A stretch of DNA of 64,000 bases from Bacteroidales bacterium (GTDB lineage: Bacteria > Bacteroidota > Bacteroidia > Bacteroidales > UBA932). Made by a program: the position numbers and the translations under genes. Shown here piece after piece: positions 1 to 64,000 of the stretch. The notes beneath the pieces were generated by a model. The model did not search any database. It was not told the DNA's origin and saw nothing but the letters and a program-made list of their open reading frames with translations. Within the stretch, counting starts at the first letter, position 1. The number at the start of each line of letters is the position of its first letter. Location of the stretch: assembly GCA_017620335.1 (NCBI GenBank), contig JAFZQO010000006.1, positions 62,001 to 126,000 of the forward strand. The letters are read 5' to 3'.

Positions 1-22
1 TCCGCGCAATTTGCCCGGGGGA

Positions 23-54
23 TTTTGATGCATTGAAAAAATGATGTATATTTG
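23..54 (+). promoter_or_regulatory. Bacteroidota-type promoter of tRNA-Ala
   Basis: A TTTTG (23-27) and a TATATTTG (47-54) are separated by 19 bases, matching the -33 TTTG / -7 TAnnTTTG pattern known for the Bacteroidota housekeeping sigma factor. The mature tRNA begins ten bases after the -7 box. Confidence 0.8.
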
Positions 55-64
55 CAGCCGCATT

Positions 65-137
65 GGGGCATTAGCTCAGTTGGCAGAGCGCTAGGTTCGC
101 AATCTAGAGGTCGGGAGTTCGACCCTCCTATGCTCCA
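65..137 (+). tRNA. tRNA-Ala (anticodon CGC)
   Basis: The 73-base sequence folds as a full cloverleaf. The acceptor stem is GGGGCAT (65-71) with ATGCTCC (130-136). The anticodon stem CTAGG/TCTAG encloses the 7-base loop TTCGCAA, giving anticodon CGC at 98-100. The T arm is GGGAG/CTCCT with loop TTCGACC. The acceptor stem has a G3:U70 wobble pair (67 with 134), the known identity element of tRNA-Ala, which supports the assignment independently of the anticodon. The discriminator is A137 and CCA is not encoded. It has its own promoter, and its 3' end is part of a long inverted repeat. Confidence 0.93.
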
Positions 138-180
138 CAAAAAGGGTCCAGCCAGTCGGCTGGACCCTTTTTGTGGAGCA
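131..180. terminator. Long inverted repeat / terminator that includes the tRNA 3' end
   Basis: Positions 131-153 and 158-180 are perfect inverted copies of 23 bases around the loop AGTC. The inner part (five A, GGGTCCAGCC, loop, GGCTGGACCC, five T) is a standard bidirectional intrinsic terminator. The outer eight pairs use TGCTCCAC, which is the last seven bases of the tRNA plus one, so the distal arm carries an inverted copy of the acceptor 3' strand. A terminator role for the inner stem is well supported; a role for the outer part is unknown. Confidence 0.8.
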
Positions 181-411
181 CCGCTTCGCTCTTTCATTGA
201 GGGGGTGTTCCCCCTCAAACTCCCCCGAGTCGCCTTCGTCTCCGATTATTATGGAGCGCCAGCCACTACTAATGGCTGGCTTGTCCTTCAAACCCCCCGC
301 ACCCCCAGGGGACGGGGGAAAGGATTCCCCCGCACGACTGCGCCATCCCCCTTCTGTCGGCCTCCGGCCTCCGACTTTTTTTACCTTGCTTTTCGGTGGA
401 GCACTGCTTCG
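173..411. repeat. Segment bounded by 16-bp direct repeats
   Basis: GTGGAGCACCGCTTCG (173-188) recurs with one difference as GTGGAGCACTGCTTCG (396-411), 223 bases downstream. Between them lie two further perfect hairpins: TTGAGGGGG/CCCCCTCAA (197-205 and 210-218) and GCCAGCCA/TGGCTGGC (258-265 and 273-280). No credible protein is encoded; open frames here are short and lack family resemblance. It may be the remnant of a small non-autonomous element beside the tRNA, but this is an inference. Confidence 0.45.
356..382 (+). terminator. Possible intrinsic terminator
   Basis: GTCGG (356-360) pairs with CCGAC (371-375) and is followed by seven T residues (376-382). The stem is short with an imperfect interior. 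No gene ends immediately upstream on this strand, so its client is unclear. Confidence 0.35.
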
Positions 412-557
412 ACGATTCGGCGGTGGCGGGTAACTTGTTGATAGTCAGTAGAATCATCCATTGCCTATATCCGTGTCGGACTATAGATGTGATATGATTT
501 CTTTGATAATCAGTTTATTAGCTGCCACCGTTTCTGATACAGAATGAAATAGTGCGA
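412..557. other. Intergenic, no gene seen
   Basis: I see no coding frame, RNA gene or promoter that I can support here. It separates the hairpin-rich tRNA-proximal segment from the tandem palindromes downstream of the oxidoreductase. Confidence 0.5.
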
Positions 558-636
558 CTGACGGTCCAAGGGCTGGACCGTCAGGAGCGAAAACGGGGGT
601 AAAACGTAACTGACGGTCCAGAGCCTGGACCGTCAG
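558..636. repeat. Tandem palindromes, 52-bp period
   Basis: Two copies of the palindrome CTGACGGTCCA-N5-TGGACCGTCAG lie at 558-584 and 610-636; arms are 11 bases and identical between copies, loops differ (AGGGC and GAGCC). Each copy is followed by GAGC. The start-to-start distance is 52 bases. The block lies just past the stop of the minus-strand oxidoreductase, so it would form hairpins in that mRNA's 3' end. The core GGTCCA/TGGACC also occurs in the terminator beside the tRNA (145-166). Confidence 0.8.
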
Positions 637-667
637 GAGCACTTGAGGGTTGACGAGAGGAATGAGC

Positions 668-1648
668 TCAGTCCATGGGGAAGCGGACGCCCCATTGAGC
701 GCGGAGGGAATCCATCTGCTCCATGACTGAGACGGTCTCTGCATGAGGCATGTAGGGGGACTCCAGCCAGCCTTTCTCCATGGCGTCCTTGCAAGCCAGG
801 ACCTGGTATTCGTAACCTGTGACCTGTCCCTTCGGCGGGTAATACTCCTCGACAAGTTTGTAATCCCGGTATACCTTGACGGCCTCAGGGCAGTTGACGT
901 TCTCGACCACGATGTAGCCGTCGTCGCATACGATCAGGCCCTCGCGGTTGCAGCGGCCGAGGGCGGCGGCGGTCAGGTGCGCCACCCGGCCGTCACGGTA
1001 CTTGAGCGTGATGTTCTCGTACATGTCGGTGCCGGTCTCCCCGAGAATCCACGAGGAGTCAGTTGAGGCGAAGTCGCTCCCGAAATACATCCTGGCGAAA
1101 TTGAGGCAGTAGACTCCGAGGTCGAGAAGGGCTCCGCCACAGAGTTCGGGGCGCAGGATGCGCTCCTTCTGCTCCATGGCGTAGCACAGGCTAGCGCTGA
1201 GCATTTTGGGTTTCCCCAGACGTCCACTGTCCAGTATCTCCTTGACTTTCAAGGATAATGGCATGTAGCGCGTCCAGATGGCTTCGGTGATGAAGACGCC
1301 CTTCCGCTCCGCCAGGGCGAGCAGGTCCGCGGCCTCGCGGGCGTTGGCCGTGAAGGCCTTCTCGCAGAGAACGGCCTTGCCGGCCTCCACCGCCAGGCGC
1401 GCATGCGCATAGTGATGCGAATGCGGCGTGGCTATATAGACGAGGTTGACTTCGGGGTCCGCGAGCATGTCCTCATAGCTGCCGTAGGCCTTGAGGAAGC
1501 CCCAGCGGTCCGCGAAGGCGCGCGCCTTGTCGAGGCTGCGCGAAGAAATGGCGAAGGGGACGATTCCGGGGTTCCCCAGCCCCGTGACTGTTTCTGCCAT
1601 CTTGTCGGCTATCCAGCCGGCTCCGATGATTCCGAGATTGATTTTCAT
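668..1648 (-). CDS. Gfo/Idh/MocA-family oxidoreductase
   Basis: A 326-residue NAD(P)-dependent oxidoreductase. The N-terminal Rossmann fold (about residues 1-120) starts with the nucleotide-binding motif GIIGAGWIA, and CEKAFTAN near residue 95 occupies the place of the family EKP motif, with Ala replacing the usual Pro. The C-terminal half fits the family's alpha/beta substrate domain. The family oxidises or reduces sugars, inositols and related cyclic compounds (trans-dihydrodiol dehydrogenase-like members are similar in size); the substrate is not predictable here. It is transcribed alone from a promoter whose -7 box ends seven bases before the ATG, implying a nearly leaderless mRNA. Tandem palindromes follow its stop. 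Confidence 0.85.
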   Translation of the reverse strand: MKINLGIIGAGWIADKMAETVTGLGNPGIVPFAISSRSLDKARAFADRWGFLKAYGSYEDMLADPEVNLVYIATPHSHHYAHARLAVEAGKAVLCEKAFTANAREAADLLALAERKGVFITEAIWTRYMPLSLKVKEILDSGRLGKPKMLSASLCYAMEQKERILRPELCGGALLDLGVYCLNFARMYFGSDFASTDSSWILGETGTDMYENITLKYRDGRVAHLTAAALGRCNREGLIVCDDGYIVVENVNCPEAVKVYRDYKLVEEYYPPKGQVTGYEYQVLACKDAMEKGWLESPYMPHAETVSVMEQMDSLRAQWGVRFPMD

Positions 1649-1655
1649 AGCATTA

Positions 1656-1693
1656 CAAATATAGTGATATTATCGCTAAAATGACTAAATTTG
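1656..1693. promoter_or_regulatory. Divergent promoters
   Basis: On the minus strand TATATTTG (complement of 1656-1663) serves the oxidoreductase, and on the plus strand TAAATTTG (1686-1693) serves the DUF21/CBS gene. Both are -7 boxes of the TAnnTTTG type; the -33 elements are weak. The two promoters nearly overlap, so transcription in the two directions may interfere. Confidence 0.65.
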
Positions 1694-1715
1694 CAACCTG
1701 ATCGATAAACCACTT

Positions 1716-2771
1716 ATGACCGCTTTATTGCTTTTCCTTTTCGGTGCCATGGCCATTTCCTTCCTGTGTTCCATACTGGAGGCCACGCTCATGTCCACGC
1801 CGATCTCATACGTCACCATGCGTGAGGACGAGGGTTACAAGCCCGCCTCCCGCTTCAAGCAATACAAGCAGGACCCTTCCCGTCCCATCGCGGCCATCCT
1901 CTCGCTCAATACGATAGCGAACACCATCGGCGCCGCCGGAGTGGGCCAGCAGGCCAACATCCTCTTCGGTTCCCGTTGGTTCGCGGTGGTCAGTGTCATC
2001 ATCACCATCCTCATACTCGTTTTCTCGGAGATCATTCCCAAGACCATAGGTACAACGCGCTGGAAGTCCCTGATGGGCTTCACCGCCGCCTGCATCAAGG
2101 GGCTTATCTTCATAATGTACCCCGTCGTCATCTGCATTGAATGGCTTCAGAAGCACATCACTCCAAAGGACGTCCAGGATCCCACCGTCTCTCGCGACGA
2201 GGTCAGCGCCATGGCCGACCTGGCGGAGGAGGAGGGAGACCTTGAGGAGGACGAGAACGCCATCATCCAGAACCTCATCAACATGGACGACGTCACCGCT
2301 TCGGACGTGATGACTCCGCGCGTCGTCGCGCACATCGCCCCGGAGAGGATGCCCCTCAAGACTTTCTACCGCGACAAGAGGTATCTTCACCACAGCCGCA
2401 TCCCGGTTTATGCCGACAACGACGAATACATCACTGGATACATCTTGCGCATGGAGGCCCTCCAGCTCATGGCGGAGGACAAGCATGACATGACCCTGGG
2501 AGAGATCAAGCGCGAGATCGCGAGCTTCAACGAGGATACGCCCCTTGACGAAGTCTGGGACGAGATGCTCCGCAAGGACGAGCAGATATCCGTCGTCATC
2601 AACGAATACGGCAGCTTCCAGGGCATCCTCACCCTCGAGGATGTCATCGAGACCCTGCTCGGCAGCGAGATCGTGGACGAGTACGATACGGTCCGCGACA
2701 TGCAGCAACTGGCCCTCGACAAATGGAAAAAGAGACGCGACTCAGCGTCGCGTCTCCCTTCAAAAGATTGA
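1716..2771 (+). CDS. CNNM/CorC-type membrane protein (DUF21 plus CBS pair)
   Basis: A 351-residue inner-membrane protein. Hydrophobic segments at about residues 1-25, 60-80, 90-112 and 120-145 form the DUF21 (CNNM transmembrane) domain, with the signature FSEIIPKTIG near residue 105. A CBS-domain pair follows (about 190-320), including VMTPR and GILTLEDVIE motifs that bind nucleotides in relatives. The family is linked to Mg2+/Co2+ efflux or haemolysin-like functions. The C-terminal CorC_HlyC domain common in longer homologues is missing; the protein ends in a basic tail. The last codons are made from a terminator hairpin. Confidence 0.85.
   Translation: MTALLLFLFGAMAISFLCSILEATLMSTPISYVTMREDEGYKPASRFKQYKQDPSRPIAAILSLNTIANTIGAAGVGQQANILFGSRWFAVVSVIITILILVFSEIIPKTIGTTRWKSLMGFTAACIKGLIFIMYPVVICIEWLQKHITPKDVQDPTVSRDEVSAMADLAEEEGDLEEDENAIIQNLINMDDVTASDVMTPRVVAHIAPERMPLKTFYRDKRYLHHSRIPVYADNDEYITGYILRMEALQLMAEDKHDMTLGEIKREIASFNEDTPLDEVWDEMLRKDEQISVVINEYGSFQGILTLEDVIETLLGSEIVDEYDTVRDMQQLALDKWKKRRDSASRLPSKD
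2732..2756. terminator. Bidirectional terminator inside the 3' end of a CDS
   Basis: GAGACGCGAC (2732-2741) pairs perfectly with GTCGCGTCTC (2747-2756) around a 5-base loop, preceded by five A (2727-2731) and followed by a short pyrimidine run. It lies within the last codons of the plus-strand gene and 26 bases past the stop of the convergent esterase, so it can end both transcripts. Confidence 0.7.
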
Positions 2772-2781
2772 TTTCCAATAA

Positions 2782-4107
<1,326 letters not shown>

Positions 4108-4108
4108 T

Positions 4109-4116
4109 CAAATATA
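4109..4116 (-). promoter_or_regulatory. -7 box of the esterase
   Basis: TATATTTG on the minus strand, about 31 bases before the ATG. No convincing -33 TTTG is visible. The wider 4078-4192 stretch holds this promoter and the untranslated end of thrC; no gene is seen in it. Confidence 0.6.
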
Positions 4117-4192
4117 AGGATTCTGACACATTTTCGGTTAAAAAAATGCGTCAGATTCTTTATTATTCCGTACGGAAGGGTGGACAGGAGGA

Positions 4193-5485
4193 TTATCTGC
4201 CGGTCAGGAAAGCCTTGAAGGCCTGATAGTCGTTAGGTAAGGAAACGTTCTCCTTGCGCCCCCTCATGAAGGCCTGGAGCTTATCCGGGATGGCGACTCC
4301 AGCACCGATTATGCCCTCTACGGTGTCCTTGAACTTGGCCGGATGGGCCGTTTCGCAGAAGAGTCCGGTCTCGCCGGGTCTGAGACCTTCGGCCAGGGCC
4401 CGGTAGCCGCAGGCCCCGTGCGGGTCGCACAGATAGCCCGTGCGGCCGAATACGTCCCTGATCGTCTCCGCAATCTGTTCGTCGCTGTAAGTGGTGCCGG
4501 AGATGTCGGCCTTGACTGCATCCCAGTCATGTCCGTAAAGGTCGATGACACGTGCAAAATTGCTCGGGTCGCCCACGTCCATCGCATTGGCGATGGTCTG
4601 GACCGACGGGCGGGGGGAGTACACCCCCGTGCGGAGATAGTCGTAGAAGACGCTGTTGGCGTTGTTCGCCGCGATGAAGCGCTTGACCGGAAGGCCCATG
4701 CGCTTGGCGAAGAGGCCGGCGCAGATGTTGCCGAAATTGCCGGAAGGGGTGCAGACGACCAGATTGTCCGCCAGTCCCGAACGCTTCATCTGTGCATAAC
4801 CCCAGAAATAATAGAACGACTGGGGAAGGAAGCGCGCGACGTTGATGCTGTTGGCCGAAGTGAGCTTCATGGCGGCATTCAGTTCCGCGTCCATGAACGC
4901 GCTTTTTACCAGCGCCTGGCAGTCGTCGAACACTCCGTCGATTTCCAGGGCGGTGATGTTCCGTCCGAGTGTGGTGAACTGGCATTCCTGGATGGGGCTG
5001 ACCTTACCCTTGGGATAGAGGACGAAGACGTTGATGCCTTCCACTCCCAGGAATCCGTTGGCGACTGCGCTGCCGGTGTCGCCTGAAGTGGCCACGAGCA
5101 CGTTCAGGCTTTCGCCGGAACGGAAGTGGCCCAGCAAGCGCGCCATGAAGCGCGCGCCGACGTCCTTGAAGGCCAGTGTAGGGCCGTGGAAGAGCTCGAG
5201 GGCATAAATCCTGCCCTCCACCTTCACTGCGGGACAGTCGAAACTGAGAGTGTCGCAGACGATGGCGTCCAGGACATCCTTGTCGACATCTTCCCCGAAG
5301 AAGGCTTCGGCGACGGCACAGGCCACTTCGTGGAAATCCATGTCCTGGATCCTGTCGAAGAAGCTGTCCGGGAGACGCTGTATCCTTTCGGGCATATAGA
5401 GCCCGCGGTCCTCCGCGAGGCCCTTGACCACGGCTTTCTCCAGCGTCGCCAGCGGCGCACGGCCGTTTGTGCTGTAGTACATCAT
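4193..5485 (-). CDS. thrC: Threonine synthase
   Basis: A 430-residue PLP enzyme converting O-phosphohomoserine to threonine, the last pathway step. The N-terminal segment MMYYSTNGRAPLATLEKAV is typical of the long-chain ThrC class, and GPTLAFKDVGARF contains the PLP lysine (K107). The glycine-rich phosphate loop is seen in ATSGDTGSA. An upstream in-frame start at 5539 would lie in the coding region of thrB; the ATG at 5485 overlaps the thrB stop (ATGATG containing TGA), the usual coupled arrangement in this operon, so I use it. Last gene of thrA-thrB-thrC. Confidence 0.95.
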   Translation of the reverse strand: MMYYSTNGRAPLATLEKAVVKGLAEDRGLYMPERIQRLPDSFFDRIQDMDFHEVACAVAEAFFGEDVDKDVLDAIVCDTLSFDCPAVKVEGRIYALELFHGPTLAFKDVGARFMARLLGHFRSGESLNVLVATSGDTGSAVANGFLGVEGINVFVLYPKGKVSPIQECQFTTLGRNITALEIDGVFDDCQALVKSAFMDAELNAAMKLTSANSINVARFLPQSFYYFWGYAQMKRSGLADNLVVCTPSGNFGNICAGLFAKRMGLPVKRFIAANNANSVFYDYLRTGVYSPRPSVQTIANAMDVGDPSNFARVIDLYGHDWDAVKADISGTTYSDEQIAETIRDVFGRTGYLCDPHGACGYRALAEGLRPGETGLFCETAHPAKFKDTVEGIIGAGVAIPDKLQAFMRGRKENVSLPNDYQAFKAFLTGR

Positions 5486-6408
5486 TGTGCGAGAAGTTTG
5501 GCTCCCTTGTTGGTGACCTTGACCACATAGACCTCGCACTTGATGCCGCGCGAGTCGAAATGCTCCTTCATGATCTCTCCGGCACGGTGCGCGGTCTCGC
5601 GCTTGTCGGAGAGGGAGAATACGGAAGGTCCTGATCCCGAGATGTTCATGGCCATAGAACCGGAGGCGAGTATCTTCTCACGGAGCTCGTCGAAGCCCGG
5701 GATGAACTGCTTGCGGTAAGGTTCGGCCACCGAGTCGCGCATGGCGCGGCCCACGAGGCCGATATTGCCCGAATACAGGCCGGCTATCAGACCTCCGACA
5801 TTTCCCCACTGGCTGATGGCGTCGTGCATGGGCACGGCCTTGGGAAGGATCTTGCGGGCCTCCTTGGTCGACACCATGATCTTTGGATGGACGACCGTGC
5901 AGTAAAAATTGCCGGGAATGGGAAGCTGTATGATGTCTAGGGGCTCGTAACCGCGGATCAGGATGATGCCGCCCAGCAGCGCGGGCGCGGCGTTGTCGGC
6001 ATGGTATCCGCCGCTGGCGAGGTTCTCTCCCTCCATCGCGCAGACCACCATCTCCTCGTCCGAAAGGGGACAGTCGAACAGTTCGTTCATGCCGTAGGCG
6101 GCCGCAGCGCTCGATGCGGCACTGGATCCGATACCGGAACCCGGATAGATCTTCTGGCATACCCTGACGTCGATCTTCGCCTTCTGCCCGGTCATTTCCA
6201 GGAACTTGCGTATGACCGGCGTGATGACGTTCTCCTCGATGTCATCGGGGAGGGGTACGTCGGTGAGGTTGGTTATGGTGATGCCGTCGCCTTCCTCGGC
6301 CGTCATCTCAAGGATATCTCCGACCTCGTCGAGGGCGAGGCCCATTATGTCGAAGCCGCATCCCAGGTTTGCGATGGATGCCGGCGCGAATACTCTGACT
6401 TTCTTCAT
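5482..6408 (-). CDS. thrB: Homoserine kinase
   Basis: A 308-residue GHMP-family kinase that phosphorylates homoserine. The ATP-binding motif PGSGIGSSAASS is at residues 89-100, and the N-terminal FAPASIANLGCGFD motif is characteristic of ThrB. The C-terminal GSGPSVFSLS segment matches GHMP motif 3. It starts four bases after the thrA stop and overlaps thrC, so translation of the three genes is likely coupled. Confidence 0.96.
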   Translation of the reverse strand: MKKVRVFAPASIANLGCGFDIMGLALDEVGDILEMTAEEGDGITITNLTDVPLPDDIEENVITPVIRKFLEMTGQKAKIDVRVCQKIYPGSGIGSSAASSAAAAYGMNELFDCPLSDEEMVVCAMEGENLASGGYHADNAAPALLGGIILIRGYEPLDIIQLPIPGNFYCTVVHPKIMVSTKEARKILPKAVPMHDAISQWGNVGGLIAGLYSGNIGLVGRAMRDSVAEPYRKQFIPGFDELREKILASGSMAMNISGSGPSVFSLSDKRETAHRAGEIMKEHFDSRGIKCEVYVVKVTNKGAKLLAQ

Positions 6409-6412
6409 GGTC

Positions 6413-8851
6413 CTAGACGTTGGCGACGCTCATGATGTCGGCGAACACGCCGGCCGCGGTGACGCTCGCGCCGGCGCCGTAGCCCTGGATGAGCATCGGG
6501 TGCTTGTTGTACCTTTCTGTTGTGAGGAGGATGATGTTGTTGGAACCCTCGAGCTCATAGAGCGACGAACGCTGGCCGAATTCGCATAGGGAAACGGTAT
6601 ATTTGCCGTCCTCCATGCGGGCCACGACGCGCCAGTGCTTTTTCTGGGCCGCTAGCTCCCGGCGGCGCTCCTCGAAGTCCGCGTCGAGCTCCGGCAGGCG
6701 CTTCCAGAACTCCTCAAGGCTGCACTGGAAGAACTCGGAAGGGATGAGGTTCTCTGCTACGACATCCTCCTGGTTGACCTTGTAGCCGGCCTCGCGGGCG
6801 AGGATGACCAGCTTGCGGACCACGTCCTTGCCGGAAAGGTCTATGCGCGGGTCGGGCTCGGCGAAGCCCTGCTCCTTAGCCATCCTCACGGTCTCGCTGA
6901 ACGGGACGGTCTCGGAGAGGGTGTTGAAGATGAAGTTGAGGGTGCCGCTGAGCACGGCCTCGATCTTGAGGATCTTGTCGCCGCTGTTGCGAAGGGCGTT
7001 GATGGTGTTGATGATGGGAAGTCCGGCTCCGACGTTGGTCTCGAAGAGGAATTTCACGCCCCTCTTGAGGGCCAGCGCCTTGAGCTCCGCGTAATTGGCG
7101 TAGTCGGAGGAAGCCGCCACCTTGTTGGCCGCGACCACGGAGATGCCGTGCTCGAAGAAATCATGGTACAGGTCGGCCACCTCGGCGCTTGCTGTGCAGT
7201 CCACGAACACTGAGTTGAAGATGTTCATGCCTATGACCTCGTTCTTCAAACCCTTGATATCGAGAGGCTTGCCGGCTTCGAGGATCTCTTTCCAGTTAGA
7301 GAGGTCAATGCCTTCGCGGTCGAATATGCCCTTGGTGCTGCGGGCTATGCCCACGACGTTGATCTTGAGATTGTTCTCCTTCATCAACTTCTCCCTCTGG
7401 GATGCGATCTGCCCGAGGAGGTTTCCGCCGACGGTGCCGATGCCGCACACGAAGACATTGAGCTCCTGGTATTCTGAGAGGAAGAAACTGTCATGGATGA
7501 CGTTGAGGGACTTGCGCAGGAACCTGCGGTCCACGACGAAGGAGATGTTGTGCTCCTCCGTACCCTGGGCGCAGGCGATGATGCTGATGCCGTTGCGGCC
7601 GAGGACGCTGAAGAGCTTTCCGGCGATGCCGGCGTTGTTCTTCATGTTCTCGCCCACGATGGCGACGGTGGCGAGGTCCTTCATCAGCTGGACCGGGGCC
7701 ATGGAGCCTTCGGCGATCTCATGCGCGAACTCGCGTCCTAGCAGCTCGCAGGCCTTGTCGGCCTGGGCGGCGCTGACACCGAGGGAGATATGGGTCTCGG
7801 ACGATGACTGGCTGACGAGGAAGACGCTGATGAAATTGTCGGCGAGCACGCGGAAGATGCGGCTGTTGACGCCGATGATGCCGGCCATCGAGGTTCCCGC
7901 AACGGTGATGAGGCAGGAGTCGTCGATGGACGAGATGCCGGTGACGGTGCGGCTGCCCTTGCGGCTGTGCTGGCGGATGACTGTGCCCTTGGCCTCGGGA
8001 TTGAAGGTATTCTTGACAAGGACCGGGATGTCCTTGGAGCAAACGGGATAGATTGCCGGGGGATAGATGACCTTCGCGCCGAAGTTGCAGAGTTCCATGG
8101 CATCGGAGAAGCTCAGTTCGTCGATGACGTAGGAAGTCTTGATGACGCGCGGGTCGGCTGTCATGAATCCGTCCACGTCGGTCCAGATTTCCAAACACTG
8201 GGCGTTGAGCGCGGCTGCGATGATGCTGGCGGTATAGTCCGAACCGCCGCGGCCCAGATTGGTGATCTCGCCGGTGCGGGAGTCGGTGGAGATGAATCCG
8301 GGGACGACGGCCACTTCGTTGCGGCCCTCGATGCCGGAGAATTTCTTGCGTACTAGCTCTTCAGTGATCTCGGAATCGAGGACGTTCTTGCCCTCGATCA
8401 CCGTGGACTTGATGAATTCGAGAGAATCGTACAGGAAGGAGCCGGGGATGAGCGCGCTGACTATCATGGAGGATATGCGCTCGCCGAAGCTCACAATCTG
8501 GCAGGCGGTCTTGTCGGGGAGCACCCTGAGGGTGTACACGCCTTCGTACAGGGCGCGCAGGTTCTCATGCTTCGCCTCGATGGCCTCGAGAAGGCGGTCG
8601 CGGGTTTCTGAGGGCTCGAAAACGGCCTCCACGAGGTCCAGGTGGCGTCTGCGTATCTTCTCATAAGAGGCGCGGAAATTCTTGTCCCCGCGCTCCGCCT
8701 GTGCGGAGGTGCTGAGGAGCATGTCCGTGACGCCGCCGAGGGCGGACACGACTACTATGACGCTTTCCTGGCGTGAAGAGACTATCTGTTTGACATTGAG
8801 GATGGACTCGGCCGAGCCCACGGATGTACCACCGAATTTCAGAACGTTCAT
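6413..8851 (-). CDS. thrA: Bifunctional aspartokinase / homoserine dehydrogenase
   Basis: An 812-residue fusion enzyme catalysing the first and third steps from aspartate to homoserine. The aspartokinase domain begins with KFGGTSVG (residues 5-12), ACT-type regulatory domains occupy about 310-455, and the homoserine dehydrogenase begins near residue 462 with the NAD(P) motif VCGIGTVGG. Length matches E. coli ThrA (820). ACT domains suggest feedback by an end product, probably threonine by analogy. It is the first gene of thrABC with a clear promoter in the 60 bases after metH, but read-through from metH is possible because the genes are in the same direction. Confidence 0.96.
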   Translation of the reverse strand: MNVLKFGGTSVGSAESILNVKQIVSSRQESVIVVVSALGGVTDMLLSTSAQAERGDKNFRASYEKIRRRHLDLVEAVFEPSETRDRLLEAIEAKHENLRALYEGVYTLRVLPDKTACQIVSFGERISSMIVSALIPGSFLYDSLEFIKSTVIEGKNVLDSEITEELVRKKFSGIEGRNEVAVVPGFISTDSRTGEITNLGRGGSDYTASIIAAALNAQCLEIWTDVDGFMTADPRVIKTSYVIDELSFSDAMELCNFGAKVIYPPAIYPVCSKDIPVLVKNTFNPEAKGTVIRQHSRKGSRTVTGISSIDDSCLITVAGTSMAGIIGVNSRIFRVLADNFISVFLVSQSSSETHISLGVSAAQADKACELLGREFAHEIAEGSMAPVQLMKDLATVAIVGENMKNNAGIAGKLFSVLGRNGISIIACAQGTEEHNISFVVDRRFLRKSLNVIHDSFFLSEYQELNVFVCGIGTVGGNLLGQIASQREKLMKENNLKINVVGIARSTKGIFDREGIDLSNWKEILEAGKPLDIKGLKNEVIGMNIFNSVFVDCTASAEVADLYHDFFEHGISVVAANKVAASSDYANYAELKALALKRGVKFLFETNVGAGLPIINTINALRNSGDKILKIEAVLSGTLNFIFNTLSETVPFSETVRMAKEQGFAEPDPRIDLSGKDVVRKLVILAREAGYKVNQEDVVAENLIPSEFFQCSLEEFWKRLPELDADFEERRRELAAQKKHWRVVARMEDGKYTVSLCEFGQRSSLYELEGSNNIILLTTERYNKHPMLIQGYGAGASVTAAGVFADIMSVANV

Positions 8852-8855
8852 ATCT

Positions 8856-8908
8856 CTACTAACTAAATCGAGGTCAAGATATGTAATTATTTTAATATCT
8901 CCAAAAAA
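8856..8908 (-). promoter_or_regulatory. thrABC promoter
   Basis: On the minus strand TTTTTTG (complement of 8902-8908) lies 20 bases before TATCTTG (complement of 8875-8881), a near-match to the Bacteroidota promoter. TTAGTTAGTAG (complement of 8856-8866) follows, in what should be the first transcribed bases. The same TATCTTG...TTAGTTAGTAG arrangement precedes ilvD. No leader peptide or attenuator is visible. Confidence 0.65.
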
Positions 8909-8911
8909 TCC

Positions 8912-11900
8912 TTACAGGAGGTGGCTCAGGAAGAGTTTTCGCTCCTCCTCGGAGAAGCCACGGCGGGCGGCGTAGGAGGCCAACTCTTCGGGCGTGACGC
9001 GGCGGATGTCGTGGTATGCGGCGTCGCGGTGGGCTATTACGAGCCCGCAGACACTGGCTTCGGGTATCATCGCACAGGAATCGGTGAGAGTTATGCCGGT
9101 CTCGGGCAGGGTGGCGAGGATGTCGCGCTTTAGGCTGTGGTCCGGGCAGCAGGCGTAGCCTATGCCCGGACGGATGAGCCTGAACCCTTCCGGAAGCAGG
9201 CTTTCCCAGCGGCGTCCGAGATACTCGGAGGCCGCCTCCGCGAGGCAGACGCGCAGGGCGTGTCCGACGAAATCGCCTTCGGCTCCGCCGTCAACCCTGA
9301 CGGCGAAGAGCCCCAGCTGGGCGCTGCCTATCTCAGGGAAGAAATCGGCAAGCGAATGGCCGTCGCGGAGCATGGGCAGTCTCAGGCTTCCGTCTATGGA
9401 TACGATGTCGTCTCCGTCCCTGCGGCAGTCAAGGAAACGGGCGCACACGAAAGCAAAGGGCTTCTCCCTGGAGAGGATTGAAAGCGCTTCATGTTCCAGT
9501 TCAGATGATTCGGCGCAACCATCTTCTCCACGGCACTTTAAGCCGCATACTCCGAAGAACATCCTCCAGTCGAAACAATCCCTCAATTCCTTCCAGCCGA
9601 GAGTTGTCGGGGCGATATCGGTGAACGGCTTTCCCGGGAGGAAGCCCGCAGGGTAGGGCGTTTCCATGGGTACCCTGCGGGCATTTTCCCGCAGGGTAAG
9701 CGGTTTTTCGGGGTACCCTGCGGGTGTTTGCCCGCAGGATGCGGCGTTTTCGAGGGTACCCTGCGGGTGGCGGGCGCTGCCAGCGTGAAGCGCGGCGAGA
9801 CGCGCGTGCTGCGCGTCCTCGGCCGCCCTGAAGCCGGCCGGGTCCTGCATGTATTTCTTTGCCATTACGGCCGCCGCCGAAGCGTCGGAACCGTAGTGGA
9901 CATCCGCGTAAAGCGGAGCCAGCTTGACCGCGGTGTGGACGGCGGATGCGGCGGCGCCTCCCACGAAGAGCGGGACCCTCATCCCGCGGGCGGACATCTC
10001 GCTGCAGATCTCCTCCATGCGGTGCAGGGAAGGGGTGATAAGGCCGCTGACACCGATGATGTCGGCACCGATCTCCTCCGCCTTGTCAAGCAGGGTGTCT
10101 GCGGGTACCATGACGCCCAGGTCGGTCACTTCGAATCCGCTGCAAGTCAGTACGATTCCGGTGATATTCTTGCCTATGTCGTGGACGTCGCCCTGGACAG
10201 TCGCGATGAGGAACTTCGGCTTGCCCCCGACTTCCTCTCCGCCCTGCATGTACGGCTCGAGCACGGATACGGCCTCGCGCATGACGCGGGCGGACTTCAC
10301 GACCTGCGGGAGGAACATCTTCCCGTCTCCGAAAAGGGCTCCCACGCGTTCCATTCCGGCCATGAGCGGACCCTCTATGACGGCGACCGCGCTTCCGAGC
10401 CTTTCAAGGCATTTCAAGGTGTCATCTATAAGGTTCTGGGACAGGCCTTTGACTACTGCATCCGAAAGTCTTTCTTCAGGTTCTCCCGAAGCCTCCTTGA
10501 CAGCGGCGGCTTCCGTCTTCCGGGGTTCTTCAGCGAGCATTTCGGAGGCCTTGGCGACAAGCCTGGAAGTGGCTTCCGGGTCGCTGTCGAAGACCACGTC
10601 CTCAACCGCCTGGCGCAGTCCCGGCTCTATGTCGTCGTATATCTGCAGCATCTGCGGATTTACGATGGCCATGTCCAGGCCGGCCTTTATCGCATGATAA
10701 AGGAAGACCGAATGCATCGCCTCGCGGACGCGGTTGTTGCCCCTGAAAGCGAAGGAAAGGTTGGATATTCCGCCGGAGGTCAGGGCGCCGGGGAGATTGG
10801 TCTTGATCCACCGCACCGCCTCGATGAAATCCACGCCGAAACGGGCGTGTTCCTCGATTCCCGTGCCGATGGAAAGGACATTCGCGTCGAAGACTATGTC
10901 CTGCGGAGGGATCCCGGCTCCGGTCAGGAGGCGGTAGCTGCGCTCGCAGATTTCGATCTTACGGTCCAGCGTGACCGCCTGTCCTTCCTCGTCGAAGGCC
11001 ATCACGACCATCGCTCCTCCAAGCGCATGGATGGTCCGGGCCTTGCGGAGGAACTCTTCTTCCCCTTCTTTCAGGGAGATGGAATTGACGATGCATTTGC
11101 CCTGGGCGTTCTTCAGGCCCTCGAGTATAGTGTCCCAATGCGAGGAGTCTATCATGACCGCGGCCCTGGCGATGGCGGGCTCTCCGGCGATGTGGCGAAG
11201 GAAGGTCCGCATGCGCTCCGAGGCGTCAAGCATCGGGTCGTCCATGTTGATGTCGATGACCGATGCGCCGCCTTCAATCTGTGCGGCGGCTATGGCCAGG
11301 GCCTCGCCGTATTTCTCTTCGGCTATGAGCCTGGCGAATTTGCGCGAACCGGCGACGTTGGTGCGTTCCCCGATATTTGTAAAGTTGCGGCTCCTGTCGA
11401 TAAGCACTGGCTCCAATCCGCTTACTATGAGTTGTTTGCGCGGTTCGAAACGGCGGGGAGCAAGTCCCTTGATAGCATCTGCGACGGCTTTGATGTGCGC
11501 CGGCGTGGTGCCGCAGCATCCTCCGACAATGTTCAGCAATCCTTTCTCGGCGAGCCTGCGGATGACTCCCGCCATGGCCTCCGGGGAGTCGTTGTAGCAA
11601 CCCATTTCATCCGGTATGCCCGCGTTGGGATAGAAGCTTACAGCATGGTTGCTGAAGCCGGCGATTTCGGTGACCAGAGGGGCCATCATGTCAGCGCCGA
11701 GGGCGCAGTTTATGCCGAAGGCGCAAAGGGTTGGCGCATGTTCTATAGAGCGGTAGAAGGCCTCCAGGGTCTGGCCGGTAAGCGTACGTCCGCTCCGGTC
11801 CGAGACCGTCGCGGAAATGACGAGCGGCAGGGGATTGCCAAGGAGTTCAAGGGCGTAAATTGCGGCCTTTGCGTTAAGGGCGTCGAAGCAGGTCTCAAGT

Positions 11901-12313
11901 ATGATGAGATCTGCCCCTCCGCGCGCAAGCGCCTCTATCTCTTCACGGTACGCCTCGACGAAGGCGTCGAAGCCATACTGGCGGTAGGCCGGGTCGTCGG
12001 CGTTCGAGGCTAGCGTCAGGGACTTGCCGGTGGGTCCTATGCTGCCGGCGACGTAGACCTTGCGGCCGGCGGCGTCGGCCACGCGGCGCGCGCGGACCGC
12101 GGCCTCGAAGGCCAGGTCCGCCGCAAGGGCGGCCTGTCCCTGCTCCGCGAGCGATATCCTGTTGGCGTTGAAGCTGTTGGTGGTGATGATATCGACTCCG
12201 GCATCGACATAGGCGCGCAGTATATCCTCCTCGCCGACGCCCTGCTGGAGCAGGGTGCCCATGGCCCCGTCAAGCACGAGGATGCGTTCCCGTATATCTT
12301 CGGCAAATCCCAT
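8912..12313 (-). CDS. metH: Cobalamin-dependent methionine synthase
   Basis: An 1133-residue methyltransferase transferring the methyl of methyl-tetrahydrofolate to homocysteine through cobalamin. Domains in order: homocysteine-binding (1-310; zinc ligands in FGINCALG and GGCCG near residues 199 and 265), pterin-binding (315-570, GERTNVAGS), B12 cap and B12-binding (620-830, with the His-on motif DVHDIG near 705), and a reactivation domain (about 900-1133, with RPGIGYACCPDHS in place of the usual RPAPGYPACPDH). The reactivation domain is divergent and somewhat compact. The linker at about 849-890 is made of palindromic DNA repeats. Its ATG shares one base with the metF stop. Confidence 0.96.
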   Translation of the reverse strand: MGFAEDIRERILVLDGAMGTLLQQGVGEEDILRAYVDAGVDIITTNSFNANRISLAEQGQAALAADLAFEAAVRARRVADAAGRKVYVAGSIGPTGKSLTLASNADDPAYRQYGFDAFVEAYREEIEALARGGADLIILETCFDALNAKAAIYALELLGNPLPLVISATVSDRSGRTLTGQTLEAFYRSIEHAPTLCAFGINCALGADMMAPLVTEIAGFSNHAVSFYPNAGIPDEMGCYNDSPEAMAGVIRRLAEKGLLNIVGGCCGTTPAHIKAVADAIKGLAPRRFEPRKQLIVSGLEPVLIDRSRNFTNIGERTNVAGSRKFARLIAEEKYGEALAIAAAQIEGGASVIDINMDDPMLDASERMRTFLRHIAGEPAIARAAVMIDSSHWDTILEGLKNAQGKCIVNSISLKEGEEEFLRKARTIHALGGAMVVMAFDEEGQAVTLDRKIEICERSYRLLTGAGIPPQDIVFDANVLSIGTGIEEHARFGVDFIEAVRWIKTNLPGALTSGGISNLSFAFRGNNRVREAMHSVFLYHAIKAGLDMAIVNPQMLQIYDDIEPGLRQAVEDVVFDSDPEATSRLVAKASEMLAEEPRKTEAAAVKEASGEPEERLSDAVVKGLSQNLIDDTLKCLERLGSAVAVIEGPLMAGMERVGALFGDGKMFLPQVVKSARVMREAVSVLEPYMQGGEEVGGKPKFLIATVQGDVHDIGKNITGIVLTCSGFEVTDLGVMVPADTLLDKAEEIGADIIGVSGLITPSLHRMEEICSEMSARGMRVPLFVGGAAASAVHTAVKLAPLYADVHYGSDASAAAVMAKKYMQDPAGFRAAEDAQHARLAALHAGSARHPQGTLENAASCGQTPAGYPEKPLTLRENARRVPMETPYPAGFLPGKPFTDIAPTTLGWKELRDCFDWRMFFGVCGLKCRGEDGCAESSELEHEALSILSREKPFAFVCARFLDCRRDGDDIVSIDGSLRLPMLRDGHSLADFFPEIGSAQLGLFAVRVDGGAEGDFVGHALRVCLAEAASEYLGRRWESLLPEGFRLIRPGIGYACCPDHSLKRDILATLPETGITLTDSCAMIPEASVCGLVIAHRDAAYHDIRRVTPEELASYAARRGFSEEERKLFLSHLL
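9645..9767. repeat. Palindromic repeats inside metH
   Basis: TACCCTGCGGG and its complement CCCGCAGGGTA occur as inverted pairs. A perfect pair lies at 9671-9681 and 9688-9698, a near-perfect pair at 9714-9739, with half-units at 9645-9655 and 9757-9767. Successive left arms (9671, 9714, 9757) are 43 bases apart. Because 43 is not a multiple of three, each copy is translated in a different frame (for example HPQGT, TPAGYP, RRVP), yet the metH frame stays open. The block sits exactly in the linker between the B12-binding and reactivation domains. Confidence 0.9.
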
Positions 12314-13239
12314 CAGAAGAATCTCTTCAGTATCTCCACCGTATTGTCAGGCCGCCCCATCGTGTAGAAATGGATGGCCGGCACGCCGTTGCGCAGGAGG
12401 TCGCGGCACTGTTCCGAGCACCATTCGAGCCCTATGCTGTAGCACGCGGCCCTGTCGTCAGCATGGGCCCTCATTTCACTCACAAGGCCCTGGGGAATGT
12501 CCAGGGAGAAAAGGTCCGGGATGGACTCCAGCTGTTTCGCGCTGGAGAGGGGCTTGAGGCCGGGTATGATGGGAACCTTGATGCCGGCGAAGCGGCAGCG
12601 GTCCCTGAACTCATAGAAATGGTTGTTGTCGAAGAACATCTGGGTGATGATGAAATCCGCGCCGGCCTCCACCTTGCGCTTGAGATTGGCTATGTCGGTC
12701 TCCATGTTCGGAGCCTCGAAATGCTTCTCGGGATAGCCTCCGACGCCGATGCAGAACTCCGTGCCGTTCTCCCTGCCGAAGGCGCGGACGGCGGAGACGA
12801 GTTCGTTTGCATAGCGGTATCCTCCCGGCTCGGGCGTGAAACGCTTCTCGCCGAGCAAGCTGTCCCCCCTGAGCGCCATGATGTTCTCTATGCCGAGGAA
12901 CTTGAAATCGTTCAGCGTGTCGCTGATCCTCTCGGCGGTGGCGCCGCCGCAGATGAGGTGGGGGACGACCTCGACGTCGAACTCCGCCTGGATGGACGCG
13001 CAGACGGCCGTCTCGCTGAGGCGGCGGCGCACTGTGTGCCTGGTGAAACTTCCGTCAGCCTCCTGGCGGAATTCTACCTCGTCGCGGTGACATGTAACGT
13101 TGATGTACGGAGGCTTGAACTCCATGAACGGCCGTATGGAGTCAAGGAGTTCGGCCTTTGTGACACCCTTGAGGGGAGGGACGATCTCGATTGAGGCGAA
13201 GGGTTCCTTCCTCGATGCGATTATATCCTTGATTTTCAT
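12313..13239 (-). CDS. metF: Methylenetetrahydrofolate reductase
   Basis: A 308-residue FAD-dependent reductase making 5-methyltetrahydrofolate, the methyl donor used by the adjacent metH. It has the single-domain bacterial length. Recognisable family segments are [10 protein letters not shown] near the N-terminus, NIMALRGD (near 115) and [11 protein letters not shown] (near 190), which line the barrel active site. Its ATG overlaps the proA stop (ATGA) and its stop overlaps the metH start, so metF and metH are translationally linked, which matches their consecutive reactions. Confidence 0.95.
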
Positions 13240-14489
13240 GGTCTTGTCTGTCCGTTTCCTTCAATGAGCCATTTGTAGGAGCAGATTTCCTCGAGGCCCA
13301 TGGGCCCGCGTGCGCCCAGCTTCTGGGTGCTTATGCCTATCTCTGCCCCGAGGCCGAACTGGGCCCCGTCGGTGAAACTCGTCGGAGCGTTGACGTAAAC
13401 GCAGGCGGCATCTACGTCGCGCTGGAAAGCCGCGGCGGCGGATGCATCCTCCGTGACTATGGCTTCGCTGTGGCCGGAGCCGTAGCGGCGGATGTGCTCA
13501 AGCGCTTCCTGAAGGCTGTCCACGGTCTTGACGGCCATCTTGTAATCCATGTATTCGGTTCCGAAAGCATCCGGTCCGGCTTCTTCGAGCCTGTCGACAG
13601 GGTAATGCCCTTCCAATGCTCTGTATGCGCGCGGATCGGCATAGACGGTCACGCGGTCCGACATCTTCTCCAGCAGAGCCGGAAGGTCTTCCAGCCTTGC
13701 TGAATTGATGATAAGGCAGTCAAGGGCGTTGCAGACGCTGACCCGGCGGGTCTTGGCGTTCGTCACTATCCTGATGCCTTTCTCCAGGTCTCCGGATGCG
13801 TCGAAATAAGTGTTCACGACGCCGGCTCCCGTCTCGATGCACGGTATCTTCGCGTTGTTCCGCACGAAGTCAATCAGGCGGCGGCCTCCGCGGGGGATGA
13901 CCAGGTCCACGTATCCTATAGCTTCAAGCAGTTCCTGGGCCGCGTCGTGGGTGGCGGGAAGGAGGTTCACGACGTCCGGGTCGGCGCCGGCGGCCGCCAG
14001 GACGCGCTTGATGAGCGCGACGGCGGCGCGGTTGGAGTTGTCGGCGTCGCGGCCACCCTTGAGCACACATGCGCTGCCGCTCTTGAAGCATAGGGAGAAC
14101 ACGTCGAAGGTGACGTTGGGACGGGCCTCATAGATGACTCCGATGACTCCGAACGGAACGCTTATCTTCTTGAGCTCCAATCCGTTGGGGAGTGTCCTTT
14201 CCACCAGTATCCGGCCGAGCGGGGAGGGGAGGGATGCGACCTTGCGCATGTCCCCGGCTATGCCTTCCAGACGCTCGCGGGTGAGCATCAGTCGGTCGTA
14301 CAGGGGATTGGCCCTGTCCATGGCCGCCAGGTCGGCGGCGTTGGCCTCCAGCAGGGCGTCGGTCTCCGCCACTATGGCGTCGGCGACCTTCAGCAGGATG
14401 GAATCCCGTCCGGATGCATCCAGTCCCAGCAGGGAGCGGGAGGCCTTCTTGGTTGTCGTGAATATCTCGTTCATGGTCTGAAAAATCAT
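13236..14489 (-). CDS. proA: Glutamate-5-semialdehyde dehydrogenase
   Basis: A 417-residue aldehyde-dehydrogenase-superfamily enzyme reducing gamma-glutamyl phosphate to the semialdehyde, the second proline step. The catalytic Cys is in [11 protein letters not shown] near residue 252, and the N-terminal helix region [15 protein letters not shown] is typical. I keep the ATG at 14489 because it overlaps the stop of the upstream proCB gene (ATGA); an ATG five codons later (14474) is an alternative. It lies directly after the gene for the preceding reaction. Confidence 0.95.
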
Positions 14490-16045
14490 TTTGAAGGGAC
14501 GAATTCGGTGTGGACGGTGGATCCGGGCGAGGTGAGCACGTCCGTCAGTATGCCGTCGCGCCTGCCGTTGGCAATGATCACGCGAACGCCGGAAGAGGCG
14601 AGCTGCATGGCCACCTGGGCCTTTGATGACATCCCGCCGCGCCCAGCGGAGCTTTTCCTGGCGCTTATGTAACTCTCGACGCTTTCGCCGGGAAGGATGC
14701 GGGGTATGACGGAAGATGTGGGGTCGTCCGGGGAGCCGTCATAGACGCCGTCGACGTTGGTCAGGATGACGAGGGTTTCAGCCCCCACCATCCCCGCGAC
14801 AAGCCCGGAGAGCTCGTCGTTGTCGGTGAACATCAGCTCGGTGATGCTCACGGTGTCGTTTTCATTGACGATCGGCAGGACATGGCTCTGGAGCATGACT
14901 TCCATGCAGCTCTTCTGGTTGTTGTACTCCTGTCCCTCGTCGAAATTCTTCTTCATGGTCAGGACCTGTCCCACGGTGATGCCGTAACCCTGGAAGAGCT
15001 TGTAATAGAGGTCCATGAGGCGGACCTGGCCTATGGCCGAGTAAAGCTGGCGCTGCTGGACGTCCGTGAGCTTGGCGTCCTCACGGATGAGCGAACGGCC
15101 GCAGGCGACGGCGCCGCTGGTGACCAGGACGGTCTCGTATCCGGCCTCGCGCAGCGAGACGATCTGGTCCACGATGGACGACACCCTCGTGGTGTCCAGG
15201 GAACCGTCGGAACGCGTCAGAACATTGCTGCCCACCTTGACCACGATGCGGCGCTTCTTTGGAGCCTTGATGACCATGAGCCCCTTGATGACGGAATCGC
15301 TGAAACCTGCTTCCTCCATCGCGTTCAAGCCCCTGATGGTCAGTCCGTTGGGCGTGGTGACGCGGTCTATCTCGCGCTCCGGGTCGAAGCCTTTGGCATC
15401 GACCAGGGCGGCGGCGCCGCGGACGGTCTGGCAGACCGCTCCTCCTATGCCTTCAGGGTCCAGTCCCAGGCTGGCTCCGCCCTTTGCCGCAGCGCTGATG
15501 TAGCGCATGGCATAGGCGATGCCGCACGATGCGAGGGAAGTGCCGGATAGCATCTGCTCCAGGGGGACGACAAGGGTTTCGCCCACCTTGTCGAAGAGGC
15601 TTTTCAGGAGGTCAGTCTGTTCCTCAGCAGCGGTGACGGCCGAGACATAGGTCATGCTTTCGCCTATCTCTATGGCCGTGTTGGGGATGGCATAGGCGAT
15701 GGAAGGGACTGCCCCGTCCTTATCGAGCCATTCTTTCAGCTGTGCGGGGGTAATGCCCGGAGCGATGGAGACGACCAGCTGGCGTCCGTAGTCGAGGACT
15801 TCCTTCGTTTCCTTCAGGACGGCTTCCATCTGCCATGGCTTGACCGCATAGAATACTATGTCCGCGTCCTTGACGGCGGAGCGGTTGTCAGTGGTGGTGC
15901 GTATGCCGCACTCCTTGAATCTTTCCAGGCTTGCTTCGTGGCGCGCAGTGACGGTGATGCACGAGGCCGGAACGGCCCCGCACCCGGCAAAGCCGAGGGC
16001 GGCCGATCCGCCCATGTTGCCCGCGCCGATGACTGTTATCTTCAT
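14486..16045 (-). CDS. Fused pyrroline-5-carboxylate reductase / glutamate 5-kinase (ProC-ProB)
   Basis: A 519-residue protein joining the last and first enzymes of proline synthesis. Residues 1-258 are ProC: NAD(P) motif GAGNMGG at the N-terminus and the signature [19 protein letters not shown] near its end. Residues about 262-519 are an amino-acid-kinase domain of ProB type: [25 protein letters not shown] and [10 protein letters not shown]. The ProB half lacks the PUA domain found in E. coli ProB. The two halves are joined with no linker or stop, and with no sign of a frameshift. The start is the ATG at 16045; an earlier TTG at 16072 falls in the promoter's -7 box. With proA next door, two genes encode the full pathway. 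Confidence 0.9.
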
Positions 16046-16069
16046 GGTACTCTCTAACCAACAATTTCC

Positions 16070-16102
16070 CAAATGTATCTTTTTTCATCCTTAATTCCAA
16101 AA
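16070..16102 (-). promoter_or_regulatory. Promoter of proCB-proA-metF-metH
   Basis: On the minus strand TTTTG (complement of 16098-16102), 20 bases, then TACATTTG (complement of 16070-16077). Transcription should begin about 19 bases before the proCB ATG. Confidence 0.75.
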
Positions 16103-16171
16103 CTAAAACGTATTTAACGTGCCCGGGGCCGTTTTTTCGGCGTTTTACTTTTATTATTAAAAAAATTTAGT

Positions 16172-16196
16172 TATCTTGCCGGAACTTAGTTAGTAG
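16172..16196 (+). promoter_or_regulatory. ilvD operon promoter region
   Basis: TATCTTG (16172-16178) is a one-off match to the -7 box; TTAGTTAGTAG (16186-16196) follows and probably marks the initial transcribed bases. The ATG of ilvD is seven bases further. There is no room for a leader peptide, and no terminator is visible, so attenuation is not indicated here. Confidence 0.5.
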
Positions 16197-16202
16197 TATC
16201 TC

Positions 16203-18035
16203 ATGAAACTCAGAAGCAGCGTAACCTTCGAGGGACGCAGGATGGCTGGCGCCAGGTCCCTCTGGCTTGCGGACGGCATGAAGAAAGAGCAGTTCGGCAA
16301 GCCCGTCATAGCCATAGCCAACTCCTTCACACAGTTCGTACCCGGCCACGTGCATCTCCACGAGGCGGGCCAGATCGTAAAGGCCGAAATTGAGCGCCTT
16401 GGCTGCTTCGCGGCGGAGTTCGACACCATAGCCGTTGACGACGGCATCGCCATGGGCCATGACGGCATGCTTTATTCCCTTCCTTCCCGCGACATCATCG
16501 CCGACAGCGTCGAGTATATGGTCAACGCGCACAAGGCTGACGCGCTCGTGTGCATCAGCAACTGCGACAAGATCACTCCCGGAATGCTCATCGCCGCCAT
16601 GCGGCTCAACATTCCCACGATATTCGTCTCCGGCGGCCCTATGGAGGCCGGCGTGCTCGGAAGCGCCCGCCTGGACCTCATTGACGCCATGGTCAAGTCC
16701 GCCGACCCTTCGGTCAGCGACGCCGATGTGGCTGCCATCGAAGGCTGCGCCTGTCCGACCTGCGGCAGCTGCTCCGGCATGTTCACGGCCAACTCCATGA
16801 ACTGCCTTACTGAGGCAATAGGTCTCGCCCTGCCCGGCAACGGCACCGTACTGGCTACCCACGCACTTCGCAAGGAACTCCTCCTGCAGGCTGCACGCCA
16901 GATCGTGGCGAACACTTACAGGTATTACGATGATGACGACGCTTCCGTACTCCCGCGCAGCATCGCCACCCGCACGGCTTTCCTGAACGCCATGTCGCTT
17001 GACATCGCGATGGGTGGTTCCACCAATACCGTCCTCCACCTCCTGGCCGTAGCGGGGGAGGCCGGGACGGACTTCACCATGAAGGACATCGACGACCTCT
17101 CGCGCAGGGTTCCCTGCATCTGCAAGGTCGCTCCCAATACGCAGAAGTACCACATACAGGACGTCGGCCGCGCTGGCGGCGTGCTCGGCATCATGTCCGA
17201 GCTTGCCAAGGCGGGGCTGGTGGACACTTCAGCAGTACGCGTGGACGGAATGACGCTCGGCGAGGCCGTGGCCCGCTATGACATCCTTGGAGGGGATTGC
17301 AGCCAGGAGACCTTCAGGCTTTACGCCTCCGCACCCGCCGGCCGCAGGACCACCCTCATGGCGTCCCAGGACTTCTACCACAAGACCCTCGACACCGACC
17401 GTGAGAACGGCTGCATCCGCGACATCGCCCACGCCTATACGAAGGACGGCGGCCTCGGAGTGCTTTTCGGCAACATAGCGAAGGACGGCTGCGTCATCAA
17501 GACCGCCGGCGTGGACGAGTCCATCTGGCATTTCAAGGGTCCCGCAAAGGTCTTCGATTCCCAGGAGGCTGCGTGCGACGGCATCCTCGGCGGAGCGGTG
17601 AAGAGCGGCGACGTGGTCGTCATCAACTTCGAGGGCCCCAAGGGCGGTCCCGGCATGCAGGAGATGCTCTATCCTACCTCCTACATCAAGTCCATGCACC
17701 TTGGGAAGGAATGCGCCCTCATCACCGACGGACGCTTCAGCGGAGGCACCTCCGGCCTTAGCATCGGGCACATCTCGCCCGAGGCGGCGGCCGGCGGCGA
17801 CATCGCCCTCGTCCGCGACGGCGACCTCATCGAGATCGACATCCCCTCGCGCAGCATCAATGTACTCCTTCCGGAGGGCGAACTTGAGCGCAGGCGTGCG
17901 GAGGAGGAGGCCAAGGGCCGCAAGGCCTTCCGGCCGCCGTTTCGCGTTCGCGAGGTTTCCAAGAGCCTCAAGGCATATGCATCGATGGTCAGCAGCGCCG
18001 ACAAGGGCGCAAGGCGCATCATAGAAGACGATTAA
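16203..18035 (+). CDS. ilvD: Dihydroxy-acid dehydratase
   Basis: A 610-residue iron-sulfur dehydratase producing the 2-keto acids of valine and isoleucine. Cluster cysteines are visible in CISNCDK (near 117-121) and [11 protein letters not shown] (near 181-190); the IlvD/Edd family signature GGSTNTVLH is near 270. Length equals the E. coli type. First gene of a nine-gene plus-strand cluster; 12 bases separate it from ilvB. Confidence 0.96.
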
Positions 18036-18047
18036 AACACTACGAAC

Positions 18048-19781
18048 ATGACAGATACACCGAACGGCTGGATGCTGAAAGGGTCCCAGATCCTTCTCGA
18101 ATCCCTCATCAACCAGGGCGTGGATACCATTTTCGGATATCCGGGCGGTTCCATCATGCCCGTGTACGACGCCATGTACGACTACACGGACCGGCTCCGC
18201 CACATACTCGTGAGGCATGAGCAGGGCGCTATCCATGCCGCCCAGGGCTATGCCCGCGTCAAGAATTTCCCCGGTACGGTCATAGTTACCTCAGGTCCGG
18301 GCGCCACCAATGTGATAACCGGCGTCGCGGATGCCATGATCGACTCCACGCCGGTCGTGGTCATAGCCGGACAGGTGGCTTCCGCCGCCCTTGGAACGGA
18401 CGCCTTCCAGGAGACCGACCTCATTGGTATGACAACCCCCATCTCCAAATGGGCTTACCAGATACGCCGTCCCAAGGACATTGCCTGGGCCGTGGCCCGC
18501 GCCTATTACATAGCCGCCAGCGGCCGTCCCGGCCCCGTCGTCCTCGACTTCACGAAGGACGCGCAGATCGGCATGGCCGAGTATGTCCGCAAGAGCTGCT
18601 CGTTCATCCGCAGCTATGTCCCCGTTCCCGAGCCTTCCGAGAGTTCCCTTGCGGAAGCCACCGCCATGATCGACGCGGCCCGCAAGCCTTTCGTGGTTTA
18701 CGGCCACGGCATCATCCTCTCCGGCTCGGAGAAGGAGCTCGCCGCATTCCTGGACAAGGGCGGCATCCCCGCCGGTTCCACCATGCTGGGACTCAGCGCG
18801 CTGGATTCCGACAATCCCCATTATACCGGCATGCTCGGCATGCACGGCAGCCTCGCCTCCAACGTCCTCACTCAGGAATGCGACCTTCTCATCGCGGTCG
18901 GAATGCGTTTCGACGATCGCGTTACTGGAACTGTCTCCACCTATGCGAAGCAGGCCAAGGTCATCCACATCGACATAGACGCTTCCGAGATAGGGAAGAA
19001 CATCCCCGTCGACCTGGGTATCCTCGGCGACGCGCGCGAGGTGCTGGCGGAGCTTACCCGCCGCATCAAGGGCGGCGTCAAGCGTGACTGGGACGGGGAG
19101 AAGGCTACATGCGAGTCGGTGGAGAAGAAGATGGTCATAGACCCGGAGGTGAATCCCGGCGAGGGCCTCATCAAGCCCGGCGAGGTCATCGCCGCGGTGG
19201 CGGAGGCCTGCGACGGCAATGCCATCGTCGTGACCGACGTGGGGCAGAACCAGCTTTTCGCCTCGCGTTATTCGCGCTTCAGGCAGTCCCGCAGCATGAT
19301 CACCTCGGGAGGCCTCGGCACGATGGGCTTCGGCCTGCCGGCCGCCATCGGCGCCAAGGTGGCCGCCCCGGACCGTCCCGTCTGCCTTTTCGTGGGCGAT
19401 GGCGGCATCCAGATGACCGTGCAGGAGCTCGGTACTATCATGCAGGACGGCATAGGCGTCAAGATCGTCCTCCTGAACAACAACTGGCTGGGCAACGTCC
19501 GCCAGTGGCAGGAGCTTTTCTTCGACGGGCGCTACTCCTTTACGAGGATGCAGAATCCTGATTATGAGAAGCTTGCCGAGGCTTATGGCATAACCTGCGT
19601 GTCCCTTGAGGACCGTGCCGGCATGCCTGCCGCCATTGAGCGTATGCTCTCCGACGACCGCCCCTTCATCCTGAACGTGCACGTCGCCGAGTCCGACAAC
19701 GTGTTCCCGATGATACCTCCGGGAAAGAGCGTCGGCGAGATAATGTTGAACGATAAAGACTGGTTCGTTTATGGAAAGTGA
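18048..19781 (+). CDS. ilvB: Acetolactate synthase, large subunit
   Basis: A 577-residue thiamine-diphosphate enzyme forming acetolactate or acetohydroxybutyrate. The catalytic glutamate motif VRHEQGA is at about residues 52-58, a central FAD-type domain follows (about 195-330), and the C-terminal ThDP motif starts at GDGGIQMTVQEL (near 451) and ends with NNNWLGN. Its 3' end overlaps the small subunit gene by 11 bases, consistent with stoichiometric synthesis of the two subunits. Confidence 0.96.
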   Translation: MTDTPNGWMLKGSQILLESLINQGVDTIFGYPGGSIMPVYDAMYDYTDRLRHILVRHEQGAIHAAQGYARVKNFPGTVIVTSGPGATNVITGVADAMIDSTPVVVIAGQVASAALGTDAFQETDLIGMTTPISKWAYQIRRPKDIAWAVARAYYIAASGRPGPVVLDFTKDAQIGMAEYVRKSCSFIRSYVPVPEPSESSLAEATAMIDAARKPFVVYGHGIILSGSEKELAAFLDKGGIPAGSTMLGLSALDSDNPHYTGMLGMHGSLASNVLTQECDLLIAVGMRFDDRVTGTVSTYAKQAKVIHIDIDASEIGKNIPVDLGILGDAREVLAELTRRIKGGVKRDWDGEKATCESVEKKMVIDPEVNPGEGLIKPGEVIAAVAEACDGNAIVVTDVGQNQLFASRYSRFRQSRSMITSGGLGTMGFGLPAAIGAKVAAPDRPVCLFVGDGGIQMTVQELGTIMQDGIGVKIVLLNNNWLGNVRQWQELFFDGRYSFTRMQNPDYEKLAEAYGITCVSLEDRAGMPAAIERMLSDDRPFILNVHVAESDNVFPMIPPGKSVGEIMLNDKDWFVYGK

Positions 19782-20094
19782 GAAACTGTATGAGATAACG
19801 GCCTATACCGAGAACCAGGTAGGTCTGCTCAGCTCCGTCGCCGGCATATTCACCCGCCGGAGCATCAACATAGAGAAACTGCTCGTGTACCCCTCAAAGA
19901 TCGAAGGCATCCACAAGTTCAAGATCCTCGCGCGCACCACGGAGAAGAACGCCCGTGCGGTCGTACTTCAGATGGAGAAGCGCGTGGACGTGGTCCGCGC
20001 CTTCTACCAGGAGGACAACGAGCGCTCGTTCCGCGAGATCGTTTCCGTGGGACGTTTCCTTAAAGAAAGAGAACAAACGGTTAAAAACAGATAA
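19771..20094 (+). CDS. ilvN: Acetolactate synthase, small regulatory subunit (short form)
   Basis: A 107-residue protein with one ACT domain (about residues 6-80; TENQVGLLSSVAGIFTRRSINIEKL is split here as TENQVGLLSSVAGIF and TRRSINIEKL). It should bind valine and regulate IlvB. The common IlvH form is about 160 residues with a second domain; this one is closer to the E. coli IlvN length (96). It overlaps ilvB and ends two bases before ilvC. Confidence 0.88.
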   Translation: MESEKLYEITAYTENQVGLLSSVAGIFTRRSINIEKLLVYPSKIEGIHKFKILARTTEKNARAVVLQMEKRVDVVRAFYQEDNERSFREIVSVGRFLKEREQTVKNR

Positions 20095-20096
20095 AT

Positions 20097-21143
20097 ATGG
20101 CAAAGATGAATTTCGGCGGTGTCGAAGAGAATGTCGTGACCCGCGAAGAGTTTACCCTTGAAATGGCCCGTGAAACCCTTGCAGGCAGGACCATCGCAGT
20201 TATCGGATATGGTGTCCAGGGCCCCGGACAGTCCCTCAACCTCAGGGACAACGGATTCAAGGTCATCGTCGGACAGCGTCCCGGCAAGACTTTCGAGAAG
20301 GCCGTCGCTGACGGCTGGGTGCCCGGTGAGACCCTTTTCGGCATCGAGGAGGCCTGCGAGCGAGGCGACATCGTGATGTGCCTGCTCTCCGACGCGGCCG
20401 TGATGTCCGTCTGGCCCCGTATCAAGCCTAAGCTTACCGCAGGCAAGACCCTTTATTTCTCACATGGCTTCGCCATCACCTGGAACGACCGTACGGGCTG
20501 CGTCCCTCCGGCCGACATCGACGTCATCATGGTCGCCCCGAAGGGCTCTGGCGCCACCGTCCGTTCCCTCTATCTCGAGGGCCGCGGCATCAATTCCTCG
20601 TATGCAGTGTACCAGGACGTCTCCGGACACGCCCTCAACGACGCCATCGCCCTCGGCATCGGCATCGGTTCGGGCTACCTCTTTGAGACTACCTTCCAGC
20701 GTGAGGCTACCTCCGACCTCACCGGCGAGCGCGGCTCGCTGATGGGCGCCATCCAGGGCCTCCTTTCCGCCCAGTACGAAGTGCTGCGCGAGAACGGCCA
20801 TACCCCCAGCGAGGCCTTCAACGAGACCGTCGAGGAGCTCACCCAGTCCCTCATGCCGCTCTTCGCGGCCAAGGGCATGGACTGGATGTACGCCAACTGC
20901 TCCACCACCGCCCAGCGCGGCGCCCTCGATTGGATGGGACCCTTCCATGACGCCATCAAGCCCGTCATGCAGAAACTCTACGCCAGCGTGAAGTGCGGCA
21001 ACGAGGCCCAGATCTCGATCGACGCCAACAGCAAGCCCGACTATCGCGAAGGCCTGGAGAAGGAACTCAAGGCCCTCAGGGAGAGCGAGATGTGGCGCAC
21101 CGCCGTTACCGTCCGCGCCCTTCGTCCGGAAAACAACAAGTAA
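20097..21143 (+). CDS. ilvC: Ketol-acid reductoisomerase
   Basis: A 348-residue NADPH enzyme that isomerises and reduces acetolactate. The Rossmann motif GYGVQGPGQ is near residue 38, and the KARI knotted domain begins near 190 with ETTFQREATSDLTGERG, which carries Mg2+ ligands. Size fits the short class I KARI family with a slightly extended N-terminus. It starts two bases after ilvN and sits ten bases before leuC. Confidence 0.95.
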   Translation: MAKMNFGGVEENVVTREEFTLEMARETLAGRTIAVIGYGVQGPGQSLNLRDNGFKVIVGQRPGKTFEKAVADGWVPGETLFGIEEACERGDIVMCLLSDAAVMSVWPRIKPKLTAGKTLYFSHGFAITWNDRTGCVPPADIDVIMVAPKGSGATVRSLYLEGRGINSSYAVYQDVSGHALNDAIALGIGIGSGYLFETTFQREATSDLTGERGSLMGAIQGLLSAQYEVLRENGHTPSEAFNETVEELTQSLMPLFAAKGMDWMYANCSTTAQRGALDWMGPFHDAIKPVMQKLYASVKCGNEAQISIDANSKPDYREGLEKELKALRESEMWRTAVTVRALRPENNK

Positions 21144-21152
21144 ACCCTGCCG

Positions 21153-22520
21153 ATGAACACCCTTTTCGACAAAATCTGGGATGCGCATATAGTGGACAAG
21201 CCTGAAGGCGGTCCGGACCAGGTCTATATCGACCGTCTGTACTGCCATGAGGTGACTTCTCCGCAGGCATTCGACGGCCTCAGGGCGCGCGGCATCAAGT
21301 GCCTGCGTCCCGAGAAGGTCTTCTGCATGCCGGACCACAATACCCCGACGCACGACCAGGATAAGCCCATTGCCGAGGAGCAGTCCCGCACCCAGGTGGA
21401 CCTCCTCGAGCGCAACGCCCGCGAGTTCGGCCTGACATACTACGGCATGATGAGCCCGGACAACGGCATCATCCATGTGGTCGGGCCCGAGAAGGGCCTT
21501 TCCCTCCCGGGAATGACCATTGTCTGCGGCGACTCACACACCTCTACCCACGGCGCGATGGGCGCCGTCGCGTTCGGCATCGGCACTTCCGAGGTGGAGA
21601 TGGTGCTCGCTTCGCAGTGCATCCTCCAGAAGAAGCCCAAGTCCATGAGCATCAGGGTGGAAGGGGAGCTCGGTCCCGGCGTCACCGCCAAGGACCTCGC
21701 CCTTTACCTGATGATGAAGCTCACCACCAGCGGAGCCACGGGATACTTCATCGAGTACCGGGGCTCGACCGTCCGCTCGCTCTCCATGGAGGGCAGGCTG
21801 ACCTTGAGCAACCTCTCCATCGAGATGGGCGCCCGCGGAGGATTCATCGCCCCGGACGAGACAACTTTCGAGTATCTGAAGGGCCGCGAATATGCCCCCA
21901 AGGGTGAGGACTGGGACAAGGCCGTGGCGTACTGGCGTACGCTCAAGAGCGGCAACGACGCCGTCTTCGACCGTGAGGTCGTGTTCGACGCGTCCGATAT
22001 CAAGCCGATGATCACCTACGGCACCAATCCCGGCATGGGCATGCCCATTGACGGCCGCATCCCCGCCGACGCCGCCCGCAAGTCCCTGGACTACATGGGC
22101 CTTGAGGCGGGGGAGTGCCTGCTCGGCCATCCTGTCGACTACGTTTTCCTCGGCGCCTGTACCAACGGCCGCATCGAGGATTTCCGGGCCTTCGCTTCCA
22201 TAGCCGCAGGCAGGAAGAAGGCTCCGGGCGTGACCGCGTGGCTGGTTCCGGGCTCCTGGATGGTCAAGCATCAGATCGAGGCCGAAGGCCTTGACAAGGT
22301 GCTTGAGGCCGCCGGCTTCGAGATCCGCCAGCCCGGTTGTTCCGCCTGCCTGGCGATGAACGACGACAAGATACCCGCCGGCAAGTATGCCGTTTCTACG
22401 AGCAACCGCAATTTCGAAGGCCGCCAGGGCCCCGGTTCGCGCACGATGCTGGCGAGCCCGCTCACAGCCGCTTCCGCGGCGGTGACAGGAGTAGTAACCG
22501 ATCCGAGAGAATTCCTATGA
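21153..22520 (+). CDS. leuC: 3-isopropylmalate dehydratase, large subunit
   Basis: A 455-residue aconitase-family protein. Cluster-binding cysteines occur in [10 protein letters not shown] (near 335) and GCSACLAMN (near 395-400); [10 protein letters not shown] near 130 is the family substrate motif. With LeuD it isomerises isopropylmalate, and in many bacteria also citramalate. Its TGA overlaps the leuD ATG. Confidence 0.96.
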
Positions 22521-23113
22521 AACAGAAGTTCGATATCATAGAGAGCACCTGCGTGCCCCTGCCGGTGGATAACGTCGATACCGACCAGATCATCCCCGCC
22601 CGCTTCCTCAAGGCTACGACCCGCGAGGAGAAGTTCTTCGGGGACAACCTCTTCTGTGACTGGCGCTATGACAGGGAAGGGAAGCCGAAGGCGGGTTTCG
22701 TACTGAACGACCCGCGTTACGGCGGATGCATACTCGTGGCGGGCGAGAACTTCGGCTCGGGATCGAGCCGCGAGCACGCCGCCTGGGCCATCGCCGGATA
22801 CGGTTTCCGCGTGGTCATAGCCAAGTCGTTCGCCGACATACACAAGAACAACGAGCTGAACAATTTCGTCCTCCCCGTCGCCGCTTCCGCGGCCTTCGTG
22901 GACGAGTTGCAGGCCTGCATCGCCGCCGACCCGTCGGTTAAGGTGCGCGTGGACCTGCCGGCACAGACCGTGACCAACCTCGCCACCGGCCGTTCCGAGC
23001 ATTTCGACATCATGCCATACAAGAAGTTCTGCCTCGAGAATGCCCTGGACGACATTGATTTCATGCTTGCAAACAAGTCGAAGATAGAAGATTACGAGAA
23101 ATCGAAATGCTAG
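22517..23113 (+). CDS. leuD: 3-isopropylmalate dehydratase, small subunit
   Basis: A 198-residue swivel-domain subunit partner of LeuC. The motifs [14 protein letters not shown] near residue 20 and [13 protein letters not shown] near 75 are diagnostic. The frame extends upstream to 22337, but that part lies inside leuC; the ATG at 22517 gives the normal N-terminus and the ATGA overlap with leuC. Confidence 0.96.
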
Positions 23114-24639
23114 AGATACTTGACACCACGCTCCGTGACGGCGAACAGACCGCCGGTGTGTCGTTCAACGCGAACGAAAAGCTTGCCATAGCCCAGCTCC
23201 TGCTCGAGGAACTGAGGGTTGACCGCATCGAAGTGGCTTCCGCAAGGGTTTCCAAGGGGGAGTCCGAGGCCATCTCTCGTATCTGCGCCTGGGCGGACTT
23301 CAAGGGTCTGCTCGACCGCGTCGAGGTCCTCGGCTTCGTCGACGGAGGTGCATCCGTAGACTGGATCTCGTCATGTGGCGGCCGTGTCATCAATATCCTG
23401 GCAAAGGGTTCGCTGAAGCACCTCACCACCCAGCTTCGCAAGACTCCACAGGAACATGTCGCGGACATAGCGTCCGAGGTGGCCTACGCCCGTTCCAAGG
23501 GCATGACCTGCAACATCTATCTTGAGGACTGGTCCCATGGCATCACCGAGTCCCCGGAGTATGTGTATGAGTTGATGGACGGATTGAAATCCTTGGATAT
23601 CAGGCATTTCATGCTCCCTGACACCCTCGGCGTGTTCGACCCGTGGAGCACATCCGAGATGTGCTGGAAGATGCTCCGCCGCTATCCCGGCCTTTCCTTC
23701 GACTTCCACGCCCATAACGATTACGGCTTTGCCGTGGCCAACACCATGGCCGCGGTCCGTGCGGGCTGCACCGGTGTTCACACCACTGTCAACGGCCTCG
23801 GCGAGCGCAGCGGAAACGCCCCGGTAGCCTCGGTCGTGGCAGCGCTGAGCGACATGATGCCCGTGAAGATGCGCATAGACGAGAGCAAGCTCACGCACGT
23901 ATGCAAGTACGTCGAGAGCATCTCCGGCATCCGCATCCCGGACAACGAGCCAGTGGTGGGGGAGAACGTGTTCACCCAGACCAGCGGCGTTCACGCCGAC
24001 GGTGACCGCAAGGGTTCGCTTTATGCCAACCTCCTGCTTCCCGAGCGCTTCGGACGCGTGCGCCAGTACGCGCTCGGCAAGATGAGCGGCAAGGCCAACA
24101 TCATCGAGAACCTCGACAAGCTCGGCATCAGCCTCTCGCCCGAGCAGGTCAAACTCGTGACGCAGCGTGTCGTGGAGCTTGGCGACAAGAAGGAGATGAT
24201 GACAGCCGAGGACCTGCCCTTCATCGTGGCCGACGTCCTCAAGGGAGGCCATTCCACATCGGACAACATCCAGATAGTCAATTATTCCCTGCAGCTCACC
24301 AAGGGGATGAAACCCGCCGCCATGCTGAAGGTCAGCATCGACGGGACGGAGTACGAGACCAGCTCGAACGGAGACGGCCAGTACAACGCGTTCATGCGCG
24401 CCCTCTGGAAGATCTACGACAGGCTTGGGAAGAAACACCCCGTCCTGGCGGACTATATGGTCAGCATCCCTCCGGGCGGAAAGACCGACGCCCTCGTCGC
24501 GACCACCATCGTGTGGGACATGGACGGCCATGAGTTCAAGACCCGCGGCATCGACTCCGACCAGACCGAGGCGGCCATCAAGGCCACGGTCAAGATGCTC
24601 AACATCATCGAGAATTTGGATTTAACCACCATAAAATGA
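23107..24639 (+). CDS. leuA: 2-isopropylmalate synthase / citramalate synthase family
   Basis: A 510-residue acyl-CoA condensing enzyme. The TIM-barrel N-terminus has [12 protein letters not shown] (residues 6-17), metal-binding HAHNDYG near 203 and [11 protein letters not shown] near 230; a C-terminal LeuA dimer/regulatory domain spans about 380-505. The operon position between leuD and leuB makes isopropylmalate synthesis likely, but this branch includes citramalate synthases that feed isoleucine, and LeuBCD can serve both, so the acceptor (ketoisovalerate or pyruvate) cannot be fixed from sequence reading. It overlaps leuD by seven bases and leuB by four. Confidence 0.85.
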
Positions 24640-25706
24640 GACTGAAGATTGCTGAGGTGCCGGGTGACGGCATCGGACCGGAAGTGGTCAACCAGGCGAA
24701 GAAGGCCGTGGACGCCGTCTGCGCCCGTTTCGGACACGAAGTTGAATACCGTTTCGCTAAGGCCGGGGCCTGCGCCATAGACGAATATGGCTCGGCCTAT
24801 CCGGAGGAGACGCACAAGATATGCATGGAGAGCGACGCTGTGCTGTACGGCGCCGTGGGAGACCCCAGGTATGACAACGACCCCACCGCGAAGGTGAGGC
24901 CCGAGCAGGGCTTGCTTGCGATGCGCAAGCAGCTCGGGCTCTACGCCAACCTCCGTCCCGTGGAGACCTTCCCGTCCCTGGTCCACAAGAGCCCCCTGAA
25001 GGAGGAGCTGGTGGACGGTGCGGATTTCCTGTGCATACGCGAGCTCACGGGAGGCATGTACTTCGGCGAGAAGGGCCGCCTGGACGGCGGTGACACCGCT
25101 TACGACACCAACATCTACCACCGTTTCGAGATCGAGCGCATCCTTAAACTCGCTTTCGAGTATGCCATGCGCCGCCGCAAGCATCTGACAGTTGTGGACA
25201 AGGCCAATGTCCTGGAATCCTCCCGCCTCTGGCGCCAGGTCGCGCAGGAGATGGAGCCTCAATATCCTGAGGTCCGGACGGATTACATGTACGTGGACAA
25301 TGCCTCCATGCAACTCATCCGCTGCCCGAAGTTCTTCGACGTGATCGTGACCGAGAATACCTTCGGCGACATCCTCACGGACGAGGCAAGCGTAATCTCC
25401 GGCTCCATGGGCCTGCTCGCTTCCGCTTCGATAGGGGAGCATACGGGCGTTTTCGAGCCCATTCACGGCTCCTATCCGCAGGCGGCGGGCAAGAATATAG
25501 CCAATCCCCTGGCTACGATCCTTTCCGCCGCGATGATGTTCGAGTATGCATTCGGGCTGATGGAGGAGGGGCGTGCCATCCGCGAGGCGGTGGCGGCGTC
25601 CATCGAGGCGAAGTACGTCACCGAGGACCTCGCCGGCGAGGGCGTGCCCGCACGCAGCACCTCAGAGGTGGGCGACTGGGTGGCTGACTACATCAGAAAC
25701 GCTTGA
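24636..25706 (+). CDS. leuB: 3-isopropylmalate dehydrogenase
   Basis: A 356-residue NAD-dependent beta-decarboxylating dehydrogenase. Visible family features are PGDGIGPEV at residues 8-16, the substrate-binding [13 protein letters not shown] near 140, the metal-binding [11 protein letters not shown] region near 250 and the nucleotide loop [19 protein letters not shown] near 275-293. The ATG overlaps the leuA-family stop (ATGA). Confidence 0.96.
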
Positions 25707-25708
25707 CC

Positions 25709-27019
25709 ATGAAGATATTCAGCGAAGAACTGGTGGCAGAGGCCTGCAGGGCCCAGAGCGTCGAGAACCTCTCCACCGCCACCATCGGCGAAGTACTGCT
25801 CGTGGCGCAGTACCTTGAGAACAAGACCGGGATCCCGTTCATACGCATGGACCAGGGCTCACCCGGCCTGCCGATAAACCGTTACGGGGTCGAGGCCGAG
25901 AAACGCGCCCTTGACAGCGGGATCGGCTCGCAGTATCCTGCGGCCGCAGGCGTACCCGAGCTCAAGAAAGCCGCTTCACGCTTCGTGAAGGCTTTCATCG
26001 ACATCGATATCGCGCCAAGGGGCTGCGTGCCCACCACGGGCTCCGTAGCGGCCTCTTTCGGCTCTTTCATAGCCGTCACGCAGCGCATCCCCGGCAAGGA
26101 CAAGGTCCTGTTCATCGACCCTGGTTTCCCGATTCAGAAATCGCAGCTTCGCGTGCTCGGTATAAAGTGGCGCGAGTTCGACATCTATCCGTACAGGGGC
26201 GCCGAGGCCTTGGAGGCGAAACTCGAATCCGAACTTGCCGCAGGCGACATCGCCGCGATAGTATATTCCAACCCCAACAATCCCGCCTGGATATGCCTTG
26301 ACGAGGGTGAGCTCGCCGCCGTCGGACGCCTCGCTACGAAATACGATGTCGTGGTGATGGAGGACCTGGCATATTTCTGCATGGACTACAGGCGCGACCT
26401 CAGCCATCCTTTCGAGGCCCCGTACGTGCCTACGGTCGCACGCTACACCGACAACTATATCCTGATGCTTTCGGCATCAAAGATTTTCAGCTACGCCGGT
26501 CAGCGCATCGCGTTGTGCTGCATCGGTGACAAGCTGTACGATAATCATTATCCCGCGCTGGCAGAACGCTACCACGATGCCGGGGTATTTGGTGTAACCC
26601 TCACGGCTTCAATCCTTTACATGATTACCAGCGGCTGCACCGCCACAACCCAGTATGCCTATGCGGAGATGCTTGACCTTTCATGCGACGGTGTGATCGA
26701 CTTCGTGGAAGATACGCGCGAGTATGAGCGCAGGGCCGCCAGGATGAAGGAGATATTCTGCCGCCACGGCTTCCATGTCGTGTACGACCGCGACGTCGAC
26801 CAGAAGGTCGGCGACGGATTCTTCTTCACCCTCGGGTATGGTGACATGACGGGGGAGGAACTCCTGCTCGAATTGATGTATTACGGAGTAAGCAGCATCT
26901 GCCTTTCTACGACAGGCAGCCTGAAATACGGCGTGCGCGCCTGCGTCAGCCGCATGAGGGAGGAACTTTACGACGTTCTGGACGAGCGCATGGCCGCCTT
27001 CGCCGCCGATCACGTTTAG
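25709..27019 (+). CDS. Class I/II PLP aminotransferase
   Basis: A 436-residue fold-type I aminotransferase. The PLP lysine lies in SASKIFSYAGQRI near residue 258, with SNPNNPAW (near 192) and MEDLAYF (near 222) as the cofactor and substrate motifs, and an arginine for the carboxylate near YGVRACVSR. The ATG at 25709 is preferred over a TTG at 25703 that overlaps leuB. Being the last gene of the ilv-leu cluster suggests a branched-chain or related amino acid transaminase; no ilvE-type (fold IV) gene is seen in this window. The substrate is inference only. Confidence 0.85.
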   Translation: MKIFSEELVAEACRAQSVENLSTATIGEVLLVAQYLENKTGIPFIRMDQGSPGLPINRYGVEAEKRALDSGIGSQYPAAAGVPELKKAASRFVKAFIDIDIAPRGCVPTTGSVAASFGSFIAVTQRIPGKDKVLFIDPGFPIQKSQLRVLGIKWREFDIYPYRGAEALEAKLESELAAGDIAAIVYSNPNNPAWICLDEGELAAVGRLATKYDVVVMEDLAYFCMDYRRDLSHPFEAPYVPTVARYTDNYILMLSASKIFSYAGQRIALCCIGDKLYDNHYPALAERYHDAGVFGVTLTASILYMITSGCTATTQYAYAEMLDLSCDGVIDFVEDTREYERRAARMKEIFCRHGFHVVYDRDVDQKVGDGFFFTLGYGDMTGEELLLELMYYGVSSICLSTTGSLKYGVRACVSRMREELYDVLDERMAAFAADHV

Positions 27020-27021
27020 AC

Positions 27022-27049
27022 TGTCATTCCGAGCGGAGCGAAGGAATCT
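27022..27049. repeat. ATTCCGAGCG-type interspersed repeat, copy 1
   Basis: TGTCATTCCGAGCGGAGCG followed by AAGGAATCT. It is an imperfect palindrome (ATTCC...GGAAT) that fills the 28-base gap between the convergent aminotransferase and hisIE genes, and even covers the hisIE stop. A near-identical inverted copy lies at 59024-59051. It probably also acts as terminator for both operons. Confidence 0.75.
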
Positions 27050-27647
27050 ATCTGTGCCTGTAGGACAGTTCCTTCTCGATATCTTCAATGCTTACGCCCA
27101 TCTCCTCCATGAGTACGAGGAAATGATACACGAGGTCCGAGGCCTCGTACACGAAACGGTCCTTCTTGCCGGTGACCGCTTCGATCACGGCCTCGGCCGA
27201 CTCTTCACCGACTTTCTTCGCGATGCTCTTCACTCCCTTGATGAAGAGCTTCGTCGTATATGAGCCTTCGGGCATTTCCTCGTGGCGCTTACGGACAACT
27301 TCCATGAGCTTGCGCACGAAACCTTCGCTGTCAGGAGTGTCGAAGCAGGCGGTGGTACCCCGGTGGCAGGTCGGGCCTGCGGGGACGGCTTTTATCAGCA
27401 GGGTGTCGGAGTCGCAGTCCTTGTACATCTCCTTGACGGTCAGATAGTTGCCACTGGTCTCTCCTTTGGTCCAGAGACGCTGCTTTGAACGTGAGAAAAA
27501 GGTTACACGGCCCTCTTCGCGGGTCTTCTCAAAAGCCTCTCGGTTCATGTAACCCAGCATGAGGACCTTGAGCGTCCTGGCATCCTGTATGATGACGGGG
27601 AGAAGTCCGTCTCCTGTCTTTTCAAGTCTGAAGTCCTTGAATTCCAT
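27048..27647 (-). CDS. hisIE: Bifunctional phosphoribosyl-AMP cyclohydrolase / phosphoribosyl-ATP pyrophosphatase
   Basis: A 199-residue fusion enzyme for histidine steps 2 and 3. The HisI half (1-110) shows VIIQDARTLKVLMLGYMN, the metal-binding DCDSDTLL and the zinc-type cysteine segments GPTCHRGTTACF. The HisE half (115-199) shows the helical pyrophosphatase core with EESAEAVIEA. The order HisI-HisE matches E. coli. Last gene of the his operon, 11 bases after hisF. Confidence 0.95.
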   Translation of the reverse strand: MEFKDFRLEKTGDGLLPVIIQDARTLKVLMLGYMNREAFEKTREEGRVTFFSRSKQRLWTKGETSGNYLTVKEMYKDCDSDTLLIKAVPAGPTCHRGTTACFDTPDSEGFVRKLMEVVRKRHEEMPEGSYTTKLFIKGVKSIAKKVGEESAEAVIEAVTGKKDRFVYEASDLVYHFLVLMEEMGVSIEDIEKELSYRHR

Positions 27648-27658
27648 AATACCGGTTT

Positions 27659-28414
27659 TTATAATCGTACGGGGACGCCGGCTTCGGCCAGTGCCCGCTT
27701 GAGTGTCGGGATGGGGATTTCTCCGTAGTGGAAGATACTGGCGGCGAGGGCGGCGTCGGCGCGGCCGCGCGTCAGGACATCGACGATGTCCGCGACGCTG
27801 CCCGCGCCGCCGGACGCGATGACCGGTATGCTGAGCATATCCTCGAGCATAGCGTACTGCTCGCAGGCATAGCCCGTCTTGGTGCCGTCATGGTCCATCG
27901 AGGTGAACAGGATCTCTCCCGCACCGCGTTCCTGCGCCTCCCTGGCCCAGGAGAAGAGTTCGCGCTCAGTCATTCGACTGCCTCCGTGCGTGGTGACGCG
28001 CCAGACGCCTTCGACGCATTTGGCGTCAATGGCGCAGACAACGAACTGACTGCCGTAACGGTCGGCGATGTCGCTTATAAGTTTGGGATTGGCGATGGCG
28101 GCGCTGTTGACGGAGATCTTGTCGGCGCCCCTGTCCAGCAGGCGTGAGGCGTCGTCCATGGAGGAGATGCCCCCTCCGACCGTGAAGGGGATGTTTATGC
28201 CCAATGCAATGCGCTCCACCAGTTCCGTGAAGGTGCTCCGGTCTTCCTTGGAGGCGCTGATGTCAAGGTAAACCAGTTCGTCGGCGCCCTCCTCGCTGTA
28301 CTTGACGCCCATTTCCACGGCGTCGCCCACCTCGCGGAGACCCTCGAAGTTGATGCCCTTGACTACCAGGCCGCCCTTGACGTCGAGGCAGGGGATTATG
28401 CGTTTAGCGACCAT
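27659..28414 (-). CDS. hisF: Imidazole glycerol phosphate synthase, cyclase subunit
   Basis: A 251-residue (beta/alpha)8 barrel that uses ammonia from HisH to close the imidazole ring. Catalytic aspartates are visible in PCLDVKGG (near residue 11) and the SMDHDGTKTGY region (near 173-178); phosphate-binding loops GGGISS and ASGGAGS are conserved. It overlaps hisA by 19 bases in another frame. Confidence 0.96.
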   Translation of the reverse strand: MVAKRIIPCLDVKGGLVVKGINFEGLREVGDAVEMGVKYSEEGADELVYLDISASKEDRSTFTELVERIALGINIPFTVGGGISSMDDASRLLDRGADKISVNSAAIANPKLISDIADRYGSQFVVCAIDAKCVEGVWRVTTHGGSRMTERELFSWAREAQERGAGEILFTSMDHDGTKTGYACEQYAMLEDMLSIPVIASGGAGSVADIVDVLTRGRADAALAASIFHYGEIPIPTLKRALAEAGVPVRL

Positions 28415-29124
28415 GCCCTGATGTCATCAAGCTTGATGCGCTTCTCGTAGATGGCCTTTCCGACCACGACCTTAGGCACGCCTATACGGTCAAGCTCCTT
28501 GATGTCGTCCATGCCGCTGATGCCGCCGCTCGCTGTGAAAATGACGCTCTGGAACTCCTCCATCAGTTCGGCGTAAAGGTCGAACGAGGGGCCCTTGAGC
28601 AGGCCGTCCCTGGAAATGTCGGTACAGACGACGAACTTGAGTCCGTCCTCGAGGAACCAGCTGATCTGCTCGTAGAGCGTGAGACCCGTCTGCTGGACCC
28701 AGCCCTTGACGGCAACTACGCCGTCGCGGACGTCCGCACCGAGAAGTATGCGGTCGGGGCCGAAGATCTTGAGCCAGCGCGAGAACTCTGCGGGGCGCAG
28801 GGCGGCGACGCTGCCGACAATGGCCTGCGTGGCGCCTGCGTTGAAAACGGACGCGAGTGCGGAATCGTCCGCAATGCCTCCGCCCCATTCGATCTCGACG
28901 CCCGACTTGGAGGCGACCTCCTCGAGGGTCTTCATGTTCATCGGTTTTGAACGCCTGGCGCCGTCCAGGTCCACCATGTGGATGCGGCGCACGCCGCAGT
29001 CGGCGTACTGCATTGCCATTTCGAGGGGCGATGCGTCATAGACTTTCTTGTCGGCGAAATCGCCTTTGGTCAAGCGGACACAGCGTCCGTCAATGATGTC
29101 GATTGCAGGGATGATCTCAATCAT
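28396..29124 (-). CDS. hisA: ProFAR isomerase
   Basis: A 242-residue (beta/alpha)8 barrel, homologous to HisF. Catalytic Asp in AIDIIDGRCVRL near residue 8, second Asp in TDISRDGLLKGP near 128, and phosphate loops EWGGGI and ASGGISG. It overlaps hisH by four bases at the start and hisF at the end. Confidence 0.95.
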   Translation of the reverse strand: MIEIIPAIDIIDGRCVRLTKGDFADKKVYDASPLEMAMQYADCGVRRIHMVDLDGARRSKPMNMKTLEEVASKSGVEIEWGGGIADDSALASVFNAGATQAIVGSVAALRPAEFSRWLKIFGPDRILLGADVRDGVVAVKGWVQQTGLTLYEQISWFLEDGLKFVVCTDISRDGLLKGPSFDLYAELMEEFQSVIFTASGGISGMDDIKELDRIGVPKVVVGKAIYEKRIKLDDIRAWSLNA

Positions 29125-29708
29125 AATCCTATGAAATTCATTAATATCCTTTCTCCGACGGCACCGCTTTTCTCAGGATGGAACTGGGTGCCGTAAAAAT
29201 TCTCGTATTTCAGCGCGGCGCTGAACAGGGTGCCGCCGTGGCGGCAGGTAGCTATCGTGTCCGGGCACAGGCCGGCATAGTAGGAATGCACGAAATAGAC
29301 GCACGATCCTCCCGGGACGTCGGCGAAGAGCTTGCCGGAGAGGTTGCCGAGGGAGTTCCATCCCATGTGGGGTACCTTGATTCCCGGTTCGGGGACGAAG
29401 CGGCGGACCTCGCAGTCGAAGATGTCCATGCAGCGGACGTCTCCTTCCTCCGAGCGGCGGCACATCAGCTGCATGCCCACGCAGATGCCGAGGACCGGCT
29501 GGCGGAGGCTCATGACGACCGGCTCGAGGCCCTTGGCCCTGAGGCTCTCCATGGCCGCTGCGGCATTTCCGACGCCGGGAAGGATGACCTTCTCCGCCGA
29601 GCGGATGAGCGCAGGGTCAGCCGTGAGGGTGTATTCCACCCCCAGGCGCTCCAGGGCGTTGGTGACGGACTTTATGTTGCCCGCATCATAATCCACGATC
29701 GCTATCAT
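29121..29708 (-). CDS. hisH: Imidazole glycerol phosphate synthase, glutaminase subunit
   Basis: A 195-residue class I glutamine amidotransferase supplying ammonia to HisF. The nucleophile Cys lies in GICVGMQLM near residue 78 and the His-Glu pair in TQFHPEKSG near 176-182. Start ATG overlaps the hisB stop (ATGA). Confidence 0.95.
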   Translation of the reverse strand: MIAIVDYDAGNIKSVTNALERLGVEYTLTADPALIRSAEKVILPGVGNAAAAMESLRAKGLEPVVMSLRQPVLGICVGMQLMCRRSEEGDVRCMDIFDCEVRRFVPEPGIKVPHMGWNSLGNLSGKLFADVPGGSCVYFVHSYYAGLCPDTIATCRHGGTLFSAALKYENFYGTQFHPEKSGAVGERILMNFIGL

Positions 29709-30769
29709 AGCAGCCCTTTCGAAGACGGCAGGTCGTATTTGAACACATCGCGCCTGACCGCCTGCCTGACGGCCCTCGCGAAGGCCTTGAAGACGGCCTC
29801 GGCGATGTGATGGTTGTTCTCTCCGGATGCGTCGACGCGGAGGTTGCAGCGTGCGGCGTCGCTAAGGGACTTGAAGAAATGCCTGAACATCTCCGTCGGG
29901 ACGTCTCCTACGTACTCGCGCGTGAAAGTGACGTTCCAGACCAGTTCGCTACGGCCTCCGAAGTCGAGTAGTACCATTGCGGAGCTCTCGTCCATGGGCA
30001 GTGCGAATCCGTAGCGCTCGATGCCCCTCTTGTCGCCCAGGGCGGCCTTCAGGGCTTCTCCAAGGGCTATTCCGATATCCTCCATGGTGTGATGCTCGTC
30101 GACTTCGAGGTCGCCCTTGCAGCGTATCGTGAGGGAGACGCCGCCATGGTGGACCAGCTGGGTGAGCATGTGGTCGAGGAACTTGAGTCCGGTGTCGATC
30201 TCAGACGGTCCCTTGCCGTCAAGGTCGAGGCTGACGTATACGTCGGTCTCGGAGGTTTTCCTGGCGACCACGGCGCAGCGTTCCGTGGAACGTATGCGCT
30301 CCACCGCTTCGGCCCAGCCGTTCTTGTCGGAAACGAGGAGTCCGGTCGCACCGAGGTTGCGGGCCAGTTCGAGGTCCGTCTCGCGGTCGCCGATCACGAA
30401 GCTTGCCGACATGTCGTAGTCGTCGCCGAGATATTTGCCGAACATTCCGATGCCGGGCTTCCTGGTGGGGAGATTGTCCGCAGGAAAACTCCGGTCGATG
30501 AGGAAGTCGTCGAAAAAGACGCCTTCGCCTTCGAGCGTGCGGAGCATCTTGTCATGGGCGGGCCAGAAGGTGCTCTCAGGGAAGGAGGGCGTTCCGAGCC
30601 CGTCCTGGTTCGAGGCCATCACGAGTTCGTAGCCAAGGCCCATGAGGGACCTCAGCGAGGAGATGGCGCCGGGGACGAATTCGAGCTTCTCGAGGGAGTC
30701 TATCTGTTCGTCATTCGGCTCGACGATTATGGTTCCGTCCCTATCGACGAATATGGCTTTCTTTTTCAT
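29705..30769 (-). CDS. hisB: Bifunctional histidinol-phosphatase / imidazoleglycerol-phosphate dehydratase
   Basis: A 354-residue fusion. The N-terminal HAD phosphatase has FVDRDGTII (residues 7-15). The dehydratase begins near 165 and shows the metal-binding motifs DHMLTQLVHHGG and DEHHTMEDIGI, with a later ENNHHIAEAVFKA repeat. The same fusion occurs in E. coli and commonly in Bacteroidota. It overlaps the end of hisC by 29 bases. Confidence 0.96.
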   Translation of the reverse strand: MKKKAIFVDRDGTIIVEPNDEQIDSLEKLEFVPGAISSLRSLMGLGYELVMASNQDGLGTPSFPESTFWPAHDKMLRTLEGEGVFFDDFLIDRSFPADNLPTRKPGIGMFGKYLGDDYDMSASFVIGDRETDLELARNLGATGLLVSDKNGWAEAVERIRSTERCAVVARKTSETDVYVSLDLDGKGPSEIDTGLKFLDHMLTQLVHHGGVSLTIRCKGDLEVDEHHTMEDIGIALGEALKAALGDKRGIERYGFALPMDESSAMVLLDFGGRSELVWNVTFTREYVGDVPTEMFRHFFKSLSDAARCNLRVDASGENNHHIAEAVFKAFARAVRQAVRRDVFKYDLPSSKGLL

Positions 30770-31799
30770 ATCTTTCCAGTGATAGGAGGAGTTTGTCGTT
30801 TTCTTCGGGAAGTCCCACCGTGATGCGCAGGCAGTCCTTGCAGCCGGGGACTTTGGTGCGGTTGCGGACTATTATGCCGTCGGAAATAAGATGTGAATAG
30901 AGGGCGTCAGCGTCGTCCACTTTCACGAGAAGGAAGTTGGCTTCGCTCGGGAATATCCTGCGTATGCAGGTGAATTTCAGAAATTTGTGCACCAGGCGAA
31001 TGCGTTGGGCAACAATCTCGGCGACCTCGCGGTCTATTGGCTTTTCGAGGGCCTTGAGTGCCAGGCGCTGGGTGGATTCGTTGATGTTGTAGGGATATTT
31101 CACCATGGACATCAGACGGATGATATAAGGCTGCGAAAAGGCCATTCCGAGGCGCAGGGCGGCCATGCCGCGGGCCTTGGAGAAGGTCTGGAGCACGATG
31201 AGGTTCGGGAAGCGCCAGATGGCCGGGAGAAGGCTGGGGACCGAGCAGAAGTCGATGTAGGCCTCGTCCACGACCACGATGCCGTGGAAACGGTCGAGTA
31301 TCTCGAAGACCGTCTCGTTGGGGATGGCGTTGCCGGAAGGGTTGTTGGGGGAGCAGAGGAAGATGGCCTTGGTGTGTCCGTCACATGCGGCGAGGAGCTC
31401 TTCGACCGGCAGGGAGAAATCGTCCCTCAACTGCACGTGCTTCACTTTCACATCGTTGATGTCGGCGGCAACTTCATACATGCCGTAGCTCGGGGACATT
31501 GCAACGACATTGTCCTCTCCGGGAGTACAGAACACCCTGAAGACCAGGTCGATGGCCTCGTCGGATCCGTTGCCGAGGAAGATGTTCTCCGCATTCACTC
31601 CCTTGATGGGCGCGATGCGCGCCTTGAGTTCCTTCTGGCGCGGGTCGGGATAGCGGTTCCAGCCGGTGGGGTAGGGGCTTTCGTTTGCGTCGAGGAAGAC
31701 GCCGAGCCTGCCGCTGAACTCGTCGCGGGCGGTGCTGTAGGGGCAGAGCTGCTGGATGTTGGGGCGTACGAGGGCCTCTATGTCTGCTGCATTCATCAT
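30741..31799 (-). CDS. hisC: Histidinol-phosphate aminotransferase
   Basis: A 352-residue PLP enzyme. Motifs: SPNNPSGN (near 155), VVDEAYIDF (near 175) and the PLP lysine in QTFSKARGMAALRLG (near 205). Start ATGATG overlaps the hisD TGA; either of the two adjacent ATG codons could be used. Confidence 0.95.
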   Translation of the reverse strand: MMNAADIEALVRPNIQQLCPYSTARDEFSGRLGVFLDANESPYPTGWNRYPDPRQKELKARIAPIKGVNAENIFLGNGSDEAIDLVFRVFCTPGEDNVVAMSPSYGMYEVAADINDVKVKHVQLRDDFSLPVEELLAACDGHTKAIFLCSPNNPSGNAIPNETVFEILDRFHGIVVVDEAYIDFCSVPSLLPAIWRFPNLIVLQTFSKARGMAALRLGMAFSQPYIIRLMSMVKYPYNINESTQRLALKALEKPIDREVAEIVAQRIRLVHKFLKFTCIRRIFPSEANFLLVKVDDADALYSHLISDGIIVRNRTKVPGCKDCLRITVGLPEENDKLLLSLERYEKESHIRR

Positions 31800-33073
31800 T
31801 CTTCCGTGCGTATTGATGCCGCGGCGGCGTGGGCCTGCAGGCCTTCCGCCTCCGCCATCGCCACGATGGTGGGGGCGAGCCTGCGGAGACCGTCGCGGCT
31901 GATCTCCTGAAGGGTCATCTTTCTCATGAAACTGTCGAGGTTCACCCCGCTGTGCGAACGGGCCCAGCCGCTCGTGGGGAGGGTGTGGTTTGTACCGGAG
32001 GCGTAGTCTCCCGCGCTCTCAGGGGTGCAGGCACCGACGAAGACGCTGCCTGCGGCGGTGACGCGGTCGGCTATCGCCCAGGGGTCGCCCGTCGAGACGA
32101 TGAGATGCTCCGGGGCGTATGCGTCAGCGAAAGCGATGACGTCGTCGACATCCTCGAGGACTATCGCATGGCTCCTTGAAAGCGCTCCCTTCGCCAGGTC
32201 CGCGCGGCCGAGAGCCTCGACCTGGCGCACGACCTCGCCTGCCACGGCTTCGGCCTTGACGGCCGAGGTGCTGACGAGCATCACCTGGCTGTCGCGGCCG
32301 TGCTCGGCCTGCGAGAGCAGGTCGGCGGCCGCGAATGCGGGGTCGGAGGAATCGTCAACGACGACCATGACCTCCGACGGTCCTGCCGGCATGTCGATGG
32401 CTACGGCGCTTCCACCAAGAAGCTGTTTCGCGGTGGTGACATATTGGTTGCCGGGGCCGAAAATCTTGTCAACTTTTGGGACGCTCTCAGTGCCGAAAGC
32501 CATGGCGGCTATCGCCTGTGCGCCACCGATGCGGAAGATGCGGTCCACCCCGCAGAAGGATGCGGCGTACAGGACGGCCGGCGCTATCTGTCCGTCACGT
32601 CCGCAGGGCGTGCAGAGCACGACCTCGGAGCAGCCGGCAATCTGCGCCGGTATGGCGAGCATCAGTACGGTGGAGAACAGGGGAGCGGTGCCTCCGGGGA
32701 TATAAAGCCCGACGGCCCTGATAGGGACGGGCTTTTGGATGCAACGGACGCCGGGAGCGGTCTCGACCTCGATCCTGCGAGGCATCTGGGCCTCATGGAA
32801 GGCACGGATGTTGGCCGCGGCGTCGTCTATCGCCCGCCTGACCTGCTCCGGCACCTGCTCCGAGGCCTTGCGGATCTCCTCCGCGCTCACCTCGAAACGC
32901 TCGGGGGCGAAGCCGTCGATCTCGGACGAGAGCGCCCTGAGGGCCTCGTCGCCGCCCTCGCGGACGCGGGCGACGATGGCCTCGACGCGCTCCCGTACTA
33001 TCGGGTTGACGTCGGCCGGGCGCCGGCAGAGTTCCGGCCATTCCTTCCTCGGGGGATTGATCCTGATATCCAT
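31796..33073 (-). CDS. hisD: Histidinol dehydrogenase
   Basis: A 425-residue zinc enzyme for the last two oxidations. Recognisable are IRAVGLYIPGGTAPLFSTV (near 105-123), GPGNQYVTTAK (near 205) and the catalytic EH pair in YAPEHLIV (near 320). The frame extends upstream into hisG, but the ATG at 33073 (sharing one base with the hisG TAA) gives the standard N-terminus. Confidence 0.95.
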   Translation of the reverse strand: MDIRINPPRKEWPELCRRPADVNPIVRERVEAIVARVREGGDEALRALSSEIDGFAPERFEVSAEEIRKASEQVPEQVRRAIDDAAANIRAFHEAQMPRRIEVETAPGVRCIQKPVPIRAVGLYIPGGTAPLFSTVLMLAIPAQIAGCSEVVLCTPCGRDGQIAPAVLYAASFCGVDRIFRIGGAQAIAAMAFGTESVPKVDKIFGPGNQYVTTAKQLLGGSAVAIDMPAGPSEVMVVVDDSSDPAFAAADLLSQAEHGRDSQVMLVSTSAVKAEAVAGEVVRQVEALGRADLAKGALSRSHAIVLEDVDDVIAFADAYAPEHLIVSTGDPWAIADRVTAAGSVFVGACTPESAGDYASGTNHTLPTSGWARSHSGVNLDSFMRKMTLQEISRDGLRRLAPTIVAMAEAEGLQAHAAAASIRTEE

Positions 33074-33924
33074 TACGGAATGATTTTGTCTACGTTGAGC
33101 ACGAGTATTCCTTCGGCTCCGATGGCTTTCAACTGGCGTATCTTCTCCCACAGCCTGTCAGCGTCCACGACGGAGTGCATGGAGCACCATCCGTCAGCGG
33201 CGAGTGGCATGATGGTCGGGCTGCGCATGGCGGGAAGTATCTTCACGGCCTCTTCTACGGAAGCCTGGGGAAGGTTCATCAGGAGGTATTTCTTGCCGCG
33301 GCTGACCTTTACGGAACCTATGCGGAAGCGGATCTCGTCGAGCAGCGCCCTGTCTTCTCCAGACAGGCCGGGCCAGGCGATGAGCACCGCCTCGGACCAG
33401 AAAACCTGCTCGACCTCCTTAAGTCCGTTCGACACTAGCGTGCCGCCGGAGGAGACGATGTCGAAGATGGCGTCGGCTATGCCGGCGGCCGGGGCGATCT
33501 CCACGGAGCCGGTGATGACCTCTATCTTTGCATCTATGCCGTTCTCCTCCAGATATTTACGAAGAATCTTCGGGTAGGATGTCGCTATCCTTTTGCCGTT
33601 GAAATAGGCGGGACCGTCATACTGTTCGGACTTCGGGATGGCGAGGCTGATGCGGCAGCCGCCGAAGCCGAGCCTCTCGACAATCTCTACTTCCGCGCCT
33701 TTCTCCTCGACCTCATTGAGGCCGACGATGCCCAGCGACGCGGTGCCGGAAGCGACGACCTGCGGTATGTCGTCGTCGCGCATATACAGGACTTCCAGGG
33801 GGAAGTTCGCCGACTGTGAGAGGAATTTCCTCTTGGAATCGTCCACGGTGATGCCTATCTCCTGGAAAAGGGCGGAACTGTCCTCGTTCAGCCTTCCTTT
33901 CGATTGAATGGCTATCCTTAACAT
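33073..33924 (-). CDS. hisG: ATP phosphoribosyltransferase, long form
   Basis: A 283-residue enzyme for the first committed histidine step. The N-terminal LRIAIQSKGRL and the PRPP-binding region near 150-175 (EIAPAAGIADAIFDIVSSGGT, split as EIAPAAGIADAI and FDIVSSGGT) are diagnostic. The extra C-terminal domain (about 210-283) marks the long, histidine-inhibited form that does not need HisZ. First structural gene of the operon; its start lies 19 bases after an attenuator terminator. Confidence 0.96.
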   Translation of the reverse strand: MLRIAIQSKGRLNEDSSALFQEIGITVDDSKRKFLSQSANFPLEVLYMRDDDIPQVVASGTASLGIVGLNEVEEKGAEVEIVERLGFGGCRISLAIPKSEQYDGPAYFNGKRIATSYPKILRKYLEENGIDAKIEVITGSVEIAPAAGIADAIFDIVSSGGTLVSNGLKEVEQVFWSEAVLIAWPGLSGEDRALLDEIRFRIGSVKVSRGKKYLLMNLPQASVEEAVKILPAMRSPTIMPLAADGWCSMHSVVDADRLWEKIRQLKAIGAEGILVLNVDKIIP

Positions 33925-33942
33925 GATTCAACAATAATTAAC

Positions 33943-33976
33943 AAAAACGGCTTACCATATCTCCCCATGGCAAGCC
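33943..33976 (-). terminator. his operon attenuator terminator
   Basis: On the minus strand GGCTTGCCAT (complement of 33967-33976) pairs with ATGGTAAGCC (complement of 33949-33958) through ten pairs with one G-U, around an 8-base loop, and is followed by G and five T (33947-33943). It lies between the leader peptide and hisG. Upstream bases GAGCC can instead pair with GGCTT of the 5' arm, a possible antiterminator. In the leader, TCACCA within the His codons pairs with the downstream TGGTGA, giving the expected competing first hairpin. Confidence 0.8.
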
Positions 33977-34024
33977 TCCTCTTAACACTACTTCATCCTC
34001 ACACGGCAGGGCTCACCAACTCGT

Positions 34025-34072
34025 TCATGAGCGGTGGTGATGTCCCTCTACTGTGTTAGCGTTCTTTGTCAT
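34025..34072 (-). CDS. hisL: his operon leader peptide
   Basis: A 15-codon frame, MTKNANTVEGHHHRS, with three consecutive His codons, stopping 100 bases before hisG and followed by an intrinsic terminator. This is the classical layout of a ribosome-mediated attenuator: scarcity of charged tRNA-His stalls the ribosome on the His codons and prevents terminator formation. GGAG sits five bases before the ATG, but the predicted -7 box is so close that the transcript may start at or beyond it. Too short for homology; the call rests on position and codon content. Confidence 0.82.
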   Translation of the reverse strand: MTKNANTVEGHHHRS

Positions 34073-34079
34073 TGCTCCG

Positions 34080-34110
34080 CTAAGTTAATTTAAAAATTTT
34101 TAATTTCCAA
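34080..34110 (-). promoter_or_regulatory. his operon promoter
   Basis: On the minus strand CTTGG (complement of 34106-34110), about 19 bases of A/T-rich sequence, then TAACTTAG (complement of 34080-34087). The same TAACTTAGCG string is found before the isochorismatase-family gene (40586-40593). The -7 box ends seven bases before the leader ATG. The remaining 33925-34125 sequence holds the leader and attenuator; no other gene is seen. Confidence 0.6.
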
Positions 34111-34125
34111 GAATCCAGGCGATTT

Positions 34126-35238
34126 TCAGCATCCTATGACCCATTTGCTGCCTGGAATGAGCGAAATGAGCTTCGAAGTGACCGCACAGCAGATGTAAGT
34201 GAGCACGGCGATGGCGGGTATGGCCAGCCATACGGGGATGGACGGGGAGGCGGGGTCGCCGCCGATGATCCAGGTGGCTATGGGCACCATGAAGAACAGG
34301 TGCATGAGGTACATTCCATAGGAAAGCTTCGCGACGGAGGTGACCATCGCCGGTGCCTTTTCGCGGCGGATGCAGGAGAATACGAGGAAAAGGCCGAAGG
34401 TCGCGAGCAGGACGTTGGGGGTGCAGAAATCCCAGGACCATTCCACCGTGGGGGTCTCGATGAGCTGTCCCGGGACGGCCTTGGTCCAAAAGGCCCAGCC
34501 GGTGAACAGGGCCCCTATGATGAAGCAGGGCCAACCGACCGCGAGTTTCTTCGCCCGCGACCAGTCCAGATGTTTGCGGATGTAGTGGGCCAGGACGAGA
34601 TAGCCCAGGAATCCGGAGAAGTACCAGAGCATGTCGAACTCGTTCCAGAAAGCCTCGCCCCAGACTTCCGGCTTGATGTAGTCGTGGATCCAGGGGATGA
34701 AGGTCGAGAGTACGAACAGGCCCAGGAATATGCGTTCCTCCTTGGCGGAAGCCTTCTCGATCCAGGGTGATATAACGGGTATGATCAGATAAAGGCCTAT
34801 GAGGGGGTACATGAACCAAAGGTGGCCTGCCATGGAAGGGAAGTTGAAAGGCAGGAGCTTGAGGTCGTTCAGTGACTGTTCCCATGTCATTCCGCCCCAG
34901 GCGAGGGGGAGGAAGGTGTAGAGCAGGAGGAAGATGATGAAAGGCGGGAGGACGCGCTTGAAGCGCCGTTTGTAGAACGCTCCCATCGTCTGTCCTGGTT
35001 TCATCGGTACGAGCAAGAAGGCCGAAACGATCATGAAGAGGGGGACGCATGTCCTCGCCACGGTTCCGTCGTAGAACGCCACCCAGAAGCGGTTGGCCCC
35101 GTTCGCGATGTACGAGTAGCTCGCTGCGAGTCCGGAGGCATCCGCTCCGTAGAAGTTCTCGCTGGCATGTACCAGCATGACGAGGAAACACGCGATGACG
35201 CGGATGTAATCTATGAAGACTATGCGCTCTTTTTCCAT
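34126..35238 (-). CDS. Acyltransferase 3 family membrane protein
   Basis: A 370-residue polytopic protein of the OafA/YrhL acyltransferase family, with about ten hydrophobic segments. Family hallmarks are the N-terminal FIDYIRVIACFLVMLVHASE (Arg and the conserved His near residue 24) and later VPLFMIVSAFLL and WFMYPLIGLYL. These enzymes acetylate or otherwise acylate cell-surface glycans from the membrane. No glycan synthesis genes are adjacent, so the acceptor is unknown. Own promoter upstream. Confidence 0.85.
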   Translation of the reverse strand: MEKERIVFIDYIRVIACFLVMLVHASENFYGADASGLAASYSYIANGANRFWVAFYDGTVARTCVPLFMIVSAFLLVPMKPGQTMGAFYKRRFKRVLPPFIIFLLLYTFLPLAWGGMTWEQSLNDLKLLPFNFPSMAGHLWFMYPLIGLYLIIPVISPWIEKASAKEERIFLGLFVLSTFIPWIHDYIKPEVWGEAFWNEFDMLWYFSGFLGYLVLAHYIRKHLDWSRAKKLAVGWPCFIIGALFTGWAFWTKAVPGQLIETPTVEWSWDFCTPNVLLATFGLFLVFSCIRREKAPAMVTSVAKLSYGMYLMHLFFMVPIATWIIGGDPASPSIPVWLAIPAIAVLTYICCAVTSKLISLIPGSKWVIGC

Positions 35239-35259
35239 GACCGGATCTTTATTCAGTCA

Positions 35260-35267
35260 CAAATATA
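35260..35267 (-). promoter_or_regulatory. -7 box of the acyltransferase
   Basis: TATATTTG on the minus strand, 21 bases before the ATG, within the 41-base gap after the MATE gene. A -33 match is not clear because it would lie in the MATE coding end. Confidence 0.6.
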
Positions 35268-35279
35268 GCAAATTTCACA

Positions 35280-36602
35280 CTAATACCCGTATTTCTTCCT
35301 CAGTCCCAGGACGAGGGCGACGGACATGATCAGCGCCAGCACCTCGGCCACGTTCACGGCCAGCCAGATGCCGTCGATGCCGAAAATGAGCGGAAGCAGG
35401 AACACGCAGCCTAGTTCGAAAACGAGGGTGCGGGTGAAGGATATGAGCGCGGAGACCGGTCCGTTGTTCAGTGCGGTGAACCATGCTGAAGCGAACATGT
35501 TGAAACCGCAGAGCAGGAAGGAGACCATGTAGATGTGCATGGCATAAGTCGTAAGGTCGCGCAGGGCGGGGGAGTATCCGACGAAGAATGCGGACAGCTG
35601 CGGTGCAAGGAGTTCCACTGCCGCGGTGATGAGGAGGCCGGCTACGGCGATGAGCGCGCAGCTCTTGCGGAGCAGGCTGCGCAGCTCGTCCGTGTCGCCG
35701 GCCCCGTACTTGTACGATATGACCTGCGAGATGCCCATGTTATACCCGATGAAAACAGAACCGAAAATGAATCCGACGTACATCAGGACGCCGTATGCTG
35801 ACACTCCGTTTTCGCCTATGTATTTCATCAGCTGGAGGTTGTAGCAGATGCCGACGATGTTGAAGGAAATGTTTCCGACAAACTCCGACAGGCCGTTGGA
35901 GAGCGACTGGCCTATGGCTTTCCAGTCCTCCGGGCTGTCATTGAGGAAGCGGACCGGAGTATTGTTCTTCTTCGAGGTGAAGAAAACGAGGGGTATCGCA
36001 CCTCCGACCAGGAAGGATGCCGCCGTGGCAATGGCAGCTCCTGTGAGGCCCCAGCCGAAGACTGCCACGAAAAGCGCGTCCAGCACGATGTTCGTCAGGC
36101 CGCATGCGATGCTGGTGATGGTTCCGAGCTCAGGTCTCCCGGCTACCATGAAGAAAGGATTGAAGGCCATCTGGAGCATGTACACGGGCAATGCCGCGGT
36201 GAGGATGCGGCCGTATATGACAGCCAGCCTAACCATCTCCCCTTCAGCGCCCAGTGCCTCCGCGGCCGGCCGCATCAGGAGGATGAAAAGGAAGGAAATG
36301 ACGGCACCTGCGATGAACGTCAGGCGCATCAGCATGGTGAAGATGTGGTTGCCCTTTTCGTTGTCCCCTTCGCCGAAAGTCTTGGACACCAGCGCGCTGC
36401 CTCCGGCTCCGACCATCAGGCCCAGTGCCGAGATTATCGCAATGGCCGGCCAGATGATGTTCATCGCGGCGAATGCCGTGCTGCCGGCGAAATTGGATAT
36501 GAACCACCCGTCCACGATGCTGTACACCGACGTCACCATCAGCATCAGCACCATGGGCCACAGTTCCTTCAGGATTCGCCTGTATCCGTAGTGTCCTTCC
36601 AT
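35280..36602 (-). CDS. MATE-family efflux transporter
   Basis: A 440-residue transporter with about twelve transmembrane segments in two related halves, of the NorM/DinF-like MATE class that exports cationic drugs or metabolites using Na+ or H+. N-terminal LKELWPMVLMLMVTSVYSIVDGWF is split here as LKELWPMVLMLMV and TSVYSIVDGWF, a typical MATE first helix. The start is set at the ATG at 36602; an upstream ATG at 36623 would put a perfect -7 promoter box inside the coding region. With this start, the mRNA would have almost no leader. Confidence 0.88.
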   Translation of the reverse strand: MEGHYGYRRILKELWPMVLMLMVTSVYSIVDGWFISNFAGSTAFAAMNIIWPAIAIISALGLMVGAGGSALVSKTFGEGDNEKGNHIFTMLMRLTFIAGAVISFLFILLMRPAAEALGAEGEMVRLAVIYGRILTAALPVYMLQMAFNPFFMVAGRPELGTITSIACGLTNIVLDALFVAVFGWGLTGAAIATAASFLVGGAIPLVFFTSKKNNTPVRFLNDSPEDWKAIGQSLSNGLSEFVGNISFNIVGICYNLQLMKYIGENGVSAYGVLMYVGFIFGSVFIGYNMGISQVISYKYGAGDTDELRSLLRKSCALIAVAGLLITAAVELLAPQLSAFFVGYSPALRDLTTYAMHIYMVSFLLCGFNMFASAWFTALNNGPVSALISFTRTLVFELGCVFLLPLIFGIDGIWLAVNVAEVLALIMSVALVLGLRKKYGY

Positions 36603-36610
36603 AGTGGCTG

Positions 36611-36618
36611 CAAAGATA
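36611..36618 (-). promoter_or_regulatory. -7 box of the MATE gene
   Basis: TATCTTTG followed by C on the minus strand, eight bases before the chosen ATG. It is a perfect TAnnTTTG box. Confidence 0.6.
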
Positions 36619-36698
36619 AACATTTTCCCAGACTTCGCATCAGAGGGTAGATGGCACGGATATTGCGGCCCGGAACGGTGCTGATGATTCCCGTGATT

Positions 36699-38087
36699 AT
36701 GAAACGATTATACATACTGGCCGCTCTTTTTTGCGGCATCTTTTCCCAGTCTTTCGCCCAGATTTACGATTTCAGGACGTTCGAGCCTCTGATGGAGAGC
36801 CGTGACACCGCGGCCATCAGGAAAATGCTTGAATCCTGGGAGCCCAGGAACGCCGACTATTACGCCGCTGCATTCAATTCCCTGATACTTACTGCCGAGA
36901 GTTATGAGGACGCTATGCACAGTTTCGAAGTTGTCAGAGAGGGTATTGGGCTCTATCCCGATCGTCTTGACCTCAGGTTTGGTTTGATCCATACGCTTGT
37001 GATGGTGGAGGACTTTCCCTCTGCACTGTCTTGGATAGATGACGTCCTTGTACGGGATTCCGAAAACGGGGGACAGTGGCTGTGGATGAACGACGAGCCG
37101 GTGGATGACTGTCGCAACACGATTTTGTCCGGTATTGATGATTACCTTTCTGCAATACTTGACTCCGGAGACGAAGATATTGTATATCAATGGCTTGATA
37201 AAGCTTCTGAGGCTTATCCGTTCTATAGGAACGGTCTGTTGGTCATCAAGGGCCGGATGCTTTCGGGACAGTGGAAACAGGAAGAGGCGATGGCTGTCAT
37301 TCGGTCAATCCTGGAGGATGACCCGGAATATTACGGGGCCCTGTACGACCTGGCGTACCTTTCATATCTGAGGGGCGATTTCGATACGGCCATCGAGTAT
37401 TTCGGAAAAATCCTCCTGATTGAAGACGATGAGGATGAAAGGGCGTCGATATCCCGGAACATACTGATATGCGAGCAGGAGAAGGCCGATGAGCCCGTGC
37501 TGCCGGACATGGCTGAACTGGAGCGGATGGTGAAAGAAGACAGACCGCAGTATGATGCGCTCGTGGCCCGCTTCGAGGCTGCCGATTCGACCATGACGGA
37601 TGCGGACATACAGATGGTGTATTACGGATATGCGTTCACGGAGTCATATTCTCCCGCTTCCGATTACAAGACCATGGTCAACGCCCTTGTGGAGCAGGAC
37701 AAGCTCGATGAGGCGAAAAAAGTCGCCGAAGGCCTGCTGAAGAAGTATCCCGTGTCGCTGTGGCTGTTGAAACAGCTGTATTTCATCTCCCAGGACCTGG
37801 AAGAGGACAGCGATAATTATTATATCCGTTATGTCCGCCTGACGGACGGCATTGTCGCTTCCGGGAACGGCCGTTCGCCCGACATGGGCATACACGTGAT
37901 CTCCACTTCCGACGAATACGAGATCCTGGATTTTTTCCGTGCAAGGTCATTCGGGGGCCAGTCGCTCGTGGAGCATGACGGTTCCGCCTTTGACCGCATG
38001 GATTTCATCAATGATTTTGGCGACGCCGTAAGCCTCTACTTCAACGTCGACCTCCTCTTCCGTAAGTATAACGAAATATTCCAGTAA
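36699..38087 (+). CDS. Exported tetratricopeptide-like protein, probable DUF4919
   Basis: A 462-residue protein with a signal peptide (KRLYILAALFCGIFSQSFAQ, cleaved after SFA). The mature part is mostly helical with TPR-like units, for example ALYDLAYLSYLRGDFDTAIEYF near residue 225, and a C-terminal region (from about 280, with QMVYYGYAF) that resembles DUF4919 proteins of Bacteroidota. The ATG at 36699 is chosen because it gives the signal peptide; an upstream in-frame start at 36651 would bury it. Function unknown; such proteins act as periplasmic scaffolds. It is convergent with the next gene, seven bases apart. Confidence 0.7.
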   Translation: MKRLYILAALFCGIFSQSFAQIYDFRTFEPLMESRDTAAIRKMLESWEPRNADYYAAAFNSLILTAESYEDAMHSFEVVREGIGLYPDRLDLRFGLIHTLVMVEDFPSALSWIDDVLVRDSENGGQWLWMNDEPVDDCRNTILSGIDDYLSAILDSGDEDIVYQWLDKASEAYPFYRNGLLVIKGRMLSGQWKQEEAMAVIRSILEDDPEYYGALYDLAYLSYLRGDFDTAIEYFGKILLIEDDEDERASISRNILICEQEKADEPVLPDMAELERMVKEDRPQYDALVARFEAADSTMTDADIQMVYYGYAFTESYSPASDYKTMVNALVEQDKLDEAKKVAEGLLKKYPVSLWLLKQLYFISQDLEEDSDNYYIRYVRLTDGIVASGNGRSPDMGIHVISTSDEYEILDFFRARSFGGQSLVEHDGSAFDRMDFINDFGDAVSLYFNVDLLFRKYNEIFQ

Positions 38088-38094
38088 CGTGCGT

Positions 38095-38961
38095 TCAGCG
38101 CGCCATGGCAGCGGCGAAGAAGGCGGTGAGGCGGTCCTGGATATCGTAGAAACGGGGAGTCAGCACGCCTTCCCTGTCCAGGTGGAGCCTGTGACCTTTT
38201 TCCTGGCAGGGAACGTGGTCGCAGGGGATGCCGAGAGCCGCTGCCCTGTCGAAGACCGCCTTGGTACCGTAGACCGTACCTGCTGATTTCCTGTTGAGCG
38301 GGCAGCCTTTTTCGTAAGGCACCACCGGATCCTGGATAGACTGGAAGGAAACGATTGGTACCGAGGCGTTTTCAAGGACGGAAAGGTCGCGGACATATCC
38401 CCAGAGGTCGCCGACGGCGAGGATGCGGCAGCCTGCGGCCGGAGGGGCGTATGCCAGGCTGAGGGCCAGGGCCCCGCCGGCGCTCGTCCCGGCCACGAAG
38501 ACGCGCCCGGCATCAGCCTTGAGCCTGTCGTCCGACAAGAGGAAGGCCAAAGCCGCGCGGGCGTCCTCCAAGGCGTCGGCTTCCGCTGTGAGAAGACCGC
38601 TCTTTTTGATATGGAAGCCCATCCGATAGTCGATCGAGGCCGCTACATAGCCAAGCGAGGCGAAATGACGGCACCATTCCGTCTGGCCTTTCTCATTCTT
38701 GTTTCCGAACAGGAAACTCCCTCCGTGCATCATCAATAAAAGCGGTCTGCTGGAAGCCCCGTCACATTCAGGTGTGTAGATGTCCATCTTGAGTTCAAGT
38801 TCCTCCTGCGGTTTCAGCAACTTTGCCCAGTTGAGCGAAGGCTCGTCGAAACGGTCCGGCCCTTCGCTCCAGTACCCCTTCGCTTTTCGGTACACCACGT
38901 CACGCTCGACATTCACTCCGAATGCCGGGACTGTGTATCCGTTGTGTGAGTCATTTCCCAT
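38095..38961 (-). CDS. Alpha/beta hydrolase (carboxylesterase-like)
   Basis: A 288-residue hydrolase of the hormone-sensitive-lipase-like group. The oxyanion motif MMHGGSFLFG (near 82-91), nucleophile Ser in GTSAGGAL (near 160), Asp in QDPVVPY and His in EKGHRLHL form a complete triad. No signal peptide with the ATG at 38961; the open frame continues upstream through repeat DNA and a promoter, which argues against the longer form. Substrate unknown. The -7 box ends seven bases before the ATG. Confidence 0.8.
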   Translation of the reverse strand: MGNDSHNGYTVPAFGVNVERDVVYRKAKGYWSEGPDRFDEPSLNWAKLLKPQEELELKMDIYTPECDGASSRPLLLMMHGGSFLFGNKNEKGQTEWCRHFASLGYVAASIDYRMGFHIKKSGLLTAEADALEDARAALAFLLSDDRLKADAGRVFVAGTSAGGALALSLAYAPPAAGCRILAVGDLWGYVRDLSVLENASVPIVSFQSIQDPVVPYEKGCPLNRKSAGTVYGTKAVFDRAAALGIPCDHVPCQEKGHRLHLDREGVLTPRFYDIQDRLTAFFAAAMAR

Positions 38962-38968
38962 TCCGAAG

Positions 38969-38976
38969 CAAATATA
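38969..38976 (-). promoter_or_regulatory. -7 box of the hydrolase
   Basis: TATATTTG followed by C on the minus strand, seven bases before the ATG. The expected -33 region falls in the first tandem repeat unit. Confidence 0.55.
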
Positions 38977-38980
38977 GCCA

Positions 38981-39067
38981 TTTTGTGTGCAAAATCGCCC
39001 GGATCGCACACGGAATGGCATGGATGAAGGCTTTTGTGTGCGGAAACGCCCGAATCGCACACGGATG
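38981..39067. repeat. Tandem palindromes, 51-bp period
   Basis: Two copies of TTTTGTGTGC-N15-GCACACGGA start at 38981 and 39032, with GTGTGC/GCACAC arms and a related inner sequence containing CGCCCG. The start-to-start distance is 51 bases. The block fills the gap between the DMT transporter stop (39080) and the hydrolase promoter. Confidence 0.8.
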
Positions 39068-39079
39068 CTAAAGCCCGGG

Positions 39080-39955
39080 TCAGGAGAGCTGACGGTGGGA
39101 CTGGAGGGCGACGGAGATGACGATAAGTGTAAGGCCGGCCCAGAAGGAGAGGCCCACCTCGCGGGTCTCGCCGAATATCAGGGCCGCGAAGATGATGCTG
39201 TAGACCGGTTCCAGGTTGTATGTGACGTTGACCGTGAAAGGTTTCAGGTGCCTCAGGGCGTGGATCTGCAGCAGGAAGGGGATGATAGTGAAAACCGACC
39301 CCAGGAGGATGAGCGCAAGGAGGTCCTGTCGCGGCGGGAATGCCGGAAGGCCGGGATTGAGCCTGACATAGAACGGCATGCACAGGGCCAGGAAAGCCAC
39401 GCATCCGACCAGTTCGTATAACAGCATCGTGGCGCTGTCCTGACCGGTGGAGGCGGAGACACGGACGTTGAATATGGAAAAAAGGGAATAGACGGCAGCG
39501 GAAAGGAGCCCGAGGGCTATGCCGAGCCGGTAACGGATGTCAAGGGTGAAGATCAGGAGGATGCCCGCTATCGCTATGAAGCTGATGAAGAAGTCTTTCC
39601 AGGAAAGCCGGTGACGGTTAAGGAGAGGGTCGAATATGGCCGTGAAGAAACAGGAGGTGGCAATGCAGGCGACGCCGACGGAGACATTCGAGGCCTTGAT
39701 GCTGGCGAAGAACGCCACCCAGTGTATGCCGAGCAGCGCGCCGCAGAATGCAATCCTGAGGATGGAGGCGGCGCCCACGCGGTGCAGCCGGCGCGAAAGC
39801 GCCAGCACCGCGGCCAGGGCCGCCAGCGCCACCATGGACCGGTACCAGACCAGCGGCAGGCCGCCCAATGAAATGATCCTGCCGAATATCCCGGTCCATC
39901 CTGCGAGGAAGACGGCGATATGCAGCAGGATCAATGTCCTGGAACGCTGTTTCAC
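39080..39955 (-). CDS. DMT-superfamily (EamA) transporter
   Basis: A 291-residue protein with ten hydrophobic helices in two EamA repeats (about 5-130 and 145-280), typical of metabolite exporters of the drug/metabolite superfamily. The second repeat ends with LEPVYSIIFAALIFGE, the usual conserved helix. The start is a GTG at 39955, five bases after the stop of the isochorismatase-family gene; a longer frame to 40099 would read through that gene and has a non-hydrophobic, low-quality N-terminus. The two genes form an operon. Substrate unknown. Confidence 0.82.
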   Translation of the reverse strand: MKQRSRTLILLHIAVFLAGWTGIFGRIISLGGLPLVWYRSMVALAALAAVLALSRRLHRVGAASILRIAFCGALLGIHWVAFFASIKASNVSVGVACIATSCFFTAIFDPLLNRHRLSWKDFFISFIAIAGILLIFTLDIRYRLGIALGLLSAAVYSLFSIFNVRVSASTGQDSATMLLYELVGCVAFLALCMPFYVRLNPGLPAFPPRQDLLALILLGSVFTIIPFLLQIHALRHLKPFTVNVTYNLEPVYSIIFAALIFGETREVGLSFWAGLTLIVISVALQSHRQLS

Positions 39956-39959
39956 GCGC

Positions 39960-40541
39960 TTATGCCTTCGGGAAGGCTGCGATAAGCTCGTCGTCGGTGT
40001 ATGCGTCGGCGCCGTAGCAGGTCTTGAGATATGCGATGCCGTAGGTGTAGTCCTCCTCGGTGAACGAGTCGGTGGCTTCCTTGGCGACCACCACGTCATA
40101 ACCGAGCATGTAAGCGTCGGCGGAAGTGTGGCGGACGCACATGTGGGCGTGAAGTCCGGTCATGATGACGGTATTGACGCCAAGCTCCTTGAGCAGGATG
40201 TCGAGGTCGGTCTGGAAGAATCCGCTGTAGCGGCGCTTCGGAACAACATAGTCCTTGTCACAGAGATTGAGTTCGGGAATGACCTCCGCGCCCGGGGTGC
40301 CGACGAGGGCGTGGTCGCCCCAGAGGGCAAGCTCGCGGTCGATCTTGGGAAGGTGGCAGTCGTTGCAGAAGATAACCGGGACGCCGGCTTTGCGGGCTGC
40401 GTCGAGGAGGCGTGCCGTGGCGGGGACGATCGCTTTGCCCCTGTCGCATGCGAGCGCACCGTAAACGAAATCCTGAAGCATGTCGACGACCAGCACGGCG
40501 GCGTGGTCGAGGACCAATGGTTTCCTGTCTGAATTTTCCAT
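39960..40541 (-). CDS. Isochorismatase-family cysteine hydrolase
   Basis: A 193-residue hydrolase of the nicotinamidase/isochorismatase fold. The triad is visible as Asp in VVDMLQDFV (near residue 20), Lys in PKRRYSGFF (near 102) and Cys in HAHMCVRHTSADAY (near 134). The metal-site pattern of nicotinamidases (DxHxxxxxH) is not evident, and the Cys motif HAHMCV differs from the common TDxCV, so isochorismatase-like amide or ester hydrolysis is more likely than nicotinamidase. Upstream of a DMT transporter in the same operon. Confidence 0.8.
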   Translation of the reverse strand: MENSDRKPLVLDHAAVLVVDMLQDFVYGALACDRGKAIVPATARLLDAARKAGVPVIFCNDCHLPKIDRELALWGDHALVGTPGAEVIPELNLCDKDYVVPKRRYSGFFQTDLDILLKELGVNTVIMTGLHAHMCVRHTSADAYMLGYDVVVAKEATDSFTEEDYTYGIAYLKTCYGADAYTDDELIAAFPKA

Positions 40542-40565
40542 GTTCTAATCAGTTGAAGATAAGTG

Positions 40566-40593
40566 CAAACAATCGTTTGCCGCGCTAAGTTAG
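40566..40593 (-). promoter_or_regulatory. Promoter and candidate operator of the isochorismatase-DMT operon
   Basis: TAACTTAG on the minus strand (complement of 40586-40593) is followed at the likely transcription start by a 16-base palindrome GCAAAC-AATC-GTTTGC (40566-40581). The palindrome's position suits a repressor site, but no regulator gene is adjacent. Confidence 0.5.
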
Positions 40594-40606
40594 TGAAAAT
40601 AGTTGT

Positions 40607-40636
40607 TTGATTTCTTATTTCAATATATTATTTTTG
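40607..40636 (+). promoter_or_regulatory. Promoter of the small esterase-like gene
   Basis: TTTG (40607-40610), 18 bases, then TATTTTTG (40629-40636). The gene starts 28 bases later. Confidence 0.7.
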
Positions 40637-40663
40637 TAATAGTCTATCGTAAAGGGCCCGGGA

Positions 40664-41332
40664 ATGCTTCAGACGCGTATATATCACTCTCTTCAGTTCG
40701 ACATCGCCACGGCGGATTCCGACGCCGTCTGCTATATACTCATGCCCGAACTCCCCACAAGGGAGTCGTTGAAGTGGCTTGACGACATGTCCGCCCGTTT
40801 CTCATGCAACCTCGTGTTCGTGACAGGTTTCGACTGGGACGACGATTTCTCTCCCTGGCCCGCGGAAGGTCTGAAGAAAGGGGAGTGGTTCAAAGGCAGC
40901 GCTGGGATGACGCTTTCGGAACTGCAGTCCGACTATTTCCCTTTCCTGGAGCCTCTCCTTAAGCTTTCATCGCCGAAGCGTTCGCTCGTCGGCATCTCGC
41001 TTTCCGGACTGTTCGCCGTCTGGGCGGCGCACAAGACCGACGCCTTCACGGCCGTCGCTTCGGTGTCCGGCTCGATGTGGTACGACAATTTCCCCGAATG
41101 GGTATCCAAGCACAGGCTGTCCGACAGCATCACCAATGTCTATCTTTCGCTTGGAGAACGTGAGAAGAATGCAAAAAGCACCCGCATCGCCCGTATCGAG
41201 GACGCGACCCGCGAGGTGAGCGATACGCTCGCTGCACAGGATGTCCAGGTGGTCTTCGAACTCAATCCCGGCTCGCATTTCTCCTCGCCGCTGCCGCGCC
41301 TGGAGAAAGCGCTCGCCGCCATCCTTGCCTAA
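40664..41332 (+). CDS. Cytoplasmic alpha/beta hydrolase, putative esterase family
   Basis: A 222-residue protein resembling the serine esterase family that includes Fes/IroE and CE1-like enzymes. The nucleophile Ser is in LVGISLSGLFA near residue 112, and a His in NPGSHFSSPLP near 206 fits the triad. There is no signal peptide, so it probably acts inside the cell. No siderophore or polysaccharide genes adjoin it. Its stop lies five bases from that of the convergent methyltransferase. Confidence 0.7.
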   Translation: MLQTRIYHSLQFDIATADSDAVCYILMPELPTRESLKWLDDMSARFSCNLVFVTGFDWDDDFSPWPAEGLKKGEWFKGSAGMTLSELQSDYFPFLEPLLKLSSPKRSLVGISLSGLFAVWAAHKTDAFTAVASVSGSMWYDNFPEWVSKHRLSDSITNVYLSLGEREKNAKSTRIARIEDATREVSDTLAAQDVQVVFELNPGSHFSSPLPRLEKALAAILA

Positions 41333-41337
41333 GCCCT

Positions 41338-42273
41338 TCAAGAGTTCCTTTCCCTGAAATACACCCCGTCGTAGCCCTGGATGCGCTTGTCCGTGTCCGC
41401 GAGCATCAGCCGTTTCGCGGCCACGAGACAATAGTCCCTGTCTATCTCCACCCCGACAAAATGCCGGCCGAGCTTCTTCGCCGTCACGCAGGCGGAGCCG
41501 CTGCCGGCGAAAGGCTCGAAGACCACGCCTCCGGGCGGGCAGGACGCGAGGATAAGCTTTGCCATGAGCTTTTCAGGTTTCTGCGCGGGATGCTCGGTAT
41601 TCTCGGGCATGGACCAGAAAGGTACGCTGATGTCATCCCAGAAATTGGACGGGCACGTCAGCCTGGAAGGCCCTTCCGGAGTATCTTCCCAATCTTTAGG
41701 GACACCGTTTTCACGATATGGGGCGATGACGCGCCTCCTGAGCTTGACCGCCTCCAGGTCGAACCAGTAATGTCCCGGTGCCTTGACTCCGAACCATATG
41801 TCTTCCATGCCGTTCTTCCAGTTGGCGGCTGCCCCGCGGCCCTTCTCCCTCTGCCAGGTGATGCGGTTCATCACCGTGAGTTCCTCCTCCATGACCCTCT
41901 GGATGGACGACGAGCTCCGCCAGTCGCCGCAGAGATAGAGCGACCCGTCGGGTTTCAGTTTAGTGCAGAGCCCGTGGAACCAGGTCCGGAGATAATCCTC
42001 GTAGCGTTCGCTGGACATGGCGGAGAAACCGGTGGAGCCGAACCTCTTGCTGAGATTGTACGGCGGATCCGCGATTATCAGGTCCGCGAAAGAGTCGGGA
42101 AGGAGTCCCAGGACCTCCATGAGGTCGCCGTTGACCAGGGTGTCGGCGAATGACAGGCTTCCGCCGGAAAGGTCGGAAGGCGTGAGGATCCCGGGGCCGA
42201 GCATCCTTGCCTCGGACTCCGACACCGTGATGGTTTTGTTCCTTTTAGAGCGTTTTGCGGTCAATTCGGACAT
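41338..42273 (-). CDS. Orphan DNA methyltransferase (beta class, N6-adenine or N4-cytosine)
   Basis: A 311-residue AdoMet-dependent DNA methylase. Catalytic motif IV is DPPYNL near residue 69, and motif I (FEPFAGSGSA) comes later, near 266; catalytic before AdoMet-binding motif is the beta-class order. The C-terminal GVEIDRDYCLVAAKRL helps complete the cofactor fold. DPPY favours adenine but does not exclude N4-cytosine. No restriction endonuclease, specificity subunit or phage gene lies beside it, so it is a solitary methylase, probably epigenetic or a relic of a restriction system. Target sequence cannot be predicted. Confidence 0.85.
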   Translation of the reverse strand: MSELTAKRSKRNKTITVSESEARMLGPGILTPSDLSGGSLSFADTLVNGDLMEVLGLLPDSFADLIIADPPYNLSKRFGSTGFSAMSSERYEDYLRTWFHGLCTKLKPDGSLYLCGDWRSSSSIQRVMEEELTVMNRITWQREKGRGAAANWKNGMEDIWFGVKAPGHYWFDLEAVKLRRRVIAPYRENGVPKDWEDTPEGPSRLTCPSNFWDDISVPFWSMPENTEHPAQKPEKLMAKLILASCPPGGVVFEPFAGSGSACVTAKKLGRHFVGVEIDRDYCLVAAKRLMLADTDKRIQGYDGVYFRERNS

Positions 42274-42293
42274 GATACTGGAAACTACAGATA

Positions 42294-42301
42294 CAAATTT
42301 A
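42294..42301 (-). promoter_or_regulatory. -7 box of the DNA methyltransferase
   Basis: TAAATTTG on the minus strand, 20 bases before the ATG. The neighbouring stretch 42302-42487 has no gene or RNA that I can support; a 16-codon frame at 42341-42391 lacks any supporting feature. Confidence 0.55.
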
Positions 42302-42487
42302 GGAGTTTTTTCGTAACTTCGTGCACACAGTACAGAGGCCCATGAACAAGCCTGTTGGCCACAGGAGCCAATTTATAGCCTTTCTAAATTAGATTTTAAA
42401 TAAGCTATTGCGTGTCAGCGCGTTAAACGTCTTTGTTGATTGTACTGTTAATAACTTTTAAAAGAAAATTCCAAAATATGCGCAAAA

Positions 42488-42510
42488 CCTTCCTAATTTT
42501 GTAAGGAAGG
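42488..42510 (+). promoter_or_regulatory. nrdD promoter with palindrome over the -7 box
   Basis: TAATTTTG (42494-42501) is a -7 box. It is centred in an inverted repeat CCTTCC (42488-42493) / GGAAGG (42505-42510), so a dimeric regulator bound here would block RNA polymerase. The -33 region is not clear. The known NrdR-box consensus is not recognised. Confidence 0.5.
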
Positions 42511-42558
42511 GACGCGTCGCCCTCACCGGGCGGCGCGTCTTTACTGACCACGCGTCCC
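42509..42558 (+). promoter_or_regulatory. Alternative hairpins in the nrdD leader
   Basis: GACGCGTCGCCC (42511-42522) pairs with GGGCGGCGCGTC (42528-42539), twelve pairs with one G-U, followed by only TTT. The same 5' arm can instead pair through GGGACGCGT (42509-42517) with ACGCGTCCC (42550-42558), nine perfect pairs. The two folds exclude each other. The structure lies between the promoter and the nrdD ATG (42591). Confidence 0.55.
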
Positions 42559-42590
42559 GAGAAGATAATACAAAAACAGAAACATACACC

Positions 42591-44765
42591 ATGGAAGTTC
42601 GCAAAACCAATGGCTCCTTCGAGGAGTTCGACCGGGAAAAACTGATGAACGGTATCCGGCTGGCCTATGTGACTACAGGCCAGCCGTGTCCCGAGGATGT
42701 CGTCGTCTCTATCGTCGACAACCTTTACACTTACGACAAGATGTCCAGCCAGGAGATCCGCCGCCAGGTGGTCGAGTCGCTCATGTCCATCAACAAGAAA
42801 GTTGCGCTTGAGTACATCGAGACCTTCGACCGCGGCATGGACCTCCGCAAGAAGAACGACTTCATCAAGGACTACATCAAGGCCTCCAACGCCGCAACAG
42901 GCTCCAAGTTCGACTCAAACGCCAACATCACGCACAAGAACATCGTGACCCTCGGCAACGAGCTGTACAAGGAGAACAACATCAAGCAGAACCGCTACAT
43001 CATGCAGGACAAGATCAAGTCCCTGTACGGCCGTGCGCTCGCCCAGCAGTACATCAACGACCTGGAGTCCCACGTCCTGTACAAGCACGACGAGAGCGGC
43101 ACTCCGGGATATCCCTACTGCGTGGCCATCACCATGTATCCTTTCCTCGTATCCGGCCTCCGCGAGCTCGGCGGCGTCTCCATCGCCCCGACCGACCTCA
43201 AGTCATTCTGCGGCGAGTTCATCAACCTGGTCTATTCGGTTTCCTCACAGTTCATGGGCGCCGTCGCGACCCCCGAGTTCCTGATGTACCTCGACTACTT
43301 CATCCGCAAGGACTACGGCGACGACTACATCAACAGGCTCGACAGCGTGGTGGAGAACAACACCAAGCAGCGCACCCTGCTCAAGGTCATCGACAACTGC
43401 TTCCAGCAGGTGGTCCACTCCATGAACATGCCGGCCGGCAACCGCGGCTACCAGACCGTGTTCTGGAACATCGGCTATTTCGACAAGCCGTACTTCGACG
43501 GAGTCTTCGGCGATTTCCGCTTCCCTGACGGCACCGCACCGATCTGGGAGACCCTCTCCTGGCTCCAGAAGCATTTCATGCAGTGGTTCAACGAGGAGCG
43601 CAACCACTACATCCTGACCTTCCCGGTCGAGACCATGGCCCTCCTTACCGACGGCGGCAACGACTACGCCGACAAGGAGTACGCCGACTTCACCGCCGAG
43701 ATGTGGGCCAAGGGACACAGCTTCTTCTGCTACATCTCCAACAGCCCCGACAGCCTCGCGAGCTGCTGCCGCCTGCGCAACGAGATCCAGAAGGACGACG
43801 GCCACAACCACACCACGCACCAGTATTCCATGGGTACCGCCTCCGTGGCCACCGGCTCCAAGTCCGTCATGACCATCAATCTCAACCGCCTCATCCAGGA
43901 CGCCGCCCGCAAGTATTTCCGCCAGGAGGAAGGCGAGAACCTCACCCCCGGCAAGCCGCTCAGGAGGGACCAGTACGACAAGGACCTCATGTATGCGTAC
44001 ATCCGCGAGGCCGTGACCGAGGAGACCGTCCGCGTGCACAAGTACCAGACCGCCTTCAACGAGATCATCAAGGACTTCCTCAAGGCCGACATGCTCGACG
44101 TCTACCGCGCCGGTTTCATCGACATGCGCAAGCAGTACCTCACCGTCGGCGTCAACGGCCTGACCGACGCCGCCGAGTTCCTCGGGCTGGAGGTGTCGCC
44201 CAATCCCGAGTACAGGGAGTTCGTCAACGCCCTCCTTGAGACCATCAACATCGCCAACAGGAAGGACAGGACCAAGGACTGCATGTTCAACACCGAGTTC
44301 GTTCCCGGCGAGAACCTTTCCGGAAAGAACTACAAGTGGGACAAGAAGGACGGCTACTTCGTGTCGCCCAAGCACAACATGTACAGCTCCTACTTCTACA
44401 ATCCGGAGGACGAGAGCCTGTCCATGATCGACAAGTTCAAGCTCCACGGAGAGGATTTCGTGAAGTATCTCGACGGAGGTTCGGCCCTTCACATGAACAT
44501 CGCCGAGCATCTCAGCAAGGACCAGTACCGCAGGCTCCTGAACACCGCCGCCCACTACGGCACCAACTACTTCACCTTCAACTGCCGCAACACGGTCTGC
44601 AACGACTGCGGATACATCAGCAAGGACACCCTCAGCGTCTGCCCCAAGTGCGGCAGCAGCAACCTCGACTACCTGACGCGCGTCATCGGTTACCTCAAGC
44701 GCATATCCTCGTTCAGCGAGATGCGTCAGGAGGAGGCCCACCAGCGCTTCTACATCGAGAGATGA
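42591..44765 (+). CDS. nrdD: Anaerobic ribonucleoside-triphosphate reductase
   Basis: A 724-residue class III reductase making deoxyribonucleotides without oxygen. An ATP-cone allosteric domain is at about 1-90 (MEVRKTNGSFEEFDREKL). The C-terminal zinc site has CNDCG and CPKCG, and the glycyl-radical motif RVIGYL places the radical Gly near residue 699. The finger-loop and barrel region lies between. Overlap of the stop with nrdG (ATGA) couples it to its activase. Evidence of an anaerobic lifestyle. Confidence 0.95.
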   Translation: MEVRKTNGSFEEFDREKLMNGIRLAYVTTGQPCPEDVVVSIVDNLYTYDKMSSQEIRRQVVESLMSINKKVALEYIETFDRGMDLRKKNDFIKDYIKASNAATGSKFDSNANITHKNIVTLGNELYKENNIKQNRYIMQDKIKSLYGRALAQQYINDLESHVLYKHDESGTPGYPYCVAITMYPFLVSGLRELGGVSIAPTDLKSFCGEFINLVYSVSSQFMGAVATPEFLMYLDYFIRKDYGDDYINRLDSVVENNTKQRTLLKVIDNCFQQVVHSMNMPAGNRGYQTVFWNIGYFDKPYFDGVFGDFRFPDGTAPIWETLSWLQKHFMQWFNEERNHYILTFPVETMALLTDGGNDYADKEYADFTAEMWAKGHSFFCYISNSPDSLASCCRLRNEIQKDDGHNHTTHQYSMGTASVATGSKSVMTINLNRLIQDAARKYFRQEEGENLTPGKPLRRDQYDKDLMYAYIREAVTEETVRVHKYQTAFNEIIKDFLKADMLDVYRAGFIDMRKQYLTVGVNGLTDAAEFLGLEVSPNPEYREFVNALLETINIANRKDRTKDCMFNTEFVPGENLSGKNYKWDKKDGYFVSPKHNMYSSYFYNPEDESLSMIDKFKLHGEDFVKYLDGGSALHMNIAEHLSKDQYRRLLNTAAHYGTNYFTFNCRNTVCNDCGYISKDTLSVCPKCGSSNLDYLTRVIGYLKRISSFSEMRQEEAHQRFYIER

Positions 44766-45289
44766 TCAAGTACGTCCCGGAGATGACCTCCGTCGTGATG
44801 GAGGAGATACCCGACCGCGTTACCCTGGCAGTGGACATATCCAACTGCCGGGGTAACTGCATAGGGTGTCACTCGCCGTTCCTGAAAGAAGATGTCGGCG
44901 AGGAGCTCACGCCCTCGGTCATCGACTCACTGGTCGAGGCCAACTTCGGCATTGACTGCTTCCTCTTCCTCGGGGAGGGGAGGGATCCGGAAAGGCTGCT
45001 CGAGCTCGCCGCCCACGTCAGGTCGCTGGGCCTCATACCCGCACTGTACAGCGGCAGAAGGGAAGTGGACGGCAATTTCTGGGAGTATTTCGACTATCTC
45101 AAAGTCGGCCCTTATATCCCCGAGCAGGGACCTCTGAACAATCCCGGGACCAATCAGAGGCTGTACCGCGTCCTTGGCGCGGATGAAAAGGCCCCGGAGG
45201 GAGCCGAGTTCCGCATGCGGGCCTCCGGCCGCCGCTTCATCGACATCACCCCTCGTTTCTGGCACCGCGGCCTGGAGGCGCAGAAATGA
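44762..45289 (+). CDS. nrdG: Anaerobic ribonucleotide reductase activating protein
   Basis: A 175-residue radical-SAM enzyme that installs the glycyl radical on NrdD. The cluster motif CRGNCIGC (C-x3-C-x2-C) lies at residues 29-36. The long upstream extension of the frame lies inside nrdD; the ATG at 44762 is the coupled start. A promoter for the next operon follows within 27 bases of its stop. Confidence 0.93.
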   Translation: MIKYVPEMTSVVMEEIPDRVTLAVDISNCRGNCIGCHSPFLKEDVGEELTPSVIDSLVEANFGIDCFLFLGEGRDPERLLELAAHVRSLGLIPALYSGRREVDGNFWEYFDYLKVGPYIPEQGPLNNPGTNQRLYRVLGADEKAPEGAEFRMRASGRRFIDITPRFWHRGLEAQK

Positions 45290-45315
45290 ATCTTTCCGAA
45301 AATTCCTTCGGAATA

Positions 45316-45346
45316 TTTTGGTTTTTAAAAATTTTTTCTAACTTTG
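45316..45346 (+). promoter_or_regulatory. glnN operon promoter
   Basis: TTTTG (45316-45320), 18 bases, then TAACTTTG (45339-45346), a strong Bacteroidota promoter. Transcription should begin near 45351, leaving a leader of about 190 bases before glnN. Confidence 0.8.
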
Positions 45347-45370
45347 TAAGCAGTTGGTTAGAGAACAGAT

Positions 45371-45457
45371 ATGGCACACGTCGATCAGAAAAAGCAGAAG
45401 CGCTCTCAGGCTCAGGCCTGGCAGCGCGTTTGTCGTCGTATCCACCCGGTTGGATAG
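45371..45457 (+). CDS. Gln-rich leader peptide upstream of glutamine synthetase (putative)
   Basis: A 28-codon frame starting MAHVDQKKQKRSQAQAWQ and ending in PVG. Five of the first 18 codons are Gln, all CAG. The part carrying the last three Gln codons forms a hairpin: GCGCT/AGCGC (45400-45404 with 45423-45427) enclosing CAGGC/GCCTG (45407-45411 with 45416-45420). A terminator follows 38 bases after the stop, directly before glnN. By analogy with amino-acid attenuators, ribosome stalling at Gln codons in glutamine shortage would allow read-through. I know of no described leader of this kind for glutamine synthetase; the call is an inference from layout. Confidence 0.65.
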   Translation: MAHVDQKKQKRSQAQAWQRVCRRIHPVG

Positions 45458-45495
45458 CGAGTCTGAAACGACTGTACGCCTGTAATCCCATATTG

Positions 45496-45532
45496 TCCGG
45501 TTCTCCCACGTGGCGAATCGGATTTTTATTTG
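45496..45532 (+). terminator. Putative attenuator terminator of glnN
   Basis: TCCGGTTCTCC (45496-45506) pairs with GGCGAATCGGA (45512-45522) with one mismatch and one G-U around the loop CACGT, followed by TTTTTATTTG (45523-45532). The glnN ATG is eight bases later, so this terminator can only control glnN and the genes after it. CCGGTT at 45446-45451 in the end of the leader ORF can also pair with AATCGG of the 3' arm, a possible antiterminator. Confidence 0.78.
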
Positions 45533-45540
45533 AAAAGGAT

Positions 45541-47721
45541 ATGGAAAGCAACAGACTGGACCTGGTAAGGTATTCCTTCGAGAAGAAGGCACTGCCCGTG
45601 GATGTCCCTCAGGAACGTACTTCCGAGTATTACGGCGAACTCGTGTTCGACCGCGCGAAGATGCGCAGGTATCTCAAGCCGGACGTGCTCAGGGCACTGC
45701 TGGACTGCATCGACAACAGCAAGCCCCTCGACCGCACCACCGCCGACGGAGTTGCCAGGGGCATGAAGGAATGGGCCCTGGACCATCACGTGACCCATGT
45801 CACGCACTGGTTCCAGCCCCTGACCGAAGGCACCGCCGAGAAGCACGACGCCCTGATCGAGTATGACGGCGAAGGGGGAGTGATAGAACAGTTCGACGGC
45901 AAGTCGCTCGCACAGCAGGAACCCGACGCCTCCTCGTTCCCCAGCGGGGGCATCCGCGCCACCTTCGAGGCGCGCGGATACACCGCGTGGGATCCGACCT
46001 CTCCGGTGTTCATCCAGGGCGACACCCTCTGTATCCCAACCGTTTTCATTTCCTATACCGGCGAGGCCCTGGACTACAAGACCCCGCTGAAAAAGGCCAT
46101 CAAGGCCGTTTCAGACGCCGCCCTGCCCATCTGCCGTCTCTTCGACCCGGCCGTGAACAAGGTTTTCTGCTATCTCGGATGGGAGCAGGAGTATTTCCTC
46201 GTCGACGAGGCCCTGTACGCAGCCAGGCCCGACCTGATGATCACCGGCCGCACGCTCATGGGGCACATGTCATCCAAGAACCAGCAGCTTGACGACCATT
46301 ACTTCGGAGCCATCCCTTCGCGCGTGGCCGCTTTCATGCGTGAGCTCGAGATAGCCGGGCACAGGCTCGGCATCCCCCTGAAGACCAGGCATAACGAGGT
46401 TGCGCCGAACCAGTTCGAGCTCGCCCCCATCTACGGTGAATGCAATCTCTCCAACGACCAGAACCAGATGGTGATGAACCTCATGAACACCATCGCCCGC
46501 AAGCACGGATTCGTGGTCCTGCTTCACGAGAAACCTTTCGAGGGCATCAACGGCTCCGGCAAGCACAACAACTGGTCGCTCGGCACCGATACCGGCGTGC
46601 CGCTCATGGCGCCTGGCAAGGACCCGATGGGCAACCTCCAGTTCATCACGTTCTTCGTCAACGTGCTCGCTGCCGTGCAGAGGCACAACGCCCTGCTCAA
46701 GGCCAGCATAGCAAGCGCCACCAACGCACACCGCCTCGGCGCCAACGAGGCTCCGCCCGCAATTGTCTCGGCCTTCCTCGGCCGCACGATGACGCAGGTG
46801 CTCCGCAAGCTCCTGGAGCTGCCGTCCGACACCCCCGTCGAGATCGCGGGCAAGAAGGGCCGCGGAGTCGGCCTCGTCGAGATACCCGAGATCTTCGTGG
46901 ACAATACGGACCGCAACCGCACCTCGCCCTTCGCCTTCACCGGCAACCGTTTCGAGTTCCGCGCCGTCGGCTCCTCTGCCAATTGCGGCGAGGCCATGGC
47001 TACGCTCAACGCCGCCGTCGCGCAGCAGCTTACGGCCTTCAAGAAGGACCTGGACGCCGAGCTTGCAAAGGGCAAGGAACTCCGCGTCGCGCTCATGGAT
47101 ACGCTCAAGCCTGTCATAAGCTCTATCCTCGACGTCGTCTGCTTCGACGGCAACGGCTATTCCGAGGAGTGGAAAGCCGAGGCCGCAAGGCGCGGTCTGG
47201 ACACCGAGACCAGGGTCCCCGAGATGATCAAGGCATACCTCGCCCCCGGCGCCTTGGAGATGTTCGCCGAGACCGGAGTCTTCTCCGAGAAGGAGATCAT
47301 CGCCCGCTGCGACGTCAAGTGGGAGACTTACTGCAAGAAGGTGCAGATCGAGTCGCGGGTGATGGCCAGGATGGCCGCGAACCATATCGTGCCAACAGCC
47401 ATAGAGTACAAGACCCGGCTGCTGAAGGAGATGTCCCTGAACAAGGATGTCCTCGGTTCGCTCGAGGGCTGCGACACCGAGCTCGGCATGGTCAGGGAGA
47501 TTTCCGCCCTCATCGACGAAATCCGCGAGCGCGTGGATGCCATGCACTCGGCCCGGAAGGCCGCCAACGCCATCGAAGATACCTGCGGGAGGGCTGAGGC
47601 CTATTATTATATCGCCGAGAGCCTGTACGCTCTCCGCAAGCCCATCGACAGGCTCGAGGAGATCGTCGACAACAGCCTCTGGCCCCTTCCCAAGTACCGC
47701 GAACTATTGTTTATCAGTTAG
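45541..47721 (+). CDS. glnN: Glutamine synthetase type III
   Basis: A 726-residue GSIII, the large dodecameric form common in Bacteroidota, converting glutamate and ammonia to glutamine. Recognisable are WEQEYFLVDE (near 218, metal-binding glutamates), RHNEVAPNQFELAP (near 285), NGSGKHNNWSLG (near 338, ATP and glutamate site) and the RTSPFAFTGNRFEFRAVG segment near 460 (split as RTSPFAFTGN and RFEFRAVG). The frame is open back to 45286, but that part holds the promoter, leader ORF and terminator, and the ATG at 45541 gives the normal GSIII N-terminus. The whole operon behind it serves glutamate and glutamine use. Confidence 0.95.
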   Translation: MESNRLDLVRYSFEKKALPVDVPQERTSEYYGELVFDRAKMRRYLKPDVLRALLDCIDNSKPLDRTTADGVARGMKEWALDHHVTHVTHWFQPLTEGTAEKHDALIEYDGEGGVIEQFDGKSLAQQEPDASSFPSGGIRATFEARGYTAWDPTSPVFIQGDTLCIPTVFISYTGEALDYKTPLKKAIKAVSDAALPICRLFDPAVNKVFCYLGWEQEYFLVDEALYAARPDLMITGRTLMGHMSSKNQQLDDHYFGAIPSRVAAFMRELEIAGHRLGIPLKTRHNEVAPNQFELAPIYGECNLSNDQNQMVMNLMNTIARKHGFVVLLHEKPFEGINGSGKHNNWSLGTDTGVPLMAPGKDPMGNLQFITFFVNVLAAVQRHNALLKASIASATNAHRLGANEAPPAIVSAFLGRTMTQVLRKLLELPSDTPVEIAGKKGRGVGLVEIPEIFVDNTDRNRTSPFAFTGNRFEFRAVGSSANCGEAMATLNAAVAQQLTAFKKDLDAELAKGKELRVALMDTLKPVISSILDVVCFDGNGYSEEWKAEAARRGLDTETRVPEMIKAYLAPGALEMFAETGVFSEKEIIARCDVKWETYCKKVQIESRVMARMAANHIVPTAIEYKTRLLKEMSLNKDVLGSLEGCDTELGMVREISALIDEIRERVDAMHSARKAANAIEDTCGRAEAYYYIAESLYALRKPIDRLEEIVDNSLWPLPKYRELLFIS

Positions 47722-47748
47722 TAATATCATTCCCCAATAATCATTTCT

Positions 47749-48648
47749 ATGGAAAAGATCAAAGTTGCGATTGTCGGTTACGGCAACATCGGCAGGTATT
47801 CGCTGGAGGCGGTCGAGGCCGCCCCGGACATGGAATGCGTCGGAGTGGTCCGCAGGAGCGGGTCCGCCGAGGGCTTCCCGGAACTTGCCGCCTATAACGT
47901 GGTTTCCGATATAAGGGAACTGGGAAAGGTGGACGTCGCCATCCTTGCGACCCCTTCGAGGAAGGTCAAGGAGAATGCGGAGAAATACCTGGCCATGGGC
48001 ATCAATACCGTGGACAGCTTCGACATCCACACTGACATCTGCGCGCTCCGCGCCGACCTCGATCCCCTGGCCAAGGCCAACGGGGCCGTCAGCATCATTT
48101 CGGCCGGCTGGGATCCGGGTAGCGACTCCATTGTCCGCGCCCTGATGCAAGGCCTCGCCCCCAAGGGTGTGACCTATACCAATTTCGGCCCCGGACGCTC
48201 CATGGGCCATTCCGTGGCCGCCAAGTCCATCCCCGGTGTGAAAGACGCCCTGAGCGTAACCATCCCGATAGGCACCGGCCTGCACCGCCGCATGGTGTAC
48301 GTCGAGCTTGAGGAGGGCGCCGATTTCGCGGCAGTGGACGCCGCCATCCACGCCGACCCGTACTTCTCCCACGACGAGACGCATGTGACGCAGGTGGACT
48401 GCGTCGACGACCTCAATGACGTCGGCCACGGCGTGAACCTCGTCCGCAAGGGCGTCTCCGGCAAGACCCACAACCAGCATTTCGAGTTCGACATGAGCAT
48501 CAACAACCCCGCCCTCACGGGCCAGGTCCTCGTCATGGTAGCCCGCGCGGCCGTACGCCAGCGCCCTGGTTGCTACACCATGATCGAGATTCCCGTCATC
48601 GACATGCTCGCCGGCGACCGCGAAACGCTCATCCGCAGCCTCGTATAG
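47749..48648 (+). CDS. ddh: meso-Diaminopimelate dehydrogenase
   Basis: A 299-residue NADPH enzyme that makes meso-diaminopimelate from tetrahydrodipicolinate and ammonia in one step, for lysine and peptidoglycan. The N-terminal Rossmann motif [13 protein letters not shown] and the substrate segments [16 protein letters not shown] (near 118), [12 protein letters not shown] (near 146) and NNPALTG (near 263) are typical. As an ammonia-fixing enzyme it fits its place between glutamine synthetase and glutamate dehydrogenase; 27 bases separate it from glnN. Confidence 0.93.
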
Positions 48649-48686
48649 AAGAAAGTTAGTAGTGTAACCCTATAATAAAACGAATC

Positions 48687-50045
48687 ATGTCAAAGTTTAC
48701 TGACAAGTATGTCGAGTCTTTCATGACCGACCTCATCGCCAAGAACCCCGGTGAGACCGAGTTCCACCAGGCAGTCCGTGAAGTCCTTACCAGCGTCGCT
48801 CCCGTCCTCGAGGCCTATCCCCATCTCCTTGACAACAAGATCATGGAGCGCATCGTGGAGCCCGAGCGCGTCATCATGTTCCGCGTTCCCTGGACCGACG
48901 ACAAGGGCGAGATCCACATCAACCGCGGTTTCCGCGTGCAGATGAACAGCGCCATCGGCCCTTACAAGGGCGGTATCCGCTTCCATGCCAGCGTCAACCT
49001 CAGCATCATGAAGTTCCTCGCCTTCGAGCAGACCTTCAAGAACAGCCTTACCACTCTCCCCATGGGCGGCGGCAAGGGCGGCTCCGACTTCAACCCGCGC
49101 GGCAAGTCCGACGCCGAGGTCATGCGTTTCTGCCAGAGCTTCATGACCGAGCTTCAGCGCCACATCGGCCAGGACACCGACGTTCCCGCCGGTGACATCG
49201 GCGTGGGCGGCCGTGAGATCGGCTTCCTCTTCGGCCAGTACAAGCGTCTGCGCGACGAGTTCACCGGCACCCTGACCGGCAAGGGCCTCGCATGGGGCGG
49301 CAGCCTCCTGCGTCCTGAGGCCACCGGCTACGGCGCCTGCTATTTCGCACAGGACATGCTCGCCACCCGCGGCGAGACCTTCGAGGGCAAGACCGTCGTC
49401 GTCTCCGGCGCCGGCAACGTCGCCCAGCATGCCGCCGAGAAGGCCATGCGCCTCGGCGCCAAGGTCGTCACCCTCTCCGACTCCGACGGCTTCGTCTATG
49501 ACCCGGACGGCTTCAACGAGGAGAAGATCGCCTATGTGAAGCATCTCAAGAACGCCCTCCGCGGACGTATCAAGGAGTATGTGACCAAATATCCCAACGC
49601 TACCTACACCGGCAACGGTGAGAAGCCTTGGGGCGTCAAGTGCGACATCGCCATGCCTTGCGCCACCCAGAACGAGCTTAACGGCGAGCAGGCCAAGCTC
49701 CTCCTTGCCAACGGCTGCATGTGCGTTTGCGAAGGCGCCAACATGCCTTGCACCCCCGAGGCCATCGAGGCCTTCCAGGCCGCGAAGATCCTCTATTCCC
49801 CGGGCAAGGCGTCCAACGCCGGCGGCGTGGCTACTTCCGGTCTTGAGATGACCCAGAACTCCATCCGCCAGAAGTGGACCTCCGAGGAGGTCGACGCCCA
49901 GCTCCACAGGATCATGTCCGACATCCACGCCGCGTGCCTCAAGTACGGCACTGAGGAGGACGGATATATCAACTACGTGAAGGGCGCCAACATCGCCGGC
50001 TTCATCAAGGTCGCCAACGCAATGGTCGACCAGGGACTTGTTTAA
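48687..50045 (+). CDS. gdhA: NADP-type glutamate dehydrogenase
   Basis: A 452-residue hexameric enzyme interconverting 2-oxoglutarate plus ammonia and glutamate. GPYKGGIRFH near residue 90 and MGGGKGGSDFNP near 125 hold the substrate and catalytic lysines; the dinucleotide fold has SGAGNVAQHAAEKA near 240. Length and motifs match the NADP-preferring biosynthetic class, though cofactor use is not proven. GTTAGTAG at 48655-48662 lies upstream, a string also seen before thrA and ilvD. Strong GC-rich codon use, as expected for high expression. Confidence 0.95.
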   Translation: MSKFTDKYVESFMTDLIAKNPGETEFHQAVREVLTSVAPVLEAYPHLLDNKIMERIVEPERVIMFRVPWTDDKGEIHINRGFRVQMNSAIGPYKGGIRFHASVNLSIMKFLAFEQTFKNSLTTLPMGGGKGGSDFNPRGKSDAEVMRFCQSFMTELQRHIGQDTDVPAGDIGVGGREIGFLFGQYKRLRDEFTGTLTGKGLAWGGSLLRPEATGYGACYFAQDMLATRGETFEGKTVVVSGAGNVAQHAAEKAMRLGAKVVTLSDSDGFVYDPDGFNEEKIAYVKHLKNALRGRIKEYVTKYPNATYTGNGEKPWGVKCDIAMPCATQNELNGEQAKLLLANGCMCVCEGANMPCTPEAIEAFQAAKILYSPGKASNAGGVATSGLEMTQNSIRQKWTSEEVDAQLHRIMSDIHAACLKYGTEEDGYINYVKGANIAGFIKVANAMVDQGLV

Positions 50046-50054
50046 AAGATTCAA

Positions 50055-52991
50055 ATGGAAAGCAGCACGACATTGATGTCCAGGCGTATCCGCAGTATCC
50101 TGCTGATATGCAACAGTTACGACAGCTTCTCCCTTGAGGAGGATGGACGTATAGAAACGCAGATCGCGCAGGAGTACGCGGAGCTGGGTCTGAGCAACCC
50201 GCCGCAGATCCGGAGGGTGGAGACCACCGCCGAAGCGCTCACCCTCTTCGAGGGCGGCGAGCGCTTCGACCTGGTCATCACCATGTATTACGTGGGGGAG
50301 ATCAATGTCTTCGAGTTTTCGGAGAAAGCGAAGGGGTACGATCCGGACATGCCGATCGTACTCCTTTCGTCGTTCTCCAGGGAGGTTTACCGCAAGATCG
50401 AGTCCTTCGGGCGTTCCGGCATCGACTACGTCTTCTGCTGGAACAATTCCACGGACCTCATCATCGCCATCATCAAGCTCCTGGAGGACCGGATCAACGC
50501 CGAGGACGACATCCTGGGCGGGGGAGTGCAGGGCATACTCCTGGTGGAGGATTCCATCCGCTATTATTCCACCTACCTGCCCGCGCTCTACCGCATGGTG
50601 CTGCAGCAGAACAAGGAGTCCATCAAGGACACCCTGAACGAGCAGCAGCAGATCGCGCGGAAGCGGGCCAGGCCCAAGATCCTGATGGCCACGAACTACG
50701 AAGACGCGGTCGCGCTGTACGAGAAATACAAGACCAACCTGCTCGGTGTCATAACCGACGTGGGCTTCGTCCTGCACAAGGACGACAAATCCTCCGACGA
50801 GAAGATCGACGCCGGAGTGGACCTCTGCCGAATGATACGCGCAGACAATCCCCGCATGCCCATACTCATGCAGTCCTCCCAGGAGAGCATGAGGGTCGTG
50901 GCGAAGGGGCTGGGCGTTGGATTCATCCGCAAGTCCTCCAAGATGCTCCTTCAGGAGCTCGAGGAATACATAGAGCGCGAGTTCGGCTTCGGTGACTTCG
51001 TCGCCGTCGATCCCGCCACCGGTGTGGAGATAGGCCGTGCGAGGGACCTCTACGAGTTTGAGAACCTCTTGCGCACGATACCCCCGACCGTTTTCCGGGC
51101 CCTCGCGGACAAGAACTATCTGTCCAAGTGGCTCTATTCCAGGGGTATATTCAAGCTTGGAAGGGCTCTCAACCCCGTCCGCTCCGAGGACTATGCCGAC
51201 GTGGAGACGCACAGGGCGTATGACCTCAAGGTCATCCACGACTACCGCATTTCCCAGGCTCTCGGCGTCGTTGCGGCCTTCAATCCCGCGACCTTCAACG
51301 ACACCATCTGGTTCTCGCGCCTCGGTACGGGATCCATCGGCGGCAAGGCCCGCGGCCTGGCTTTCCTGAACAACATCCTCGAAAAATACAACCTCTACGA
51401 CCAGTGGGAGGACGTGCATGTCATGGTGCCGCGCACCCTGGTCATCACGACCGACTGGTTCGACCGCTTCATCCATGAGAACGGCCTGAAATACGTCATC
51501 GACTCGGACATGAGCGACAGCGACCTGCTGTCCGAATTCGTATCCTCCAACCTCCCGAAGGAGCTTATGGATTCACTCAAGGCCTTCATCAAGGTTGTCC
51601 GCAAGCCTCTAGCCGTACGTTCCTCGTCGCGTCTGGAAGATTCCTACCATCAGCCGTTCGCGGGTGTATATTCGACTTACATGCTTCCTTGGGCCGACCA
51701 TACCGGCCAGCAGCTCAGGCTCCTCTCCAAGGCCATAAAGAGCGTCTATGCCAGCGTTTTCTTCTCCGCCGCCAAGAGCTATATCCTTTCCTCCGGCAAC
51801 GTCATCTCCGAGGAGAAGATGGCCATCGTCATCCAGGAGGTCTGCGGCAGCGAGGACCACGGTTATTTCTTCCCGACCGTGTCGGGAGTGGCCCGCTCGA
51901 TCAACTTCTATCCCGTCGGTCACGAGACCGCCGAGGACGGCATCGTAAAGGTCGCCTACGGCCTCGGAAAGGCCGTCGTGGACGGCGAGCAGGTACTCCG
52001 TTTCTCCCCGAAATATCCCAAGCACGCCCTCCAGGTTTCGACTCCGGAACTGGTCATGACAGACACGCAGAAGTCTATGCTTGCGCTGAGCATGAGCCCG
52101 GAGCGCTTCAAGACTTCGGTGGACGAAGCCGTGAACCTCGAGCGGCTCAACATCGTGGACTGCTACAAGTTCAGGTCCTTCTCAAAGGTCGTCTCCACCT
52201 GGGACTACAGCAACATGCGAATGGTCGATTCCGCGTTCCCTGAGGGACCGAAGTACATCACCTTCGCCCAGATGCTCAAATACAACACGGTGCCCATAGC
52301 CGACATCGTGGACCGTCTCCTGCACATCGCCAAGGACGAAATGAAGTGCAACGTGGAGATCGAGTTCGCTGCCGACTTCGAGCCGGACGGCAGGGCCCTG
52401 TTCAACGTGCTTCAGGTCAGGCCCATTTCTGTCGACACCCGTTTCGCGGATGTCAATTGGGATGAGATCGATACGGATGACGCGTTCCTGACTTCAGGCT
52501 GCGCCCTCGGCACGGGCTGGGTGGAAGGCGTGCAGGACGTCGTTTATTTGAAGAAGGACGCCTGGGACGTGCTCAAGACGCATGACATAGCGAGCGAAGT
52601 GTCCGCGGTCAATACTCGGATGCTTGAGGAAGGGAAGGGATACATCCTCATCGGTTTCGGCCGCTGGGGCACCAGCCAGCCCACTTTGGGCGTTCCGGTG
52701 CGCTGGAGCGACATCTCGGAGGCGAAGGCCATCGTGGAGTGCTCGCTGCCGAACTTCCAGATCGATCCCAGCCAGGGTACGCACTTCTTCCAGAACCTGA
52801 CATCCTTCAATGTCGGATACATCAACGTCAATCCTTACGCCCATCATGAGGACAGGCTTGACTTCTCCGTACTCGACGCCATGCCGGCGGTGAGTGAGAC
52901 GGAGTACCTGCGCCACGTGCGCTTCCAGGACGAACTGCAGGTCTGCATTGACGGCAAGACCAACAGGGCAATGGTAAAATGCAAAGGATAA
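50055..52991 (+). CDS. Receiver-domain protein with PEP-synthase/PPDK ATP-binding domain
   Basis: A 978-residue protein. Two receiver-like domains come first. The first (about 14-150) lacks the phospho-acceptor Asp ([11 protein letters not shown]). The second (about 168-320) retains VEDS, the acceptor Asp in GVITDVGF and the lysine in GFIRKSSK. The rest contains a PPDK N-terminal ATP-grasp fold (about 430-860): [36 protein letters not shown] (split as [10 protein letters not shown] and YHQPFAGVY) and the QVRPIS ending. The phosphohistidine swivel and PEP/pyruvate barrel of true PEP synthase are absent, so it cannot do the full reaction alone. Role unknown; it lies between gdhA and guaA and overlaps guaA by 13 bases. 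Confidence 0.8.
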
Positions 52992-54499
52992 TCATCCTCG
53001 ATTTCGGGTCCCAGACGACCCAGCTTATTGGCAGGCGCGTACGCGAACTGCATACTTTCTGCGAAATACTCCCTTACGACAAGTATCCCTCCGACGACTC
53101 GGACGTGATCGGCGTGATTCTCAGCGGCTCCCCGCTGAGCGTGTATGCGCCGGACGCGGCCAGGCCCGACTTGTCGGGCTTCCTGGGCCGCCTGCCGGTG
53201 CTCGGCATCTGCTACGGCGCCCAACTTCTCAGCTACAGCCTCGGCGGCCTCGTCGAGCCCGTCGGGACGCGCGAGTACGGCCGTGCTGAGCTGTCCTCCA
53301 TCGACCCTTCCTGCCCGCTTTTCAGCGGCATCAAGGCCCCTTCGCAGGTATGGATGAGCCATGGGGATACCATTACCCGGCTGCCTGAAGGATATAAGGT
53401 TACGGCGTCCACCGAGAGCGTCCGGTTCGCGGCGTTCGAGGCATCCGACGCGCCCGTGTGGGGCGTGCAGTTCCACCCTGAGGTTATGCACACCACCGAG
53501 GGCGCGCGTCTCCTGGAAAACTTCGTCGTGGGCATCTGCGGCAGCCGCCGCGAATGGACTCCCGACTCGTTCGTTGAGAGCTCCGTGCAGGAGCTCCGCA
53601 CCATGCTAGGGAACGACAAGGTCGTCCTCGGCCTGAGCGGCGGCGTGGATTCGTCCGTTGCGGCCGTGCTCCTGAACCGCGCCATAGGCAGCAATCTCAC
53701 CTGCATCTTCGTCAACCACGGCCTTCTGCGCAAGCACGAGTTCGAGGATGTCATGGAGGACTATAAGGGCTTGGGGCTCAACGTCATAGGCGTGGACGCA
53801 TCGGAATCTTTCCTGTCGGAACTGGCAGGGGAGGCGGACCCGGAGCGCAAGCGCAAGATCATAGGCAGGAAGTTCGTCGAGGTCTTCAACGCCGAGGCGG
53901 CGAAGATCGAGGGTGCCCGCTGGCTCGCCCAGGGCACCATCTATCCCGACCGCATCGAGAGTAGTAATATCACCGGCAAGGTCATCAAGAGCCACCACAA
54001 CGTCGGCGGCCTCCCGAAGGAGATGAAGCTGAAACTGTGCGAGCCCTTGAAATGGCTGTTCAAGGATGAGGTCCGTGCTGTCGGCCTCAGCCTCAGGATG
54101 CCGCGCAGGATGGTGTTCAGGCATCCTTTCCCGGGTCCGGGACTCGCGGTACGCATCCTCGGGGACATCACACCTGAGAAGGTGCGCATACTGCAGGACG
54201 TGGACGACATCTTCATGAGAGGCCTGCGTGACAACGGCCTTTACGAAAAGGTCTGGCAGGCCGGGGCCATCCTCCTTCCGGTCCGGACGGTCGGCGTTAT
54301 GGGCGACGAGCGCACCTACGACAGGGCTGTCGTGCTGCGCGCGGTGACCAGCTCGGACGCCATGACCGCCGACTGGGCTGACCTCCCGGTCGGCTTCATG
54401 AGGAATATCAGCAATGAGATTATCAACAAGGTGAAGGGCGTCAACAGAGTATGTTACGACATCTCCTCCAAACCCCCGGCAACCATAGAATGGGAATAG
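52979..54499 (+). CDS. guaA: GMP synthase (glutamine-hydrolysing)
   Basis: A 506-residue enzyme aminating XMP with the amide of glutamine. The amidotransferase domain (1-190) has the nucleophile Cys in [11 protein letters not shown] near residue 80 and VQFHPEV near 165. The ATP-pyrophosphatase domain follows with [12 protein letters not shown] near 218, and the dimerisation domain ends in [11 protein letters not shown], the family's standard C-terminus. It begins inside the end of the previous gene and ends three bases before glmS. Confidence 0.96.
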
Positions 54500-54502
54500 C
54501 TT

Positions 54503-56347
54503 ATGTGCGGAATCGTAGGATATATAGGTGACAGGCAGGCTTGCCCGATCCTGGTGAAGGGCCTCAAGAGGCTCGAATACAGAGGATACGACAGTGCCGG
54601 AGTGGCCCTGGTGGGGGAGGACGGCTCCCTGAACGTTTACAAGTGCAAGGGAAAGATCAGCGCCCTGGAGCATTTCCTTGAGGACAAGGACACCCGCGGC
54701 ACGATAGGCATCGCCCATACGCGCTGGGCCACCCATGGGGAGCCCAACGACACCAATGCACACCCCCATTTCTCTTCCGACGGGAAGATTGCGATGATCC
54801 ACAACGGCATCATCGAGAATTACCGCGTGCTGAAGGAGGCGCTTTCCGCCGAGGGAGTGGTTTTCCGCAGTGAGACCGATTCTGAAGTGCTGGTCAATCT
54901 CATCGAGTATGTGCGCGTAACTGAAGGCTGTTCCCTTGAAGAGGCGGTGCGTCTAGCCCTCAAGAAGGCCGTGGGAGCCTATGCTATCGCCGTCATTGAG
55001 CAGTGCAACCGCGACAGGATCATCGCCGCCCGCCAGAGCAGCCCTATGGCCATTGGCGTGGGTAAAGGGGAGTATTTCATCAGCTCCGACGCTTCTTCCA
55101 TTGTCGAATACACCCATGAAATAGTCTATGTCGAGGACGGCGAGATAGCCGTCATCGAGCGCGGCAAACCCCTGCAGCTCATCACTTTGGAGAACCAGGA
55201 GGCGGATGTCAAGATCACTACTCTGGATATCTCCATCTCCGACCTGGAGAAGGGAGGCTATCCCACATTCATGCTCAAGGAGATCAACGAGCAGCCCCGC
55301 ACCATCGTCGACTGCATCAGGGGACGCGTGAATTCCGAGAGCGGACACGTCATCCTTTCCGGAATCCGGGACAATATCGACCGCTGGTTGGCGGCCCGTC
55401 GTGTCATATTCGTCGCGTGCGGCACTTCGTGGCATGCCTCGCTTATCGGCAAGCAGCTCTTCGAGAACATCTGCCGCATTCCCGCCGAGGTGGAGTACGC
55501 GTCGGAATTCCGCTATCGCAACCCTGTCCTTTATCCTGACGACGTGGTAATCGCCGTGTCGCAGTCCGGCGAGACCGCAGACACGCTGGCGGCCATCACG
55601 CTTGCGCGGAAGGCTGGAGCGTTCGTTTACGGCATCTGCAACGTCATTGGCTCGAGCATAGCGCGTGCGACCGACAGCGGTACTTACGTTCACGTAGGCC
55701 CCGAGATCGGCGTCGCCTCGACCAAGGCCTTCACCGGACAGGTCACGGTCATGGCCATGATGGCGCTGACCATAGCCGAGCGCAAGGGGACTGTCTCCGG
55801 CGATTATTATGAAGAAGTGGCACAGGGCCTGCTCGGCCTTCCTGCGAAACTGAAGGAGGTCCTGGAACTGAGCGGCCAGGTCGCGGACCTCGCCAAGATA
55901 TTCACCTACGCGCACAACTTCATCTATCTCGGGCGCGGTTACAACTATCCTACTGCCCTCGAGGGAGCGCTCAAGCTCAAGGAAATCAGCTATATACATG
56001 CGGAAGGCTATCCGGCCGCAGAGATGAAGCACGGTCCTATCGCGCTCATCGACGCGGAGATGCCGACGGTCGCCATCGTCACTCCTGACGTGACTTATGA
56101 AAAGACTCTGAGCAACATCGAGGAAGTCAAGGCCCGCGGCGGAAAGGTCATCGCCGTCATGGCGAAAGGCGACGAGACCGTCCGCAGGATCGCGGACTAT
56201 GTCATCGAGGTCCCTGCCACGACAGACTGCCTGATGCCGATCATCGTGTCCGTCCCCCTCCAGCTTCTCGCGTATTACATCGCGGTTTACAAGGGTCGCA
56301 ACGTCGACCAGCCCCGCAACCTCGCCAAATCAGTGACAGTCGAGTAG
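54503..56347 (+). CDS. glmS: Glutamine--fructose-6-phosphate aminotransferase (isomerising)
   Basis: A 614-residue enzyme producing glucosamine-6-phosphate for peptidoglycan and LPS. The Ntn-type glutaminase domain starts with MCGIVGYIGDRQA (Cys2 nucleophile). Two SIS domains follow, with ACGTSWHASLIGKQL (near 303) and SQSGETADTLAA (near 354), and the C-terminus is DQPRNLAKSVTVE, the usual end. No glmS ribozyme is evident upstream because guaA ends three bases before. Last gene of the operon. Confidence 0.96.
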   Translation: MCGIVGYIGDRQACPILVKGLKRLEYRGYDSAGVALVGEDGSLNVYKCKGKISALEHFLEDKDTRGTIGIAHTRWATHGEPNDTNAHPHFSSDGKIAMIHNGIIENYRVLKEALSAEGVVFRSETDSEVLVNLIEYVRVTEGCSLEEAVRLALKKAVGAYAIAVIEQCNRDRIIAARQSSPMAIGVGKGEYFISSDASSIVEYTHEIVYVEDGEIAVIERGKPLQLITLENQEADVKITTLDISISDLEKGGYPTFMLKEINEQPRTIVDCIRGRVNSESGHVILSGIRDNIDRWLAARRVIFVACGTSWHASLIGKQLFENICRIPAEVEYASEFRYRNPVLYPDDVVIAVSQSGETADTLAAITLARKAGAFVYGICNVIGSSIARATDSGTYVHVGPEIGVASTKAFTGQVTVMAMMALTIAERKGTVSGDYYEEVAQGLLGLPAKLKEVLELSGQVADLAKIFTYAHNFIYLGRGYNYPTALEGALKLKEISYIHAEGYPAAEMKHGPIALIDAEMPTVAIVTPDVTYEKTLSNIEEVKARGGKVIAVMAKGDETVRRIADYVIEVPATTDCLMPIIVSVPLQLLAYYIAVYKGRNVDQPRNLAKSVTVE

Positions 56348-56416
56348 TCTCCACCATATTGCGGCCTTGCTTCGTAATCCCTTTGCATCGCCCATCTTTT
56401 TTCCCTTGCCCCAGCC

Positions 56417-56606
56417 AAACGGGCCCGGGGGATGGAGGTTCCGGGCCCGAACTAGGGGTTTGGGGGGCAAATGGGCCTGGGAAAGGCTATTTTGGGCCCG
56501 AACTAAGTGTTTGGGGGGGCATGTGGGCCCAATAAAGGGGATTTCGGGCCCGAAACGGGGTTTTTGTGACAAAACGGGCCTGGGATGAGAATTCTGGGGC
56601 CCGTTT
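56417..56606. repeat. Tandem ~52-bp palindromic repeats, left array
   Basis: Four units start at 56417, 56469, 56521 and 56571 (52, 52 and 50 bases, then a partial unit ending at the transposase stop). Each begins AAACGGGCC or a near variant, carries a central TTCGGGCCCGAA-like palindrome about 23 bases later, and ends in a G-rich run. The same units recur on the other side of the transposase gene. The 56348-56416 gap after glmS shows nothing else. Confidence 0.9.
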
Positions 56607-57533
56607 TCAGCCTGAAACGAAGAGGCCTTCAATGAGCGAGAGGTCGAGTTTCAACATACGGGATATTTGTTTCGCGTTGGCGTTGTATTCGTAATGCAGT
56701 TTCCTGGCGACATCAATCTTAGCTTGAGCCGGCAGGAGATTGGGGCGTCCTGCGTTGTAATGTTCGCGGCAGATTTCCAGAACGATTGAGTAAAGGTCAT
56801 CGTCAGTGTAGTAGACGCTTTCGCCGATCTCCTTCGCGATTTCTTTCATGTTTTCCATGTTTCTGGATAGAGTGGAGAAATAATGACGGGCATTCCTGAA
56901 CAGGCCCTCGGCAGAGGCAATGTCGCAGAAGGTCGGGGGAGGGATTGATCCGTCCATGAACGGTCTTCCTGCAAAACCGTCTAATTTGTGCGTATGGTAA
57001 CTGTCCCGGATGAATGTCTTCGGGATGGTGCTGCGGCAGTCCTTAAATCTTCGTTTTGCGTCCGGATTGAAGAAGAACCTGTTGGCACCCCAGGGGTAAT
57101 TGAACGGAGTGGAGTCTCGATGGACCAGGAAGCCGTTGCGGTTGTTGTAGGCGATGACATTGCGGATATCGCGGAGGGATTCTATCTCCCTGAGCTTGAA
57201 ATCCCATTCGTTCAAGGTGCCCGATCTGCCTTTGGAGACAAGGTAATTGTCGAGGTATTTCCTGAGCATTGCAAACATTTCATCGATGTCATTTTCAGGG
57301 CCCGCGATGGTTATGTGGAGATGATTGCTCATCCACTGGAAGGTGAGGATGCGTACGGAGGGAAAGCTGAGTGCGCAGATTGCCAGAAGGGTCATGGCAG
57401 CGCAGTAGTCCTCTTTCGTGACAAGGATAACGGGATGATTTTCTGGCGTGTAGAGGTGCCAGCATGGGCCGAGCTGGCGGAAGATGAATTCACAGCGGGT
57501 TTCTTCGGAGGAAAAGGAGTTATTCATAGTCAT
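56607..57533 (-). CDS. REP-associated-type (IS200-like, HUH) transposase
   Basis: A 308-residue protein with a Y1 transposase-like domain. The HUH motif is visible in FQWMSNHLHITIAG near residue 67 (His-Leu-His), and the family segment DIRNVIAYNNRNGFLVHRDS with YPWGAN (near 135-168) matches the RAYT pattern YIxxNPxxAGLV...YPWSS. Tyrosines in LRKYLDNYLVSKG (near 92-96) are the catalytic candidates. The C-terminal helical part (from about 270) may bind DNA. RAYT proteins act on REP palindromes nearby; here it is bracketed by such repeats. No insertion-sequence ends or inverted terminal repeats are seen. Confidence 0.8.
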   Translation of the reverse strand: MTMNNSFSSEETRCEFIFRQLGPCWHLYTPENHPVILVTKEDYCAAMTLLAICALSFPSVRILTFQWMSNHLHITIAGPENDIDEMFAMLRKYLDNYLVSKGRSGTLNEWDFKLREIESLRDIRNVIAYNNRNGFLVHRDSTPFNYPWGANRFFFNPDAKRRFKDCRSTIPKTFIRDSYHTHKLDGFAGRPFMDGSIPPPTFCDIASAEGLFRNARHYFSTLSRNMENMKEIAKEIGESVYYTDDDLYSIVLEICREHYNAGRPNLLPAQAKIDVARKLHYEYNANAKQISRMLKLDLSLIEGLFVSG

Positions 57534-57575
57534 CTGTTTTGCCCAAGATAACGACTATTTGTGGACAGGATAATC

Positions 57576-57611
57576 AAAAAGATATTTTTCCGAAGGGGAA
57601 TATATCTTTTT
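57576..57611. terminator. Hairpin upstream of the transposase / downstream of fprA
   Basis: AAAAAGATAT (57576-57585) pairs with ATATCTTTTT (57602-57611), with an inner TTCC/GGAA (57588-57591 with 57597-57600) and loop GAAGG. The A and T ends allow termination on either strand; it would insulate the transposase gene from the upstream flavodiiron gene on the same strand. Confidence 0.7.
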
Positions 57612-57633
57612 ATATGTTTTTTCTGAATTAGTT

Positions 57634-57754
57634 ATTCTGGGGCGAACTGAGTGTTTTGTGGCAAACGGGCATGGGGAGGGCGATTCCAGGCCCGAAATGA
57701 GGGTTTTGGGAGTAAATGGGCCTGGGAATAGCGATTTCGGGCCCGAAAGGAGGG
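57634..57754. repeat. Tandem ~51-bp palindromic repeats, right array
   Basis: A half unit (57634-57662) is followed by units at 57663 (51 bases) and 57714, with the same AAACGGGC...CGGGCCCGAA layout as the left array. The last unit ends exactly at the stop of the flavodiiron gene. Together the arrays flank a single transposase gene within about 1.3 kb. Confidence 0.9.
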
Positions 57755-58939
57755 CTAGGCGAGGAGGGCGTCGGCGAGGGCTTCGAGCGCGGGGAGGTCG
57801 GTAGATTTCATGCAGCTGCGGATGGTGACGACGGGGCCGACGAGCTCGACGTCCTTCATTGCAGCGACCATCTCTTTCATCACACGTGCTGCCGAAGGGG
57901 CCCATGAGCCGTTCTCCACAAGAGCGACTCGGCGTTTGGAGTAACCCTTTATCTGAAGCCTGTGAATGAACTCATACATAGGTGTAAAGAGTCCTGCATC
58001 ATATGAGGATGCGGCGAGAACCATCGTAGGGTAGCGGAAGGCGTCCTCGACGTTTTCCGCGACGTCTGAGCGGCAGAGGTCGCTGACCACGACCTTCTTC
58101 GCACCCTTGGCGCGGAGTATCTCCGCGAGCTTTTCCGCGGCCGCGAGGGTGCCTCCGTGGATGGATGCGCAGGCTATGAAGATACCCTCAGACTCGGGAG
58201 CGTATCGGCTCCAGGTGTCGTACAGCGAGACGTAATCGCCCAGGTTGTCCTCGAGGACGGGACCGTGGAGCGGGCGGATGGTCATTACCGGCAGGCCGGC
58301 TAGCTTCTTCAGGAGAGCCTGGACCTGGGCGCCGTATTTCCCGACGATATTGAAATAATACCTTCTGCCCTCGCAGGCCCAGTCATCGTCGTCGCGGCCG
58401 TAGAAGCCGCACTTGGACAGCGCGCCGAACTTGCCGAAGGCGTCGGCGCTGTAAAGTGCGCCGTCGGCCGCGTCGAAGGAGACCATGACCTCGGGCCAGT
58501 GCACCATCGGGGCGGCGAAGAAACGCAGGCTGTGCTCTCCGAGCTCCAGCACGTCTCCTTCCTTGACGGTCATGGTACGTCCCTCCAGATCTATGCCCTC
58601 GAAGAACTGGCCAAGCATCTGGATGGCCTTGGCGCTGGCCACGAGGACAAGGCCGGGATAGGCTTCGAGCGCCCAGGCTATGAGCGCGGAGTGGTCGGGT
58701 TCCATGTGATGCACAACCAGGTAATCGGGCTTGCGGCCCTCGAGCGCCTCGGCCAGATTGGCTTTCCACTCCTCGCCCTTGCGGGCGTCCGTGGTATCCA
58801 TGACGGCCACCTTGCCGTCAAGGATTACGTATGAATTGTAAGACATGCCTTCCGGCACGACATACTGGCTTTCAAAAAGGTCGAGGTCGAGGTCGTCGAC
58901 GCCGATATACTTGACTTTGGGATTGAGAGCTACGGTCAT
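57755..58939 (-). CDS. Flavodiiron protein (A-type flavoprotein)
   Basis: A 394-residue enzyme reducing O2 to water or NO to N2O in the cytoplasm. The metallo-beta-lactamase-like diiron domain (1-250) has VHHMEPDHSALIAW (near 80-90) with the H-x-E-x-D-H ligands, and the C-terminal flavodoxin domain (255-394) starts at GIFIACASIHGGTLAAAEK, split here as GIFIACASIHGG and TLAAAEK. The frame continues upstream through repeat sequence to 59065, but the ATG at 58939 follows a good promoter and gives the family N-terminus. Divergent from rubredoxin, the usual electron donor. Confidence 0.93.
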   Translation of the reverse strand: MTVALNPKVKYIGVDDLDLDLFESQYVVPEGMSYNSYVILDGKVAVMDTTDARKGEEWKANLAEALEGRKPDYLVVHHMEPDHSALIAWALEAYPGLVLVASAKAIQMLGQFFEGIDLEGRTMTVKEGDVLELGEHSLRFFAAPMVHWPEVMVSFDAADGALYSADAFGKFGALSKCGFYGRDDDDWACEGRRYYFNIVGKYGAQVQALLKKLAGLPVMTIRPLHGPVLEDNLGDYVSLYDTWSRYAPESEGIFIACASIHGGTLAAAEKLAEILRAKGAKKVVVSDLCRSDVAENVEDAFRYPTMVLAASSYDAGLFTPMYEFIHRLQIKGYSKRRVALVENGSWAPSAARVMKEMVAAMKDVELVGPVVTIRSCMKSTDLPALEALADALLA

Positions 58940-58959
58940 GATATGCGTTTTTGAGGTTA

Positions 58960-58967
58960 CAAAGATA
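58960..58967 (-). promoter_or_regulatory. -7 box of the flavodiiron gene
   Basis: TATCTTTG on the minus strand, 20 bases before the ATG. Confidence 0.65.
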
Positions 58968-58975
58968 GCAAACTG

Positions 58976-59007
58976 TTTTGAGAAATCGATTCGGGTGGTT
59001 ATATTTG
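58976..59007 (+). promoter_or_regulatory. Rubredoxin promoter
   Basis: TTTTG (58976-58980), 19 bases, then TATATTTG (59000-59007). The leader is about 85 bases and contains an interspersed repeat. Confidence 0.75.
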
Positions 59008-59023
59008 TAAGGGAGAGGGAAGA

Positions 59024-59051
59024 AGATTCCTTCGCTTCGCTCGGAATGACA
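59024..59051. repeat. ATTCCGAGCG-type interspersed repeat, copy 2
   Basis: AGATTCCTTCGCTTCGC followed by TCGGAATGACA, the reverse complement of the copy at 27022-27049 with one difference. It lies in the rubredoxin mRNA leader, between promoter and gene, unlike copy 1 which separates convergent operons. I recognise this string as common in Bacteroidales genomes from memory, not from a search. Confidence 0.75.
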
Positions 59052-59097
59052 GAGACAATACTCAAACAATAACCTTTAATTCCTAAACAATCGCGTT

Positions 59098-59256
59098 ATG
59101 GCAAAGTACGTATGTGACCTGTGCGGCTGGGAGTACGATCCCGAGGCCGGATATCCTGAAGGAGGCATCGCCCCCGGAACTGCTTGGGAGGATGTTCCCG
59201 CAGATTTCGAATGTCCGCTCTGCGGAGCTTCCAAGGAAGAGTTCTCCGAGGCATAG
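59098..59256 (+). CDS. Rubredoxin
   Basis: A 52-residue iron protein. The two ligand pairs are CDLCG (residues 6-10) and CPLCG (near 39-43), with the conserved [19 protein letters not shown] segment (split as [11 protein letters not shown] and EGGIAPGT) and [14 protein letters not shown] region. It carries one electron and most likely feeds the divergent flavodiiron protein in oxygen or NO detoxification. Complete with its own promoter and a hairpin after the stop. Confidence 0.96.
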
Positions 59257-59267
59257 ACCCATCTTTG

Positions 59268-59292
59268 ATTCTCCGGCCAAGCGCCGGAGAAT
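59268..59292 (+). terminator. Hairpin after rubredoxin
   Basis: ATTCTCCGGC (59268-59277) pairs perfectly with GCCGGAGAAT (59283-59292) around CAAGC. The T run after it is weak, so termination may be partial and the next gene could be partly co-transcribed. Confidence 0.6.
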
Positions 59293-59312
59293 TCATTAAT
59301 CCACAAACGATT

Positions 59313-60797
59313 ATGAAAAGGATACTTCTTGTCGCAGCGATGCTTCTCGCTGCCGTCGGCGCGCGTGCCGAACTCTCCCTGCGCCACCCCACGGGGGACC
59401 ACATGGTGCTCCAGCAGAACGCCGAGGCGGCGGTATGGGGATACGCTTCACCTGGTTCAACGGTCACTGTAATACCTTCCTGGGACACACAGCCTTATGT
59501 CGCCAAGGCCGACGAGAAGGGTCATTGGACCGCTCGCGTGAAGACGCCCGCGGCCAGTTATAAGGCATATACTATCACTGTCAGCGGAAATGGCTCCGTC
59601 ATCACCATAAACGACGTCCTTGTGGGCGAGGTCTGGCTCGCGTCGGGCCAGTCCAACATGGAGATTCCGCTGAGGGGCTTTACCAACTGTCCCATAGAGA
59701 ATTACAACGAAGTCATCACCCGCGCTCCCGCCCGGGACCGCATCCGCATGTTCTATGCGCATGCCGACCAGACCGACGAGCCGCTGGAAGAAGTCCGCAT
59801 AACCGAAGGATGGCAGTGCGCCGACCCGAACTCCATCCCGGAGATGAGTGCGGTAGGATATTTCTTCGCATACAAGCTCAACGAGGTTCTTGACATCCCT
59901 ATCGGCATTGTAGCCTTCCCTCGCGGAGGCGCCCGAGTCGAGAGCTGGCTGCCGCGCGAGACCGTGGCTTCATACGGGACGGAGGACCTCAGCCCGGAGG
60001 GCATTGCCAGGATGGGCGGGTATCTGCGTCCCTTCCAGATGTACAATGCAATGGAAGTGCCCCTGCAGGGCTATACCGCCCACGGCTTCATCTGGTACCA
60101 GGGCTGCTCCAACGTGGACCACGAGGACGAGTTCGTGCCCCGCATGCAGGACCTCGTGAGGCAGTGGCGCAGCGACTGGGGCGACAAGGACGACTCCATG
60201 CCTTTCTACATGGTTGAGATCGCGCCGTATCTTTATTCAAGGGACAATGGCGACAGCGGCGCGAGGCTGCGCAAGGCGCAGCACGACGCCGCGAAAGCCA
60301 TCCCAAACTCCGCCATAGTCTGCACCAACGACCTGGTGGCGGCGTTCGAGGCAGACAACATCCATCCCTGCAGGAAGGAACCCATCGGCAACCGCCTGGC
60401 TTACATAGCCTTGAACAGAGACTACGGCTTCGAAAGGGTGGCCTGGCAGTCGCCCGAGGCGGTGGAGGTTTTCAAACGCGAGCCCCCCAAGGAAGGCGAT
60501 CCCCGTGCGAGAGGCCCCTGGGGCCGCATTCCGGCGAATGAGATCAACGTCAGGATCGCCAACTGCCCCAACGGCATAGACCGCGTGAACGAGATCGAAG
60601 GACTTGAGGTCTGCGGAAGCGACGGCGTATGGCATCCCGTTTCGAAGATACGTTACAACGGTGATACGATGAGCATCACGCTCGACGAGGTGCAGGACCC
60701 GAAGGCCGTCCGCTACGGCTGGGCCGACTTCAGGCCCGGCAACATCCACAGCGTCGAGGGACTGCCGCTGGTGCCCTTCAGTCTGACTTTGGAATAA
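59313..60797 (+). CDS. Exported sialate O-acetylesterase-like protein
   Basis: A 494-residue secreted SGNH-type esterase. A signal peptide (KRILLVAAMLLAAVGARA) precedes a domain with the nucleophile motif WLASGQSNMEIPL near residue 112, then GFIWYQGCSNV near 262 and the catalytic pair in DNIHPC near 350. Family members remove O-acetyl groups from sialic acid or from xylan. Its neighbour is a GH115 glucuronidase, so plant xylan is the more likely substrate (inference). The ATG at 59313 gives the signal peptide; an upstream in-frame start overlaps rubredoxin. Confidence 0.85.
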   Translation: MKRILLVAAMLLAAVGARAELSLRHPTGDHMVLQQNAEAAVWGYASPGSTVTVIPSWDTQPYVAKADEKGHWTARVKTPAASYKAYTITVSGNGSVITINDVLVGEVWLASGQSNMEIPLRGFTNCPIENYNEVITRAPARDRIRMFYAHADQTDEPLEEVRITEGWQCADPNSIPEMSAVGYFFAYKLNEVLDIPIGIVAFPRGGARVESWLPRETVASYGTEDLSPEGIARMGGYLRPFQMYNAMEVPLQGYTAHGFIWYQGCSNVDHEDEFVPRMQDLVRQWRSDWGDKDDSMPFYMVEIAPYLYSRDNGDSGARLRKAQHDAAKAIPNSAIVCTNDLVAAFEADNIHPCRKEPIGNRLAYIALNRDYGFERVAWQSPEAVEVFKREPPKEGDPRARGPWGRIPANEINVRIANCPNGIDRVNEIEGLEVCGSDGVWHPVSKIRYNGDTMSITLDEVQDPKAVRYGWADFRPGNIHSVEGLPLVPFSLTLE

Positions 60798-60809
60798 TTG
60801 TACGGATCG

Positions 60810-63335
60810 ATGATGCACAGACGTTTTTCATTCCTTCTGGCGGCGATGCTGCTGTTCTCTTCCAATACGTTCGCATTGGACCATCCCGGAATAACCGAGG
60901 CCCGGAACGCAGCCGGACGTTTTCCATTGATTGCTGACGGCGTGCCCGTAGCGGTGGTGGCCGATCCGGCCGACGCGCAGGGCGTCCTCATCGCAGCGGA
61001 GACGCTGCGCGAGGACTTCAGGCGCGTCTGCGGGCGCAAGGCGTCCTCCGCCGGCCCCCGCGCCATCATCGCCGGCACCGTGTACAGCCCGCTCATCATG
61101 AAACTGGCTTCGGACGGGGTAATCGACTTGTCGCCGCTTAAAGGGCAGTACGAAACCTATATCATCAAGACAGTCGGCGCGGTGCAGGGCTATGAGGATG
61201 CCCTGGTGATCGCCGGAGCCGACATGCGCGGTGCCATCTACGGCATATACGAGATCTCCGAGCAGATAGGCGTGTCGCCATGGTACGACTGGGCGGACGT
61301 GCCCGTGAAGCATCAGGACAACCTTTCCCTTGCAAACGGGGCATATACCGTGGAGCAGCCCGCAGTGCGCTACAGAGGCATTTTCCTCAACGACGAGGCC
61401 CCCTGCCTGACTTCATGGGTGAAGAACACCTACGGCACGGACTACGGTGACCATCGCTTCTACTCACGAGTGTTCGAGCTCCTTCTGCGCCTCAGGGCCA
61501 ATTTCATGTGGCCGGCGATGTGGGGCTGGTCCTTCTATGCCGACGATCCGGAGAACAGCCGTACCGCAGACGAGATGGGTATCATCATGGGCACCTCGCA
61601 CCACGAGCCGATGGCCCGCAACCATCAGGAGTGGGTAAGGAAGAACGACGCAGAAGGTCCCTGGGATTATACCGTCAACAAGAAGGTCCTTGACAGGTTC
61701 TTCACCGAAGGCATGGAGCGGGCGAAGGATACTGAGGACCTCATCACCATCGGAATGAGGGGCGACGGCGACGCCGCGCTCGGCAAGGAAGGGGAGGAGG
61801 CCAAGTACATCAGCCTGCTCGAGAGTATCATCGACAACCAGAGGAAGATCATCAGGAAGGTCACCAAGCGTCCTGCGGAGGAAAGGCCCCAGGTCTGGGC
61901 CCTCTACAAGGAGGTCCAGCAGTATTACGACCTCGGGCTCCGCGTCCCGGACGACGTCACCATCCTCCTGAGCGACGACAACTGGGGCGATGTCCGCAAG
62001 CTCCCGACGGCTGCCGAGCGCAGCCGCAAGGGAGGCTGGGGCATCTACTACCATGTCGATTACGTAGGTGCTCCCCGCAATTCCAAGTGGCTGAACATCA
62101 CCCCCATACAGAACATGTGGGAGCAGCTCCAGCTGACTTACGCATACGGAGTCGACAGACTCTGGGTGCTCAACGTGGGCGACCTCAAGCCCATGGAGTA
62201 TCCCATAGACCTGTTCCTGGCCATGGCCCGCAGGCCGGAGTCGTTCACCGCCGGGAACCTCCTGGACCATACCCGTGAGTTCTGCGCTGCGGCGTTCGGA
62301 GAGGACCAGGCGGAGGAGGCCGCACGCATCCTCAATCTCTACAGCAAGTACAGCGGCCGAACCACCGCCGAGATGATGGACCGCAGGACCTATGACCTGC
62401 CTTCCGGCGAATTCAAGCAGGTCTGCGACGAATTCGTCAGGCTGGAGGCGGAAGCCCTTAGGCAGTTCATGGCTTTGGCTCCAGAGGCCAGGGACGCTTA
62501 CCGTCAGATAATCCTTTTTCCCATCCAGGCCCTCTCCAACGTCTATGACATGTACTACGCACAGGCGATGAACCATGACCTCTACGCCAAGGGAGACCCC
62601 GACGCCGACTACTGGGCGGACCAGGTCGAGAAATGCTTCGAGCGCGACGCGGAACTCATGCGTCAGTACAACAAGGAGATGTCCGGTGGCAAATGGGACG
62701 GCATGATGACGCAGAAGCACATCGGCTACCGTTCCTGGAACGACAACTTCCGTGCGGACACGATGCCGGAGGTGAAGCGCATTGGCGAAGTGGAAGCCGG
62801 AGGCTTCTCCTTCGCTGCAGCGCCCCGGGCCGGCTATACCGCCGTCGAGGCGGAGCATTATTTCGCCTCAGAGGCGCCTGAAGGCACGGAGTGGACCGTG
62901 ATACCGTACATGGGCCGTACGCGCAGCGGCGTGGCTTTAATGCCCTATACACAGCCTTCCGAGGGCGCTTCGCTGCGTTACCGCATTGAGCTGCCGGAAG
63001 GTACGGACAAGGTGAAGGTCCACGTGGTCACGAAATCCACCCTGGCCTTCAACAACACCGGCCACCGCTACGAGGTGGAGATGGGAGGAAGCAAGGAGAT
63101 ACAGCATTTCAACGCCCGCCTCAACGAGGACCCCGCCAACATCTACTCCGTATATTATCCGACCGTGGCCCGCAGGGTGGTGGAGACGGTCTCGGAACTG
63201 CCTGCCAAGGAAGGCTGGAACGAAATCGTGATCCGTCCGCTGGATCCGGGCATCGTTTTCGAGAAGATAGTCGTCGATTACGGCGGATATACCCCACAGT
63301 TCCTCTTCGGAGCCGAATCCCCGGCGTCGCGATGA
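60810..63335 (+). CDS. GH115 alpha-glucuronidase
   Basis: An 841-residue exported glycosidase. A signal peptide (LLAAMLLFSSNTFA) is followed by an N-terminal domain (about 25-165) and the catalytic domain with GIFLNDEAP (near 192), RLRANFMWPAMWGW (near 228), GTSHHEPMARNHQEW (near 262), ITIGMRGDGD (near 312) and LSDDNWGDVRKLP (near 390), all typical GH115 segments. GH115 enzymes release (4-O-methyl)glucuronic acid from xylan. A beta-sandwich C-terminal region follows. Start at the ATG pair 60810/60813; a TTG at 60798 is less likely. Twelve bases after the esterase gene, hence co-transcribed. Confidence 0.92.
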   Translation: MMHRRFSFLLAAMLLFSSNTFALDHPGITEARNAAGRFPLIADGVPVAVVADPADAQGVLIAAETLREDFRRVCGRKASSAGPRAIIAGTVYSPLIMKLASDGVIDLSPLKGQYETYIIKTVGAVQGYEDALVIAGADMRGAIYGIYEISEQIGVSPWYDWADVPVKHQDNLSLANGAYTVEQPAVRYRGIFLNDEAPCLTSWVKNTYGTDYGDHRFYSRVFELLLRLRANFMWPAMWGWSFYADDPENSRTADEMGIIMGTSHHEPMARNHQEWVRKNDAEGPWDYTVNKKVLDRFFTEGMERAKDTEDLITIGMRGDGDAALGKEGEEAKYISLLESIIDNQRKIIRKVTKRPAEERPQVWALYKEVQQYYDLGLRVPDDVTILLSDDNWGDVRKLPTAAERSRKGGWGIYYHVDYVGAPRNSKWLNITPIQNMWEQLQLTYAYGVDRLWVLNVGDLKPMEYPIDLFLAMARRPESFTAGNLLDHTREFCAAAFGEDQAEEAARILNLYSKYSGRTTAEMMDRRTYDLPSGEFKQVCDEFVRLEAEALRQFMALAPEARDAYRQIILFPIQALSNVYDMYYAQAMNHDLYAKGDPDADYWADQVEKCFERDAELMRQYNKEMSGGKWDGMMTQKHIGYRSWNDNFRADTMPEVKRIGEVEAGGFSFAAAPRAGYTAVEAEHYFASEAPEGTEWTVIPYMGRTRSGVALMPYTQPSEGASLRYRIELPEGTDKVKVHVVTKSTLAFNNTGHRYEVEMGGSKEIQHFNARLNEDPANIYSVYYPTVARRVVETVSELPAKEGWNEIVIRPLDPGIVFEKIVVDYGGYTPQFLFGAESPASR

Positions 63336-63356
63336 CGCGCTTTTGCGAAAACTTGT

Positions 63357-63364
63357 TATCTTTG
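63357..63364 (+). promoter_or_regulatory. -7 box of the steroid-reductase-like gene
   Basis: TATCTTTG, a perfect TAnnTTTG box, 16 bases before the ATG. The -33 element is not clear. A weak hairpin (GCGTC/GACGC, 63324-63338) just before it may end the GH115 transcript. Confidence 0.6.
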
Positions 63365-63380
63365 CGTTAATTTGACCTGA

Positions 63381-64000
63381 ATGACTATGTTTTCGTTGCA
63401 CGCATTCAACATCTTCCTCATCGTGATGGCCGTCATAGCCGTCGTGGTATTCGTCTGCCTGTTCTTCGTGGACGCCGGCTACGGCAAGTTCTACCAGCCC
63501 AAGTGGGGTCCGTCCCTGGACAACCATCTGGGCTGGGTGCTCATGGAAGCACCGGTATTCATCGCGATGCTGCTGCTCTGGTGGTTCTCGGACCGCAGGG
63601 GAGACCCCGTGCGCCTGGTGTTCCTGCTGATATTCGAACTTCACTATTTCCACCGTTCTTTCATATTCCCTCTGCATATTCGCGGCCACAACAGGATGCC
63701 CATGAGCATAATCCTAATGGGCGCGCTCTTCAACACCCTCAATGCATTCATGCAGGGCGGGTGGATATTCTACCTGTCCCCGGCGGACATGTATCCGGCC
63801 TCATGGCTGGTCTGCCTGCCCTTCATTCTCGGCACCGCCTTCTTCTTCTTCGGCATGTCCGTCAACATAGGCTCCGATACGATAATCCGCAATCTCCGCA
63901 AACCGGGAGACACGGCGCATTACCTGCCCAAGGGCGGGATGTTCCGCTACGTGACGAGCGCCAACTATTTCGGGGAGTTCATCGAATGGGTGGGCTTCGC
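63381..64000 (+). CDS. Steroid 5-alpha-reductase-like membrane protein (truncated by window end)
   Basis: The first 206 codons are present and the gene runs off the window. Hydrophobic segments lie at about 8-30, 50-70, 80-95, 105-120, 135-160 and later. The segment RNLRKPGDTAHYLPKGGMFR (near 172-191) followed by YVTSANYFGEFIEWVGF is characteristic of the 3-oxo-5-alpha-steroid 4-dehydrogenase family. In gut Bacteroidales, such enzymes can reduce bile-acid or steroid intermediates; other members act on different lipids, so the substrate is open. It has its own promoter and is not part of the xylan pair. Confidence 0.82.
   Translation, partial: MTMFSLHAFNIFLIVMAVIAVVVFVCLFFVDAGYGKFYQPKWGPSLDNHLGWVLMEAPVFIAMLLLWWFSDRRGDPVRLVFLLIFELHYFHRSFIFPLHIRGHNRMPMSIILMGALFNTLNAFMQGGWIFYLSPADMYPASWLVCLPFILGTAFFFFGMSVNIGSDTIIRNLRKPGDTAHYLPKGGMFRYVTSANYFGEFIEWVGF

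What the first reader, a model, noticed from the sequence alone, without database searches (positions are those of the whole stretch)
45316..45540. Possible glutamine-codon attenuator in front of glutamine synthetase (glnN)
Between a clear promoter and glnN lies a 28-codon ORF with five CAG Gln codons in its first 18, a hairpin covering three of them, and then an 11-bp terminator with a T run ending eight bases before the glnN ATG. The terminator is seen directly. The regulatory model (stalling on Gln codons when glutamine is short permits read-through into glnN and the nitrogen operon behind it) is inference from classical attenuators. I know of no described leader-peptide attenuation of glutamine synthetase in Bacteroidota.
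Basis: partly seen in the sequence, partly recalled or inferred. Interest (0 to 1): 0.82.

Follow-up and report, generated by a model that had tools for sequence, protein, structure and literature searches.

The report
Glutamine leader-peptide attenuator controlling nitrogen genes
In front of the glutamine synthetase gene of an uncultured gut bacterium lies a short glutamine-rich peptide gene followed by an RNA stop signal; relatives carry the same arrangement in front of several nitrogen genes, which suggests that these bacteria sense shortage of glutamine (and probably asparagine) by how fast ribosomes read that little gene.

Summary
In detail: a Bacteroidota-type promoter, a 28-codon ORF with five CAG codons (45371-45457), an 11-bp terminator with U-tract (45495-45531), then type III glutamine synthetase glnN at 45541. 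The attenuator reading is supported by comparison, not by experiment. In the same genus (taken to be Candidatus Cryptobacteroides) 58 of 134 glnN copies examined have a Gln-rich leader ORF with a strong hairpin behind it. Gln is 25% of codons in 44 non-redundant leaders against 2.7% in window genes, in one frame only. The window's three nearest orthologues keep all five Gln positions. In 34 of 44 leaders a hairpin at or near the ORF's end shows a loop complementary to the terminator's 5' arm: a candidate pseudoknot antiterminator that only a stalled ribosome would leave free. Gln/Asn-rich leaders also precede glnK-amtB, asnB, gltB, carAB, a purF-like gene and a porin-like gene, so it looks like a nitrogen regulon sensing Gln and probably Asn charging. 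It was not found before 84 glnN copies from other genera of the order. In the window itself the antiterminator is weak (4 bp; p = 0.12). Ten full-text searches listed no glutamine leader-peptide attenuator.

The parts
45317..45346 (+). Promoter of Bacteroidota type: TTTG (45317-45320) and TAACTTTG (45339-45346)
   Evidence: Direct reading; similar elements can be read before leaders of relatives. Consensus itself is recalled.
45371..45457 (+). Leader ORF, 28 codons plus TAG: MAHVDQKKQKRSQAQAWQRVCRRIHPVG
   Evidence: conserved in L051-L053 with Gln positions unchanged
45386..45424 (+). Five CAG Gln codons: 45386-45388, 45395-45397, 45407-45409, 45413-45415, 45422-45424
   Evidence: Direct reading; same positions in three orthologues
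45394..45433 (+). Hairpin P0 spanning four of the Gln codons (possible pause hairpin)
   Evidence: MFE fold; this block has z -2.54 against codon-permuted controls; below -1.64 in 12 of 44 leaders, mean z -1.14
45436..45460 (+). Hairpin P1 at the ORF's end (core 45439-45456, UAUCCA/UGGAUA); loop CCCGGU, the CCGG (45446-45449) is the proposed antiterminator strand
   Evidence: MFE fold; core and loop identical in L051 and L052; pseudoknot search (p 0.12, 0.07, 0.09)
45495..45523 (+). Intrinsic terminator hairpin; its 5' arm CCGG (45497-45500) is the proposed partner of the P1 loop
   Evidence: a hairpin of -13.7 kcal/mol or stronger lies between leader and glnN in all 58 leaders
45524..45531 (+). 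U-tract of the terminator (TTTTATTT)
   Evidence: Direct reading
45541..47721 (+). glnN, type III glutamine synthetase (GSIII)
   Evidence: Pfam GSIII_N 4.7e-72, Gln-synt_C-ter, Gln-synt_C
47749..48648 (+). diaminopimelate dehydrogenase, second gene behind the attenuator
   Evidence: NCBIfam TIGR01921 1.4e-107
48687..50045 (+). gdhA, NADP-specific glutamate dehydrogenase
   Evidence: NCBIfam NF006929 2.7e-227
50055..52991 (+). PPDK_N-domain protein, function unknown
   Evidence: Pfam PPDK_N 2.8e-40
52979..54499 (+). guaA, glutamine-hydrolysing GMP synthase
   Evidence: NCBIfam NF000848 4.1e-222
54503..56347 (+). glmS, glutamine--fructose-6-phosphate transaminase
   Evidence: NCBIfam TIGR01135 1.7e-235

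Best explanation
This is a ribosome-mediated transcription attenuator that senses charging of tRNA-Gln (and, in the wider family, probably tRNA-Asn). Transcription starts about 20 nt upstream of the leader ORF (inferred from the -7 element). If Gln-tRNA is plentiful, the ribosome runs through the CAG codons to the stop codon, which lies in hairpin P1; it unfolds P1 and covers its loop, the terminator folds, and transcription ends before glnN. If Gln is short, the ribosome stalls on CAG codons. The last of these begins 14-17 nt before P1, so P1 folds in front of the ribosome and its loop pairs with the terminator's 5' arm as it emerges (H-type pseudoknot). The terminator cannot form and glnN with the genes behind it is transcribed. 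Shown here: the anatomy, the in-frame Gln enrichment, conservation and covariation in the family, and the recurrence before nitrogen genes. Inferred: transcription start, stalling, pseudoknot formation, termination and glutamine response.
For: Leader in 58 of 134 genus copies examined (57 of 115 genomes); Gln 285 of 1138 codons in frame, 12 and 31 in the other two frames. Gaps inside the coding part of alignment A1 are 3 or 6 nt only (shared columns, so few events), those in the non-coding linker have many lengths. Pseudoknot better than 95% of shuffles in 34 of 44. P1 has double changes at 5 of 9 pairs and the terminator at 8 of 13; loop/arm pair 64-125 changes A-U to G-C in 6 sequences while the same arm base keeps its terminator partner (C-G in 7): one base covaries with two partners (0 of 500 shuffles reach the covariation score). 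Last Gln codon to P1: 11-24 nt, median 17, at least 13 nt in 31 of 33. Gln/Asn leaders with terminators before glnK-amtB, asnB, gltB, carAB and others.
Against: No expression data. The window's own pseudoknot is weak: 4-bp loop/arm helix, p = 0.12 against shuffles; with a 5-bp minimum none is found, and L051 and L052 give p 0.46 and 0.41. The covariance model built from 36 relatives does not find the window element. L002 (80% GlnN identity) has promoter and hairpin but no Gln codons. 76 of 134 genus copies have no leader by the rule. An unconstrained search for pairing to the terminator arm beat shuffles in only 9 of 58. On P1 plus loop/arm helix one measure, pairs with double changes, is reached by 34 of 500 shuffles, and only 1 of 6 loop/arm pairs has double changes. 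In 17 of 58 leaders fewer than 4 T follow the called hairpin.
Confidence: 0.82

Rival explanations
1. A glutamine riboswitch or protein-binding leader RNA: the RNA fold, not translation, senses the signal, and the ORF is incidental.
For: The leader is structured (z -2.4) and P1 and terminator covary. In cyanobacteria glnA RNAs, reported to bind glutamine, stand before the same kinds of genes (PMC2864571, passage; binding from the reference list seen).
Against: Conservation is codon-like: Gln in one frame only (285 against 12 and 31), gaps in threes, number of Gln codons variable (3-11). No Rfam family matches the leader; in 15 sampled loci only a tRNA and a TPP riboswitch were found, neither at a leader. 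I saw no conserved aptamer-like core outside P1 and the terminator in A1.
Confidence: 0.06
2. Attenuation without amino-acid specificity: the leader reports general translation or coupling, or the small peptide acts itself, and Gln richness is a lineage quirk.
For: Gln/Asn-rich leaders stand before several genes, and the window peptide has as many Arg (4) plus Lys (3) residues as it has Gln (5) and more.
Against: The targets that could be named belong to ammonium or glutamine metabolism, a porin-like gene apart; a general sensor would not choose them. Gln positions are kept while neighbours change.
Confidence: 0.07
3. Classical trp-type switch in which the stalled ribosome masks strand 1 (P0 or P1 5' strand) so that strand 2 is freed, with no pseudoknot.
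For: A hairpin over the Gln codons (P0) recurs (12 of 44 below z -1.64); sequences just after the stop can pair with the terminator arm, e.g. GAGCCG in L051.
Against: In 31 of 33 leaders with a supported pseudoknot the last Gln codon begins at least 13 nt before P1, so a ribosome stalled there would hardly mask P1; loop/arm covariation points to the P1 loop as antiterminator strand.
Confidence: 0.25
4. An ordinary terminator of an upstream transcript plus a chance ORF.
For: A terminator-like hairpin also stands at 45294-45313, and 76 of 134 genus glnN copies have no leader.
Against: The terminator follows its own promoter-like element and ORF, and the arrangement recurs in 57 genomes.
Confidence: 0.03

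Closest known systems
Amino-acid biosynthetic leader-peptide attenuators (trp, his, ilv, leu, thr, phe; recalled)
   Same: Short ORF rich in codons of the pathway's amino acid, alternative hairpins, intrinsic terminator before the operon
   Different: Amino acid is Gln (with Asn); targets are ammonium-assimilation and amidotransferase genes; Gln codons lie upstream of P1 rather than inside strand 1; antiterminator looks like a hairpin-loop pseudoknot
ilvB-II motif of Corynebacterium (PMC10272879, passages read; PMC11109978, passages)
   Same: uORF with regulatory codons; part of the P1 loop pairs with a terminator strand to make the antiterminator
   Different: Ile/Leu/Val codons, genus Corynebacterium, one operon; the pairing is to the right shoulder of the terminator stem there, to the left (5') arm here
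Bacteroid-trp motif RF01692 (PMC2864571, table entry seen)
   Same: Cis-regulatory leader of Bacteroidetes in that table; from memory a Trp leader
   Different: Other target; no Rfam match here
glnA and Downstream-peptide RNAs RF01739/RF01704 (PMC2864571, passage)
   Different: Those are glutamine-binding RNAs (recalled, and reference titles) of cyanobacteria; here the sensor appears to be translation of Gln/Asn codons

Membership tests
Leader-peptide (ribosome-mediated) transcription attenuators | Short translatable ORF between promoter and first gene | tested here: met
   45371-45457; 58 of 134 genus copies. Translation itself not shown.
Leader-peptide (ribosome-mediated) transcription attenuators | ORF enriched, in frame, in codons for the amino acid made or used by the operon | tested here: met
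   Gln 25% against 2.7% in 44 leaders; window copy 5 of 28
Leader-peptide (ribosome-mediated) transcription attenuators | Intrinsic terminator before the first gene | tested here: met
   Window 45495-45531; hairpin in all 58 leaders, at least 4 T in the next 8 nt in 41 of 58
Leader-peptide (ribosome-mediated) transcription attenuators | Mutually exclusive antiterminator, in the family | tested here: met
   34 of 44; one arm base covaries with two partners
Leader-peptide (ribosome-mediated) transcription attenuators | Mutually exclusive antiterminator, in the window's own copy | tested here: inconclusive
   CCGG:CCGG, 4 bp, p = 0.12
Leader-peptide (ribosome-mediated) transcription attenuators | Read-through rises when the amino acid's tRNA is uncharged | not testable with these tools
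   Needs RNA-seq or reporters
Glutamine riboswitch (glnA, Downstream-peptide) | Match to the Rfam covariance model | tested here: not met
   No match in window nor in 15 loci
Bacteroid-trp RF01692 and other Rfam leaders | Match to the Rfam covariance model | tested here: not met
   No such match in window nor at leaders of 15 loci

The most novel reading that the evidence does not exclude
A whole nitrogen regulon (glnN, glnK-amtB, asnB, gltB, carAB, a purF-like amidotransferase, a porin-like gene) is run without a dedicated regulator protein, each operon by its own Gln/Asn leader peptide. The antiterminator is an H-type pseudoknot that forms only in front of a stalled ribosome, so uncharged tRNA-Gln/Asn, not 2-oxoglutarate or NtrC, is the nitrogen signal in these gut Bacteroidota.
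Probability: 0.45. Interest if true: 0.86.

Novelty: new variant of a known kind. Interest (0 to 1): 0.76.

Why it matters
How Bacteroidota control nitrogen assimilation is poorly understood (general knowledge). If right, this would be a glutamine-sensing leader-peptide attenuator, a class for which my searches listed no report, used across a set of nitrogen operons in rumen and gut bacteria. The design is directly testable: codon swaps, loop/arm swaps and Gln limitation each give clear predictions. The pseudoknot geometry would be a distinct way of turning ribosome stalling into read-through.

Tried and rejected
Unconstrained duplex search for pairing to the terminator arm: only 9 of 58 beat shuffles at p < 0.05. 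I judged it too permissive, since any pairing in a long region competes, and replaced it by a constrained hairpin-plus-loop search and by pair counts on an alignment. Those pair counts use a structure written from one member (L062), which favours it over slid versions.

The covariance model R1 was tried on the window and found nothing there. Of 26 further R1 matches looked at, 16 had a Gln/Asn-rich leader, 8 had none and look like bare terminators (L458, L464-L467, L469, L471, L472), and 2 (L449, L451) were not evaluated by that script because the loci are clipped; L449 is the asnB leader already seen as L302, and the gene behind the L451 element begins like P-II. One of the 8 without a leader had E = 2e-9, so weak R1 matches are not members and '114 of 151 genomes' is not a count of attenuators.

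Rows dropped by hand: L064 (59 rows met the rule; without it 58) and its copy L168, whose ORF has Gln codons but no hairpin behind it; also L200 and L232 among the 22 of 80 named loci that met the rule. L119 has a significant pseudoknot whose stem lies upstream of the last Gln codon, against the model; it is left out of the 33 distances. Three of the 134 genus copies had less than 450 nt of upstream DNA (L090, L103, and L129 with 52 nt).

In the order-wide set three rows from other genera met the loose Gln/Asn rule with some hairpin call (L363, L376, L421), all roughly 400 nt or more upstream of glnN; judged chance. The count '0 of 84 copies outside the genus' joins 21 copies under the strict rule and 63 under the loose rule. 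Only glnN was looked at outside the genus.

The 44 non-redundant leaders include near relatives, so the shuffle tests are not independent trials. A1 leaves out 8 of the 44 (L001, L015, L019, L051, L052, L116, L117, L119), the window clade among them; I left them out by choice as too divergent and did not try them.

Considered and dropped: that CAG repeats are an RNA motif rather than codons; frame counts and gaps in threes argue against it.

Full report
OBSERVATION. The finding is in the sequence as described. A promoter of the Bacteroidota type (TTTG at 45317, TAACTTTG at 45339-45346; consensus recalled) is followed by a 28-codon ORF at 45371-45457, MAHVDQKKQKRSQAQAWQRVCRRIHPVG, with CAG at codons 6, 9, 13, 15 and 18; then a terminator hairpin at 45495-45523 with a U-tract to 45531; then the ATG of glnN at 45541. 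GlnN is a type III glutamine synthetase (Pfam GSIII_N). Close behind it follow diaminopimelate dehydrogenase, gdhA, a PPDK_N-domain protein, guaA and glmS. On both strands of the 64-kb window 4 short ORFs meet a Gln/Asn-rich rule and this is the only one with a terminator behind it. No Rfam family covers it.

RELATIVES. Named contigs found with its GlnN include Candidatus Cryptobacteroides merdipullorum, avistercoris and onthequi and many rumen MAGs, so the genus is taken to be Candidatus Cryptobacteroides (inference). GlnN matched in 306 of 400 genomes of the genus; I examined the upstream regions of 134 copies from 115 genomes, mostly the best-scoring ones. 58 of 134 copies (57 of 115 genomes) have an ORF with at least 4 Gln in 14 residues ending 60-180 nt before glnN (one row, L064, dropped by hand). 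Examples: MAYTVYNQQQNQQSQGNQSGVVSACV (L007), MKYNLYSQQQEQQQSQNQQVPGASWCV (L062), MSFVVLNNNNQNNNQNQQVLIASV (L009). In each of the 58 the region between leader and glnN holds a hairpin of -13.7 to -30.7 kcal/mol; 41 of 58 have at least 4 T in the 8 nt behind it, and in some of the other 17 the T run is partly counted inside the hairpin. Of 80 named loci 22 met the rule; I set three of these aside (L168, L200, L232).

THE ORF LOOKS TRANSLATED AND SELECTED FOR GLUTAMINE. In 44 non-redundant leaders Gln makes 285 of 1138 codons (25%), against 2.7% in seven window genes; the other two frames of the same DNA give 12 and 31 Gln codons. Asn is also high (11% against 4.2%). Gln codons are CAG 283, CAA 2, which mirrors the window's genes (113 to 3), so the choice between the two codons carries no extra message. 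Gaps inside the coding part of the alignment are 3 or 6 nt only (shared columns, so few events), those in the non-coding linker have many lengths. In the window's own clade (L051, L052, L053; GlnN 89-92% identical) all five Gln positions are unchanged, while against L051 five other residues and three other codons (plus the stop codon) changed.

STRUCTURE. In many leaders the last codons and the stop form the 5' strand of a hairpin (P1, for example GUGCGUAUA/UAUGCGGCAC) whose loop shows CUCCAGCC or the like, complementary to the terminator's 5' arm GGCUGG. With the loop-arm helix added this is an H-type pseudoknot. A search allowing 1-6 nt for loop 1 and 0-2 nt for loop 2 found a pseudoknot stronger than 95% of shuffled controls in 34 of 44 leaders (25 beat all 60 shuffles); the leaders are related, so these are not independent trials. 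A less constrained duplex search was significant in only 9 of 58. On alignment A1 (36 leaders; window clade not included) P1 has double changes at 5 of 9 pairs, the loop/arm helix at 1 of 6, the terminator at 8 of 13; no shuffle of 500 reaches the covariation score, though 34 of 500 reach the number of doubly changed pairs for P1 plus loop/arm. One terminator-arm base is informative: it pairs with the terminator 3' arm (U-A 23, C-G 7, U-G 5) and with the P1 loop (A-U 22, G-C 6, G-U 4), so one base keeps two alternative partners. In a second form (L098, L101, L136, L139, L140 and others) the ORF runs through P1 and the loop is CCGGUC or CCGGCC against an arm GGCCGG. The window's P1 (core 45439-45456) is of this second form: UAUCCA/UGGAUA with loop CCCGGU, whose CCGG matches CCGG in the terminator arm. 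That helix has only 4 bp and is not significant alone (p = 0.12; 0.07 and 0.09 in L051 and L052), and the covariance model of the relatives does not find the window copy.

MECHANISM. In the 33 leaders with a supported pseudoknot downstream of the Gln codons (34 less L119), the last Gln codon begins 11-24 nt (median 17) before P1, 13 nt or more in 31 of 33; in the window 14 nt before the whole hairpin and 17 before its core. A ribosome waiting at a Gln codon (reach of about 13-14 nt beyond the first base of its A site, recalled) leaves P1 free; a ribosome that reaches the stop codon unfolds P1 and covers its loop. So stalling should permit the pseudoknot and read-through, full translation should permit the terminator. 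This differs from the trp leader, where the stalled ribosome masks the first strand (recalled). The prediction that separates the two: without leader translation, read-through here, termination in the trp design. All steps after the anatomy are inference.

REGULON. In relatives glnN with its leader lies at the head of a cluster with gltB, glnK and asnB on the same strand (G008:C13 and G016:C1). In the window's genome glnK, amtB (Pfam Ammonium_transp), a porin-like gene, asnB, glnN2 and gltB lie in a row on contig C9 behind a leader of their own, MIDIFTISANFKQQSQSESNNNSQNNLVSCPAGRIR, with P1 and a terminator (R1 match E = 9.9e-6). Further Gln/Asn-rich leaders with terminators stand before asnB (L299, L301, L302, L444, L448, L457, L462; another in L238 and L239), glnK (L243, L447, L453, L461, L468, L470; also L237, L239), gltB (L450), carAB (L237; weak in L239), a glutamine amidotransferase that reads like purF (L459), a porin-like gene without a Pfam match (L456, L460) and more glnN copies (L454, L455) (families). 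The gltB and purF-like leaders have only one Gln each and are Asn-rich. In the 17 non-glnN leaders that I tallied by target, Asn is at least as frequent as Gln for every target, so Asn-tRNA is probably sensed as well. In the window's genome the carAB leader is decayed. Pseudoknots of the non-glnN leaders were read by eye only, for those. Of 26 further model matches examined, 8 had no leader, so weak matches are not members.

DISTRIBUTION. No leader was found before 84 glnN copies from other genera of the order (21, 63; three distant chance ORFs in the second set). On a GlnN tree of 145 rows the 35 leader-bearing rows need 13 changes (at least 7 forced by well-supported branches; shuffled mean 31.5), so the leader is gained or lost often. 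L019 (G022) carries it on a glnN of another clade (60% identity). L002, the closest GlnN outside the window clade by identity (80%), has promoter and hairpin but only MCILFLNDIFS.

WHAT IS KNOWN. Ten full-text searches of the open library listed no report of a glutamine leader-peptide attenuator; subscription journals are mostly not held. PMC2965389 (passages) says that to its authors' knowledge leader-peptide systems had not been shown outside Proteobacteria and Actinobacteria (ermC apart) before its Firmicutes case. [quoted passage not shown] The ilvB-II motif (PMC10272879, passages) already has a P1 loop that pairs with a terminator strand. So the kind is known; the amino acid, the regulon, the host group and the pseudoknot geometry make it a new variant.

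VERDICT. Real, conserved, and most likely a glutamine-sensing attenuator; the exact antiterminator in the window copy is the weakest link.

Noticed in passing
L236 (G000:C9) minus strand 12365-12475: Second Gln/Asn-rich leader with terminator in the window's own genome, before glnK-amtB-porin-asnB-glnN2.
   Followed up: yes
L237 minus strand 7021-7146; L239 and L236 upstream of carAB: carAB leader: clear in G036, weak in G105, decayed in the window's genome; suggests rapid loss.
   Followed up: partly
L459: Asn-run leader MFYTFNNNNNNNQNLNNEVLRKSRV with terminator before a purF-like glutamine amidotransferase; could sense Asn rather than Gln.
   Followed up: partly
L456, L460: Gln/Asn leaders before a porin-like gene (L460 protein: no Pfam match) of the kind found beside amtB; may point to a role in nitrogen uptake.
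   Followed up: partly
L463 (G079:C208): Gln/Asn-rich leader with terminator; the gene behind it was not determined.
   Followed up: no
window 50055-52991: 978-aa protein with a PPDK_N domain and a weak response-regulator-like stretch among the genes behind glnN; function unknown.
   Followed up: no
44 non-redundant glnN leaders: Asn codons in leaders are mostly AAT (80 of 127) whereas window genes prefer AAC (152 of 180); may be A+T richness or a slower codon.
   Followed up: no
window 45294-45313: Terminator-like hairpin on both strands between the upstream gene and the glnN promoter.
   Followed up: no
L019 3965-4062: TPP riboswitch (Rfam RF00059) in that locus, away from the leader.
   Followed up: no
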